Assembly: GCA_030062745.1 (NCBI GenBank)
Contig: CP099848.1
Location: 18,959,081 to 19,023,080 of the forward strand
Reading direction: 5' to 3'
Source: Capitulum mitella
Taxonomy: Eukaryota > Arthropoda > Thecostraca > Pollicipedomorpha > Pollicipedidae
DNA length: 64,000 nt
This document shows, one piece after another, positions 1 to 64,000 of this stretch. The position numbers were made by a program, and so were the translations under genes. Under the pieces are notes generated by a model, which was not told the origin of the DNA, made no database searches, and saw only the letters and a program-made list of their open reading frames with translations. Positions within the stretch are counted from its first letter, which is position 1; every line of letters begins with the position of its first letter.

Positions 1-1475
1 GCCTATATGGATACGTCCTGAACGAAAACCGGCCCTGCTTATATACTACGTACGAGCGGAAATGATGAAAGGGGATGGTGCAATTATAATATCATATACA
101 ATCAATCAGGAGGGGTTTTGCAATTCGAATATTCTGGAAAGACTAGGCTTTAGCTAATGAACGAGAGTGAGAACGCACGGATTTCAAACAACTGGATGAT
201 GTAAGGCGGATGCAAAAGCTCAAAAGTTTCCGCGGGTGTAATCTATTTTGAGATTAGAAAAAGGAAGTGCCGCTTACCGTCACGGATATGATTCACCCAG
301 CGGCACTGCGACACGATTGATCTACTTGCGGCGTTAATGCGTTCTCAGTTGTTTTTGTCTGATTCGCTTCGGTACCGACTCTGGGAACTAAAGTTGAAGG
401 CATCTGGTGGCCTTAGACTGTCTTCCAAACCAAAGGCTTTTGAAGGGAAACCTCTACGATTTAGAAAAAATAGCAAACATTGAAATTTGAAGGTTCTCTG
501 TTACGGCAACTTTTAAGCCATGACGTGAACTTTGTTACAGGAGAGACCAGTTTCGATGTAATGCAAGAAAACCGCCGGATTTATGAACACAACACAGCAA
601 CACCCAATGCCTCATCTGCCCAAGTCCTCGACTGAAAATACAGGCGTTTGTTTTGAAATGCGATTGGGGACTCATTTCCACGGCGGAAAACAAGCGTCAT
701 TTTATCTGTATTACGTCGTGGTGCCCAGTGCGCAGTGCACAGATGCAAGACAAAGTATCGCACAAAAGCAATTCGCTCGATTAGTGTAAAGCAACGTCTC
801 ATAATCACGGAGCAAATATGCCTATGTCACACTTATTTATTGACGCACAGGACAGCTGACGTATTTCCCCGCTGCGAATAGAAAGGCAAGCATACTTCAT
901 GCCAAGGCGAACACGACAAACGAAATGGTAAGTTCACTGCCCACCAGACTACATTCTACACCCATGGCAGTTTATCCACGGTGCAGAAGGCCGATGGTAA
1001 AGCTACCGAAGGGGGCTGTGGTTAACAGAAGCCCAGCAACGGAAACTCTGACAGCCGCGCTGCCACTGGCTTAATCCATGACGTCTGATGAGTTCATCAT
1101 CCTTTTTTCCCCGGAAACGGATCGGACGATGGAGAGTCCGGCCGACGAACTTGTCGCAGTCAGAACACAGGGGAAGGTTCTTTCGCGACGACCAGATACA
1201 CTTTCACAGAGAGATGGCCGACTGCCAAAGGCACTCGCCATTGCGCCGAGTCGTTCCGTCCTCTGCTGGACCACCTCGTCCAGCGGCTGAGGTTCAGCTG
1301 ACAATCATTGTCCGTGTTTCCAAGGTAACGCTTAGTTAGTGGCACGGACAAACCTCCACCTGTTTCCGCACAGCTGGAGAATGAGGCACCACGGCCGAAA
1401 CAGACAACAAGAACAGACAGCTCCTTTTCAGACGCTCGACAATAATGCTGGAGAATAACGTCCCATCGCCTTTGT
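1..1475. other. Unannotated non-coding stretch
   Basis: Average-composition DNA with no supportable gene. The only open frames are 60-83 codons long, and they overlap one another on both strands around 580-810 and 1070-1350, which is typical of chance ORFs. I saw no repeat, RNA gene or promoter-like element. Confidence 0.5.
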
Positions 1476-1479
1476 TTCC

Positions 1480-1665
1480 ATTCATTACGTCTCCTCTTCT
1501 CTGTGCCACTCCTTTTCCAGCCGATCTTTCCTCCTCTTTTTCCTTGCCATCTCTCCCTCTGTTTCCTCTACCATCCTATGGCTGCTTCGCTTTCGTCTTC
1601 TTCTCTTGCTCTCTCTTTCACACCCACTGTCCCTCACACTCTCTCCTTTCTTTCGGTAGCTCCCC
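1480..1665. repeat. Polypyrimidine (CT-rich) tract
   Basis: The plus strand is almost entirely C and T with short interruptions, so the minus strand is purine-rich. It is a degenerate simple-sequence tract, not a clean dinucleotide array. The overlapping ORFs read as strings of Ser/Leu/Pro/Phe or Arg/Lys/Glu, which is what low complexity produces. Confidence 0.7.
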
Positions 1666-1714
1666 ATCGTCCGCCCACATGTGACCCAGAACATGTCCGG
1701 AGCGCGTCTCGCTG

Positions 1715-1930
1715 TGGCCTGGCCGAGGTCACAGGTCGCCGACGGCCGGTCGACTCCGGCCGGCCGCCGGGGTCTAATCTGCGCGGGCTGTGACCGTCTC
1801 CATCGTTTCCGGCCGGCCGGCAGAGCGTGATGCCCAGGGTCTCAGTGAGTGGGGCCGGGCCGGCAGGCGGCCGCCGCCGCCGGTCGCGCCGGACGCAGTG
1901 CAGAGCTCACAGCTCGCGCGGAGAACTGAC
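1715..1930. other. Small CpG-rich island
   Basis: Dense in CpG and in the words GGCCGG and CCGGCC, in contrast to the flanks. It contains TCTAATC (near 1773), a word that recurs in islands near 8.37 and 13.59 kb. No exon is recognisable. A regulatory or promoter role is inferred from composition alone. Confidence 0.5.
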
Positions 1931-1934
1931 GGGG

Positions 1935-2175
1935 CCCATAGGGTACACAGAACACACAGGATGGACGCAGGATACTCAGAACACACAGGACGGCCAGGAT
2001 TTACAGGACGCACGGGATGTACAGGGCACGCCAGAGAGCTGACGAGCCTGTCTCGCAGGGCGCGCAGGTCACACGGGAGGACTATAGGGACCAGCAGGAC
2101 ACGGAGAGAACGCGAGACACAGGACACACAGCGCACAGGGAACAGCCAGAGGGGCACGAATGCTACGCAAGAACA
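1935..2175. repeat. Degenerate ACACAGGA-type short tandem repeat
   Basis: Variants of ACACAGGA, ACAGGACG and GGACGCA recur every 8-12 bases. They are clear at 1945-2030 and more eroded to about 2175. The 195-codon plus-strand and 139-codon minus-strand ORFs here follow from this purine-rich repeat plus the upstream CpG island and resemble no protein family. Confidence 0.6.
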
Positions 2176-2179
2176 CATC

Positions 2180-3135
2180 GGGTGGCAGATCACACGAAGA
2201 ACACGCTCAAGAGCTGTCGAGACCCATGGTAAACCACCTGAACACAGGGTGTACGAAAAATATAGAAGGGTGATATGTAGACAGCCACCGAAAATGGAGG
2301 AGATACACTGGCCTGCCCACAGACAGCACGGAACGGAGGAAGGAAAGTATACAGACGCGCTATTTCCCCACGCTTAACATAACAACCGTCGCATATAAGA
2401 AACGTCGAAGAGTAAAACCAAAACGTCGCCTGCTGCTTTTTTGCCTCTTTATCTTTCGTGCCTCGAGACCTGCGACGGCTATTGCCTTCACGGTAACGGC
2501 GTGGTGGATACGAATGTTCAAAATTGTGGTTAATCCGCCGTACGATCTGAAATGCAGCCCTGACAGCAAACCACGCAGGCTAAAAAACACCGCAGAGATA
2601 GGAAAGCGAAGAATCGCAGCACACGACGCAGTTAAAAACAGCAAACGGCGGCCACACTCAAGTCAAGTGTGATGTTCCTGCCGTACCGAAATCCGCCTGC
2701 AGCCATGCCGAAAGGACAGATTCTGCGTTCTGCGCGCCAAGATAGCGTTCCACAATGTGACGCAAAGACAGGCATCGGGAGCGTCGTGGCTCCAGCATAG
2801 TATTACATTGTTATGAACACCAACAAGCACAGTCGCTCAATTAATGATGCATTCAAAGGCTAAAAACAACAGTCAAAACATGATTCAGTGACAGCGGCAG
2901 TAAGTACACGTCGAGACATGGCGAAATGGTAAGCTTACAGATACGACCCTACCAAGTTCAAGAAGCTGTGCGCGTTTGATTTGTAAAAGCGCGTAGTGGA
3001 CGTAAAAAGTCGACATTCCTAAAACAGTTCAGGTAGGTATTGCACAGAGTGGGTATACGAGCAAACAGGCAACGCCGGACGGTATTCACCCGAGTAAAAG
3101 GACACTTCGCAACACGAGGGCACGCGATGGGCGCC
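2180..3135. other. Unannotated non-coding stretch
   Basis: Average composition, with only one 94-codon minus-strand ORF (2360-2644) of unremarkable sequence. I see no gene, RNA or repeat. Confidence 0.45.
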
Positions 3136-3139
3136 AAAC

Positions 3140-3475
3140 GTAACGCCCGGCGGCGCGCTGTCAGGCGAGATCTGTCCGCCTGACAGGCGGGCCGGTCTCG
3201 GCGGTTCCGGCAGCGCCTGCGGCCGCCGCCTGACAGCGGATCCGGGTCGCCCGGGGCCGCCGGACGCCGGGCCGTGTTGACAGAGGCCGGCGATAGCGTC
3301 CGCCGAGCGGCGCCGTCATCTCGGCCGGGACTTTTACCGGCCGGCGCGGCCCTCGAGCCGTCAGATAGCGTGTCCTGATGTCCGGCGACGCCAAGGGCAG
3401 GCTGCAGCGCCGGCGGGGCAATGGCAGGTCAGAGAGGTCGGCGTCACCGGCCTTTCTACGCCAGATGTTGAGCAC
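3140..3475. other. CpG-rich island
   Basis: Abrupt change to dense CpG with CCGGCC and GGCCGCC words. The overlapping ORFs on both strands are Arg/Pro/Ala-rich shadows of GC composition. Possible promoter or enhancer island; no transcription start is visible. Confidence 0.55.
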
Positions 3476-3479
3476 GCCG

Positions 3480-3885
3480 TTGCAAGAAATGGGCATTCGC
3501 TGGAAAGGCTCGTGCTCGCGTGGTTTTGCATCAGTGCTCTCCGGATTTTTCATTCCGTGCCAGTCGCGGGAGTGGTTTCTACTTCAAACCCATGTATCTC
3601 CGGATCAGTTTATGACAACGAACCCGACGTCGTCAACAGTATCTTGCTGGAGGCCTGACAGCTACAACCGTTTCGTCAACTTAAGGTTGCAAAGTGGAAC
3701 CTTTGCAGCCTTAACTTTCCACCCTTTCATTTCATGGAAATGAAGAGCATCGTGAACACGCCTCTGAGGCTCTGTTTCCGGAGCGAAGCGGGTTTGCCTG
3801 ATTTCATCAGAACCTTTGTCATTTCCGTCATTTTTTAATAGAATCGGCGATAAGCCGAGCTCTTGTCGCCAGCCTTGCTTCATCC
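3480..3885. other. Inter-island spacer, no gene
   Basis: Ordinary-composition spacer between two CpG-rich blocks. A 121-codon plus ORF (3378-3743) runs from the island into it and resembles nothing known. Confidence 0.4.
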
Positions 3886-3889
3886 AGAC

Positions 3890-4445
3890 CACATCCAGCC
3901 TTCGCCTCTCCGGGCAGCCGGCCAGCAGCAGCAGCAGCGGCGGCGGCTGCGCCGGCCGCCGGCCGCCGAGGCCTCAGCAGTCCCGGCGGGTCGAGGGTCG
4001 TGGCGCGGCGGCGCCAGGGCGCCGACCTCCGCCGACCCGGCTTATCCGCACCACAGAGACGCGCTCGGCACCGGTCCGCGCGCAAAAATGCCGCCCGGCG
4101 GCCGCGGACGGGCCGCGGGCCGGACATCTCAGGCGACCAGCATCTTCCGGCCGGCCCCGTCCCGCGGCGGCGGCGGCGGCCGAACGCGCCGCGATCGCCG
4201 CCTCGGCGGCTGCTCAATCGGGCGGCACCGAATTCGCGTTCTCACGGCGCTCGTGACGGGCGGCGACTCGCGGCGCCGGCCGGGATCACGGCTCGCGCGC
4301 GATCTGCGCCGGCCGTCACGTGGACCGGCGGAGGGATCCGTCACGGGAGGAGGACGCGTCACGAGAGGAAGACCCGTCGCGAGAGAACGAGGGTGGGGAG
4401 ACGGTCGGAGTGGCTCGGCCAAAGACGGCGCTTTGGAGAGGAGGA
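3890..4445. other. CpG-rich island
   Basis: Very dense in CpG, with CAG/CGG-like triplet runs at 3923-3965 and a TCACG-rich stretch at 4310-4385. Open frames up to 218 codons exist in several frames on both strands at once, which is expected where stop codons are compositionally rare. Regulatory character is inferred only. Confidence 0.55.
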
Positions 4446-4469
4446 GGCAGTCATATGACGGGAGTGCTA

Positions 4470-4590
4470 TTAAAATACCAACGTCGAAATGGCACGTATT
4501 TGATCGTCATTTAAACTAGGATAAACTAAGATTAAGCTAAAAAACGTCGAAAACGTAAACTAAGATAAACTAGGATTTTGCTTCTGTTCA
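4470..4590 (+). repeat. Iterated AAACTARGAT motif cluster
   Basis: The word AAACTARGAT occurs four times within about 65 bases, in the order GG, AG, AG, GG at the variable position, and ACGTCGAAA occurs twice. The block is AT-rich and sits directly at the downstream edge of a CpG island. It could be a cluster of identical binding sites or a decayed micro-tandem repeat. Confidence 0.55.
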
Positions 4591-4599
4591 GGCGAGTTA

Positions 4600-5125
4600 A
4601 TACGTCAAACAAATTCTTCACCAGGCTCGAGTGGTTTGAGCTGTGTGGGAAATCTACAATTCGTAAACAGTAATCACATAATTTGCAAAACACAGCACAG
4701 GTAACATCGATATGCAGCACCGCGTGTTTCGTCTCATGCTACTGAGTCTCGCGCTACATCTCATGCTATTCGAAACGAGACATAGCGTACGCCGTGTACA
4801 CCGCAATAAGTATGTCATCCCTTGGTCCCGCGCCTGCGGTGATAAAAACATGAGCTTCTTGGGAAAACCAGATCTGGAGCTTAGCGCGACGCGCCGCACA
4901 GGAGGAACGACCAGCACAATTTTATCGTCACCACGTACCGGCAAAAAGTTCACTGCAAGCACCACCAGCTACGAATATCAGTAGCATTTTGTGCTCATGG
5001 CAAGTCATAGAAGCACTGGTGTTCTGTGTGTTCGCACCCGTTATCTCCCCGCTATCAGCAGGCTGTTTTTCTGCTCGCTCCCGGTGCCGGTCAATATATT
5101 TGGGGCCTTTGTCGCCCCCTTTTCT
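4600..5125. other. Inter-island spacer, no gene
   Basis: Average composition. Two short opposite ORFs (90 and 103 codons) overlap at 4654-4984 and do not look protein-like. No repeat or RNA recognised. Confidence 0.4.
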
Positions 5126-5221
5126 GGATCTGGCGCCCGCAGGCCGCCCGCCACCGCGACAGCTGCGCACCGGCAGCCGACTGAAGCCCGCCAGAGGCCG
5201 CCGGCCCGACAGGATACACCT

Positions 5222-5497
5222 GGGAGACCGCCCTCCCAGCACCGGGGAGACCAGCCGACCGCCCTCCCAGCACCGGGGAGATCAGCCGACCGCCCTCCCA
5301 GCACCGGGGAGACCAACCCTCCCAGCACCGGGGAGACCAGCCGACCGCCCTCCCAGCACCGGGGAGACCAAATGACCGCCCTCCCAGCACCAGGGAGACC
5401 AACTGACCGCCCTCCCAGCACCAGGGAGACCAACTGACCGCCCTCCCAGCACCGGGGAGACCAAATGACCGCCCTCCCAGCCACGGGGCCTGTCTGA
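5222..5497 (+). repeat. Minisatellite, 31-bp unit, about 8-9 copies
   Basis: A head-to-tail array whose unit contains GACCGCCCTCCCAGCACC followed by GGGGAGACCA and a variable 4-base end. Units are highly similar, with CC/AG variants in the GGGG part and one shortened copy near 5313-5336. Because 31 is not a multiple of three, the encoded peptide changes frame at each unit. The minus-strand ORFs rich in LVSLVLGGRSVGLPGAGRA are therefore repeat artefacts. Confidence 0.92.
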
Positions 5498-5499
5498 CC

Positions 5500-6660
5500 G
5501 CCCTGGACGACCGTCGCCGACAGCTGTACCTCGGAGCTGCGGTATGAGGGGGAACGTCACGCCGCCCACGGCAGTTCTCAGGCCGCGACGTCCGGCAGGG
5601 CGTGCACAGAGCGGACGGGTGGCCCCACGAGCTGCCCAGCGTTATACTGCAGGGACGATGGGGCTTCCGCCAGCTCAACACACTGGACAGCCATGGTCAC
5701 TTACCCCCCTCCCCTCGACAATGAAAATGTCCCGCGATGTACGGGATCAGCGCCCGGTTGCGATGTGGGAAGCAGAAACGAGCCGGGGTCATCGGCGCTC
5801 ACCTGCGGCGCCGGGCTGCTCCTGTTGCCGCCCGCTCGCTGCTTCGGCGACGGCCAGCGCCGGGCCGTCCGTCTGGGTGCCGACGCCGGGTGAAGGCGCG
5901 CGGTCGCTGCCCCCGGCGGCCTCGCCCGGCGGCCACCGCTCCTCGGCCGCGGCCTGTGCCGTCGCGAACATCGGCCGCGGCGGGCCGGCCGCCTCCCGTT
6001 CAGCGCCCGTCGTCTGCGGCGGCCGGGGCGGCTTGGAGTCGGCGACGGCCGGCTCCTCCCGCAGGACGGCCGGCTCCTTCCGGACGGGCGACTCGGCGTC
6101 CAGAGCGCCGCCGACGCAGAGCCGCAGCGCGTCGGCCGGCTCGGCGGCGAGCGGCGACGCGGCCGGCCGCCGCGTCGGCGGGTGGCGCGACAGCCTCTTC
6201 CGTTTGGACATCTGCCGAGCGAGATGAGATACCGATTAGCGGCGCAGCTGCGGCGCACACTTGTCGAGGCCACGGCGCGCGGCGGCGGGAGGCCGGACGG
6301 AGAGCACCCGCCGGCGGCCGCCTCCGAGCGACGAGCCCGCCCGGAGCCAGCCGGGGGGGGGGCCCGGCCGGGGGGGGGGAGGCCGCGCGGCAGCGGATGG
6401 GAAGACGGCCGCTCGGCCGCCGGTCCGGCCCAGATGGCGGGGCGGCTATCGAGCGGGGTTAATCTCGCCGTCTGGCGGGTCGATACGGCTGCTGACAAAG
6501 AACGTGACACGGCGCCACCGGCAGCGTCCGGCGCGCTGACGCCGCTACCGGTGACGTCCGGCCGGCGTCATTCTCCAGAGGCGGCGGGGTCGGCCCGAGG
6601 CTTGTCGGTCGAACCGCAGACCGGACTTTTGGTGGTCATTGCCAGCGGCAGGTCGTGATC
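5500..6660. other. Large CpG-rich island
   Basis: One of the largest islands: dense CpG with many CGGCCGGC words, flanked by the 31-bp minisatellite. Long ORFs (up to 269 codons) are open on both strands and several frames at once and are Ala/Arg/Pro/Gly-rich, so none is called. TAAT-containing words (TTAATC) and GAGATGAGAT (6219-6229) lie in it. Confidence 0.6.
6353..6379 (+). repeat. Paired G10 homopolymer tracts
   Basis: Two runs of ten G (6353-6362 and 6370-6379) are separated by only seven bases. The pair could form a G-quadruplex and is a likely site of length polymorphism or sequencing error. Confidence 0.8.
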
Positions 6661-6664
6661 ATGG

Positions 6665-7350
6665 CCGGCAGGTCGGAGCGGAGAGCGCTGTTCTCCATGG
6701 CATGGCAAGACGAGCTCAAGTTGCTTCTGCGTTCGATATGAGGCCCGCGGTCGGCTGCCGACGGGACAACTGAGGGCCATGACGACAGCCACAGGGTTCT
6801 GTCATGTCCGACGGCACGTTAAACTCTCGCCACAAAATCAGCCTGTACCAGGAAGTGCACGATCGGATAAGAAGTTCAGAGTCCGCACAACAAGCCCTGC
6901 TCGGCGCGGGCTCTGATCCCAAGCATCACCTTTGCAAATCATTGGGATTAAATTTCTGAAAAACCGCGGGGTCAGACCAGCCGTGGAGGCCGACAGCCAC
7001 CGGATGGCTTCGCGGATAGCTCGCATGGCGTGATGCTGGGGACAATGTCGGAATCCGACCGGTCCCTGCGACAGGATCTGGTGACAGGAAGCGGCCTTTA
7101 CCGCAAGGCGATCACGCCGGATTTGACTGTGAGCGAGTCACGCAGAAATTAACGCTGTTGTGATGAACCTGAGTAACACGTCCAGTGGTGTGTCTCATAC
7201 TGAGTCAGAATTCAGTCATGGGAATGATGTCAATGGGTGAATACCTTAAAGTACCGGTTCCGTCCTTTCCCCGTTCATATTCGCTGGTATGATTAACTGC
7301 TTAACCCCTTTTCCACGATACGGAATGACGCTTGTTGCCACGGTACCAAA
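6665..7350. other. Unannotated stretch with first copy of a dispersed repeat
   Basis: Average composition and no gene. Positions 6933-6992 hold the first copy of a ~60-bp sequence repeated at 7355-7418; otherwise nothing recognised. Confidence 0.4.
6933..6992 (+). repeat. Dispersed repeat, copy 1 (~60 bp)
   Basis: Begins TGCAAATCATTGGGATTA and continues through AAAACCGCGGGGTCAGACC and AGCCGTGG. A second copy with a few substitutions and a 3-4 base insertion lies 422 bases downstream in the same orientation. Probably two fragments of one interspersed element; the family is not recognised. Confidence 0.75.
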
Positions 7351-7354
7351 ATAA

Positions 7355-7418
7355 TGCAAATCATTGGGATTACATTTCAGAGAAAAAAACCGCGAGGTTA
7401 AACCAGCCGTGGCGGCCG
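7355..7418 (+). repeat. Dispersed repeat, copy 2 (~60 bp)
   Basis: Same block as at 6933-6992: TGCAAATCATTGGGATTA, then AAAACCGCGAGGTTAAACC and AGCCGTGG. It adjoins the transposon-like segment that follows and may be its edge. Confidence 0.75.
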
Positions 7419-7419
7419 G

Positions 7420-7875
7420 CTGGTAAATTCTTGAAGACAGCCTCAATTTGCTCTTTTGACAAAGGAGCCGAATTTTTGAGTAAATGAAAGGGCAAGCCAG
7501 GAACTAGAACAGGGGGCTTTATGTCGGCGCTTCCCAATGTCCTTCTCGTCCTCAAGCCAGCATTTAAGATCTTGCAAAAGGCTGGGATATCTAGCAATGT
7601 CCAACCAGTGGCGTAGCCAACAGACCAACAGCCAACAACCATAGGCCATCTCCAGCAGTGCCAGTGCCACCCCTGAATATGGCCTATATCTGAAACGTTG
7701 AGTCCACAATGTTAAGATACATATATATTGTGTGTAAGCCCAAGTTTCTCCCGGCATAAAATAACGGAGCACGAAAATCAAGTGGCCGAAATCCAAAGAA
7801 TGTTCGGTTTTGGGGGACTAGGTTTGTCCTCGCCTCCTCCTTGACAAAATCCGGGCTGCACCCCTGTGTCTAACA
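7420..7875 (-). mobile_element. Possible degraded transposable-element fragment
   Basis: A stretch of different character from the neighbouring islands. On the minus strand a 117-codon frame (7443-7796) overlaps a 90-codon frame (7370-7642), and the DNA carries phrases common in interspersed repeats (GGGGTGCAGCCCGG, TTCAGGGGTGGCACTGG). No transposase or reverse-transcriptase motif is visible, so the class is unknown and the call is weak. Confidence 0.25.
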
Positions 7876-7939
7876 GGGGTCACGTACAGGATGACCAGCT
7901 TTATTTCGTGCGAATCGGAGGAAGCTGGCCAGACCTCCT

Positions 7940-8420
7940 TGCTCAGCGCCCGTGGCCTCAGCGCGCCCCAGAGACGTCCCAGCCGCGGTCGCCGCCCCGC
8001 CGGCCGGCCGATAATCTGGCAACTCATCTGATTTGAGCCAATACCGCCGGCCGGATATTGTGCCGTCACGCGAGCCGCAGACGCCGCCGGAAGCCGTGCG
8101 TCGCCGCCGCCCTATCTTGATCCCACGTGCTGCCCGGGGGCCGGTCGTGCGCCGCGCGAGATACGCGTGTCGTGTCCGGCCGGGCCGCGGGCGGGGCCGC
8201 CAATTGTCCGGCCGGCGGAGGCACGGGACGGAGCCGGCCGACTGCCCGCCGACTGTACGGCGGCCAGGAGGGACGGCGGGGCCGCCAACTGTCCGGACAG
8301 CGAAGTGCACGGGACAGAGCCGGCCGACTGCCCGCCGACTGTACGGCGGTCAGGAGGGACGCGCCGGTCTAATCGCCCGAGGTGGTGCGTGCACGCGCCC
8401 GGATGGCTCGAGGCAGGGAA
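7940..8420. other. CpG-rich island
   Basis: Dense CpG with CCGGCC words. It contains a perfect internal tandem duplication frame (see 8196-8365) and a GGTCTAATC word at about 8366. ORFs on both strands are shadows of composition. Confidence 0.55.
8196..8365 (+). repeat. Tandem duplication, 85-bp unit, 2 copies
   Basis: Units 8196-8280 and 8281-8365 align along their whole length with few substitutions. They share GCCGCCAA, GAGCCGGCCGACTGCCCGCC, GACTGTACGGCGG and CAGGAGGGAC. It lies wholly inside a CpG island, so any binding sites in the unit are doubled. Confidence 0.9.
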
Positions 8421-8574
8421 GAGGTCAGAAGGTGAGCTGTCGGAAATGTGCGGTCTCGCTCCGCTCATATGGGCCGCGCGCATCACTGTTTGCTTTACTG
8501 GACCGGAGGAAAAGTGAGGAGAAACCCGCGGACGGTACCTGGGAGAGATGGAGAAAACGCCACGCAATACTGGC

Positions 8575-8645
8575 ATAAAGTGCGTCTTCTCTTTCCCTTT
8601 CTTTCTCCTTTTCTCCTCTTACGTATCCATACACTTTTTTAACGA
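8575..8645. repeat. Pyrimidine-rich tract beside AT microsatellite
   Basis: CT-rich DNA (8580-8625) runs up to the AT array at 8650. A second CT-rich patch follows at about 8710-8800. Low complexity, no gene. Confidence 0.6.
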
Positions 8646-8647
8646 AC

Positions 8648-8649
<2 letters not shown>

Positions 8650-8699
<50 letters not shown>
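8650..8699. repeat. (AT)n microsatellite, about 25 repeats
   Basis: Uninterrupted alternating A and T. Such self-complementary arrays can extrude cruciforms and are usually highly polymorphic. Confidence 0.97.
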
Positions 8700-8702
<3 letters not shown>

Positions 8703-8809
8703 TGACTTTTTGTCTTCCTGATTGTCTCTTTCTGTCTGCCTGCTATCCTGACTGTTAGTCTTTCTCCTTCTCTCTCTCCCTCCCCTCTCTCGCTCTCTAT
8801 GGCCTCATT

Positions 8810-9055
8810 ATGACCGTCTCTTTTCCTTATCCCACCTTCCATATTCATAGTTATCTAGTAGCAAACCAGCGGCGAAAGGAACCCAATCTATCGAAACGGG
8901 AATCACCTACGCCTTCACTACCCACTGTGTGTCGGCTGATTCTGAGTTAGGTATCCACACGCATTGTCTTCGGTCCCGAAAACCCGTTCCCTTCAGATCT
9001 GCCCATTCACCCCATGTAACGACACGCTGATATTTCTTCCCTAATGCCGCAGCCG
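8810..9055. other. Spacer, no gene
   Basis: Average composition between the CT-rich tract and the next island. Nothing recognised. Confidence 0.4.
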
Positions 9056-9059
9056 TTTC

Positions 9060-9465
9060 GGTGCTCACCGTACGCCGAAATGCGCCCGACTCCGTTTGGT
9101 AATCACCGCCCGCGCACGTGACGCCACAGTGAACGAATTCTGCATGACGTTATCTACTCTTGCTGCAGACCCGACTGCGAGGTGCAAAGTATCCCGATCT
9201 GCAAGATGAGCGGCGAGATAGACACGTGGCGCGCCGGCGTTGTGAAACAGTGCTTTGCAGCGCGGAACTGAAGGTTGCGGGGAATTTCGCAGTTCCGCCG
9301 CGGTGGCGCGGCGCACGACGACTTCGAGCAAGGGAGGTTATCTCCGCAAACACGCGCCACTGGATTCCGGTGCCGGACCGGCGCGGCGGCGGCGACTGTG
9401 GCGCGAGAGTAATCGTCGCCACGCCGCGGTGCGTCCGGACAGCAGCGGCCAGCCGATGACTATTC
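9060..9465. other. Moderate CpG-rich island
   Basis: CpG-rich but less extreme than its neighbours. Overlapping ORFs on both strands (up to 99 codons) have no recognisable domain. Confidence 0.4.
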
Positions 9466-9479
9466 CGGTTGTGAGAGAA

Positions 9480-11195
9480 TAGGCGCTCGTTGCAGCAAAG
9501 TGGCCCAGAAAATTACCGAGTTCCTGTGAATCTCGGGTGGCTATATCTTCCCCACCTAATGAGACTCCTGCGCCCCGAAAGGAAGTGGCTCGTTTTCCTA
9601 TCTTTTAGCAAATGAGCTTGCGAAAGGCAACATCTGCTTCTAAAACCATCTTCATGTGACAGAACATTTTCAGATGATGAATCTGCTTGCATGAAGAGAG
9701 AGGTCCTGGACGTGATTAGACTAGACTAGACGTACAAGCAAGAACAGCCTGACCAACTTTAAGCTTGATTTGGCAAACCGGCGCATTTAGTTGTCGAAAC
9801 GGACCATGGGTGTAGGTAGGTGCCCATACCTACTACCCACCCACTCACAGTGCAGGTAGGGAGGCGGCCCTACCAGTTCTGGTAAATTTCAACACGAACT
9901 GTTGCACAGGGAGAAACGACATCAAAATACATCTGGCCACATCAGGCTTTGCCCGCAGTTACCTTTTCCAAACAAGCTTACCCTGATCAAAAGGCTTTTA
10001 CATCTTTGATGATATGCATTTTGCTTCTCGCTGTTATTAGTTCGGTTGGTTGAAGTTCGGCTGCGATAGCTTTGGATGTGTTGGAAATGCTATGAAAACC
10101 GATTAAGTCTGAATGTTTTTTTTGTTTCCTAGGATTAGACGGTGCTTAAGATATCAAAGCTTAAGATATCAAACCACTCAGCAGAATTAATACTGCTTAG
10201 TCCACTGAATTAACATTAAATAACATCGCTTGATATTGGCTCCCAAATCCATTCCTTTGCTTGAAAAAACTAGACCGTTATTGACCGGAAGTGAGATTGT
10301 TGTCCTAAAGCTGGATTATTTTGACACAATGTCTACACCTGTGCAAAAACTTGGCTTCTGTCACTACTACGTAGAGTACACTGGACTGCTATGACCCGGG
10401 GTCCCACAATCCAGCGATAAAAATAGAAACTTTCTGAGATTTTTCAATGGCCATTCTTTCCGAGTAGAATAAACAATGACATTAAAAAGTTCTAAGGTAG
10501 TTAAATAGTTCTCCTATGCACTGTTATCATGATTATTTCCCAGTTATTGTATGTACGTGCTTAGAAACAAACAAAAATATCAACCAGCCGGATCAAGCCG
10601 AAAACTTCGACTGAGATGCATTCTGCTGCATATGTCTCGCTCGTCTGCGCATGAAAAAAATCATGATACTTGTCGATTTCGGCTGCAAACAGGTACAACA
10701 GAGCTTTGAAGGGAAACACCAGCGTCGTGCACTGAGATTCGGATAAGGAGAGCAATCTTTCGGCCTCTCGTATCGAAAGCCGGTCAGCCGGTTCCAGACA
10801 TGATTGTAGAACCCTCACGTACATCATTCTCAGTCCTTATGCGTCTCATAAGGGTCACGTGTCTGCCTGCCGCGCAGAACGACAGCCGAAAAATCTCTAG
10901 TAAACAGACAAGCTCGTGTTGTTTGAACTAATGTATTATTCTGACAGATCTAGTTGCTCACTTCTGATAGGATGGCGCCAGACGCTACGGTAAGTGTTTG
11001 ACGTCTGCCGGGATCCTTGAGAGACATTCTGCCACTCCCTTCCGTGTTGTCTAATCGTGGAATCATGGAATACCCTGGTAGCGCGTACCCTTGTTCATAC
11101 TTACGAAACAAGGGCTGTTTCAGATCAGCCACAGACGTTTTATTGCCCTGTGAACCTGCCAGTTACAGCAGCGGTATTGCACGGCTCACCATTAT
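9480..11195. other. Long island-free non-coding stretch
   Basis: About 1.7 kb of average to AT-rich sequence with almost no open frames (one 88-codon minus ORF at 10561-10827). A small tandem duplication sits at 10144-10173. An imperfect inverted word GTAGGTA/TACCTAC lies near 9813-9833. No gene or RNA recognised. Confidence 0.45.
10144..10173 (+). repeat. 15-bp perfect tandem duplication
   Basis: GCTTAAGATATCAAA occurs twice head-to-tail with no mismatch. Recent slippage or a doubled binding site; too short to classify. Confidence 0.85.
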
Positions 11196-11199
11196 CATG

Positions 11200-11350
11200 A
11201 GGACGTCAGTCCCAACAGTCCCGTCAGCTCATCAGTCCCGTCAGTCCCATCATTCCCTTTGCTCCCGTCAGTCCCGACAGTCCTGTCAGTCCCACCAGTA
11301 CCGTCTGTTCGTCAGCATATCAGTTCCGCCAGCGCCGTCAGCGTCGTCAG
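11200..11350 (+). repeat. Degenerate GTCAGTCCC short tandem repeat
   Basis: Variants of GTCAGTCCC, CGTCAGTCC and CATCAGTCC recur every 9-12 bases across about 130 bases and lead into the island at 11.37 kb. Confidence 0.7.
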
Positions 11351-11364
11351 CACTGCATGTTCCG

Positions 11365-11580
11365 CTCCTGGGGCGGCCGAGAAGACGCGGTCGCCGGCGG
11401 CCGGGCCCGGCGGCGGCCGGAGCCGGAGCCGAGCTTTACGAGCCGCGGGAGCGTGGGACGCCGGCCGACGGAAGTTGCAGGGCGACCGCTTCTCACGCTG
11501 CAGGCGGCGAGACGCCGAGAATTGGACCCGGAAACTGCGCCGGCCACCACGTCCGCGCTAATGGCCGCTCCCGGCGCCCC
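11365..11580. other. Small CpG-rich island
   Basis: Dense CpG with GGCGGCCGG words, and a TAATGGCCGC word (11559-11568) of the YY1-like kind seen in other islands. It abuts the 21-bp minisatellite immediately downstream. Confidence 0.5.
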
Positions 11581-12270
11581 TCGCCCGCTCCCATACTACT
11601 CTCAGCGGCTCCCACACCGCTCTCAGAGGCTCCCTCATGCCGCTCTCAGAGGCTCCCGTGTCGCTCTCAGAGGCTCCCATACTACTCTCAGCGGCTCCCA
11701 CACCGCTCTCAGAGGCTCCCGTACCGCTCTTAGCGGCTCCCACACCGCTCTCAGAGGCTCCCATACTTCTCTCAGAGGCTCCCGTGTCGCTCTCAGAGGC
11801 TCCCATACTGCTCTCGGCGGCTCCCACACCGCTCTCGGAGGCTCCCTTACCGCTCTCAGAGGCTCCCGCGTCACTCTCAGAGGCTTCCATACCGCTCTCA
11901 GAGGCTCCCGTGTCGCTCTCACAGGCTCTCATACCGCTCTTAGATGCTCCCACACCGCTCTCAGAGGCTCCCTTACCGCTCTCAGAGGCTCCCACGTCAC
12001 TCTCAGAGGCTCCCATACCGCTCTCAGAGGCTCCCGTGTCGCTCTCAGCGGCTCCCACACCGCTCTCAGAGGCTCCCATACCGCTCTCAGAGGCTCCCGT
12101 GTCGCTCTCAGAGGCTCCCATACCGCTCTCAGTGGCTCCCACACCGCTCTCAGAGGCTCCCGTGTCGCTCTCAGAGGCTCTCAAACCGCTCTCAGAGGGT
12201 CCCTTACCGCTCTCAGAGGCTCCCGTGATGCTCTCAGAGGCTCCCATACGGTCTCAGGGGCTCCCATACG
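11580..12270 (+). repeat. Minisatellite, 21-bp unit, about 33 copies
   Basis: The head-to-tail unit is CTCTCAGAGGCTCCC plus a variable six bases (ATACCG, ACACCG, GTGTCG, TTACCG and others). Because 21 is divisible by three and the unit lacks stops in most frames, both strands stay open for hundreds of bases. The ORFs 11357-12370 (337 codons, ALRGSHT repeat), 11637-12362 (SEAPIPL repeat) and 11558-12247 minus (GASESGM repeat) are all products of this. No signal peptide, domain or single-copy flank supports a real repeat protein. Confidence 0.95.
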
Positions 12271-12274
12271 ACCA

Positions 12275-12965
12275 TCAGTGGGCTCACATGAACCCTTTGT
12301 TCTCTCCAACTTCCACTGTGCTTCCAACACTCTGCGCTCAGGTTTTCAGGTCGCTCCCGTAGCGGTGTAGCTAGGCCCGCTCTTGAATTACCCCAGGACC
12401 GCTCCCATGGCTTCCTCCCAGGTGCTAGCGGTTCACGGACATTATGGTACCTCGTTCGCGGGCATGCGTGCACTGCGAGGCGCGCGCGCTTCTCGGAAAC
12501 ACAGCTTCCCCGAAGCCGTCTGAGTACTCCGCAGGAGCAATCAAGGCTACGAGGAATGACCTGAGGATCTGGAGAGCCGTGGAACCAGATGAAAACCAAC
12601 CGACTGCAACACACGGCACGCCGCAGCCTGGCGTGACTCCAGAGGCGCAAGGTCTTTCCAATGACGCGCTCCTCGTGAAAATCCACCACTCCGTTCAGGC
12701 GCTATGCGGGAAAAAAAACATGACGTCAAACAAAGAGACGCAATAGCATCTATTCGTGACACGATGTTGACGGCCCGTATGACAAAATGGGGGCGGAAGC
12801 CAGCAGCCGACGCCTGGAGCCGGAACGCGTGTGGATCATTCTCTCGATCTCGAAGTTTCTTTTCTTGAGTAAACAAGCAAGCTTCTTACTTCAAACAATA
12901 CGTTAATTATCAAAGCTGGTGCAGTTCACCACCTCCTTATCGGCTCCACAGTAAAATCCGACGAC
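12275..12965. other. Spacer, no gene
   Basis: Average composition. Opposite-strand ORFs at 12234-12876 (up to 151 codons) have no recognisable domain. A perfect cAMP-response-element palindrome, TGACGTCA, lies at 12721-12728. Confidence 0.4.
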
Positions 12966-12969
12966 GTGA

Positions 12970-13990
12970 GTCATCGCAGGCCGGCGCGGCGGCATGAGAT
13001 CTCCCTGTCGAACGGATCCGGCCGGCAGCCGCCACCGCCAGCGGCACCGCTCCGCACGTGGCCGTGGTGGCCGCCGCGCGCCGTGCAGTAGCCGCCGCCG
13101 GCGGCGCCGCTTGGCCGCAATTTTCTGCTCGTCTCGCGGCCCATTTATCCGGCGCAGAGCGGCCGGTGATATATAGCGGCCTCTCATCTCATGGTCCGGC
13201 CGCCCATCTGGCTCCCCATCTGCACGTGATAAGGGCGCCGCCGGCGGCCGCGGCGGGCGGGGGGAGGGAGGCTGCGCGCCTGTCACCTGTCCCGGCCGCC
13301 GCGGACAAAGACGCCACCTCGTCCGCAGCGCCCAGCTGGCGGCTAAACGGGCCGCCGCCGCGCGCCTGCACGTGTCCGATGGCGGTGTTGCAATTGCCGC
13401 GTTTTCCGCCGCCGCGCGGCCGGCGAGGCGGCCTGGCTGCCGGCAGTACCGGCGGGCGGGCGGGAGAGCGCCGCCCACGGCCGGTCCACGCTGCGGACGA
13501 TGTCCGCGCGCCGCCGCGCGTCACAGGCCGCTGGCACCAGCCCGCGGGCGCGCTCGTGCCAACCTGTTCTCGATTTCCATTACTCACCGGCGGTCTAATC
13601 TGATTACGGCCGATTTTCCACACGCGCCGCAAACCTATCCGGCGCGAATAATCCCCGACCGAAGCAAACACGGGCGACGCGGCGGCGGCGGCGGCGCGGG
13701 CGGCGGCGCGGGCGGGCGCGCCGCCGCGCCTACAAATGGGCCGCCAGGGGGCCCCGGCGCGGCAGATAGCGGCGATCGATCCGGCCCTCCCTACCTGTTC
13801 CCGAGAATAAATCATCGGCGCCGTCATCCGAACACAGGTACACACGGGATGCGATCGATGCCAAATTGGCGGCCCTGGCGGCGGCGCGTGCGCTGCCGGC
13901 AGCCGGCGCGGAGGGCGACACGCCGGCGGCGCGGACCGCGGAGTCGCTGCAGACTGCAGAGGGGCCTGCTGGGGGGGGGGGGCACCGGGG
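12970..13990. other. CpG-rich island with TATA-like word
   Basis: Dense CpG over about 1 kb. Words shared with other islands include TCTCATCTC (13182-13190), GGTCTAATCTGATTA (near 13590) and GCCGTCATCCG (near 13818). A TATA-like GATATATAG (13168-13176) lies in the GC-rich context, followed closely by TCTCATCTC, so a core promoter is possible. The island ends in a G-run at 13971-13982. The long ORFs (up to 333 codons minus, 235 plus) overlap on both strands and are rejected. Confidence 0.55.
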
Positions 13991-13994
13991 GATA

Positions 13995-15475
13995 CAACGG
14001 TCTTTGCAGAGGGCGATTCATTCTGATGGCAGGCTGCCAAAAGGCAACACCGCCCTGCGTACTGCAATGTTTGATATGAAATTGTTTCAAGATTAACGAA
14101 GCAGGGCAAGCGATGTTGTATCCAAAAATCCTTGATGCGGAAGTCCTTAAACGACATATTTTTGGGCTCCAAAACGTACGCCATAGTCAAAACGCCAAGT
14201 TATAAGGCTAGAGTGTAAGCAGTGAAGCAAGGTGAATGCTTTTCGAGTCTAGCTTTTGGCGCTTATGTTTTACCGTTTGATGGGAGCAACCAGGACCTGC
14301 CATTATGCCACAACCATTTGCGATTCTTTGGAGGCCTGCATAACTGCTGTTTTTACGGTCCAATTTCCCATTCTTTTGGGAAATCCCACCGTTAACGCCC
14401 AGCATCGTGCGCCCACCGGCCACGGCCTATCATTGGCATGGGTGGTTTGAGACCGCAAACAATGGCCAGAGCCCGGAAATTTGGCAGTTTCGAGGAAACG
14501 AGCAGTCTTGCCCGCCAAAGACCCAGGAGAGTTTTTCGTCCTTTGTTCATTGGCTAAAAAGACGTTTGGTTCCCAGAATATGATGTGTAAAACCACTTCA
14601 CACCTATCTGCTCACGTACACATGGTACACAAGTATGCTGGTGTTTTTCAAATAATGGCCAAGTACCTCCGCCAATTTGATACTCTAACAAAGTCGCCTG
14701 ACTTAACGAAGTCAAAAATAATCTGTACAGGACCCTGGCTTTGGGAATGATGATGAAAATATACAGCCTTCTTTATACTGGGAGAAACCTGGATTTACAC
14801 GCAAAAGACATGTATATTGACAATGACTCAACGTTTCGGACATATGCCACCTTCAAGAGCGATAAGAAATCAAGCTGCAAAATTCAGACCGCTAAAGCAG
14901 GCGTCAGTCCATGTTCGTATGTACAATCGACGATTGCAGTTCGTGCGGTTAAAAACGAAGGGTCAAATAAATAAAGGGCCCTAAGTTACGTCGATTTATA
15001 TTGATGCAACTCACGTCGATTTGTATTTCCCTGTATGTTCACGTTGTCAGGAGTTCAGAGGCTGTTTTTCCTCTCGCGTGCTTTAGCATTTTGAACTGTT
15101 GTAGCATTATTTTTAATCACTCCTGAAGATGGCAAATGACCAAAAGGTTGAGTCTTTGTTAGCACAGGTATCCTATGCTTCTAAACAGAAGTCTCTCCCG
15201 GTACAAAGAAGGCTGCATAATTTTATCATCATGCGGAAAACACCCGTTCATCCGCTATCAAAGCACATGGGGGTACCTACGAGATGTCTTTATTTCCCGA
15301 AAATGCTGATTGTTGATATGAGCGTTTCCTCACTTGAACTGAAACCACAACCGTGATAAGTGTCATACAGCTCACTCGCGAAACCGGTCGAACCGCAGCG
15401 CTCCATATACTTAATCCCCACGTTTCCACAGCCACTATCTTGGCCGCGCCGTCCAATCTCGGCTCCACGACCCAA
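13995..15475. other. Long island-free non-coding stretch
   Basis: About 1.5 kb of average composition with no gene; ORFs reach 97 codons. A short direct repeat of ACGTCGATTTRTATT occurs at about 14989 and 15012. An AATAAA word (near 14968) exists, but without an upstream coding region it is not called a polyadenylation site. Confidence 0.4.
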
Positions 15476-15726
15476 CGCGACGTCCGGCGGTCGGTGACGA
15501 ATCTCTGTCCGGCCGGCCGGCAGGGACTGTCCCCGTCTGCCCGCGCCCCCTTCTCGTGTGCCCACACGGCGGCCGGACGTCGGGGCTTGGCGTCGGCGTC
15601 CCGGCGGCGTACGTCCGCTGATGTCATCCGGCTGACGGCCGCCGACGTCACAGCCGGCCGGCGCGCCGCCGCCGCCAGCTGCCGCCGCCGCCCAGATTGA
15701 CCGGCGCCCGGGATGCGGGCGCCGGC

Positions 15727-15748
15727 GGGGGAGGGGGAGGGGAGGGGG
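15727..15748 (+). other. Perfect G-quadruplex motif
   Basis: Four G runs of 5, 5, 4 and 5, each separated by a single A, meet the strict quadruplex pattern with one-base loops, the most stable arrangement known. It sits near the upstream edge of the 2-kb island. Confidence 0.85.
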
Positions 15749-16622
15749 ACAGGTGTGGCGGCGGGCGACGCGTGCCGCCGCCGCCGCCGCCGCGGCCGGG
15801 GCGGATGCGATAATGGCCAGCTCCAAGGTGAGAGGCTCGGCGCGCGGCGAGCCGGCGCAGCGCGCTGGCCGGGCGAGACGGTCACCCCTCAGCTCACGTG
15901 CCGGCGGCGCTCCCCGCCGTCTCGTGCCGGCCCCGGTGGCCGAATTAGATGAGATTGCGCCGCCAGCTCCGGCTCTGGCACGAATGCGCGGCGGCCACCG
16001 GGAGAGCGGCCCCGCCCAGCGCGGGCATCTGGCGGTGTTCGGCCGTCCGCCTGCCGGCCCGAACCCGAAACCGCCCGAAAACGACGCCCCGCCCTGCAGA
16101 AGGCCGACCCACGGGCCGCCGCTGGCTACGCAAACTCGGCGCAACGTATCCCACTGCCAGGTGCCGTGCGGCCGCCGGGCAGCTCCGCCCCTCCCCCCCC
16201 CCCGCGACCGTCGGACGCCGTCTGGCCGGAGGCGGGCGGCCGGACGGCGGTCGGCCGGAGGCGGGGGGAGCGGCCGGCCGCCGGCCACCTCGGTACGGCT
16301 TCCCGGCGAGATGCTGCTCTCGCCAGATGGCCGGCCGGGGCTTCTGATCCGGCGCCGGTCATACGGCTTCGCGGGATACATCTCGGGCGGCGGTGGCGGC
16401 CGGTGTCGCGTGTCGCCGCGGCGCCGCTCCGGTTACCCGGCCGGCCGGCGGCGCGGCGCGCGATTAACGCGCCGCGGACCGCCGACAGCGGCCGCCGCCC
16501 AACGACGCGCCGCTAATCCGCCGCCGGGTAATGGGCACTGGGTCAAACCGCCATAAGCCGCCGGCCGGCGGCTGATACGGTCGTTTCTTGTTTCGGACGC
16601 CGCGTGCGGGTCTGGTCGACCG

Positions 16623-16651
16623 CGTACGCGGTCCGGTTCGGACCGCGTACG
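16623..16651. repeat. Perfect GC hairpin with nested palindrome
   Basis: Arms CGTACGCGGTCCG and CGGACCGCGTACG (13 bp, perfect) surround the loop GTT. The left arm overlaps a perfect 16-base palindrome, GACCGCGTACGCGGTC, at 16618-16633. Every arm contains GACCGCGTACG, so three copies of that word occur in about 35 bases. Confidence 0.9.
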
Positions 16652-17524
16652 AGCCCGGTCGAACAGGTTGGCCCGGGGGAAAAGTCAAATCGCTCTGCGC
16701 CGCGGGCGTCGCGGCCGGCGGCATCGCATCTGCCACCGGCCGGACCGCATCAACACCGGCTCTATCAGGCGCCGCGCGCCTGCCGAAACGAACGTCGTCG
16801 TCGGCGCTCCCCTCGCCGCGGGTCGACGGCCGGCGGCGCGACGTGTCTCCACCGGCGTCCGCCGAGCGCGACGCGGCCAGATAGGCGGCGGCGGCGCCTG
16901 TCTTGTCGCTCGGTCCGGCGGCGGCCGGCGGCCGGGCGGTCATGCTCGCCGGCCGGCGATAATGCAGCGGCCGGCCGGGCGCCGCGCGTGCCGGACCGCG
17001 CTCCTGAAATGACCCGTGCCGCCAGCCGGCGGCCGCCGCCGCCGCGCTACGCTGCTCCGGCGCCGCGCGCTTCTGCTGGGTCACCGGCGCGCCATCGGGC
17101 GGCGTCGGCCGGCGGCGGCCGTTCCGCGGCGCGGCGCCGGCGCGTCACGCCACCCGGCCGCGCATCTCCTAATGCCGCCCAATCTCTATGCATGACGGCG
17201 TCCGCATCCCGCGCTTTGTGCCGCCTCAATCTGGCCATCTTGGGGCGTCACATTCGGATGCGCTCCCATCCGGCGCGGCTCTCGCCGGCGCCGTCATCCG
17301 GCGGACCACCTGCTCCGCGGCACCGGACGGAGGCGGCGGCACCTGTACCGGCCAGCTGCCCCTCCGCCGCCGCCCTCTGGGAGCCGCGTCTCCGCCGGTG
17401 GACGCCGGGTGCCACCTCGGCGGCGGGGAGCGGGGAGCGGCGGCGGCGGCGGCGCCGACAGCGTGTCAGGCGGCGGCCGGGCAGGACTGTGAGCTCAGCG
17501 GTGATTGGCGTGGTGACGGGTGGA

Positions 17525-19095
17525 TCTCACGGCTGGAGGTTTCCGAAAATTATTGGAGAAGAGAGTGTACGTTGCATTTAGGAGTGGGGGGAATCCAAGG
17601 CCTCCCATCTCCGCCTAGATTTCCAGCCATCGCAGACCTGTACATCTCTGTGACGCTAACGCCACCAAACCGGCGAGACGGGCCGGGACGACTTTCAGCG
17701 CCGCTCCTTGTCCTTTCGGCTTTGTTATGTGCATTTCGGTTTTCCTGCGCTTGGCCGCGCCCAACGAGTGTGACGAGTCCAGTCGACTCGACCAGCTGGG
17801 CCCAGCTGGGCAGTCGGGCGGCCTCGCCACCATCTCCACGAAAGACCAGCCAACGTCCAGGCCGTCCTCACTGGCGCTGGCGCCCATTGTCCGCGCTTTT
17901 TTCGGCCGGCTAAGATAGGAGTTTTTGCCTGGGCACTTGGCCGAAACGCGATTGACAATGCATTTACAGCGAGCGAGTCGGTCGCCTCCTCAAGGATGCG
18001 GAAAAATGGCTGGTCGTTTTCCTGCTGTCGAGAACAGCCTGTTCAGCTCACAATCCAGCCGGCAAACAATAACGCTAATCACGCTGCAATCATCGCTCAC
18101 TCTTCCTCGGACCCGGAAAAACGCCAATTTGGAGCGAGCCGTCCCGTCGACGGGGAACAGATACCGGATCAATTCGGCTGACGCGGAGGGGGGGGGGGGC
18201 TGGCAGTGCAGGGGGTACTCCGTGGGCGAAGTTCAGCAGGGAGTTGCAACAGCTCGGGCGTTCCAGACCACGGGAGGCGCGACTCAGGAGGCCCGCCGCT
18301 GAGAAGACTCAGCTCAGTGCTGCAGACCGGCCATTGTGAGGGCCAGCTACAGCTGACAGGCTGCGAAAGGCGTGCTGTACGTCCGCGTCGACATTTGGAC
18401 GCGACTGTCACGGAGGGATGGGGAAAGTGAGAAAAGTTTCGCGGGCCTGCGTTGATGAGGAAAGATTTCCAGAGTGTTTGGCGAATGAAGTGCTATCGGA
18501 CCCTGCACGGCCCAGACGCGCGTGGGAGCTGGGTTTGTGATTTGGCTGGGGACTGGCGCTGAAAAATTGCGATTTTTACTGAGAAATGATCGATCTGAAT
18601 GTTCACAATACCATAAGCCCGTTATACGAAGCATCATGTTGCGTTCCAACCTCATCGCAGTAACTCTTCCGACAATAAATCATTAAATAACCATGACGAA
18701 ATGTTCGGTATTTGTTTACGGAGGCCAAAACACCGGTTTGGTGTATTTCTTGGATAATGCGAAATACAAATCAGCCGGGCGAGTGGTACGTGTAACCGTC
18801 AGCTAAGCTGGCCTGCACAGCAGCCCAACGCAGTTTCTGCTGTGTGGTGAAGGAAAGGCAAACCGCATCAGTTGCGACTGTAAGGACACAATGGCGTTCG
18901 TTCAAGCGCGCGAGGGAACACAACGGGAGACACCCTCTGCTGATCACGACAGAAAAACATCGCAAAACGAATCCGCCTCGATTTACCCGCCGCAAAACAT
19001 GACCTCAATCGTCACAGCCGCAGTAATCGGCGTTCAACAGCAATGGCTCCACTTTGTCCCGAAAACCTACGTTTCCTGAGTGACAGCAGCCCCTG
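17525..19095. other. Island-free non-coding stretch
   Basis: About 1.6 kb of average composition. ORFs reach 241 codons only where they extend out of the preceding island. A G12 homopolymer lies at 18188-18199. No gene, RNA or transposon recognised. Confidence 0.4.
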
Positions 19096-19099
19096 CTTT

Positions 19100-19730
19100 G
19101 TCAGAGCCGCTCCGGCTCGTGCGCTGCTGCCCTGGTTCGGCAGCGTTCCGCGGGCGGCGCGGGCGCGGGGCGCGCGGCCGCGGCGATCGCGGCGCCCTCT
19201 GCCGCGCCGCGATCGCGACCTTCTTGAGCGGCGTCCCGGCCGCCGCCCGGTGATGGGAGATTTCCTGCCGCGCCGCCAAAACAAAGGCGCCGTCAGGTCA
19301 CGGCACCTGGGCCGGCCGGAAGCGGCAAAAACCGCCGCCGAGATGAAAACAAAAACGCGCCGGTTTTGTGCCGCCGCGCCGCGCCATTTAACGCGACGCG
19401 GCCCGTGCGGGGCGGCGGGGCCGGCGCGGGGCGGTGCCGCACGCACCCGGGCATTACTGTCGCCGGCGACGGCAATTACCCGCAGATGAATTCGTTAGCC
19501 GACGGGAGACGGACGTCTCGGGCTGGGCCCGCCGCCGCGCCGCCGCCGACGACAATGGCCGCCGACGCATCCCGCGCCGCGCGGCTAACGGGCCGCCGGC
19601 GACTGTCACGCAAGCGCGCGGCCGCCCGACGGCCAACGGTGTCGCCGCCCCGTCCCGATTCGGCGCGGCCGCGGCCGAGGCGGCGTTCCCGACGCGCGGG
19701 ACGCGTGTGCGCCGCGAAAGACGATCGTGA
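19100..19730. other. CpG-rich island
   Basis: Dense CpG with GGCGCGGGGC-type words, an AATGGCCGCCGAC word (19554-19566) and GCCATTTAACGCG (near 19382). It is bounded sharply on both sides. ORFs on opposite strands overlap completely and are not called. Confidence 0.55.
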
Positions 19731-19734
19731 TTTG

Positions 19735-20445
19735 TGTCGCAAACTCTATATTTACGGGTCATTATCCGCGTCGTCCGCACGGAGAATTTCTCCCTCTCTT
19801 TTCGTTTCCACATCGGACGCGGCTCCAGTGCCATCAATCAGACTGCTGTCCATCCCACAGGCGCCTAATTCGGTGGAAGCCGGCGCTTCCTAGCATCACT
19901 ACTCCTTATTAATAAGTGGCGATGTTCCCATGGTCGGCTACCAGTTCCCAGCAGTTAGTAGCGTAATACCCTGCCGGCAACAGCTCATCGGACAAGACTT
20001 GCACTGTTCTCATACACTGCAACGGAAAGGCAATTAACCAAATGGTATTAACTGTGGTTGGGACTCGGCACCCCTCCTGATGGCGCTTAAATTGCTCCGA
20101 ACACGGCTTCCCCTCTTCCGACAATTTATTCTAAATGTACACTACGGGCTCATCACAAAGGAAATAAAGAATTACGAAGATTTCAGGAACCGTCGCCGCG
20201 GGCGTGTTCGTTTCCCGTCAGGGCCGGGGTTGCGAGCAGCGCATCCGTAAATTGTGCCAAGCTCTCGGCGTTCGTGTGAAGCGGAATCCAATTTTACCAA
20301 AACGCTTACCGAATGTCCGTAGTACGCAGGTAAAATTGATGAGAAGCCTTATTCGGAAGACGGATAGTCCGGAGACGACACCAGTGAAAGTTTTCTCATT
20401 TTCCTGTCATAATTCAGGCGCCATTAGGGACGATGGAGCCACACA
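19735..20445. other. Spacer, no gene
   Basis: Average composition with no supportable ORF and no recognised repeat. Confidence 0.4.
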
Positions 20446-20449
20446 GCCG

Positions 20450-21365
20450 TACGAAGCGCTCCGCCGCCAAGCAGCGTTGACGGCGACCCCGGTCCGGCTC
20501 GCTCTCCGGCGTCAGCCTCGTCGGTCGCGCTCCAGTGCGGCCGCAGGTAGAGGGCGCGTCCCGGCGGGAGCACCTTTGCCCCGTCCGCGCGGCTGCAGCG
20601 GCGGCCGAGCGGCGCCGTGGGTCCCGTCTCGCGCGGCGGCGGCCGACTCGCATTACCGCGCCGAGATCAGATCTCCGCGCGGCGACCAATCAGCGGCCGC
20701 ATCTGCGGCCCGCCGCCGGCGCCGGCCAATCAGAGCTGGCCGCCCGGCGCATCTCTCATCTCACGCACAGGCGGCGCCGGCCGCGCACCGCGCCGCTGCT
20801 CGCCGCCGGTCGATGGCAGGCGGCGATGGCGGCGCACGCGGCGACCCGGCAGCGCGGCCTCGAGACGCCGCCGCCACGCGCCTGCAGAAGAAAATGGCGC
20901 CGCCTGCAGCAGAGGCGGGGAGCGTGGCGGCGGAACATGTTGCAGCGGGCGGTACAATAAAGCTCAGTAATTTATACGGCTAATGGCCGCCCGCTCTTTA
21001 CGGCAGCGCTCGGAGCAGCAGCGACGGCAGCGGCCGGAACGGGAGCTAATTGGCAATCATGTGCCCAGTTCCGCCCCAATTTTCCATCCCGCAGAGGGGC
21101 GACCTGCGCACGCGCGCCGTCAGCCGGGCCGGCGGGCGCGTCGCTCCGCGTCCGGCCCGGCGGCGCCGTGCCGGCCGCGCCGTGAGCGCTGCTTCCGCCG
21201 GCGTGATGTCTTCACCGGGCCGGCAGCGGGCCGCGGGCTGTCACGACGTCCGAGGGTCACGGCGGTCCGGTGAGGAGCGGTGCGGCCCGCCCTGTCCGGC
21301 CCCGTCACGGGGAGGGGCCGCGGTGGCGCCGTGCAGGCCGAGCCGAAGGCACAGCCGGCATGGCT
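20450..21365. promoter_or_regulatory. CpG-rich island with paired CCAAT boxes
   Basis: Dense CpG. Two CCAATCAG boxes, the NF-Y core with the preferred downstream CAG, lie at 20686-20693 and 20726-20733, exactly 40 bases apart and in the same orientation. AAAATGGCGCCGCC (20891) and TAATGGCCGC (20981-20990) resemble YY1 sites. An AT-rich patch (20955-20980) interrupts the GC background. This is the best CCAAT-type promoter candidate in the window, but no adjoining exon is recognised. Confidence 0.45.
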
Positions 21366-21369
21366 TCTG

Positions 21370-22295
21370 TTAATACACTGGTGCGGTGGGCGACAGAATG
21401 GGCAGGCTGCAGTGCTTTTATGTTCCAGTTGTGGGCAGTCGTTATGAACCCTGTGGTGTTGCACGCAAAAATTGCCTCAAAATGGTTGTGGCATTTAGCT
21501 TTGGTTAACTTCGTCCGCTCCCAAATGCCCATGGCTAAATAATTCAAACATGGGTAGAATAAAAGAGACCTTTGCTTTCAACTGTTTGCCTAAGTGACTG
21601 TCATTCATACCGCTCAGTCTCTTTTTGCCGCCGAGTTCAGCCCTGCGATTCCCGTCTCGGAATCATGCGCAAGGACTGCTGAAGTCAAGGAAGCAGGAAA
21701 ATGGAAAAATCTCCATCTCCACACAGTCAAAAAATTGTAAGTCGGTCCAAGTGGCGTTCGTTCAAGTGACCTGGGTTAACAAAACCTCTCTTAACTCGAA
21801 GTCACGAGTTCGCTCGAAAAAATGTCGTCTGCCAGGTGCGCTGCTGCCAAAGGCCGATGCGACCGACCGGTTCCGCGCAGCGGGGCGCCAATCTGATCCG
21901 GCGTGCCGGAGATTCACTCGACACACTGGCTTCAGGCCCGAGGGAGGTCCCGTGTCACTCGGCATACCGGCACCTCGCCACAGCGGGAAGTCTCGAGTCG
22001 CGTGGTTCGACCGGCCCACAGCTGAGTTCGTTGCACATACTTTGCATTATTTTTATCACTGCATTACACTGCATTACGTTACATTACACTGCACTGTATT
22101 ATCCGTGCTCAACTGATGTCTTCAAGCGTCTCGCTAGATTCTAGAGCTGTGTTCACCCGACTTCCGTGCATGCGAAAGGAACTGGGAACACGTATAGTTA
22201 AAAAGGGGTGTTCGACTGGCCTTTATAAATTTTGCGTGACACGCTGATCCGTATTTTTCTGGATGTTTTTTATCAATATAAAGTCCGACTCTGCT
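21370..22295. other. Spacer with short CATTACACTG repeat
   Basis: Average composition. At 22057-22098 variants of CATTACACTG or GCATTACGTTACATTAC are iterated about five times. The ORF 21625-22116 (163 codons) runs into this repeat and shows no domain. Confidence 0.4.
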
Positions 22296-22299
22296 GGCA

Positions 22300-22600
22300 G
22301 CAACACGCCCGGAAAGCCAGTCTCCGAGTCGCCGCCGGGCCGAGCGTCGGAGCCGGCGGCGCGTCGCGGCGCGCCGGTGCGTGCGCGGTGCGCCGTGTTT
22401 GTCGCGGGTCGAGTGACGCGCCGCGTCCGCCGCCGGCCGGCTCCGGTGTCGGCGCGGCGGCCGCGACGCTCACGGAGCTCCGGTGACGGCCGGGGCGACA
22501 GGTGCTGGCCGAGCCGCAGCGCCGCCGAGGCCGCCTCCCCCGCTGGGCGGGAGGAGACGCGATCTGACGGGGCCCGCCTCAGGTTACCAGGCACAAATAC
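22300..22600. other. Small CpG-rich island
   Basis: Dense CpG lying immediately upstream of a long GA microsatellite. No gene. Confidence 0.5.
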
Positions 22601-22658
22601 GGTCGGTGTTAGAGATACTGAGACGGCCACAGAGGCAGGTGACTCTGAGAAATAGGCA

Positions 22659-22659
<1 letters not shown>

Positions 22660-22744
<85 letters not shown>
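22660..22744 (+). repeat. (GA)n microsatellite, about 42 repeats
   Basis: Uninterrupted GA array of about 85 bases. Long GA tracts bind GAGA-type factors in arthropods and can form triplex DNA. Here it sits between a CpG island and an AT-rich array. Confidence 0.97.
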
Positions 22745-22748
<4 letters not shown>

Positions 22749-22802
22749 ATACAGTACATACGCACATAAATATGTATATGTATATACATATACATACATA
22801 CG

Positions 22803-22843
<41 letters not shown>

Positions 22844-22856
22844 GCATATATAAGCA
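22745..22856. repeat. Compound AT/TATG-rich microsatellite
   Basis: Follows the GA array directly and consists of TATATG, TACATA and pure AT runs. The frames reading as alternating Tyr and Ile are repeat artefacts. Confidence 0.9.
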
Positions 22857-23019
22857 TGACAGGACCTCTGGTTAGTTTATAACGACAGGAATACGGGTTG
22901 CTACATCTTCGATCTACGTGACGAAAACCGTAACATACGGCAATTTAAACTGCAAAACTGAGCACCGTTTTTCATGAAGCATGCCACAGGCTTTCCACCG
23001 CAAACCCACAATCATGGTA

Positions 23020-23995
23020 CGCCTTCGAGAGGCGCCGTCCGGCCGGTGCCGCTCCGTTTCGCGCTGCTCGCTGGCCGGGGCCGGAGCCGGGGGCGGAGCC
23101 GGGGCCGGGACCGGACCGAGACGCCACCCGGCTCCCGGTCCGGCAGCGGCGACACCGGCCGCCGCCGCTGACGATGACCGGACGATAGGCGGCGTCCGGC
23201 CGGCGCGGCGGCGGCAAAAACTGGCCGCCGCCGCCCGAGATCGCCGCCCGCCGCCGCCCGCTTTTTCGCCGAGTGACACACAATCCGGCGCGGCGGCGGC
23301 GGCCGCGGCGCGGCGGCATCCTTCCGGTGGCGGCACGCTCGTTAATCGTCGTCGCCAGTCGGCGCTGCCTCCTCCGCGGCCCGTAATGGCCACGTAATCA
23401 TCCTAATGGCGGTGTCCGGAGCGCGGCGGAAACCAATGATACAGTTAGCTAAATTTGGCATGAAAATAAACGGTAAAGCAGAGCGGGCCGGCGCCCTGGC
23501 CGCGTGAAATCAGCCGTGCCGGCCAGGCCGGCGGCGTCATTACTCCGCGCTGCCCGAAATAATGCGGCCCCGGGCGCGGGTCAGTCGACGTCTAATGACG
23601 CCGCCGACACGGCCGCCGCCCGCCGGGTCGTCAGCGCGATCAAGCCCGTCGGCGGCGACGCGGCGGCCGGCATCGGCCGGCCGGCTCCGCGGCGGCCAGT
23701 CGACATCGATCGCTACCGTACTGCAGCCCGAATGGAGTCGCCGACGGGGCGATCATCCCGTTACCGCCGTGACAATGGACGGCGTGCTCCGTTATTGGGC
23801 CATCAGCGCGCTGTGCGCGCGCCGCGGCCAGTTTCGTCGGCAGCGGGCTGGGTCATGAGAGCCTGGGAGTCGCGACGGAGGCCGCGCTCGCGTTCGCGCG
23901 CCTACAATCAGCCCGGCCAGAAGCTGATCGACCCCGCCATCGGCCCGAAAATCCGGAAACTAATCCTTCCAACGCATCCTCTATGGGCCCCAGAA
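23020..23995. other. CpG-rich island pair
   Basis: Two dense CpG blocks (23020-23350 and 23490-23990) are separated by a short AT-richer part that holds TAATGGC words (23384-23390 and 23404-23410). The first block includes a GGGGCCGGAGCC-type guanine-rich stretch (23076-23112) that could fold as a quadruplex. Island-spanning ORFs lack domains. Confidence 0.55.
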
Positions 23996-23999
23996 CGAT

Positions 24000-24265
24000 T
24001 TTAATCAAAGAGTTGGGCCACATAACTCGGGTCGAGAAAGATCACCACCCCTTTGACCGAGCACCAGCCGAACCCAGCTCCGCAATGGTCCAGCAACGGC
24101 CTGAAACTGTTCCAAAGCTGACCGGCGCCAGCTTGACATATCTAACAATTTATCAACAGGCAAATGCAGCCTGACACGGCTCTCCTTCCAAACATCAGCA
24201 ATAGTCAGCCTTCCGAGTAAAAAGAAAAAAAAATCGGTAGCCGGTCCAACAAATCCACCGTCGTC
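24000..24265. other. Spacer, no gene
   Basis: Average composition. A minus ORF from the next island extends through it. Nothing recognised. Confidence 0.35.
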
Positions 24266-24269
24266 CCAA

Positions 24270-26225
24270 CATGGCCGGCGCTCAGGGACGAGCGACGCCG
24301 GCAGGAGGGGCCCGGGCCGCCGCGGAGAGAGGGCGCCGCGCGCCGCGTTGCGCCACGTCCGCCGCCGCGGCGTCTCGGCGCCGGCTTCCACCTGCGTCCG
24401 GCGACAGAGGCGCCGTTGCGTAAAGCGGCGCGGCGGCGGCCGCTCTCCGGCGCGGTGACTTATCGCGGCGCGCCCAATTTGACGTCGCCCGCGCCCAAGT
24501 TTGTATATCCCGGCGGATAATTTGCCTATCAAATCCGCTTGGCTGGCCGTGCTCACGCAGCCGGCCTGACAATTAGATGTGCCGCGGCCGGCCATTAGAT
24601 CAGCCAGCCCGATCGGAGCTGGGCTGCCGAGTAGCGGCGCCTGCGCGCCGGGTAAGACGGCCGCGGCCGCGGGCAGAGGTGAGCCGGCGCCGGGCATCGC
24701 GCGGCCCGGCCAGACCCGGGTGCCAAGCCTCGGCCGGAACTAAAGCTCTCGTTAAGGTCCGCGATCACCGTACGTCCGGGTCAAGGCGAGTAAGTGTTGC
24801 GCGAGCTAACTGAGCAAGTGGCTGGTAATAGGTTATGACTGAGACCGGCAGAAATCCGCAAGGCAGGGCTGGGCAGTCCCTGACGGAGAGCTGATCACCA
24901 GCAGTCCCGACAGAGGCGAGTGAGGCCGCCCGGCGTGCCGGACTCGGCTGCCGCCAGAGGTGAGCGCCGCCGGACACCACCGTTCCGGCGCCCACGGCTG
25001 ACGGGCGCCGGCCGCAAATATTAATTTGGCCGCCGGAGCCGCCTGGGAAAGGGCCGCCGGCGCCGGCGGCGGTCGTCGGCACAAGATGTTGTTCTCCACC
25101 GCTCTCACGCGCCGAGAGATGTCATAATTTTCGGAGCGGTAATTCGGGCGCTGGCCGGCGGCCGGCCCGGGGGCGGCCGGCCGTTCCCACACGGCGCGGC
25201 CAGATTTGGAGCCTTTCCAGTGCGCCGCGCCGCGACCATTACGCACCGACTAGCGGGCTGACGGCTGCCGAAAATCGCGCTCGAGAGCCGGAGCGCGGCT
25301 ACTTAGCGTCGTCGGCGGCCGCCATTACGCGGCCGCCGCAGGAACATGGTGCGACGGCGCGCCGCGCGGCAAAAAAGCGCGCGGCGACGGTTCCGCGTGT
25401 GGGAGTCCGTGATGCGGCAATTTCGGCGGCAATTGGATGCGTCGTGCCCCCGGGACGCCGGTAATGGCTCGCTCGGAAGGTGTCGGCGAGGAAGCCGGAA
25501 CGTCGGCGGCCGGCCGGCCGGCGCGGCGCCTCCGGACGAGATTGCGCCGGCGGAACAAAGGCGGCTGATGGCCGCCGCACAGTCGGGCCGCCAGACTCGA
25601 CAGACGAATTACGGGATGGGAAAACTGACCGCACCGCGGCCGATCGCGCCGCATTACGGAACGGATCGGCCGTGCGCCGACTGGCCGACCGCAGGATGGG
25701 ATGAGCCAGCTGACGGGCAGGGAAATCGGAGCACGGACGGCGTAATGGCGCGACGGGACGGGACAGGCGCACCGCGGCGGCGACCGGGCCGACTTCGGGC
25801 TGCGACGCCGAGCTTTTCACTTTGCGACCGGAACGTGACGACGCTCTGCGCCGCGTCACGCAGTCTGCCGAGGACGTCTCGACGGTTTTCGTGTCGAGGC
25901 CCATCGGGTTCAAACACGATCGGCACAGCATCACTAGCGACGTATCCTCTCGACTGCAGCAAACATCCAGCTGGGCGCTGAGTGGATTACGACGGTAAAT
26001 GACCAAACTGTCACGTGCGCTGCGCCCGCTCCGGCAGACAGCGCGGCCTCAGACGCCACCCCAGGCGCAGGCGTCTGCAGACGGCGGCCGCAGGCTGACT
26101 CACGTCCGGCGCGGTGCCGAGCGTCGAGCAGACGGACTTCCGGGACGGGCCCGGCCGAACAGCGCGCCGACCGTCGGCCCGGCGCAGCAATGCCGTCACC
26201 GCCACCGGTCACGTGACGCCATTAC
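24270..26225. other. Very large CpG-rich island (~1.9 kb)
   Basis: Nearly continuous CpG-dense DNA. Repeated short words include GGCCGCCATTACGCGGCCGCC (25317-25337), GATGGCCGCCGC (25567-25578) and GACGAGATTGCGCCGG (25537-25552, close to 15949-15965), together with homeodomain-type ATTA sites set in GC. ORFs to 235 codons occur on both strands and show no domain. Confidence 0.6.
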
Positions 26226-26229
26226 TCTT

Positions 26230-26765
26230 CGGCAATGGTGCCGTCGCTTCCCTCGTCACCTCTCCAGCTACCTTTCGTCTGTCGCCGCCAGAGATAGCGA
26301 TAAGTCGAAGGCAGTATGACGTACCTTCTGGGCGCTGAAATGCTTTTCAGAGTCAATCCCCTTCACCATATCTCGTCACTTCTCCCGATCAATTACGCCG
26401 TCACCACTCTCAGCCGATTCTCTCACCATTCATCCCGCGTGTGCCGCCACGTCTTCATGATCATCCCATCACTCAACCCACGTCATTACTTCCCGTCTGG
26501 GTTACCGATAACCGCATCTCGCCGGCCAACATTGGAACTCTTCCAAACTTGACTGCGTTGGAAACGCTACCCTGGCGTCACATCTTTTCACTTCATGCCC
26601 TGACCACTATGGTTATTTGTCTGTGATGCCAGGGATGAAGGACGGAATAATTCCTAATTATGTGCACTGTGGCAACATCTCCGACACTACACGTCCCAAT
26701 ACATGTCAACGAAACTAAAACCTGTAAAACAACAAACCACCTACATATTTCCGACTTTTGTGTAC
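26230..26765. other. Spacer, no gene
   Basis: Average to slightly AT-rich. Short ORFs only, and no repeat recognised. Confidence 0.4.
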
Positions 26766-26771
26766 CGACAA

Positions 26772-26810
26772 TTCATCCTGTCGCGATTATATTAATCGTG
26801 ACAGGATGAA
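26772..26810. repeat. 18-bp inverted repeat (hairpin), 3-base loop
   Basis: Left arm TTCATCCTGTCGCGATTA and right arm TAATCGTGACAGGATGAA are complementary except for one G.T wobble, with loop TAT. It stands directly before a degenerate 21-bp tandem repeat. Possibilities are a cruciform, a foldback remnant or a hairpin RNA; none is proven. Confidence 0.9.
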
Positions 26811-26824
26811 AGAACCCAGCAACG

Positions 26825-27120
26825 GTAGTTCACTGTCGTTTGGACGACAGCCCAGCATTTCAGAACAATCTGCTTACCACGGTCGAAAGCCTGCCATCTT
26901 TGGAAGAGATTCTTCCGCCCTCAGACAAGAGTCCACCGTGTTCAGACTAGAGCCTGATGCTCTCGGACGAAATTCTGCAACAACCAGAAGATACCGTGCC
27001 TTCCTTTGGACGAAACTGTTACCTTGCACGACAGTTTATCGTCTTCGGTTGAGAGTATGCCAGCACTGGGCGGAATCTGACGCCATCGGAAGGCAGTCTG
27101 CGGCCATCGGATGATCGCCT
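26825..27120 (+). repeat. Degenerate tandem repeat, ~21-bp (heptad) period
   Basis: Eroded copies of a unit like TTTGGACGACAG or CATCGGACGAGAGCCTGCC recur at about 21-base spacing. One frame (26758-27114, 118 codons) stays open and reads as heptads: FGRQPSI, HGRKPAI, FGRDSSA, LRQESTV, FRLEPDA, LGRNSAT, IGRQSAA. The shared period with the 11.6-12.3 kb minisatellite is notable, but the sequence differs. A real protein is not excluded but is unsupported. Confidence 0.55.
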
Positions 27121-28345
27121 GCCCTCCATCGGACGAGAGCCGGCCGCCCTGGACGAGGCGCCCGGCGGCGACTGCGGAGACGGCCGGAGACGGCGGCTTT
27201 CTTCCGAGCTCGGCCCAGTTTTTCCGCCGGTGAGAACGGCCGGTTAGAAACGCAGCCCTCGCTGCCGGAGGCGGACGGGGAGGCTGGTGCCGGCCGACGA
27301 CCACCGCGGCGGCCCCCGGGCCCGGGAACGGACACGGCCCCGGCAGACTGACGGGAGATTGGAGCCTGGCCGAGATCGGAGAGTGGCGAGCAGGTGGCCG
27401 ACGACTCGGCTCGACCACTGCAGCGTCAGCCGGACGCCGGCGTTTGAGGCGGCGTCATTGAGCGTGCAGAAGGATCACGCTTTTTACCTCGCTTCCGGCC
27501 GGCCACTGCAGCGGCGGTCGGTGGCGGCACACGACTGCGGGTCGACCACCAGGCCGGCGGCCGGCGGCGGCGCCCGCGCCTGCCTCTCCGTGCCGCGACG
27601 CCTGGGAACGCCGCCTAACCATGGGAAGCGGCGCTGCTCTCCGCCGAGAAAAACGCCCGGTGGGCGCTCATCTCACGACCCGGCGGCCCCACCGGCCCGC
27701 CCAGCGGGGCTCGGCTGGCCGGCCGCCGGCGCTGCTACCGTGTTAATCACCCGGCGGCCGCCGGCCCGGCACGGAACGGCCCGAGACGACACGCGCTCCA
27801 CGAACAGATGGAGAGGCCGGATGAAGATTAAATATGATGGGGTGGCAGATGTGGTGAGAGGCATGACGAGCAAGGTGTTGCTGTCGCAAAGAAGAAGTAA
27901 GCAAGCAGAAGACAGACGACTGGAAGACAGAAGGCTGGCGTTGAGACAATGAGTTCGGTCAGTCACGTTTCCAATGCAATGTAACGTTCTCGGAAGCGCA
28001 CTGAAGCTTTCCCCACTTCCTCTCCGTCACCCAGCGCGGCGTCAGCGCACACAGCCTCGGCGCAGCGCGCCTGGCGGGCGCAGCTGCGGTCTGCTCGTTA
28101 CCCTGAGTGATGGCGGAGCCGGTCACGGACCCTGTGACGCCGTTTTTGCCGGCCGCCGGTGGACGGGCGCGCCGACATGAGACGAGCCGCGCCGGCCCGG
28201 CTGACCCGGGGCCGGCGCGCTTCCTGGCCGGGCCGCACAAAACCTGGCCTCCGCTCTCGGGGCGGGCCGGACGAGTTCGGGATGGCCGCGCCGTGACCCC
28301 ATCTGTCCTCAGACCGGCAGCGGCCGGCGTCAAAAACTAGTTGAG
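27120..28345. other. CpG-rich island pair
   Basis: Dense blocks at 27120-27800 and 28040-28340 are separated by an AG-rich, ordinary piece (27800-28030). TCATCTCACGACC (near 27669) matches the TCATCTCAC words of other islands. ORFs on both strands overlap and have no recognised domain. Confidence 0.5.
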
Positions 28346-28459
28346 CTCCTTTTGAGCAGCGTTTTCACGCAGGCGAGACCAACGCTCTCGATCCGCGCGG
28401 CCGGCGACGCAGAAAAACCGGACCGAAAAACTGCTATCTCGTCATCAGGTATGTCTCCT

Positions 28460-28690
28460 GCCCCCGTATCGCTGTCGTCTCTCTCTCTCCCTCTCTCCTT
28501 TTCTCCCCCTCTTTCCCTCCCCGTCTCGCCCTCTTTCTAGCTTCTTTCTTTTCTCTTTCTTTCTCTCTCCCTCTTTCCCTCTCCGTCTCTCTCACTATTC
28601 TTTCACTTCTCCCCTCTATCTTCCTTTCCCTCTGCCTCTACTACTCTCTATTCTTCTTCCCCATCTGTCTCTTCCTGTCACCCTGTCTTG
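28460..28690. repeat. Polypyrimidine (CT-rich) tract
   Basis: About 230 bases almost purely C and T, dominated by CTCTC, CCCTC and TTTCTTT. Same type as the tract at 1480-1665, and lying just upstream of a CpG island. Confidence 0.8.
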
Positions 28691-28749
28691 CCCGCTACAT
28701 CTATCATAAATGAGGGCTATTTTTAGCTAATTTCCACTGGTCTCTCAGC

Positions 28750-29235
28750 AGTCGCCCGGTGTTTTGGTGGGCCGGCCCGGCGGGACATCCTGTCCTTGCG
28801 CGTCCTCCGCCGCACCCGGCGTCCGCGCCACATCTGCCGCCCGCGACGAGCGGCCGGCGACGCTCCCAGGGCGCCGAGATGACAGCACGCAGGACGTTAT
28901 TAAATCCATTACGAGCCACCTCCGGCAGGTAATGGGGCCATCTGGCCGGCTCCCGGGCGCCCCTCCCCGCCTCCCGCCGGCCGCGCCGGGCGGCTCATCA
29001 CCACCGGACACGGCCGGCGCGGCCAGGTCGCACCGCTTCCTGTCGGGGCGCGCCCGGGGCGGCCGGCAGACACCGCCCGCGCCTTATCCCGACCGGAGAA
29101 CGGCCGGCGGCCAGCCAGCCGGCCAAATTAGCCCCCACCACGGAGCCCGGCCGCGTACGGCTTCCAGTGCAAACACAAAGGATTTCTCGCGCTTCTGGCG
29201 TTGGATGGATGCCGCCGGTAATCGCGACTCCACGC
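28750..29235. other. CpG-rich island
   Basis: Dense CpG. It contains GTTATTAAATCCATTACGAGCC and GGTAATGGGGCC, that is, ATTA/TAAT homeodomain-type cores (28896-28937) embedded in GC-rich DNA. Confidence 0.55.
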
Positions 29236-29239
29236 CCAT

Positions 29240-30205
29240 TTAACTGCCGGGGACTCCAGACAAATGCCAGGTGTGCTGGGCAAATGAGAATCACCTTTGC
29301 AGGTGAGAGGATCCCAGAACAATGAGCTGCGTGAATGTATTTGTCACTCGCACTGCAATTAAGGAGATGTGTGGGTATGTTTGAACTCAGCTGTTCTTTG
29401 CCGCCATTAACGAAGGCTTTAAAACCTCACATGATTGATGACTTCACCCTACATTACGGACTGCCTTCAAATCGCATGTAGGGATGCTGTTGCACTGGTC
29501 TTGTCCAACGCTGGAACGCAAGTGCCGTCTGATAAATACTGCTGAAATTAGGCGGTCCCGAGGTCCACTGTATGAACCACCCAGCCGGAAACAATACAAA
29601 CGTTAGCACATCTCGGTAGGCCAGCCCGCCTCTAGACACAATGAAAGCTCCGAAAATGAAACGTTCCGCCGTTTTCCTCTCTCATTGCAAAAATTATCAA
29701 TTCCAACCATTCGCTCCCCAGAAACTTAACAGCAAGCTTCATCTATGGCAGCCAGTTGGCCGGCATGGCCTTCGGTTAACGGGTCCTGGCCATTGTCACG
29801 GACGTCACCGGGAGGCCCCATTGACGCGCTAAATTTGGCTAAAGGAACTCCATTCAGCGCCGGCACGCCACGGCGCGGCGACTCACGACACTGATAAAGA
29901 CGACCACGGCTGAGTGTGGCTGCGCCGCATTCAAATAAACGACTGTTTTCTGTTCCGACACGGTCCAGAGCGTATTTGTTTGGCGATTAATGTAGCTTCA
30001 AGGTTTTCTCGAAAGGCTTAAGCGAATATGTCGTCAAGGCATCGATGCAATAATGCGTAATCTTATGTAAAGTAGACAGCGACTCCACGAATGACTGGAT
30101 TTGTAGCTGTGGTTCTGTGGTTGTGGAGCGATATATGAAACGTAGGTTAGTTTCCATTACCACAACAATGGCAAGTACACCATGACCGCAGACGAGAACG
30201 GAAAG
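29240..30205. other. Spacer, no gene
   Basis: About 1 kb of average composition with no ORF above 98 codons. ATCACCTTTGCA near 29290 recurs from 6926 but is only 12 bases. Nothing else recognised. Confidence 0.4.
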
Positions 30206-30212
30206 ATATGTC

Positions 30213-30238
30213 AGAGAGAGAGAGAGAGAGAGAGAGAG
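30213..30238 (+). repeat. (AG)n microsatellite, 13 repeats
   Basis: Short uninterrupted AG array next to the foldback element that follows. Confidence 0.95.
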
Positions 30239-30284
30239 CTTTATATGTTAATGGCATTTTGTTTCGTTTATCTTTATGTTAGTT

Positions 30285-30476
30285 TATGTGATTTGGACTT
30301 TTTCGGACAACACCAAGCAAGGTCGATCTCGATAAAAAAACCACATGACATATTTCGGCATTTCGGCCGATTTCGCTCGTCCTTGAACAATGGTCGAGTA
30401 TGGTACGGTATATATGGCCCGATTTTTTTATCGAGATCGACCTTGCTTCCGTGTTGTCCGAAAAAGTCGGAATCAC
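30285..30476. mobile_element. Foldback (long inverted-repeat) element
   Basis: Left arm 30296-30340 and right arm 30424-30468 are inverted copies about 45 bases long, differing by one mismatch/indel near their middle. Shared blocks are GACTTTTTCGGACAACAC and AAGCAAGGTCGATCTCGATA. Similarity continues outward through GTGATT on both sides. The ~85-base centre contains TTTCGGC and ATATAT words. This fits a foldback MITE or a long hairpin precursor. No clear target-site duplication was found. Confidence 0.65.
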
Positions 30477-30489
30477 ACAGAGAGAGACT

Positions 30490-30640
30490 CCCCACCCCCG
30501 CGCTCTGCTTCTCCCCTGGCCGCAGCACGCGGCGCACGCGTTCGTGTTCCTGCCGTGATAGCCGGCCGGGGAGCAGCGGGCGCCGCCGGCTGGCGTCTGA
30601 TCTCCCGGCGCTCATCACACGCGCTCCTCCGGACATGTTT
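30490..30640. other. Small CpG-rich island
   Basis: Short GC-rich block, the last of the dense island series of the left half. A G9-10 run lies at about 30825-30834 beyond it. Confidence 0.4.
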
Positions 30641-30649
30641 GCTGTTTAA

Positions 30650-33600
30650 TTATCTAATGCGACACGCAGACGGACGGTGCGACACACGCAATCGGCTCAT
30701 CCCGCGCACTCACTCGAAATTATCCGCTGGCCGGCACGCGCCTCTGCTTCCGGATAGCCCCCCCTCCCAGCCGGTCTCCCCGCGATTGTGACGTGACTGG
30801 TACCGGCGCTGCAGCGGACACGTGAGGGGGGGGGGACTGCCGCTGCAAGGCGCACGTGCATCTCCATGGAGATGGGGAGCAGGGCCTGGCACGGGTGGTG
30901 TCGGCGCCAGGTGGGGAGCTCGTGCAGGGATGTTTGAAGGGGTGCTGGGCCGAGTACGGGGGTCGATATCAGACACACCCTGAGTGACTGAGTCGTTGCC
31001 GGTTTGAGACAGGCTACGCGAATGTATGCGTGTCAGGGAACTGCTGCAAAAGTGGGGTCATGCTTGGAACTACCAAGCTAGGAGTAACTGCCATGCAATT
31101 AGGCAGCGGTATATCAGACAACGGCCCCTTCGTGAAAATCATGAAAATTATTTATTTACGCCTGGCCCTGGTCTCGGGCGCAGACTTGAACTAATGGATC
31201 AAAGTACTCTGCAATTATTAACGTTCAGAAGCTTTGAAACAAGACATCCGCCTCATACGCAAATGGCGGCGGGTTTCGGCCCCGTCGAAGGCGCCGACCA
31301 TTCGGTAGTTAGATGCGCCAAGCCAGGCCTCGGAACCAACTGGCTTTACGACAGTCTTGATGGCAGATGCAGCCTGTCCAGCCACACGAAGCAAGCCACA
31401 CACGGTGCAGCCATGGCATGGTAGAGCGACGCCGACGAGATGCAGTGTTTCGGGAATAACATAATCGTGACAATTTTGAGCAATGCATGCTCGATATGAC
31501 TACTTTGTTTACCAACCGTTTAACGGGCGTTTATTATACAGCACGGTATCGAGTAAATGTGTGCATCACATTTGTTGCAGCAGAGTGCACCTTCACTAAC
31601 TGTTGCTTGACTCAGCAGATGGTGATACATCGCAGACAACAAAGATACGCATTCGGGATAGAACATGAGCACGAAACGAGGACTGCTTCATATTCACGCA
31701 ACAAGCATTTTACTACATGGCTAAAGGAAATAGGAATCGGATAGAAGCTAGGACGTCGCTGGAGGCGAATTCCGAAGAAGTGGTTTCCACGCAACGCCAC
31801 AGATCCAGTGCCAAAATGCCTGGAAGTCATTAGTCTCGGTGACCTGGTCCCATTCTAACGCTTATGCGTTGTTGTACCTGGTCAGAAAATATACTTCCCT
31901 GTCTCTGGTCTTCATTATGCCCTATGATATTTATTCCGTTGCATTATTCTCTATTTTCACTCCTAATGAGTCAGCTGTACTCACTGAAAACCCAGCAACT
32001 GGTGGGAAATAAAACACCATTGCAGTATTTTACTTGGTACTTCATCACGACCACGGGTCGCGGAACCATTCACGAATTCAGGGAGACGGATCCTACGACG
32101 CTCCCCCTCCCCCGGACACTACAATTAGACATTAACCCCATGGTGTTGGCTGGAAAGAAATGACTTCAAAATGACCTGTGCCCCCTCCCCCTCTTAAATT
32201 CGGGTGTATCGCTGCCGATGATCATGACTAGCCATGCCCTAGAAGACGTTGCATAAAACAAAAGAGAGTGTAAGCACCTCTGATAAAACTGACTGCATTT
32301 ACATAGTTTGAACATTCTGGGACTTTCAGGTCAGTTCAGGTAGGTACTTAAGACAGGGCAATTCCTTGTCGAGCACTTCTGGCTAATGTGCCACGCACCA
32401 TGATCGGCAAAATCCCCCGGCGTCACGTGGGTACTTCTGTGCAGCTGCGAGCGGGCACACAGTCGTCACGCATCCATAACCACCTTCACTTTTAGCGCCC
32501 GTGACTTGGCAACGTGGCATGTCACGTGACGCCAAATACGGTGAACGGCTTCCTGCAGGAACGGGATTCAACGGAACACTGACCGAGCCGCGTCGATCGG
32601 TCAAAAGCCACGCAGCTGCCGCAACCAGCTCATGCAGTGCTGGAGCTGGCGCCGTCGGACCGACGCAGCGTCCCCCCCCCCCCGTCTGCGTGGCTCTCGG
32701 TCTGCACGATGACGCGGCTGAAACGGCGAACGCCTCAAATTAAACTCGTTACGGCGCGGACGCAGCGGCTGCAGCAGGTAGCGCTAAGCTGCGGTGAGCT
32801 CTGGTGTAATGCGAGCCACGCTCGCCAGCCTGCAGCCCACCTCCCGCGGCCGCTGAAGGTAAACCTATCCAATTTTCCACCGGCTGCTCTCTGCGAAAAC
32901 AATGCCCCGGCCGGCCAACTGCCACCTGACGATTTGCGATCTCATCTTCACCGCAAGGAACCATACTAGATTGCTGTTTTCACAGGAAAGTTACATCAAG
33001 TCCGCATGGAAACCGAGAGAGCTGAAGGGACGTACGCTTTTTTACAGTGGTTTCAGACTGAAGCTGACAACAGTGAACTGACAACGACGTCATCTGAAAA
33101 CTGCCCATAGTTGCAACTTCCTTTGAAACTCTGAAGTGACGTCATTGCTTTGTGTCGGTACATCAGGCTCAGAGCACAGTAAAAAGAGGAGAAAGTCACA
33201 GTGATCATTTCTTACGGACAATGAACTCGAGCCCAAATCAAACTAGTTATAAAACTGATGTGCAAGCATGTAAATGTAAACGTAAAAAAAATGAGGTGCA
33301 AGCATAACGATGGTGGTGATTTTCAGATTACTATAAAATGCAGAAGGTATGAAGCCATGTCCGGCACGAACAGTTCAGTACTAACAATGTAGCTAAATGA
33401 AAAAATAACGAGCGATATACTTCAGGTAACGATAAAGGTCACTTCTGGCCGCCAAGTAATAGCTTCTCTTTGCTAGTACCGGGTTGGATAACTGAGGGGC
33501 TGCAAAATCATCTACTAAGACTTAGAAAGACCATTTCCAGGCGGACGCATCCAGAACATAGTACCTAGTGGAATCAATTAAATAGTATCAGCACCGCTGA

Positions 33601-33845
33601 CTGCGGCAGTCAGATTAGCCCGACAACAGATATTACTTTCTCTGATGTTGGCACTCCAGTTCACGTTGTTTTTCTCAGTTACCAGTGCAACACGAAGGGC
33701 TAAAAACAGACATCTTCTGAGTTATAAATTATGTTTTTATTAGACGTTAACAGTCTTTACGTGGCTTCCTTGTGTTCGAAAATCACCCTTGCATTCGCAA
33801 CACGCCGTTTTCCTTTTTCAGCAATGCATTTCATGGTGTCAACCG
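30650..33845. other. Long island-free non-coding stretch
   Basis: About 3.2 kb of average to AT-rich sequence without a supportable gene. The longest ORF (31026-31424, 132 codons) shows no domain. Small items are a C-run near 32670-32680 and a perfect TGACGTCA CRE palindrome at 33137-33144. 33000-33800 has essentially no open frames. No transposon ends were recognised. Confidence 0.45.
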
Positions 33846-33925
33846 TGAATGGAGCCAGGAGTGCATCTGATTCAACTGTGGACTCCTCATGAGCCTCGCA
33901 TGACGGCTCCGGTGTCTAACAACCA

Positions 33926-34262
33926 CGACCAGGCAGCAGCTGCGGTACCTGCCACCAGCCGGGACTATGCAGCAGCTGCGGTACCTGCCACCAGCCGAGA
34001 CTATACAGCAGCTGCGGTACCTGCCACCAGCCGGGACCCGGCAACTGCGGTACCTGCCACCAGCCGAGACTATGCAGCAGCTGCGGTACCTGCCACCAGC
34101 CGGGACCAGGCAGCAGCTGCGGTACCTGCCACCAGCCGGGACTATGCAGCAGCTGCGGTACCTGCCACCAGCCGGGACCCGGCAGCAACTGCGGTACCTG
34201 CCACCAGCCGAGATTATGCAGCAGCTGCGGTACCTGCCACCAGCCGGGACCAGGCAGCCGGC
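33926..34262 (+). repeat. Minisatellite, 36-bp unit, 9 copies
   Basis: The unit contains GCAGCTGCGGTACCTGCCACC and AGCCGGGAC; one copy is three bases shorter. All length changes are multiples of three, so a 148-codon plus frame (33849-34295) stays open as repeats of AAAAVPATSRDY, as do a second plus frame (QQLRYLPPAGT repeat) and a minus frame (PGWWQVPQLLH repeat). Three-way openness argues for repeat structure, not coding. Each unit carries a CAGCTG E-box. Confidence 0.95.
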
Positions 34263-34279
34263 AGTGACCGCGTGGCGGG

Positions 34280-35030
34280 TGCGCGCCTCGGCTAGCTACG
34301 CGCCGTCCGCAGGCGGCCAGCGGAACATGACATCGGCCACGCCAGATAACACCCATCACCGGTTAGTGAGTACCTGTGAAGATCAGCCGGCGGCTCCAGC
34401 GGCACCGGCTGGCTCCACGCCGCTTCCCAGAGGACGGTACGGTTTGGTGGTACACGGAAGATGAGAAGTACGCAATGTGAGGGATGCGTGCAACTCAGGC
34501 AAACGATCGATGCTTTTCAGGCTCTCCGTGCGATTTGGTGTCGCACAGTTTTTGGTACGCACGGAATTTGACAAAGCACGCAGTCACGGACAGAAATGGG
34601 GGGAAATATTATGTATGACCTTCCACGGGTCCTTGACCTCTAGCACTGGGTCCATGCGACATTGCCCAAGAGGAATTTCATTAAGAATTTGTCACTGTCT
34701 CGACGGATACCGCGTCCGAATACAAATATTGCGATATACCTCGCTAATAAGAGTCGTATTCGAGAAAACTTGCGATGCTACTGATGAGATCATGACAGTG
34801 TCAATTTCACAAAACATTTTGTATCTGAAAGATCAACCATCCCAACCTCTCCCGTCACTTCGTACTGTTTTTCTTGACAACTTCGTAATAATAACAATAA
34901 GCTTAAGGAATCAGTAAATACTGGGAAAAAAAATCTTGAATACGCAGTGGAGCACCAATGATTTCAAACTGTCATAGAGGTTCCCATCTCAAGCCTTTTA
35001 AAGGGCGTTATGTTTTCCGGGGGCCACTTC
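34280..35030. other. Spacer with unassigned 146-codon frame
   Basis: Average composition. A plus-strand frame at 34477-34917 is 146 codons long outside any island or repeat. It shows no domain, signal peptide or membrane segment that I recognise and is probably chance. Confidence 0.3.
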
Positions 35031-35036
35031 CATAAC

Positions 35037-35270
35037 CCCGTGAGGACCTATCATGAGGCCTATCAGATCCTCAAAAGACCCCGTCATGCCTTTATGAAGG
35101 CAGTGACATACTTCTTGGGGTCCTCTGGACATCTTGCAGCCTCCTGCAGACAACCTCGTGAGAGCCTATCAGATTTTGAGGCCCGTTAGATTTTCAAAAG
35201 ATTCCTTCATGTGCTTATGAAGGTCCACTCGCATATTTCTTGGAGTTCTCAGGACATTCTGCACCCCCAG
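35037..35270 (+). repeat. Tandem repeat, ~117-bp unit, 2 clear copies
   Basis: Units 35037-35153 and 35154-35270 share CCTATCAG, TGAGGCC, TCAAAAGA, TTATGAAGG, CATAYTTCTTGG and GGACAT. Diverged relatives seem to continue to about 35500 (CGTGGGATTCGATGAAATCG, GAGGCCCGTCATGC), so the array may be longer and old. Confidence 0.75.
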
Positions 35271-35499
35271 ATCTGTTTAATACTGCCTCGTATTTTCGTG
35301 TGGCTTCTCCGCGATCTCCGTGGGATTCGATGAAATCGATCTTAAAAAGACTCCAGATATTCACGAAAGCTCTCTCAGATTTTAACTGCGTGCCTCAAAT
35401 CATCCGGAGAATACCGTGGAGGCTTGCGAGGCCCGTCATGCATTGAAAAGGCACTTACAGTTTTCTGAGCCTTCTTAAACTTCTGCAGGGCCTCTCTCA

Positions 35500-36035
35500 A
35501 CGGAACGAAAGAACGCTGTGGAAATCTGAAAGGTGCTGCCTTGGGCTCTCGTATACCTTTTCATAACCAGTGTCCATAGTGATTTTGGTGATTTAGAGAA
35601 CAAAACGAGTCTTGGACCAGGTCTTAAAGGGCAGAAAACAATGCGGTTCTGATTTATAAGGCTCCTCGGGCCCACTGGCATTTCAGGTAATGAGCCCTTC
35701 GTGCCTCTCTCGCATGTGATGGATCCACCCAAGCTCTTCACTGCGACCCTACAAACAAGAAACCTTGGAACACGAAATTTTCTGCAATTTCAAATTATTT
35801 ATTATTACAGTCTGTTATATTTATCACTACAATTTGCCCACTGTCTTACACCATATGGAAACGAATTGAGTTCCCTTAAGTTATCAGGTTCTTGGGTGAA
35901 TTCACATTTCCGTCAGTCATGCACAACCACTTTTTGTGCCCATCAACAGGGGAATTATTCGTTCTAAATCATCTCTCCACCTTAAAGAAGCAACTTTTCC
36001 GGCCCGTTACAAAAAACAGACGGCGAGTAGGCAGG
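35500..36035. other. Spacer, no gene
   Basis: Average to AT-rich. Possible faint continuation of the preceding repeat up to 35700. No gene. Confidence 0.35.
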
Positions 36036-36039
36036 GGTG

Positions 36040-36485
36040 GCTCCCCGCACACCGTCACTTACCTGGTGCCCGGAGCGCCAGGGGCGTCAGCAGGGTGGCG
36101 GCGTCGGGCAAACCTCGTTTATTCGTCTACCCGCGCCGCGACAGCCGCATCTCACGCTCGCCACCTGGCGGTCGCCATGGCAACGACGGATAGCCGGCAA
36201 GTGTTTGTGTTGAGGGCGGCCTAATGAGGCGCCGGCGGCGGGGTGGCACGCGCCGCGCGTTCAGCAGAGAGCGGTCGGCGCCGGCGGGCGGCCGTCTGGC
36301 ACGTGCCGCGAGATTCGCCGCCGGCCGGCCAGCAGATCAATGGACGCGGCAGTCGGCGGCGCAGCGCGGTCGGCGCGGTGGTGGCGCCCGCCCGCGGCCG
36401 CCATCTCGCCGTGCTGACTCAGCCACGTCGGCACTGGTTTATTTGGGCCCGCGTTGCCATGGCGACGGGCGCGGGCATTATTATT
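36040..36485. promoter_or_regulatory. Compact CpG island with two RFX X-box palindromes
   Basis: An isolated island of about 450 bases. GTCGCCATGGCAAC (36171-36184) and GTTGCCATGGCGAC (36453-36466) each match the RFX X-box palindrome GTTGCCATGGCAAC at 13 of 14 positions, and the two are roughly mirror images of one another near the two ends. GGCCGCCATCTCGCC (36396-36410) is YY1-like. RFX factors control ciliary and neural genes across animals. Whether this island is a promoter or an enhancer cannot be told; no exon is recognised beside it. Confidence 0.6.
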
Positions 36486-36489
36486 TCAA

Positions 36490-37544
36490 TGGTCCTCATC
36501 TCTGGATTAGTATGTGGCTCATGAGTTATGCACGATGGGCCGATCTGCGTGCAAGATAGGTCTGGGCACGGCCAGCCGGAGCGCGGACGATGAAGGATAG
36601 AGTGGACGACGTGGAGCGTCTGGCAGCGTTGACGTCGATCCTGAGGGCGGGGAGGGGCATGGCGAGGTCATCCACCCCGAGGCGCCAGGCTTTGTTGTGA
36701 GAAGGAACTGCCACTCGACTCGAAAAAAAGATCGTTCAAATCTGAGGTTCTTGGCTGACCAAGAAGTGATCCGCGACGAAAGGTCTCGAGACAAATGACG
36801 TATACCCGCCAGGGTTTAAGAAAACGGCCTTTGCGAACCTTATTAAGCTCACATGTTCAGTTGAACACACCTGATGTATTTTGCAGGGGAGTCTGACAGA
36901 TTTGTTTCTTTGCAACGCCGAATATTTGGTATCACGAATTAAAAAACTGGGGTCGTAGCCTCTTCCCTTTCCTAGGCCTATGACAAGCGTCCTAGAAAGG
37001 TTACATTACCGGCTTCTCCACGGTTTTACGAAGTGAGAAGCGGCTTGGTAAGCTGATTTGAATGACTGTGCCGAGCTCGTTTCTGGACACTGATGGTTTT
37101 CTCTCCCTTTGCGTGTGCTGTGCGTGCTTCTTCAGGGCAGTGAGGACCCCTGCAGTTTGGGCATTGGGATCAGGGAGGCTTAATATCGTGTCCCGCGGGG
37201 GTCTCACTCAAATGCCAAGTAGCAGTCGCTAATGGTATGGCAAAGCTTCTTACAGAGGGTAGTAATAAGACAAAAAATCGCGTCTCTAGCTGTAATTGCG
37301 ATATCTCTGTAATCACCTTTTCCGATCGACGTGTGCGTGGAGAGATTGTGAAGGCTGGGGCTGGATCCCAGGGTTTAATGCAGCCAATTGCATAGTCCAG
37401 AAACGTCCAGTCATGCCTAGAAATAAAAAGAACACCCCAATGGTTATGGTTTTCCATGCCTTCCTGCGTGGATTAGTAAAATCACAGGAAAGGAAAATTT
37501 CCGACTCAAAAGCATGGATGTTCACTGTGACCCATCAGGCCTCT
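36490..37544. other. Spacer, no gene
   Basis: Average composition; ORFs up to 116 codons on opposite strands, no domain. It ends at the TTAA of the first mobile element. Confidence 0.4.
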
Positions 37545-39242
37545 TTAACACGCTCCCGACTGGCAATCGGTGCCCTGCACGCCAGACTGGAGGTGGGGGG
37601 AGGCGACTGCTCCCCTCTGACTCGCGAACGGTTGGTCGCACGATGAAAATAAGCATACCGTTGGAAAGCTCGTGACATGTAGAGCTCGAAACTGGTTTCA
37701 TTTCTATTTTTGGGCAATATGTAAGACATTTGCGCCTTATAGATGTTTTCTCATAGCCAACTACATGCAACCGAGAAACGGCCTGGATCTCAAGGGCAGT
37801 GAGTAATCCTCGCCGAATGAGGGAGTGGGGGAAGGGGTGGATGCCACCCCAGTGTGAAGTGTTTCCGAGAGCACGGTAACACGGCGCACGACTGCACTGT
37901 GATATTTAGCATACCTGACGATGCATTCATTGCACATCTTTTGGGAAAAGAGTGACTCCAGGTCATCTAAGGTCACCGACCTATGACATCCTTACTGGCG
38001 GCTAGCAGAGCTATTTTTGCACTAAATGCCGTTTTTTCCTGTTTTAGGGTAATAAATGTGTATAAGCGACTGAAGACGGGCATGAAATCGGTTCAGAATG
38101 GTATTTTCATGCAAACAGGTCATTTAAGATGGGTCGATGACCATTTCAACGTAAAACGAGATCACTTACCTAAGATGACAGTTTTCAGTTTAGAACGTTC
38201 CCAAACCAGTTTTTGGCACTGGATAGGTTAAAGGAAACGATTTCAGGCCTATTTGGTTCCAAATGTGCCAGTTTTAGCTTCGGAAAGTCGACTTATAGAT
38301 CCAAAACATAAAGTTTAACCTGACCTAGAAGGCCACTGGTTGACCTGACGGGGTCGAAAGGGGTAACAAATAAGAAAGAGTCTGCAGATGCCAATGGAGT
38401 CTAATTTCTCTGATTTGTTTGATTTAAACACGGAAATGTTGAGCTAAAGACAGTCTTTTTTGCTCCACTGCACTGCAGGCGCAGGACCGAGAGCTAGATG
38501 GGATTAACAGGAACTGATTTTAGCGTAATTTTGCTGTGGTTACATGTGTCTTTTGAAATAATAAATACTCATCACCCTAGACAGCTGGTAGAACTTTATC
38601 CGCAAAAACCTGTTTATCTCCGAAGCATGCGTTTTCTTTCACACATTTGAATTTCTTAGTATCATTTGCAACTTCGGGAGCCAGCTTTGCCATTTTCTAT
38701 CCGTTCTAAGCATTCATCGCCGATTTTGATGGTGATGTATTTTAGCTCAAACAATTATTGGTGGCCTGACCTCAGGTCATTGGTTAGAGGTCATTAATAC
38801 TTTATCCAATGACGGTCATTGGATGTCTGAATCACTTCACATTCAAAATTTTACAAAAGAATTCCTTCGATTTCCTAAAAAAAAAACAAGAAATGTCTTG
38901 AAAATTGGCTCGACCTTGGGACAACGATCCGGAAGTTTCCGAAAAATCTGGGATCAGTTTTTTACATCCATCAAGATCTCTAATCCTTTGAAGTTATATT
39001 GTGATATCACGTTTTCCAAAAAAGTTACAGGGTGCTAAACTTTTTTTGGGCATAGGTTTACTTGACCTGACCTGGATCAGTGGCCCGACTGAACCTGAGG
39101 TCAAAACTCCGATAGGGTTGCAAAGATGATCAAGCAAAAGCCACACAAAATTTCATGGCTCTACGTTTGTTTGTTTCCTCGCAATTTTTGAGTCGCCTTT
39201 GGGGGTCAAACTCCCCCTTTCCTCCATTCGGGGTCAGGTTAA
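37545..39242. mobile_element. TTAA-bounded MITE, family 1, copy A (~1.7 kb)
   Basis: Flanked by TTAA on both sides (37545-37548, 39239-39242). The left end reads TTAACACGCTCCCGACTGG. The right end, reversed, reads TTAACCTGACCCCGAATGG, an imperfect terminal inverted repeat starting with TTAA. A second copy of the same family lies at 48230-49432. Shared interior blocks include CGAACGGTTGGTCGCACGAT, GGCAATATGTAAG and CCGAGAAACGGCCTG. A TTAA target plus C-rich ends is typical of the piggyBac superfamily. No transposase frame is present, so it is non-autonomous. This copy has about 500 bases (roughly 37810-38365) missing from copy B. Confidence 0.8.
38767..38779. promoter_or_regulatory. Everted AGGTCA repeat inside element A
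   Basis: TGACCTCAGGTCA is two perfect nuclear-receptor half-sites, back to back with one base between. The same arrangement occurs at the equivalent place in copy B (48964-48976, one mismatch) and in element C (41129-41141). Binding is inference. Confidence 0.5.
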
Positions 39243-39925
39243 TAAATGTTCGAAAATGATCGTCCTGCTTGCAGGGGATAGATAGACTGTGAGAAGATGG
39301 GCGGCAAGTTCCACTCCGGTTCTGGACGGAATCATCTGTCTGAAATGTGAAATAATGAAATTGTCTTTTATGTTTAAGTTATAATCGCACGGTGAGGCTG
39401 GAATTGTCGTATTTAAGCATCATAAAGTGGTGCAAAGATTATCTGACCGCAGACTGCTAGATTTTTGTCAAGCTTGAGCGTCATTAAAAGATTAACTGGT
39501 CAGTTGCCAGGATTTGCAACCACACTTCACTTCTTGGGCAATGTGCGTTGAAAGCCCTCAGCAACTCCGCCGACGTAGCTAACGGACGCATCTGACGTAT
39601 TCAAACGGCAGTCTGTTGCCCGTAATGGTACAGCCCCAGGCCTGCCAAACTGTTGGGCTTCAAAGTTATCTCTGAGGTCACATCCCACGTCAAAGACCAC
39701 TATTTAACCATTTGGGAATGCCGTTTTTATGCAGTGATTACAGACATCCTGAAGCCAAAATACGTATACGGGGTATGCATTCAACATTAGTCCATATCTG
39801 TCCGATGAAAAAGATATTATAGGTCAAGCTAAGCCATCCTATACCAATAGGTCAATTAAACACCAGTTTGTGCATAATATGATGCATGAAGTTACATGAG
39901 CTACATAGCACTTCAGGAATGCATT
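39243..39925. other. Spacer between two mobile elements
   Basis: Average to AT-rich with no ORF. Phrases such as GGTCACATCCCACGTCAAAG and GGTCAAGCTAAGCC resemble the style of the neighbouring elements, so it may be part of an older, unrecognised repeat. Confidence 0.3.
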
Positions 39926-41331
39926 TTAACCCCCGCCGGGCCGGCCTCCGGACCCACCTTCGCAGGCCTTTGGGCTCATCATAGCCCCCATCCCCCCAGA
40001 CATCTCGAGAACTGCAAGTTGCACATAAAGAGTAAAAACACCGTTGCAAAGACCTTTGCGAAACTAAAAGAAAACACCCAGATTTAGTTCGGTCAGATCA
40101 GCATTGAGGTCACCGCAGGTCATCTTAATTCTTTTCACTTGTTGATATTTTTGGCCAAAAACCGTGATAATCAAGTCGTTTATGTGTCTCCAAAGAGGTT
40201 AGACGTGAAACGAATGTCTGATTTACCTCTCTAGTACAGTAAACGAGCACCGGAGGTGAAATTTGGCCATGTCGCACCTAACTGAGCGTGAAGTAAAGTA
40301 TTCCCTCTTTTTGTAAGGGCAGAAATCTCGTTTTTCCCTTTCCAAAATAATGTGTTTCGACTCGATCAAGCCGCAAATGTATTTAGGATGCATATCAGAG
40401 CTGCAGCTATCATATTAATGTCAGACAAGGTTAACCTAGATCAAACTTTCGACTCATATAGATCAGGAGTTTCTGATGTCTGTCGTATCATCTTCTGCAT
40501 TTCCATTAATAAGATACGACAACATAAAATCCTTCAACATCGGTTTATGTAATACCCGTTCTGCGCCACAAAACTCAAGCCACAAAGCATTTTCCTCACG
40601 TAAGTCACACAGACACCGAACGACGTGCACCACCTCAACGTAAAAGCCTAATATTTGATGGGAAGTTATTTTAGGGACGGCCAAGATTTTTACTTTGGTG
40701 ATAAAAAAATAAGAGGACTGGGGCAATAAAAACTGAACAGAAGGAAAGCATGGATGTGGTTCTGATCATCTGTGGCCATATATGGTGTGTACGCATTGAA
40801 AACAAGGAGCATTTTTCAGAATGTCAAATAAAATAAGCCTGGGACAAATCGAATTAGGTAACTCTTAGAAAGTAAGTTCATACTATATATCAGTACTTTT
40901 AAAGCACTTTTGGCGGTTGATAAAAATTCAAATGCTGTAAACTGAACTACACTCAGTCGCGGGTCTGAAATTTCAATACAAAACGTGGCTTGACCCTAGG
41001 TCACGAATCAGAGGATAAATTTATGCGTAAAAAGGCCGTTAGAAGCACCAGGACGTATGTTCAACTCGAAAACCACTAAGCTAAGCTCACAGTCCCAACT
41101 GATATCGCGAAAAGGCCAAAAACGCAGTTGACCTAAGGTCACCGGCCTTGACATTTCCGGAAAAAATCGAGATGACAAAATTACTGCGTTTATCTTGTTC
41201 CGTCAGTTTAGCAAGTTTTATGGTTTTTGACACAATGTGTAAAAGGGATGAAAACGAACCCCAAATTTTATGTCTCTGCGCCCCTTCGTTTCCTGGCCGT
41301 CCTCGAAAACCGGAGGGAAGGTTCTCGTTAA
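39926..41331. mobile_element. TTAA-bounded MITE, family 2, copy C (~1.4 kb)
   Basis: The left end is TTAACCCCCGCCGGGCCGG followed by CCTCCGG. The interior matches copy D (41781-43331): ATCTCGAGAACT, GAGGTCACC with GGTCATC, CATATAGA or CATATATC regions and GGTCAAACTTTCGAC-like words. The right end is eroded. A TTAA lies at 41328-41331 after CTCGAAAACCGGAGGGAAGG, aligning with the end of copy D, but its inverted repeat is poor. No transposase. Same TTAA rule as family 1. Confidence 0.65.
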
Positions 41332-41780
41332 TGTCCAGGATTGGCGATGGTTAGTGCATCTCAAACAAGGTGTGTTTCCAATGAATTTAAGCGTTGTGGT
41401 AAAATTGCATGTGTAGGTTTTATGCTGAAAAGGTCGTCTTTCGTGCAGCACGAGAGGTTATGTTCTTTGAGGTTATGCAAATACTGATAGCGGACCGCAA
41501 ACAGGTAATCATGGTTTGGAACCAGTGCAAGTGTTAGACGTCGAGATCAACCCGATATGGTGAGGTGACGGCAGCAACAGAAGTTTTGCTTGCTGCCTGG
41601 TAGTTGACCTCGTGTCTGGTCTCCTCCGGAGACGGAAAATCACGTAGTAATATTGACAAGTGTTGATGAATAACCGGCTAAATAAATCAACACTAAACAT
41701 CTATCTAGGCCGGAATACCTCTACGTAGGAAAGATGAGGAACGTTTACTATTAGGCAGAAAAAATTAAGGAAATACGTAA
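41332..41780. other. Spacer between copies C and D
   Basis: About 450 bases of average composition with one 63-codon minus ORF. No feature recognised. Confidence 0.35.
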
Positions 41781-43331
41781 TTGATCCTCACCGGGCCGGC
41801 CTCCGGCAAGGCCGGCCTTTACACCTTTGCCTGATCCGGGGTATGGATGAGCACCCCAAAGATCTCGAGAACTTAAAGTCCCACAGTGGAAAAAAACTAG
41901 AAGAAATCAGTTATTTTTTCAATAGGTCAGTACTGAGGTCACCAGGGTCATCATAGGTAAAATCATCCTAGTGTCATTTTTGGTAGAAAACTTTGATAAC
42001 CAGGCTTCTACGTGGCTCCAGAGAGGTTTAACAGTAATAAGGGGTTCTGATTTATCTTCGAGGATGGAACAGGGGCCCTTGAAGCCAAATTTGACCATGT
42101 CAAGGGAAAAGGAAAATGGATGCAGGAAATCAGGTTTTGCGTGGGCAGTTGACTTGTTTTTTTCTGAATGTATTGGTATGTGCCTTGGGTGGAACACGCC
42201 GCAAATGTGTCTGACACGCATATAAAACCTGCAGATATCATATATCAACTATATCTGCAACTATCACGAAATCAAACAAGGTCAAACTAGGTCAAGGCAA
42301 TGACGCCAATACGTCGAGCGTTCCTGGTGTCTGACGCATCATCTGCTACATTATCGATCTACATCTAGGAGATCAGACACGACACAACATAATATTCTAT
42401 AACATCGGGTCATGTAATAACGCTTTTACATCATGATGCACGTGCCGAAAAGCATTTTTAAGGTAAGTCACTTGGGTCTTGGGCGGCGGGCAGGTCCACA
42501 ATGCAAAAACCTAATATTCAGCGGGAAACTTTTTTCGCGGCTCAAAGGTTTTTATTTTGACGGCCAAAAATAGGAGGGTGATTGCAATACACACTGCGTA
42601 GAAGTAAGCCATTTTTGTAGGTCTTATCACTTCTTGCGATACAAAGTGTGTTCACATTGAAGACAGGAATGATATTTCAAAAGATCATATGAGAACATCC
42701 TGGGTCAAACTGAATAGTGTCACCCTTGGTAAGTGTCTTTTCACGCATTAGTATTCTATATACATATGACTGCCAACCAGCATTTCCCGACTGCGAACAG
42801 AAGGATTGTGCTCGGTTACGGGTCTCAAAACTTGCTATGAAGCGTGACCTAACTCCAGATCACCGGTTAAGGGGAACAATTATGCGTGCAAATGACGCGA
42901 GAAGCTCCAGGGCGTATTTCCAAGTATCAGAACTGCGGAACCAGCTTTACAATCTTGATCGCAAATGTAAAAAGGCCGAAACTTTAGCTGGCCTCAGGCC
43001 AATGATCTGGACATTTATGAAAAAAATACTCGAGATAGAAGAAATGTTTCATTTGTCATGTTCTTTCAATGTGGCAACTTTCATGTTACTCGGTGCATTC
43101 GGCATGAAGTGCATTCGGCAAATTTTATACTAGTTCCATTTTTTGGAACATGTCGTTATTTGACTGTCCTAGGTCAATGAACTGGGGTGACCCTGAGTTG
43201 AAGAATTTCACGAGGTGTGAAAATGGCGTATAAAAGGTACTCCAAGCTTTGCATTCCTGAGTCTTTTCATTTTCAGTCATCCTAAAAAAACTGAGGGGCT
43301 GCTCATCCATCCCCGGCCCGGCAAAGGTTAG
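41781..43331. mobile_element. TTAA-type MITE, family 2, copy D (~1.55 kb)
   Basis: The left end TTGATCCTCACCGGGCCGG and the reversed right end CTAACCTTTGCCGGGCCGG form an inverted repeat of the same type as copy C. Each target TTAA carries one substitution (TTGA, TTAG), so this copy looks old. Both ends also share GGATGGATGAGCA or TATGGATGAGCACCCC further in. An extra GC-rich segment at 41800-41840 lengthens the left end. A 138-codon frame (42717-43133) lies inside and shows no transposase motif. Confidence 0.7.
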
Positions 43332-44094
43332 TCGAAAGAAAGTCAAGTCAGAGCCCATGGGATATTACAGAGAAACCTCTGGGCAAAAGCAACGGCAGTC
43401 CAAACAGGGCAATCACAAGTCAGCAGAGGACCAGTCGAAAGTGGACCTTGGACTTCATCGAGCGAGGGGCTTCACCGATCCTGAAGGCACAGGCGAACCG
43501 TTGCTAAGCCATATGTGCGTCGCATGCAATATCTTTGGGATAATTCTATGGGATAGCACAATTGGAGGATAATCCAAGAGAGTCGGAGCTCCAGAGGACC
43601 ATGCATCACGTGAGCTCCGCTCCAGACGAGCCCGTGGCAGGAGTCGCGTGACCCGTCCACGCTCATGTACCGTTGCACAGCGTTCGCGTGCCTGTAACGC
43701 TGGTTCAGTGACGCTTTTAACGGTTCCATTTGGGCTTTCACCATCGCCCTTGTTTGCTAATTGCGACGATACATCTTGTTATGCACGAAATTGTGATCCA
43801 CGAAATCTGAAGGATTTTTTCTTTTTGAACGCCAAAGTGCAATTTTCCATGTTCCAATCTTTGGCTGATGCGCTATGAAATCAGTCTGAAATTTCATCGA
43901 ATTCATGACCAGTACAATTAAATACTGATCAATTCATTTTTTTCACAAGAAAATTACGCCTTTGAGCGGAAATTAGCCGAAATGTATTGACTAGTTTGGA
44001 GACCCTCCAAATTTTAGACAACAAAATTTATACATCAATGTTGTTGTTCAACAACCTTCCAAAAATCCATGTTACACCGCAGTGGCGGCAGTGT

Positions 44095-44124
44095 AAGGTT
44101 TTACGTACCAGTACGTAAAACCTT
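44095..44124. repeat. Perfect 14-bp inverted repeat, 2-base loop
   Basis: AAGGTTTTACGTAC and GTACGTAAAACCTT are perfect complements separated by CA. The tight palindrome may be the centre of a cruciform, a terminal relic of a mobile element, or a small hairpin. Confidence 0.92.
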
Positions 44125-45329
44125 GAATCTATTTGAATGTTCAACAGGCGTTTAAGACAAGCTTAACCTGAATCTTGTTGGGAAGGGGAGGGGGAAGGCG
44201 GCTTTAGACATTCTTGCGTTTTCCTGTCATATAACTCCGTAACCGAGAGGTGTAACGTCGCCAAATTTTCAGTACCACTCAGTACATGGACTGTGTACAC
44301 GTAATAAAAATAAATGTCATTCTTATTCATTGTCTATAAACACCATCGTAGAACAGCGACGTTGTGCGATTTCTCCAGCTTTACGGATATGCTTTACGTT
44401 TATTGATGCGCTCATACTAGGAGATGGCCAACGGCGCGCCATATGTGTTAAAACGTTATAGAGGTTAATATAGACCATCTGAGGCCTCACACAATACCAT
44501 CACGGGCTAAATTCACATGACTGCAATTTAAAAATGTCGATTTACACCACAAAGCTAATCGAGACAGCAATTTCCGCGTTTTCTGGTTTAGCATGAACAT
44601 TTCAAAACATATGACGGGGTTTTATGGTACATATTGTGTTTTACGCATTAATTAGGGATAACTGAAGCTCACATATAATGCGCTTGTAAGTAGCGCATGA
44701 TCTAGCTTGACCCGCCGACATTTTCTCTAGGTAGGCATGCTTTATCATCTCGTGCATACTTTTACACTTACTCCAACTCTATTACGTCTGCAGTCCCCGA
44801 TACATAAAACAAATAGCACTCGTCAAATCGGTCAAATATTGACCTTCGATGTGATCATCACTTGATAGGTAATCTTGGGATACAAAGGTGACGTGAGCGA
44901 GGGTACACAATCGACTTAACTACTCCGGGAATGACGTTTCCGCACTCCGCTGTCATTTTTCAATAGCATCCACCAATCCGATGCAGGCGATCATGCTGCC
45001 ATGTATAAAATTTAGCTCCCGTGGACTTAATTCCAACGCTCGCCTTGTATCAGCTGCGCAAGAAGTTTGCCTCAGTGAAATATTATTTTCGACTACACGA
45101 AGCCATTGTGTGCACACTGGATGTTCTTCTTTTCCTGCAACTTGAAAATGAAGCTGGCATAGGGTAACCTTGGTTTTTGATACACTATATTCTTTTGATG
45201 GGTTATCTAGGAAGAGGATGTTTGAAGTCTCTTCCAGTGCCTCTGTGGAGGGCAGATAGTGTATGTTGCATAACACAAAACTAACAACGAAAAATTGCTA
45301 CGCTCTGGCACAAATAAAACCAGTTAACA

Positions 45330-45371
45330 CTAATGGCAGACAATGGCAGACTAATGGCAGACAATGATGCA
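45330..45371 (+). repeat. 21-bp tandem duplication
   Basis: ACTAATGGCAGACAATGGCAG occurs twice in tandem, the second copy ending slightly differently (ACAATGATG). Internally, AATGGCAGAC repeats as well. Confidence 0.8.
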
Positions 45372-45868
45372 ATCGGATTAGGGCCCGGCAAACGGTGGCC
45401 ATGGGTTTTCCTTGCCAGCCACTCAGCCGCTTGGATTCAGTAGCAGTACTTGGTTATGTAGGTTTCATCAGAGAAGGACAGCAGACGCGTTCTTTGGCTT
45501 TTTTCGAAATTTTACATGATGTCTATGGGACTATGGGACTTAACCCTATTCCCGGCAAGGGGGGCGGAATCCGCCCCCCATCGGGTTTTTTGCTTGCCAA
45601 TTCCAGACTTTTTAACGCAGCTTCACGAAATTGGGTGACTTTTCCTAGCTATTCCTTCTACGTGCCGTGACAAAATTTCGAAATTCTATTTTGCTCAGGG
45701 GCGGAGCCAGGCAACGTTTTTGGGAGGCACCTCATGCCATTTTCGGCCATGTTAAGGGTAAAAGGAAAATGTCTGCCAAAAACAGAGTTTTTAAGATAGA
45801 ACTTAAAACTTTATATGGATGTATAGCTAAATAGTTGGGCAATGTTCAGATATAGTTTTGTTTTCCTG

Positions 45869-45898
45869 AGGTCATTTTACAAGGTCAGGTCAAGGTCA
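45869..45898 (+). promoter_or_regulatory. AGGTCA cluster inside element E
   Basis: AGGTCA occurs at 45869-45874, 45882-45887 and 45893-45898, with an extra overlapping GGTCA at 45888-45892. These are four nuclear-receptor half-sites in 30 bases, all on one strand. Confidence 0.5.
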
Positions 45899-46172
45899 AA
45901 ATTTAAAATTTGTTTTTTTCGCAATAATTTCGGTGCCGTTTTTTCAAATGCCAAACCCGGAATATATATGACGTAGAAGGGTGCCTTCTACTTGTGTACC
46001 AAGTTTCAGCTTGATATCAGGTCGGGTCACGGAGCTATGATCTAAAATGTCAGTGCGCGTACCCTATATCGCAATAGCCATAAAACGAAATTTTTGAAAT
46101 AGAGTGAATTCAAATGATTGAAAACGTTTACAGATAATATTAAATGCACACGAGATCATTCCAAGTGACCCC

Positions 46173-46206
46173 AAGGTCACTGGAGGTCATTTAAGGTCAA
46201 AGGTCA
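46173..46206 (+). promoter_or_regulatory. DR1-type AGGTCA array inside element E
   Basis: Half-sites AAGGTCA, GAGGTCA, AAGGTCA and AAGGTCA lie in a row. The last two form a perfect direct repeat with one spacer, AGGTCAAAGGTCA (46194-46206), the textbook DR1 element bound by RXR, HNF4 and COUP-type receptors. Function here is inference. Confidence 0.55.
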
Positions 46207-46924
46207 CAAGTTGATCTGAGAAACGTGTGACCATGACAGTTCCCCCTTTTTCATGTCCCTGGCACCGCCTATGCTAACATTATACAAACATTGTAATGCG
46301 ATTTGTACTTCTTTAGTATAACAGGACTAGCAGAAGCCAAAAAAGTGTGTTTGCCTCTTTTGTTCATCCAGTTGTTAGAAAACTAATCTTCCTATTTTTG
46401 AAACCCTGTGAACGCCCATGAATTTTCTCAAAATTTCAGATTTGTGGACCCATGGTAAAAGCCCTATCCATAATCTCTCGATTCATGCCAGTTTCATCGA
46501 AATCGGTCCATAAACAATGGAGTTATAAGAAGTGCAAAAGTACCCCCCATTTTGACATTTTTGCCCCCCTGTATCCACAAATTTCAAAATTTTGGAAATT
46601 TCTTTTTATAAAAATGTAGTTCACGTCACGGCAAATCGATTGCCGTTTGTTGCGATGAAATCGAACGAGTAGTTCTCGAGATCTCAGGGGGGGCCGAATC
46701 CGCCTCCCCTGCCGGGAATCGGCCATACCGTCTAGCCCTTCGGGAATAGGGTTAAATAAAAAAAAACAGCTGCAAACATCACTGTTCCTCACACTAAGCT
46801 CTAACATTGCTCAGTTGCACCACTTTGATTCGCACTAGCATTAAATCAAATTACATCTACTAAATCGGCTAAACTGACCTTCGCGGTTCTCGGGAGGGCT
46901 TGTGGTGGGTTATCTTTCAAACAA

Positions 46925-47045
46925 AAGGACTGGACATACCTTACTTATGCAACAGCATAAAGACAGAGTGATTTGAACCCGCAAGCTGTTGTTGACATGC
47001 TCTGCACCTTTGACCTGTGGTTTCTTATTTCCAACGGTAAACCAG
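46925..47045 (-). mobile_element. Possible tRNA-derived SINE remnant
   Basis: On the minus strand GGGTTCAAATCAC (46970-46982) resembles a pol III B box, and AGGTGCAGAGCATG, about 25-40 bases upstream, resembles the D-arm/A-box part of a tRNA. The flanking arms do not fold as a tRNA, so an intact gene is excluded. A decayed SINE is the best guess. Confidence 0.3.
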
Positions 47046-47660
47046 TATCCTAAAATATCTGTACTGAACTTGGCAAAAACAAAACATTTTGGCGAAAATT
47101 GCCCAAAAGAATTATCCTTTGAATCGTGGATAACAAATTTAAGCACGGTTTGTATTCCTTTGCATACACATTTTCTTTAGGATCTTCTAGAAGTCTGTAA
47201 AGCATGTCATGATCGCCAGGTACCTACAGGGTTGTGGCAGTCAAATCTGACTCAATGCTAAGTAAAAAAGGACATTTTCCTCGTAGTGATACAATATACA
47301 AAGACCCTTTACCTCTGAACCACAGTGTAGCACATACAGAACCACAGCAGATTACATTTTTGCGTCTTCTTTTCCCGGAAATTCTCCTATAAAAACGTTA
47401 AAAAATTACGTCATAGCTTAACACAGTCTCTTCACATTCGTTAATCTCAGATAGATATGCATGGTTGCACAGATCACGTTAAGAAAGAAGTTCAAAATAA
47501 CATAATTCGTTTTTTCCAACCATTTGTCCTCTTCATTTACAGCTGAAGAATTGCTTATGCATGCACATATTGCACTATCAAAATTGGTGCCGTATCAAAC
47601 GCCGATTTACCGGGGAACAGGGCAGTGCTGACAGGTCGTAGACCAGCCTGCCCTGCCCGG

Positions 47661-47683
47661 GTCTGGTCTGGTCTGGTCTGGTC
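47661..47683 (+). repeat. (GTCTG)n microsatellite
   Basis: Four to five perfect pentanucleotide repeats, followed by GTCTTGGCTGGTC variants. Confidence 0.9.
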
Positions 47684-48229
47684 TTGGCTGGTCAGCCCGG
47701 CTCTTGTTACCGAGACCAGAGGAAGCCACCGTCTCACGTACACCGAATGATAACCGGGCTTTCAACGCTTGTAAGCACAATGACGAATAATGATTAAGAT
47801 AGAGAAGAGAAAACTAGCTGCTACAAGATAAAGAGCGTACTGTTGGCATGGTCACAAAACAAATGACGAAATGGTCTCTTGTGACAGAACTATTATTCGC
47901 CAGGGCCGATAATCTTAACAAAAGATGATAAGTTCTGGGAAGCACGTCCCGGCTCATTGTCTGTCGGAGATTCCCTTTTCCGCAACGTACTGGAGCAGAG
48001 TCTCAGGAAAATTAAATCTTCTCAGCCCTTCTCTGTCGGCTGTTCCGCCCCAGCCTGCGTTACTGGTCAGAAGGGCCTTTATTGATCGCATCGTTTCATG
48101 TCCCCATTGCATAGTTCATGTGCACATTGCATCCACCGAGACTGCTCCATCCGTTTCCTCCCGTGCATTCCATCCTACTGCTTTAGGCGTTACATGCCGC
48201 ACATCCAGCAGTCCACCACCCGACTCCAC

Positions 48230-49432
48230 TTAACCCGCGCAAGACCGTCGGTCGGCGACGATCACGCCCGACGGCTGGCCGCCCCCCCCCCCCTCAACTC
48301 ACGAACGGTTGGTCGCACGATAAAAATAAGCACATCGCTGGAAAGCTTGTGACGAGTAGAGCTCTAAAGTGATCTCATTTTTAGCTTTAGGCAATATGTA
48401 AGCAATTTACGTCCCATATGTATTTTCTCACTGCATGAGACCGAGAAACGGCCTGAATCTCAAGGGCTGTGGTTAATAATGCATAGGTAAAGGTACCAGC
48501 GCACAGGTAAAGGTCCGCAGATGCCGATACACGTCTAATTTCTTAGATTTGTTCAATATGTACGCCGAAACTCCGAGTAAAAAACACGGCAGTTTTCACG
48601 CCGGCTGTTGGCGTGCGCCGCATCCGTACGCCGTCAGAAATTAACGGGAACTAATTTTAGTGTTCCTTTATTTTAGCGACATAAGCCTATCCATGCAAAT
48701 TTTATTGATCTTAGTGGTTCTTGTGATGGTTTCTCATGCTGAAATTTTGGGAAAAATTATTAGTTACCAATCTACACAATTGGCCGAGCTTTATTCCCGA
48801 GAGCCTGTTTATTTCGAAGATATGCAATTTTTTAAAACTTTTTGAGGTTCTCGGTATTACTTACGTCTGTGGAAGCCAGTTCTGCTATTCTCTATTCATT
48901 CTGAGTAATTCGTCGCTGATTTTGACGGTGGTACATTTTAGCTCACAACAGTTATTCGTGACCTGACCTCAGGTCCATGGTTGGAAGTCATTGATACTTT
49001 GCCCAATGACGGTAACTAGATGTCTGCTTCACTGCACACTGAAAATGTTGCGGAAAATTCCGCCAATTTCCGAAAAAACGACGACATGTGTTAAAAATGG
49101 ACTTGACCTTAGGTCAATGACCCGGAAAATTACAAAAATCTGAGATTGCAGATTTGTTGCATCTATCAAGATGACTAATCTCTGAAAGTATTATTGTGAT
49201 ATCTTGTTTGCGAAAAAGTTACAGAGCGCTAAACGTTTTTGGTCATAGGTTCGTTTGACCTGACCTAGGTCAGACATCTGACTTAAACTGAGATCAAAAC
49301 TTTGACACAAGGTGTAAAAATGATAAGCAAAAGGCGCACGAAGTTTCGTGGCTCTGTGTTTGTTTGTTCTCTCACAATCCAAGAAAAACCTCGGGGGGAG
49401 CGGTCAACTGCCCCCCAGTCGGGGCGGGTTAA
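48230..49432. mobile_element. TTAA-bounded MITE, family 1, copy B (1.2 kb)
   Basis: Second copy of the family seen at 37545-39242. It is bounded by TTAA at 48230-48233 and 49429-49432. The left end TTAACCCGCGC and the reversed right end TTAACCCGCCCCGACTGG agree with copy A, and CGAACGGTTGGTCGCACGAT follows at 48302. GGGGGGAGCGGTCAACTGCCCCCC, a near-palindrome, lies just inside the right end (49393-49416), like the G/C palindrome of element E. A C11 run sits near the left end. No transposase. Confidence 0.8.
49261..49272. promoter_or_regulatory. Zero-spaced everted AGGTCA site in element B
   Basis: TGACCTAGGTCA is a perfect 12-base palindrome of two half-sites. The equivalent in copy A (39068-39079) is mutated to TGACCTGGATCA. 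Confidence 0.45.
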
Positions 49433-51275
49433 TCAAGTGTCGGGTACCCCATCTCTCCTACCCTTCAGTCCTCCTGTCCACATGGACTAGTCCTCCAGTC
49501 CTGTTCCACACCCTCCAAACGTCCCAGCCCACCTTCCCTGTTGTCCCAGGCCATTTCTCCAACTGCACCTCTCCGCTTTCCCGCCTGTCCCTCGTCATCT
49601 TCCCCGGCCCGGCTCTCCGTTCCCTGGGCAATGCAAGTCGGTTATAGGCCGATGATTCCGCTGTTTATTTCCCCTCATTACATAATGCCCGCCCACAAAT
49701 GATAATGGCGCAGTGGGCGGCCACTGGGCAATGGGCGTAATGATGTCAATAGACCCACGGTGATCTATGCGCTGTCCCGAGGCGCTGGCCCGCCGCGTTT
49801 GGCTACGGGTGACGCACGGCGCGCGATGGTCGGCCCCGTCGCAGATAGCCGCCATGGACCATTTATTTTCTCGCAAGGATAATTGCGAACGCAGCTGGGC
49901 GGGCGAGCGACTATGCTCGGTGGACAGGCGGCTCTTGGGCTGTGTGTTCGCAAACACCAGACGATCTGCGGTCGCCCGAGCAGGCTTGAATGTGTGCCGG
50001 GCACGGGGCGGGCGGGCGAGCAAAAAATGCGGTGCATTCTGTAACGTCAAGAGCTAGAGGGGAGACGTCAACATCACACTAGGGAGGGCGAGCAATGGGT
50101 GCTCGCGGGAACGTCACCGCCGCTTTTGGAATCCAGCCAAAGGCGCCATGGTCTGCCATTATCACAGTATGCACACAGCGCACCGAGCGTCATGACAAAG
50201 TCGTTGTTCAGGTTCGCGGTATGTTTGTCGGGAAGCCAGAAGTGCGCTGATGGAAAAATGTGCATTCATAATTCGAAGCAATTTCTTCTCGGCAGACAGA
50301 AATCACAGATGGACACACAAGCACATAAGTATGAGAATCGCATGTCAGGCAAAACGTGACGCAAGATGCATAGATCTACTGCGCGTGATGCAGCATTCCC
50401 TTAAGTTATCACAGACATGTGAAGGTCATCCATCGCGACAGCTTTAATGAAAGCACATTAGTGTCACATCTCGACAAAGTCTATGATGGTCTCGTGCTTT
50501 CAGTTTTCGACCGCCCTGAAAAATTGTGGCGTTGCACGGACCCGAAGAGATCCTTGCTTGCATCACAAAAACATCGTAATGATAAGACATTGCTATTCAA
50601 GAAGACAGCTTCGGTTCTCTGCCGCCGTCGGTCGTGACAAAATCTTCGCGATGTAAATGAAAATGTCGAGTCATACATTCGCATCTGGTTCATTTCTCAT
50701 GGTCGCCTCCCAGTGCAGCGAGTGTCATGCCACGCACGTTTAAGTTCAGTTCGTTTGGCAAAATCTGACACCAGTGCCGCTCCTCAAAATAAACGAAGTG
50801 GTGTTCTGTGTGAATCACGTCACGCCACTTGGCAGGACGCCGTCAGATGTGAAGAACACGTGGTGAATCTGTCGGGAACTTGTCAACTTCACTCCTCCGC
50901 AAGCCCGTATTCCTCTTCCAGCTTTTCAGCCCAGTTATTCACCATTAGTGAAGCCCGCTTTCACCCTCCTGTGTCCGATCTTAACATGAACCGCATGCAT
51001 GTCCTTAGGCAGGATAACTCCCGCGCAAGCGAGGCAATTTATGGCTCCTATGTGAACTCCTCGTCTCGTCAGTACCAAGATGAAATTGCAAGGATGTGAC
51101 CTTCCCTGTTTTTTTTTTCTGCCGTTTGCTCGCCTGCCGCAAGTATTGGCCTTCAGATAAACTCTGCGTATGTCTGCGTGATATCGGACACACCCGCTCT
51201 CAAACTCCAAGGCATACGCCATGACCGGCTAGCTGCTGTGTATACCGTCAGCATACACTGGCTGAACTCCGGCGG
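49433..51275. other. Spacer, no confident gene
   Basis: About 1.8 kb of average composition. The 128-codon plus frame at 50713-51099 lies outside islands and repeats and has mixed amino-acid composition with a Ser-rich middle, but no domain is recognised. It overlaps a 95-codon minus frame. Not called as a gene. Confidence 0.35.
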
Positions 51276-51279
51276 CAGG

Positions 51280-51500
51280 TAAGCGCCGTCCGCGTTGTTT
51301 GCGGCCCGACCAGAAGCCCCTCTCCCAGGGGACAGCGGCACGGTCGGCCACGCGCCGGCGGAGGGCAGCCAATTTTGGCGGCCGCCCAGCTGGGCCGGCG
51401 GCCGGGGAGGAGGCGTCCCCTGGCGGTGCTGACGGGCGACGCAGGCCACCGCCCACCGGCCGTAAACACACTAGTGGCCACATCGAACGCTGCGGGGCGT
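51280..51500. other. Small CpG-rich island
   Basis: GC- and CpG-rich block with GGCGGCCGCCC and GGCCGGCGGCC words, bounded by TATCAGCGGCAATTTCG and GATTAAAAG. Same kind as the left-half islands. No gene. Confidence 0.5.
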
Positions 51501-51504
51501 CCGC

Positions 51505-52215
51505 CGTTATCAGCGGCAATTTCGTCTCTGCTGATTAAAAGTGCGGCTGAAAGATTAATGCGAATTGCCTCGTCGTGATGCATGCGACTACGGCGGCAAC
51601 TAAGAATAAAAACAATGTGTTTTTACCGAATATCTTCGTTCAAATCTCTTTTCCTCATTGCTCGTTGTAAAAATTGCATTGCAGATTCTGAAAAGTTGTT
51701 CTTTGAGGTCTGGTTCCTGGTACGGGCTGCAGATGCATCTTTACAGTTACCAAACTGGGAAAACAGGTTTGCTGGTAATAATCACATTGCACAAGACCAC
51801 TTCATACGCAGTTGGTCGGCAACTGTTACCTGCAATAAATGTTTTCGGAATCGCCATCATCTTCAATGAGAGCAAACGTAAAAACTTCACCTAGGATTAA
51901 TCTTTTAAAAACCATCACTAGCCTTCCGACTAAGTATTAGGCTTTAAGTTTTGCCCATTTGATTCGCTCAAGAGGAAAAATAATTACATTTTACATTTCA
52001 GTGCTCTGAACAATCATCTGGCTATCTGTCTACACTCTCTCCAAAACCGTCCTTCCTTTACGCTCTCGACATACCCTGCCATCTTTGAATCCTTCCGAAA
52101 CGTACTTTGCTGCAGCACCTCAGCCGTGACTCAGATTCCCATCGTCTCAGGCTTCTCTACAGAGCTAAGCCTCAGGCTCCGCTATAGAGCAAAACCTGAA
52201 ACAGTGCCTCTTTAG
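51505..52215. other. Spacer, no gene
   Basis: Average to AT-rich. Overlapping plus frames at 51582-51894 (95 and 78 codons) lack recognised domains. Confidence 0.35.
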
Positions 52216-52219
52216 ACAG

Positions 52220-52860
52220 CCCACCACCTGTCCCCACCCCCTTCCGCCCCCTCGGGCGTCAGACTGTCGCACTGCACAGTCCCTCCAGCGGCCGGACCTG
52301 GTCAGGACCCGCCGACCCGACGGCGGCGGCCGGCGTGCTCGGCCCGCTCCTGAGACCTCGCCGGCCCGCCCCGCGCGCGCTCCGACCGCCCGCCGCCGCC
52401 AGCCGACCGTATCGACTGGCCGTTTGTGTACCCAGAGTGTCTCCCCGGCTACCCCGCATTGATCCTGGGTCATCCAGGGCGGGCTCATCTCTGCGGCGGC
52501 GGCGGCGGCGGTCGATAGTGGCGCCCTCCCACGGGAGCAGCGACGCGCCGCCCTGTTTGTAATAGCGCGCGGCGTGACCGGCCGGCAATTAACCGAGTCG
52601 CCGACTCGCCAACTCGCCGGCTAATGTCCCGATGATTGCCTACTGATGGAGGTTGCATGCTGCAGGCTGCGCGGCTGCCGGCCGGGGAGGCGCGTGGCCG
52701 CTCTACCGCCCCCTCCCCCTCCCCCGAGGGCCGTCTGGGGAGGCGGGGGCCCAGCGACCGGCCCACTTGCGTCGCGGCAGCACTGTGTTAAATTAAAGCG
52801 CCGTTATCAAGTGACAATTTATGCGACTCGGTTTTTAATTTGTGACTGGTCCCTCGGGCT
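52220..52860. other. CpG-rich island with AT-rich shoulder
   Basis: Dense CpG at 52230-52760, with the triplet CGG repeated at 52494-52511. The downstream shoulder (52787-52846) is AT-rich and dense in homeobox-type words: TTAAATTAAAG, CCGTTATCAAG, GACAATTTATGCG and TTTTTAATTTG. A developmental enhancer is plausible from the words alone. Confidence 0.5.
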
Positions 52861-52864
52861 GTGA

Positions 52865-54300
52865 GTTGCTTTTAGCCGTCTTGGAAAATTGAAACAATGA
52901 ACTGCGTGGTGTACCAGTTTTAGAAGACGTTGGATCCACTATTACTGGAAAGCATTCATGTATTCACTTTCATTGATTGTATATTGGCGTGAGTCGAATC
53001 CAAACATGGTGCAGTGCACAGTATGAGTTTACTATCGATATATTGCCAATCAATTATCGCACCTCATGCTGTGATAAGGAGCAGCTGGCTGTCGACCGAA
53101 TAAGTCAGCCAGTCGACAAGGCTACAGATAACGCAAAAACAACGGTAGTCCGGATTGGACGCATGCGCTATTTTGCATCTGATTTTGGATTTTACGGCGC
53201 TGGGAAGTGTATGGACATGGGAGCGTTTTCTTAAGACGTATGCACCTGCGAGACAACTGGAGGCAGTGAACAAGTGAAAAGGATTCACTTCAGCGGAATA
53301 TCCTGTGACGATTTGGGCAGACGAGGACTTTTTACCAGCGCGGCGGCTGATTGCGGAATGGCGATTTTTCTGCGCCTCGCTAACTCGGTCACACGACGGA
53401 GCTGCTTGTCGAATGACTGTTCCGCCCTCAGCTGCACGCTTTGTTGGCATCGTGTCGTGTTCGACGGCAGTCTGTTTGCAAAACCCATGGCTGTGAGAAC
53501 TTCCCCGGGCCGACGCCCGTGCGTCCCAACGGAGGTTTATCGTGTTTAACGGCGAGACAAGCACCCAATAAAGTAAAAAGGCGTGAAGACGGAATCAGTC
53601 CATGGCAAGGTACAAGGTAGGCACTCTTAGTGACTTTTGCCGGTCGAGCAGACGCGAATAAGGCAGCAAGCCAAGTAAAGTCGAATCCGAAAGCGTTGAT
53701 ACCGAAAGAACACCGAGACCGAGAACGAGACCGAGACCGAGACCGAGACCGAAAGCTTCCGCCGGTCACGGGGAGGATGTGACGTGGGGCTGTATGACAC
53801 GATACAAATGTTCATGTGCCATTTGGTTCAGCTCCTGCGGCAAAATATCTCCATGTCTGGAAACATTTGGGTGCCGTGGTCAAGACCCGGCAACAGGCTC
53901 AGCTTAGGGTGGATAATGATCCCAGCTCTACCCACTAAAAGATATTCGACGAAATTCATAAAGAAGCGCATGCCCAATGCGGCTAACTAGTTTGTAAGTC
54001 ATGTTGGCACCCCGCGAACGTTTGCACGAGCTGCTTGGCGTGTGACTCCGTGTCTGTAATTACATCTAAGGTTCTGACTTAAGAGGCCTCCCGAGCCCGC
54101 TGCTACCGTATTTGCGGAATTATTTACCGGTGGGCGGTGGCATGCCCCAAAACACGTATGTGATATATAAGGTTTATATCGAACATCGTGTTTATTCGTT
54201 TTATTTTGCTTCGCCATCCCAAGTTGCTCATTCCGTCAGCCAAACTACCGTCGGCGAATACGGCGTGCATGGACGTGGGAACCAAAAAAAGTTGAGGTTG
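52865..54300. other. Spacer with hexanucleotide repeat
   Basis: Average composition; the longest frame is 166 codons on the minus strand (53064-53564), without a recognised domain and overlapped by plus frames. See 53713-53752 for the only repeat. Confidence 0.35.
53713..53752 (+). repeat. (CGAGAC)n hexanucleotide repeat, 6-7 copies
   Basis: CCGAGA units with one interruption (GAACGAGA). The minus-strand Ser/Arg or Val/Ser dipeptide runs (SRSRSRSR, SVSVSV) are its translations. Confidence 0.92.
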
Positions 54301-54302
54301 TG

Positions 54303-54304
<2 letters not shown>

Positions 54305-54359
<55 letters not shown>
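54305..54359. repeat. (AT)n microsatellite, about 27 repeats
   Basis: Uninterrupted AT array of about 55 bases. Confidence 0.97.
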
Positions 54360-54360
<1 letters not shown>

Positions 54361-57325
54361 TCAGTTTCCTCCATGCAACTCCACCGACTGCAAAACATCA
54401 CAAATGTTTCGGTGAACCAACCGCTGCCTACCGATTTTCAGAACGCAATGACATTTTACTTCGCGACATATTTTTTTTTGCATTCTCATTTGATTACACT
54501 GATTTGTCGTTTTTCTTGTCATTGGCCGTTGCTGCAGGATGTTTTAAACCACTTGTAAGACTGCATTTTATTATAATATTATAGCGCACCGGCGAGTATG
54601 TTGGATGTTCTGTTTTACTTTACATTTTACTTTACAGAATGTTTTTTGATATTTTAATCCGATTAGACTGATATATCATTCTTTCTGCTATAACCGTTGT
54701 TTCAAGATGTCTTATATCACTCCCAAGACTACATTTGATAGAAGATCATAGCACACCGACGAATATTTTATTTGTTTTGTATATGAGCCAGGCTTGATCT
54801 GTCTTTATCGTTTTACCTGTCATCGGTGTTATCTGACGCTCTCAATTATCACCGACAAGTAGCAATGAAACCATAACTACTACTCTCCCCAGGAGTTTGT
54901 CGGCTTTTCCTCCGGCATAGACGATCGGGGGGGGGGGGGCTGAGGAATTCGCCCGTCACTTATCCTTATATTCTCTTGCCTCTACATGTAAAAGAAACAG
55001 CACTGAATCCACCATCATGTTTTCTTCTTAGGCAAATCGTGTCCGCTTGTCACGCAATATGCCCTTTCTTGAGGCGGTACCGAGCGCTTCTGCTACTTAG
55101 ATGCAGCCATGCACTGCGGAGGACCTGGTGAATCTGCGATGATTTCACAGTGCCGTGGTACGCAGACGCCTTAGGCGGGAAGTGGTCGCTGCAGAAGGGA
55201 ATAGATATGATAAACCCACTATCACTTTGCGGAAAAGACTGCCTCGTCAGTCGTGCTTCGCGCGTAATCACAAGGCGGAGAAACCATAAAATTTTCAAGT
55301 TTTCATGGTTCTAAAAACCGCCTACATCATATCATTTCTAGGTAACATGAAGTTCTTCAGTTCACGCCAAAAGCGCACGCAGATTGTCTAGGTCACCGTT
55401 TGTTTGTTTAGTTTGTTTGGTTTTACGGTAATCATATAGGTAAATGTGGTGGAAAGCACATGATGATCGTTCGGAATATTTCAGTACGCAATTTACCAGC
55501 ACCGACCCGTCTTGATGTTTTCAAAATTAAGATGACAAGCGGTAACTTGCAACATGGTCGCCCTTGATACCCAGCCCCGCTTCAGCTTTGCAGCCCTTTA
55601 CTACCGTTTATAAGGTATCACAAGGATATTTACGATTTAACTGTCACGGCGACTACCATGTGATCATTAGATCAACTCCGTTTGCATGAGTTACCCAACG
55701 CAACAAGAGGACGGGGAATATTGGATATCAGCAGTGCTTCATTGTTCTGAACAAAGGAAGTAACTCCAAGGGGTCTCGTCTAACAGAAGGAAAATATGAT
55801 CGCACTGCTCCTTTTGTCACACGCAGCTGACGAGGAAACCGTAAGCGAATCATTGTCTGTCAGGGTTCGAGCACGCTGAGTCCTTTTTCTGACCTATTTC
55901 CTCAAGCTCATCATGTAAGGTCTGCAGGCGAATACAATGCTGCCTCACAACGTTCATCTAGGCCTTTTCTGTCCAAAATAGGTTGGCGTCTCCGCATTAT
56001 CCCGGAAAATGTCTTCCAATATGAAGCCCTTACCCCTGTAATGACGTAGTTTTTGCCGGGAATTCGCCGTTCTCTGTCGAGACGCCGCAGTAAATCAAGT
56101 AGGATCAAAAGAGATTGTTGCATCTGTTTTCTAGTTTTTTGTTAGCAAAACAAAACAAATGCACTATTTGACCTAGCCGGTAATCTTAGAAGCCCATCTG
56201 TACGGTTCGGTTCAAAAGTTCACACTTCGGTTCGAAGCGAATTTTCCATGGCTTTTCCTGTGCCTTATTCAGCCGTGCCTTATTTATAACTGTTGCATGG
56301 CGTAATGAGTGGGTTCAGGCCAATGAACGCCAGCTATTGCTGTCCTGCGTTGGCCCGAATTGCGGTAATCGTTGGATGACTGCAGAACATTGCTTTAAAC
56401 AATCAAATTTCGGACGTTTTTGGGCATATCTGACGAAACTGAGTATTGAAAACGTCTAAATGACAATGTGTTTACTCCATCTAAATATATTTATGAAATC
56501 TGCCTTTGTGGGACATTTCCTTTAAAGACCTGGATGGGCTAAGATGACGTGGGTGGACGAGCGGTTCAGTACGTTATGGCTTTCCTAGAAACAACGCAAA
56601 TTAAGCTAGAGTTGTTCTTACCTTGCTCGCAGCCTGTGGTATGGGCAGTTTTCTATTGACGTTCTGGTGAAGAGGCTTTTCAAACCCCTCATGATCTCAT
56701 AAGCCTTTAGTGCAGTAGAAGCAAAAACTCACCAATGGAGAGCTTGTCCAGTTTTAAGAAGAGTAAAGATACCTAAAATGGATTAGAACGAATTATATAA
56801 CACAGCGAGTTATCAGATCACGCGTCACGACACTGCGTCCCAGGGAACTGATCCTTCAAAACATCTGTTTCACCTTGAATAGGAGTAATAAATAGCTTTT
56901 ACTCTTCTCCGACTCACCCAAAAATCGTATCGAATCCAATTTCTGGTGCAATGAAAAACTGCACCTCGTTACGATTGCTTTTAGGTGTGGTCTTCGACTT
57001 TCTCAATCCGGTTACGCACATATTTCGCCAAAGAGTCGCTGATTCATTGGTAGTGAAATCCGCAAGAATTATTCATCAGTACATGAGGTCACCAATAGAT
57101 CTTATTGCATTATCTGTGTTTGTTTTGGCCATATGATGGCCCGGCTTTGTTTAGTTTACATGGCGTATCTATCATATCTGCGACTTGGCCCTGATTTACA
57201 GCACGAATGACTGATATCCGCCTTCCTTGACTATCTAATAAAAAGAAATAAATTATAAAAAAAAACGCGAAAGTATACTGGACTTTTGAGGCCGGGACTG
57301 AACCAGGTTCACTAGCAGCGCGCCT
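54360..57325. other. Long AT-rich non-coding stretch
   Basis: About 3 kb nearly without open frames. A G11 run lies at 54929-54939. At 55364-55415 the words AAAGCGCACGCAGATTG and CACCGTTTGTTTGTTT resemble the right interior of family 1 elements (compare 49330-49375), so a decayed fragment may be present. No gene or RNA recognised. Confidence 0.4.
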
Positions 57326-57329
57326 TGCC

Positions 57330-58145
57330 CAGCACCTTCTTCCAGTCGTGCACCACGCCCCTGCTGGGCGGGATTTCCGGAGACCCGGATCTCGGCCGAA
57401 CCCGCAGCCAGCAGCCGTCTCTGCCGTGACGTCACCGGCAGAGACGGCGGGCGCGCTGGCGTGCCGGCAGGACGCAGCGGCGGCGGCCGCCGCCATAAAG
57501 CGGCCATAACTCATCCCCGGCCGCGCGGCCGGCTTTGTGACCGCGATCGATGCGCCAGCGGCCGGCCGCTCGGCTCCGTCTCAGATTATATCATCGGCCG
57601 TCTGTTGCCGGGCCGTCTCCTAGCAACGCGAATACAAACGGCCGCCCGGCCGCCGCCACATCCCGCCTTTGGCCGGCCGCCGCCGCCGCCGCCACCGGCG
57701 CCGAGTAATCAGTCGGCAAATACTCGCCACTACCGAGAAAGCGGCTGCCGGCCGGCGCGCGCGGCGCGCGTCCCTGCGACGTCAGGGGCCGCGATCAATG
57801 CCCGCCGGCTATCTCTCGGCGGCCGCCATCCCCCCCTGCCGGTGGCCGACCGCTACCTCGCGACGAGATCGATGCTATCTTGGGCGGGCGCGCCGTCTCG
57901 GCGAGACGCAGGGTACGCACGCCGCTAGCCAACATGGCCGCCGACCAATCGGAGGCTGCGCCAACGAGATGAGAGGCGGTCCGCCACCGGCGGCGACGGG
58001 AATCTCGGCCGTCGGCGCCGACGCGGCGGCCGGCCGGCCCGCTGGCCGACTGTGAGATCAGAGCAGCCGGTATCGATCGTCAGCCGCTCTCGCGCGCGCG
58101 TTTGGCTCGGTCGCCATGGCAACGCCGTCAGGTGCGCCGCTGTTT
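57330..58145. promoter_or_regulatory. CpG island with RFX, CRE, CCAAT and YY1-like sites
   Basis: The motif-richest island. GTCGCCATGGCAAC (58110-58123) is an RFX X-box palindrome, identical to the site at 36171. GTCTCCTAGCAAC (57615-57627) fits the 13-base X-box variant in 12 of 13 positions or nearly so. TGACGTCA (57427-57434) is a perfect CRE. AACATGGCCGCC (57931-57942) is YY1-like and is followed at once by CCAATCGG (57945-57952). GGCGGCCGCCAT occurs near 57818. It has the make-up of a housekeeping or ciliary-type promoter. Overlapping ORFs (155 and 128 codons plus, 134 minus) show no domain. Confidence 0.6.
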
Positions 58146-58149
58146 AACT

Positions 58150-59805
58150 GAAACGATTGATCTGCTCAGGACGGGACAAATGGTAATGATGATTGCCGGC
58201 AATGATGAATGTTGGAGATGGAGGGGTGCGGAGGCGGCGGCACGTGATAATACGGATGAAATCGCGCACGCACTGGCGCCATTCATCAACGTTTCGGCGG
58301 TGGCTGCGTGGCTTTTGGCAGCCGGCGCAGACGGGATGAGGCTATGTTAGAGAAAAACCAATCATGCACATCAAACTGCCACTGACCAGCGATAATGGAA
58401 AACGCAACCGACAATGATTATTCAGCAAGTGTGTTTGCGCCATTTTTTCGCTGATTATTGGTAACACAAAATCTGTTGCACAACGGGTATCTGAATAACG
58501 TTCTAGCTAGCATTCCTTTCATTAGATAAGATAGCTTTGTGTGAAGGCTTGTGCTAAGTCAGTAGCAAGGACTTCGGGATAGGTTATTTCCCGGTCTATC
58601 AGAAATCAAGCAATGCAATGGGAGCAATAAATTATAGGGGCATGTGGGTTTAGGCCCACGAAACCAGCCTGAAACACGCAGTCATGACGAAACCATCGCC
58701 TAAATCGTAGTTCGTTTTATTTCAGAAACGGTACGGAAGGGAAGGCCCATGGACTCACGATCTGTTTCACGGTAAAGCTCAAGCGAAAAGTCATAATAAC
58801 ACGCGGAGAGAACTGTCAACTACCTGTCACATACTCAGTTCATTCAACCAGTTGTAGACGTTGCGCATTTTTAAAAGGTGTCATGCCGACTTCAAGTCCT
58901 ATACAAGCATCCTACTGTGACCAAGGCAGCACACTGACACACGAGTCACCGTCTGGCTTATTTGTAGGCTATGCATAAAATTTCAGCGGCTGATTTCAAA
59001 TTAACCCACAACTTAATGGGCAGAGGCGCATGTTCGCCCGGCATTACTTCCGAACGACAAGCACCAGCGACCCAAAATTTTCAGCACCTCTTCCAGAACA
59101 ATACGGGCACGCATTGGCAAAACAAAAACGATTAGCCAGGTCACATACCATAGCTCAGGCCATATAAGACACCCCATAAGCTGAATCATAGACACGGCTG
59201 TCATGCACTGTCGGGCTTTCTGCGTCTGTCTTTTCCTTTTGACATGCCTGACAAGAACCTCACCAGGGATGATACATAGACCAAGTATCAGGTCATTACT
59301 GATCTCATGTGAGATCAACGTCCATCAGTCAGCTTTGCAGAGGGGCGATTTTGCCTCTTCTTAGAGGCAGATACTCTAGCCAATCTCTGACGACCACAGT
59401 ATGGGAGATAAAGAGAAACAAATGACATTTTTGAGATTCTTGTGAAATTGTTCCTAAGAAACAAGCAAAAGGTCTGAGGTCATGGCTTAATTTGGCGTCT
59501 TGACCTTGAATAACTTCCGGCCCTTTTGAAAAAGATATTGTTTGTAAAAGTGAGTACATTTACGCTTCCGAAATCACCCTGCGAAAAATTGTTCCGTTTC
59601 GGATTTCGGGCTGACCTGAAGCGTCATCGGCGACATTGAAGTCAACAGACGGGCAATATTTGGTGACGGTTATCAGCTCCAGTGTGAGCTGTGGGAACCG
59701 GAACATTGGTTTTTGAGACAGACAAAGGACAGATAATGTCATCCCCAGCAACTGCTGTTTGGTGGCATAACCCAATAAGTGGTGGGTTTAGAGCGGACTC
59801 CGTAC
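58150..59805. other. Spacer, possible old repeat
   Basis: About 1.7 kb without a gene; minus frames of 101, 76 and 71 codons have no domain. At 59470-59560 words such as TGAGGTCATGG and TTGACCTTGAATAACTTCCGG recall the interior of the TTAA elements, so a decayed transposon fragment may lie here. Confidence 0.35.
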
Positions 59806-59809
59806 TCCG

Positions 59810-60345
59810 CGCTATCAGCAGCTCCCCGCCGTCGGTATCGGCGTTCTCCGTGACATTCGGCAGAGACGATCCTGCCCGCGGCTCGGCTGCCCGGCCCGGA
59901 CAGCGGAGGAAGAGGAGGAGGACTTTTCCTCGCGGAAACTCGGCCAGGCGTCACGCCGCCGGCTCTCCAGGATGTGCCGCCGGCCGCGCCCGTCCGGCCG
60001 CGCCGGCGCCACTTTTGCCGCCGCCATATACGGCACGGCCGGCCGCCGGCAGAGCAGGAAAACGGCCGGCGTTTTTCGGCCGCCGCCGGGCCGGGTTCGA
60101 CTCGTGCGGCGGCACCATCCGACAGCGGCGGCGGCGGCGGCAGGCGCGGTGAACTGGCCGTGCTGGGCGCCTCCGGCCCGGCCGGCCCCGGCTCCGGCGC
60201 CGCCTGGGGCTGCCGGCCGTCGGCTGCGGCGGACAGGCCGCGGGAGGAGGTGGTGGCCAGGCGGTGCTGGACGCTCTGTGAGGTCCCGGCGGCGAGCGGG
60301 CGGAGCTGACGCCCTGCCTGCGCCCCTGCCATGAGCGCCGCTCTG
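59810..60345. other. CpG-rich island
   Basis: Dense CpG with GCCGCCGCCATATACGG (60018-60034, YY1-like) and TTGCCGCC words. The long frames on both strands (up to 197 codons) are composition shadows. It lies immediately before the 257-codon minus frame. Confidence 0.55.
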
Positions 60346-60451
60346 CACGTGTCGCCCGTCGCTGGCGTTATCTGATGTTCCGAGGAGGAAAACCGGCACA
60401 GGTCTTGTGAGAGGAGATCCGTGCGATTAGCCGAACTAGAGGCTCAAATAT

Positions 60452-61225
60452 TTATGTGATACCAATCCGGACCGTCTTGAGACAAGACTGCTGATAAAAC
60501 TGGCGTGCAAAACTGCCGGCGACATACATGAACTCTGGGCTTGAGGTAAAACCGATGAACAAAACTCGTCCTACATACATGAAACAGCGAGCTCCGGGTA
60601 AATGTGGACACCATCCAGCACGCGCCCCCACGTCAGCGTAACGGGTCAGGAGCAGTCCTGTCAGAGTAGCGTGCGCCGCCGGGCCAGATTTCCTCCCGTC
60701 TGTCCGCGTCGTCCGCCGGACGCTGCAGTGAGCAGCCGTGACTGACGGGTAGACTGTGCCGGAGGACATCGGGCGCTGGGAGACTGGGACGCTGAAGAAG
60801 AGAGGATCTGAGGGCGACGAAAGGAATTTGTTCATTCGGTTTTGGCACATGCGGTGTGACAGCGGCGGAACTTCTGGCAGACACCCGTGACCGGACCACC
60901 CACCAGGACCACCATATGTTGTACCCTGGTCCTGTACCGAGATAAGAAGGAGGCGTTTCGGCTCTCGAAGTTCGACTTCGTGCAACACGCTGCCGCCCAA
61001 GTTGACACGGCTTCCTTCGCCATAGGGCAGCCGCCGCCTGTAGCGATATCTGCCTAATGTACCATTTCTGTTGGACTGACTGATGTGCTGCTCTTCGTGA
61101 CCCTGCTGGGTTTTATTGTGATTTATTGTGACCAGATCTGCGCTTGATTCCGCTTGACTAGAATCGATTCCAACTCCATAACGAGGCGAATAACTCCGAA
61201 TCTGAATCCAATTCCAAGCAACCAA
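60452..61225 (-). other. Unassigned 257-codon open frame
   Basis: The longest frame in the window that is neither in a tandem repeat nor in an extreme CpG block. Amino-acid use is mixed. The sequence includes two similar FMYVG / FMYVA pieces near the C-terminus and no domain, signal peptide or clear membrane helix that I recognise. The first part overlaps a degenerate GATTCC-type repeat (61145-61265), which weakens a coding reading. Without splice or expression evidence it remains a candidate only. Confidence 0.15.
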
Positions 61226-61265
61226 TTACAAATGGAATCGGTTCCGATTCCAATTCCCATAATCA
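61145..61265. repeat. Degenerate GATTCC/GGAATC repeat, block 1
   Basis: ATTCCGCT, AATCGATTCC, GAATCTGAATCC, GGAATCGG and CCGATTCC recur within 120 bases. A second block with the same words lies at 62955-63115. This may be a diverged short satellite. Confidence 0.55.
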
Positions 61266-61275
61266 ATAGCAAATA

Positions 61276-61301
61276 ATATATGTATATGTATATATATATG
61301 C
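61276..61301. repeat. AT/GTAT-rich microsatellite
   Basis: ATATATGTATATGTATATATATAT, directly beside the GATTCC block. Confidence 0.85.
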
Positions 61302-61304
61302 ACG

Positions 61305-61749
61305 CATACATATGCACATACAAATATCAAAATATCAATAATCAGGCAGGTAAACCTACTGCTACCAGGGGCCAATTTACTTTTTTTGGCAGCAGCCATA
61401 GCCTTCCAATGCGAATCTGTCCCCCCCCTCAGGTGATTTAGGCAGGCCTCCTCTCATTTTTCTGTCAGTTTTGAGGAGGGGAAGAAGGCTTTGTAGATGG
61501 TAAATGGTGATTAGAAATCAAAAGTGAAAATTAATGTTGATCAAAATAAAACGGTTAAATCTGTTGACAAAGCCATTTGGGGAAAATGTTAGGAAAACAG
61601 GCACTTGGTTCTTCCCCCCCGTTATTATTTACACGAAACGTTACCCCTGACAGCAGCTATCTAAACCATAAATTTCCATCACGACCATTCGAACTTCTCA
61701 GTGGCGTCATGTGCTATTTCCGTCACTTGACTCGCCTCACGCAAGATGG

Positions 61750-61755
<6 letters not shown>
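61305..61755. other. Spacer, no gene
   Basis: Average to AT-rich, with short C runs (near 61422 and 61616). Nothing else recognised. Confidence 0.4.
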
Positions 61756-61756
<1 letters not shown>

Positions 61757-61800
<44 letters not shown>

Positions 61801-61819
61801 GGCTATATATATATATATA
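61757..61819. repeat. (AT)n microsatellite, interrupted
   Basis: About 20 AT repeats (61757-61796), then CCGTGGCT, then about 8 more (61804-61819). Confidence 0.95.
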
Positions 61820-62360
61820 AAGCGGAAAAAACTATATCTCACATAGGCATGCACCCAACAAAATTCACCTCTGGCTAATTAACCTAGACGTAGCAGCTTT
61901 GCCAGTCTCTCGAGTCGTGCTCGTGCGCCACATTATCAACCATTGCCTAGCGTCGCAAAAACAATGCATGAAGCGAAAGTGAAAAGTTGCTGCCAAAGAT
62001 GGCTCTGCGCCGATTTTACCCATGGAGAAGAGGTGGACGAAGGATGAAGACCAGGACTGGGATGGCTGGATTAGAAATAGGATTTCAGGTGCAACTAAAG
62101 TTTCAGTCGGTCAAAGAGTTTTCCAGGACAGACTGATACACAGAAAGGAGAGGTATAAGGATCGAACAAGGGGAAAAGACGTACTCGACGCAGACACCGC
62201 GCGCAACGGAACAAACGCGATTTGAGTCAGCACGAAGTTGTTCGCATCAGTGGTATTGGTGATGGTATCTAGCAGCAACAGTAAATATTTGAATACAAAA
62301 TGTTGTCTCAAGCAAAAGAAAATTTTTGTCATCACGTGATGCCTGAGTATTAGCACGGCG
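61820..62360. other. Spacer, no gene
   Basis: Average composition; two opposite short frames (67 and 81 codons) overlap. Nothing recognised. Confidence 0.4.
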
Positions 62361-62372
62361 TTCCAGGAATGT

Positions 62373-62570
62373 GCAGTTCTGGCGCTCTTACGACATGCCT
62401 GAAGTCAGCAACAACATTCGTCACCAGTCAAATACCTATGACTTAAGGCAGGAAGAATAAGTCTTTACGCTCTGTTTACACACCGTTTACGACGTTCAGT
62501 TCTGGCGTTCTTGCTACATGTCTCAGGTCAATAACAATCGACATTCGTCACCAGGCAAATACCTATGAGA
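62373..62570 (+). repeat. Tandem duplication, ~123-bp period, 2 copies
   Basis: CAGTTCTGGCGYTCTT, ACATGYCT, AGGTCA/AGTCAG, ACATTCGTCACCAG and CAAATACCTATGA occur in the same order at 62374-62441 and 62496-62567, with several substitutions and a small indel. Confidence 0.85.
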
Positions 62571-62574
62571 CAGT

Positions 62575-62950
62575 TAAAGTACGTGGAGGTATGATAACAC
62601 TAGTACCTACTCACTGTCCCTCAGAAAACTGGTGTACCAGTGATATCTGTGGATCCTTCTCTTACTTCTTTGTCTTACTTTGAGTTGAAGATCTTTTGAT
62701 CTGACATTAATTTTTCTATATTTTGGAGTACAGCCTCATTCCCTGTTAACTGCCTACCTACCTCACAGGCAAAGTCCAGCCCATGCTACCATACATAAAG
62801 AGACCATTGGCATGAAGCTGCCCAAAACTTCTCCCAAAGTCTTTATTGCATACACGTGCATGACTGTTAATGGCTACCTACATATCTTTTTTGACACCAA
62901 AGCAGGGGTAAGTTACACTGACAAAAAACGAAATCAGACATTTTGCTGTT
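62575..62950. other. Spacer, no gene
   Basis: Average composition. One 75-codon plus frame (62812-63039) runs into the following repeat; no domain. Confidence 0.35.
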
Positions 62951-62954
62951 CGGT

Positions 62955-63115
62955 TCACTTCCGATTCCATTGTTCCCACAGACTAACCGAATCAATTCCC
63001 AATCCGACTCAACACATCTCCCAGCCGAATCGATTGTGAATCCAGCTCCGGGCCAAATGGAATGGAAACGAATCCGGATTCGGCTCTGATTCTACCGGAA
63101 TCGAGCACAAGTCTG
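62955..63115. repeat. Degenerate GATTCC/GGAATC repeat, block 2
   Basis: CCGATTCC, CCGAATCAATTCCC, CCGAATCGATT, CGAATCCGGATTCGG and CCGGAATCG recur. Words and spacing match the block at 61145-61265. Confidence 0.55.
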
Positions 63116-63459
63116 ATTGTGGCCGACAGGCACCTAAGTGACTGTGGACGGTAGTATTTTGTGACACAACTCCTCGTGTTTTATCCCGCGACGAGAGGTT
63201 ATAATAGCCAGAGGCTAATTGCAGGTTACCTTAGTAAAAGTGTTGGACCATTTTCTAGCCTAATATTTCCGTGCATCTTCACAGGTGTAATGGTAATTTT
63301 GATGTAGATGCACTGAAAACATTTTCACCTGCGTAGGGCGAGTTAACCCTATGTACAAAGGCTTGCATAAATTTTACGAAGCAGCCGAAGGTAACTGCAA
63401 TGTTTCAAATTAATACCTGACTTTCTCGACAGCGATAAGAAAAATACCAGACTCGAGTG

Positions 63460-63570
63460 AGTTCCTGCCGCGCCGAGTTCGAACCCACACGTTACGAGTG
63501 ACGCGTTTGACTCGTGGAATGGAAGTACGTTACCCGCCGGCATGTCCGCTTACCATTTATCAGCGAGTGA
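63460..63570 (-). mobile_element. Possible tRNA-derived SINE head
   Basis: On the minus strand GGTAAGCGGACATGCCGG (63537-63554) resembles a pol III A box and GGGTTCGAACTC (63475-63486) a B box, about 50 bases apart, as in tRNA genes. The CGAGT/ACTCG pair between them could be an anticodon stem but leaves a 10-base loop, and the T-stem does not pair. A SINE head fits better than a tRNA gene. Its tail would run toward lower coordinates. Confidence 0.4.
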
Positions 63571-63574
63571 ATGA

Positions 63575-64000
63575 CCCTATGCATTCGGGCGGATTTTGGT
63601 GCGCACAATACTGTAAGGGCGCCATGTTTTTGAGTGATGAAACGCGAGTGAGTTGTGAGATGTTTCCGATTGATTTGCGTATTGATCGTCCGCTAACCTG
63701 TGTAAGTAGAACAGCCTGTTAAGTTGACAGATCATAAGCTGTCACCAAAACTATTGTTGCTTAAAGTGTTGACGCTGTGTTTGGCGCAGGCGCTTGCTGA
63801 AATGTGCAAAGCAGTGTCCACTGTGCCCATCTTGGACTCGTCACAACGCCGCACATTTTCTGACGTGGCTACCTAGTGTTCTTCATATGAAGATGGACTG
63901 TGGCCCTGATTCTGCCATTTTATAAAGCATCCCATGATTATTTATTGCATGCGCATTCACGTAGTACTCATTCTGTTGCAGTATTGCATTGCAATAATAA
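63575..64000. other. End of window, no gene
   Basis: Average to AT-rich sequence with one 74-codon plus frame that begins in the SINE-like part. Nothing else recognised. Confidence 0.4.

Follow-up and report, generated by a model that had tools for sequence, protein, structure and literature searches.

Arrays of receptor-like half-sites, apparently inherited, in related families of TTAA elements of Capitulum mitella

Why should several transposable elements in one stretch of DNA, bounded by TTAA and taken for members of different families, be rich in the nuclear-receptor half-site AGGTCA? In the window (the whole 64-kb stretch that was analysed), 71 copies of this hexamer were found against 22.1 expected, the maximum among 100 shuffles being 32. 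Between 36.6 and 51.2 kb, where it is the most over-represented of all hexamers, 47 copies occur against 6.7 expected; left of 36.6 kb there are 14 against 11.5, and right of 51.2 kb 10 against 4.7, a twofold excess. AGGTCA also exceeds chance in the family consensuses described below. The half-site observation of an earlier note is confirmed, and its scale was understated there. The individual elements carry 11 (A, five of them inside a nested element, F), 5 (C1), 6 (C2), 8 (E) and 7 (B) half-sites, with 0.45-0.88 expected; the excess is weakest in C1, whose count was reached by 3 of 1000 shuffles. The motif comprises six bases, and its flanks carry little information (0 bits at the adjacent 5' position, 0.07 at the adjacent 3' position and at most 0.29 within 14 bases). 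Its variants in the window copies (AGATCA, 14; GGGTCA, 10; AGTTCA, 4; against 4.7 expected) track transitions rather than receptor tolerance, which matches the prediction for neutral decay.

Element A (37545..39242, forward strand) has TTAA at both ends and is a diverged relative of B (blastn identity of 79% over 37612-37807 and 74% over 38551-39185; an HMM of A/B was also made). Nested inside it is F (37805..38367, forward strand), a member of a separate repeat family, at a TTAA whose counterpart in B (48473) has no insertion; excising F from A restores continuity with B. A DR4 pair, AGGTCA-TCTA-AGGTCA, lies in F (37960..37975, forward strand), and the ER1 of A, TGACCTCAGGTCA (38767..38779), is homologous to B 48964 and to positions 1052-1069 of the C consensus. 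Element B (48230..49432, forward strand) has TTAACCC...GGGTTAA ends and a consensus of 1220 bp, whose half-sites (including three ER1 and one ER0) are located ~140-480 bp in from one end, the other 740 bp holding none. Its three-half-site module TGACCT-T-AGGTCA-A-TGACCC (49104..49123), an ER1 with a near IR1, is homologous to C consensus 1197-1216, and a further cluster, TGACCTGACCTAGGTCA (49256..49272), combines a DR-1 and an ER0. A ~150-bp internal duplication as the source of the three B clusters was considered and set aside as weak (scores of 14, 11 and 13.3 against shuffle maxima of 12.6, 13.6 and 12).

The C family is represented by two old copies on the forward strand. C1 (39926..41353) begins with TTAACCC at 39926 and has a decayed 3' end; it carries a DR4 pair (40107..40122, forward strand), the C consensus having a DR4 trimer (173, 183, 193), and an ER1, TGACCTAAGGTCA (41129..41141), homologous to B 49104. 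C2 (41783..43332), which has lost its 5' TTAA, contains a DR4 pair (42279..42294, forward strand) and AGGTCAATGAACT (43171..43183), which fits the EcRE pattern RGKTCANTGAMCY; the C consensus has the exact IR1 AGGTCAATGACCT. Element E (45540..46755, forward strand), with TTAACCC...GGGTTAA ends, belongs to a young family and is inverted in orientation relative to B and C. It contains two forward-strand groups of four AGGTCA, at 45869..45898 (DR7, DR-1, DR0) and 46174..46206 (DR4, DR4, DR1), all of them present in the consensus.

Five of the six site statements in the earlier note proved exact: the ER1 at 38767 and 41129 (TGACCTNAGGTCA at both), the zero-spaced site at 49261 (TGACCTAGGTCA), the DR1 at 46194 and the cluster of AGGTCA at 45869-45898. 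The ER1 placed at 48964 in B is one base off (TGACCTCAGGTCC), and the exact B copy sits at 49104. TGACCT-N-AGGTCA and its zero-spaced form are everted pairs (ER1/ER0) and differ from IR1, the inverted arrangement of classical palindromic response elements. Two things had been overlooked: the DR4 spacing, which is the most frequent, and element F within A.

Families A/B, C, E and F are best explained as members of a single non-coding clan of TTAA elements, namely piggyBac-type MITEs, F being its weakest link. TTAA was found at both ends, with differing flanks, in 27 of 30 E copies and in 15 of 24 full-length B copies, the remainder of the latter having a changed or unaligned end, and the nested F with its empty site in B supports this; in C, TTAA was seen only at one 5' end and at the 3' end of the consensus. 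Terminal inverted repeats beginning with CCC are clear in B and E, whose TTAACCC ends share a G/C hairpin, and partial in C and F (the 5' consensus of C lacks TTAA, and the 3' repeat of F is ill-defined). The ends of different families match one another. No stop-to-stop frame of 150 or more amino acids occurs between 34918 and 49594, and none of the 10 open frames compared with Pfam gave a match.

Scoring of 116 of the 267 candidates gave at least 118 matches to piggyBac transposases in the genome. Nine bounded piggyBac-type elements, from 12 loci read, contain 0, 1, 2, 1, 0, 1, 2, 2 and 2 half-sites in 2.7-2.9 kb, which argues against a general need for them in transposition; inspection of these by eye did not reveal the ends of the MITE families. 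A family seen as tandem repeats, G, is also rich in half-sites; a supposed likeness to the bivalve BIV160 satellite was dropped, the searched text of that paper containing no half-sites. A scan of viral contigs for the ER1 module yielded six loci, about the number estimated for chance, at half-site densities of 0.4-2.3 per kb.

Consensuses were built from sequences of the same 477-Mb genome (24 for B, 30 for E, 12 for C and 7 for F). First-look candidates numbered 6623 for the 3' part of B (40 scored, at 88-91% identity excluding itself), 7406 for E (40 scored, main matches at 94-95% excluding itself), 1208 for C and 849 for F (40 scored, the 39 others at 72-77%). Absence of half-sites from such consensuses would have counted against the earlier note; in fact they contain 10 (B), 9 (E), 14 (C) and 12 (F) exact half-sites, or 10, 9, 14 and 10 without the window copies, and AGGTCA is the top-ranked hexamer in all four. 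The window copies are decayed by comparison (that of F retains five half-sites, while the F consensus includes two exact AGGTCANTGACCT), and copies on average carry fewer half-sites than their consensuses, so that the sites, unlike the Alu DR2s discussed below, did not arise mainly in copies. Mean divergence from the consensus is 3.2% for E, 7.1% for B, 15.8% for F and 16.9% for C, and arrays occur in all of these families despite their different ages.

When the half-sites were masked in the target, B and C, B and E, and C and F still matched (E-values of 6e-26, 4e-8 and 2e-5), E matching B in inverted orientation, as it does among the window copies. Common descent therefore explains the shared syntax, one of the two options in the earlier note, and the idea of three independent families sharing it was rejected; the description "three different families" was an overstatement. 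In an alignment of A/B with C made with the sites masked, 18 site columns were shared against a mean of 1.6, a value reached by the true register alone among 643 rotations. The masked B-C consensus alignment gave 20 shared columns against 4.8, a number that 19 of 504 rotations (counting the true one) reach; it displaces several sites by a few bases, and site-column identity there is accordingly 39%. For A/B and C, half-sites are shown to have been present before the families split; for E, what is shown is kinship.

Descent alone seems too little, however, given how the sites have fared between families. In the B and C consensuses the half-site hexamers are 84.7% identical, versus 56.7% elsewhere (0 of 20000 random sets), with P = 1.5e-4 in a non-CpG control; in the best-aligned part the excess is smaller (81% versus 65%, P = 0.02, nine site hexamers). 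These values supersede an earlier comparison of single window copies (57% versus 47%, 138 of 5000 random sets). With sites masked, the interiors of E and B are not alignable (z = 1.5, 14 of 200 shuffles); nevertheless, the E consensus has its nine half-sites where 0.46 are expected. Among 24 B copies, in contrast, sites diverge about as much as their neighbours in the same stretch (4.9% versus 5.6%, P = 0.32), and this sample thus gives no clear sign of retention by the host. The second option of the earlier note, service to the elements, stands in part: conservation between B and C suggests use during active life, by either a receptor or a transposase.

Against jittered controls, four spacings were enriched: DR4 (8 versus 1.09, 0 of 20000), IR1 (3 versus 0.36, P = 0.005), ER1 (3 versus 0.44, P = 0.009) and DR-1 (4 versus 1.08, P = 0.02), counts that are not fully independent because the families are related; one of the two IR1 in F disappears once the window copy is left out. 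Where a preferred spacing recurs, the spacers themselves differ in sequence. DR4 and IR1 are canonical receptor spacings, whereas ER1 and DR-1 are not, and IR1 is the canonical form of the EcR-USP element. ER1, emphasised by the earlier note, is the least receptor-like of the enriched spacings and was demoted as the chief receptor syntax, DR4 being commoner and IR1 equal in count. The prominence of ER1/ER0, equal to that of IR1, is unusual for receptor sites; for GR, ER1 has been called "exceedingly infrequent" (PMC10345098). The degenerate EcRE pattern has two fits in the 64-kb window and exact AGGTCANTGACCT none, exact IR1 being confined to consensuses and some fetched copies. The genome contains 49 matches to nuclear-receptor zinc-finger exons.

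DR4 is one of the elements through which insect EcR-USP activates reporters, and those listed as strongly active for the Drosophila dimer are ER6, IR0, IR4, DR1, DR4 and DR5, a list from which IR1 is absent (PMC5494300). AGGTCA halves and the DR4 spacing, active in EcR-USP reporters, are common to both systems, and AGGTCACTGGAGGTCA of E differs at a single base from the DR4 reporter AGGTCACAGGAGGTCA (PMC5494300). Unlike those elements, the present putative response arrays lie inside transposons and include everted ER1/ER0 pairs.

The explanation we favour, with evenly balanced confidence, is that the clan inherited its half-site array and kept it while active, most likely for binding of host nuclear receptors. 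An ancestor would have carried the half-sites before the families split, and the array would have been kept during their activity (directly for B versus C, indirectly for E), because half-sites outlast the surrounding sequence; after insertion, sites would decay about as their neighbours do, as in the B sample. This inheritance and keeping, while other sequence changed, hints that receptors may have helped the elements. Given the enrichment of DR4 and IR1 among other spacings, the most plausible binder would be an RXR-partnered dimer of the EcR/LXR/FXR group; its occupancy would hold elements in open chromatin or would have driven transcription of a lost autonomous ancestor, and the genome-wide spread of receptor-like sites would be a by-product available to host regulation. 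A stronger form, which we consider rather unlikely, is that the clan captured an EcR/RXR-type dimer as cofactor, the DR4/IR1 arrays gating or enabling mobilisation, or the ancestor's expression, at hormone pulses. If so, amplification would follow the endocrine cycle and fill the genome with ready receptor sites.

It is fairly unlikely, if credible, that the half-sites are instead those of the elements' own transposase, palindromic internal repeats assembling the transposition complex, with a coincidental likeness to receptor sites. In piggyBac-type transposases, paired zinc domains bind repeated palindromes close to the ends (PMC11707139), and the ends of B and E, the transposase matches in the genome, the enriched ER1 palindromes, the conservation between families and the position of 4 of the 12 F consensus sites (in the last ~50 bp at the 3' end) all fit. 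The scarcity of half-sites in the nine bounded elements, the interior, one-sided placement in B and the richness of tandem family G do not. Inheritance of an ancestor that merely happened to be AGGTCA-rich, without function, is unlikely: kinship, transition-biased decay and the ordinary divergence of sites in B copies agree with it, whereas sites outlast their surroundings between consensuses, E retains nine in a non-aligning interior, and preferred spacings recur with different spacers. Retention of copies as hormone-responsive host enhancers is very improbable; exact dimers do persist, 26 of 30 E copies having a DR4 and 22 of 24 B copies an ER1, and receptors are recruited to Alu DR2 sites (PMC1785376), but the B-copy sites lack clear excess conservation.

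That transposons spread receptor sites is already known from primate Alu elements, which likewise have massively distributed consensus retinoic-acid and thyroid elements (DR2/DR4); seven AluS subfamilies have DR2 in their consensus, while most Alu DR2s originated within copies, when CpG decay altered a non-consensus motif (PMC1785376). Here, in contrast, the family consensuses of non-coding DNA elements themselves contain arrays of 9-14 half-sites, with conservation from family to family. The sites belong to the element design and have persisted amid turnover in families that differ in age, partly with receptor-like spacing. Dependence of a transposon lineage on a host receptor thereby becomes a testable question, and the elements offer an animal genome a large stock of ready-made candidate hormone-response elements.

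The coral (Acropora) CMITEs share the TTAA target and piggyBac-type ends starting with CCC, and are likened to the present clan in having families with different TIRs and a conserved interior of obscure origin suspected of aiding transposition (PMC2872659). They are ~100 bp long with one 75-bp conserved block, versus ~0.56-1.5 kb with dispersed six-base sites here, and no AGGTCA was seen by eye in the printed 60-bp block (PMC2872659). The ends of piggyBac and piggyBat combine a TTAA target with repeated internal palindromes, as here, those of piggyBat being other motifs within ~120 bp of the end (PMC11707139); in the present clan, the sites match receptor half-sites and many of them lie hundreds of bases inside, some of those in F being subterminal.

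AGGTCA, the nuclear-receptor half-site, occurs 71 times in the 64-kb window, versus 22.1 in dinucleotide shuffles. Between 36.6 and 51.2 kb it is the top over-represented hexamer (47 versus 6.7 expected), with 14 versus 11.5 to the left and 10 versus 4.7 to the right. TTAA-bounded, non-coding elements (piggyBac-type MITEs) lie in this stretch, where every open frame is shorter than 150 aa. Elements A (37545-39242), B (48230-49432) and E (45540-46755) have TTAA at both ends, C1 starts at 39926 with TTAACCC, and in C2 (41783-43332) the 5' TTAA is gone. F (37805-38367) is nested within A; its removal rejoins A at a TTAA whose counterpart in B (48473) carries no insertion. The ends of B, C and E have in common a G/C hairpin located internal to the termini, a design also seen at the 5' end of F. 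Against an expectation of 0.45-0.88 per element, A with F carries 11 half-sites, C1 5, C2 6, E 8 and B 7. The individual sites named in the earlier note lie where it had placed them, save that the B palindrome at 48964 has one mismatch, the exact one being at 49104. At window 50272-50977 lies what is probably another decayed C relative, which matches the 3' half of C2 at some divergence (z 5.1 unmasked, 5.7 after half-site masking).

The genome (477 Mb, 16 contigs) was searched for further copies. First-look candidates, which are not copy counts, numbered 6623 for the B 3' part, 7406 for E, 1208 for C2 and 849 for F, and the 40 scored in each case yielded matches. The alignments comprised 24 of the 30 B loci (window copy included; these extend close to both ends), all 30 E loci (among them L060, a longer compound), C1 and C2 with 10 of 39 other scored places, and the window F with 6 of 39 others; TTAA stood at both ends in 15 of the 24 B and 27 of the 30 E sequences. 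The earlier note had staked its reading on half-sites in reconstructed consensuses, and they are present there. The B consensus (1220 bp) holds 10, at 743, 748, 755, 888, 895, 1042, 1047, 1053, 1070 and 1077, forming three everted pairs with one-base spacing (ER1) and one ER0. The E consensus (1217 bp) holds 9 (0.46 expected); that of C (12 sequences, 1531 bp) holds 14, including direct repeats with four-base spacing (DR4), a DR4 trimer and an exact AGGTCAATGACCT; and that of F (7 sequences, 588 bp including some flank) holds 12, with two exact AGGTCANTGACCT and two DR4. AGGTCA ranks first among hexamers in all four (z 14.1 in B, 12.6 in E, 16.1 in C and 22.8 in F). Without window copies the counts are 10, 9, 14 and 10, F then having one inverted pair (IR1) instead of two. 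Since the consensuses hold the sites and the copies average fewer (8.2 in B, 8.5 in E, 6.6 in C and 5.0 in F), the half-sites are ancestral to each family and now being lost.

A shared ancestor, one of the origins proposed in the earlier note for the common syntax, gains support from family HMM searches with target half-sites masked. B matched C at 6e-26 (3' 327 positions) and 2.9e-8 (5' end), and matched E, inverted, at 4.2e-8; F was reached from C at 2e-5 and from B at 0.0014. Reciprocal masked searches with F as query were weak (0.0015 to B, 0.17 to C), and the window-copy B HMM reached F through half-sites only. When the A/B and C window copies were aligned with sites masked, 18 half-site columns were shared (mean 1.6), matched by none of 644 rotations except the true one. 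The same test gave 20 columns versus 4.8 on the consensuses (19 of 504 rotations; local few-base slips), and 13 versus 2.1 for B against inverted E (reached in 77 of 1433 rotations, short of 5% significance). C consensus 309-372 also matches E consensus 187-252 on the forward strand (E 2e-4), at odds with the inverted order in which the E ends match C and B and hinting at internal rearrangement. Judged from these alignments, B, C, E and F are one clan.

DR4 pairs number 8 in the four consensuses versus 1.09 expected by position jittering (0 of 20000), followed by DR-1 (half-sites overlapping by one base; 4, P 0.02), ER1 (3, P 0.009) and IR1 (3, P 0.005), counts that are not fully independent because the families are related. 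DR1 occurs once, at chance level, and the hexamer flanks are nearly uninformative (none of 28 positions exceeds 0.29 bits). Receptors of the EcR/LXR/FXR group, partnered with RXR, use DR4 and IR1. Nuclear-receptor exons gave 49 matches in the genome, and EcR as the receptor concerned is a guess. In PMC5494300, insect EcR-USP is active from DR4 in yeast and one insect's pair is best on DR4, while the Drosophila list of strong elements there is without IR1; PMC10345098 calls ER1 "exceedingly infrequent" for one receptor. Among the matches listed from open-licence PubMed Central on half-sites of MITEs and of TTAA elements, no title or abstract concerned receptor half-site arrays in TTAA elements.

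Alternatively, the half-sites might be bound by the elements' own transposase, as piggyBac-type transposases bind internal palindromes (PMC11707139), and 4 of the 12 F sites are subterminal. For piggyBac transposase the genome gave 118 matches when 116 of the 267 candidates were scored, with TTAACC-type inverted ends clear in 9 of 12 loci read. These nine bounded elements, however, carry only 0, 1, 2, 1, 0, 1, 2, 2 and 2 half-sites; none has B, C, E or F ends, so the true autonomous partner may be unseen.

The sites appear retained between families. Identity of the B to the C consensus is 84.7% at 12 site hexamers versus 56.7% at 382 others (0 of 20000 random sets of 12 match), with P 1.5e-4 against non-CpG hexamers only and 81% versus 65% (P 0.02) in the best-aligned part alone; because this alignment was built with sites visible it is biased towards them, and the masked tests, which serve as control, give weaker results. 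The E interior against inverted B gave z 3.2 with sites visible (0 of 200 shuffles) and, once sites were masked, no significant alignment (z 1.5, a score attained by 14 of 200 shuffles), yet E carries nine half-sites. Within the 24 B sequences, sites are 4.9% diverged versus 5.6% at the remaining non-CpG positions in the stretch that contains them (P 0.32); the sites do seem better preserved when set against the element-wide rate for the same bases (7.2%), but this holds for the entire stretch. Window-copy pairs point to better-kept sites (86% versus 67%, 17 comparisons, 0 of 5000 random sets; C1/C2 74% versus 60%, 11 comparisons) and are outweighed by the 24-copy sample. Among AGGTCA variants in the window elements, transitions are enriched (45 versus 20) and transversions are not (42 versus 38). 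Our reading, which is not proof, is that the half-sites would have been used in active elements and then decayed roughly neutrally.

With sequence resembling A/B/C/E/F masked, the flanks of 58 B and E loci (140 kb) contain AGGTCA 153 times versus 64, third among non-palindromic hexamers. Part of this excess is due to a tandem-repeat family, G (unit ~150 bp; L030:2900-3290, L035:2970-3450, L045:360-1020, L060:1281-1504 and 2715-3160), which is AGGTCA-rich, including DR0 pairs (3123 first-look candidates, 40 scored). Four-half-site clusters matching no studied family lie at L039:1168-1225, L047:321-469 and L053:703-945. The window itself also contains two minisatellite arrays (11580-12290 and 33927-34258), with units ~80-95% identical and open in long frames.
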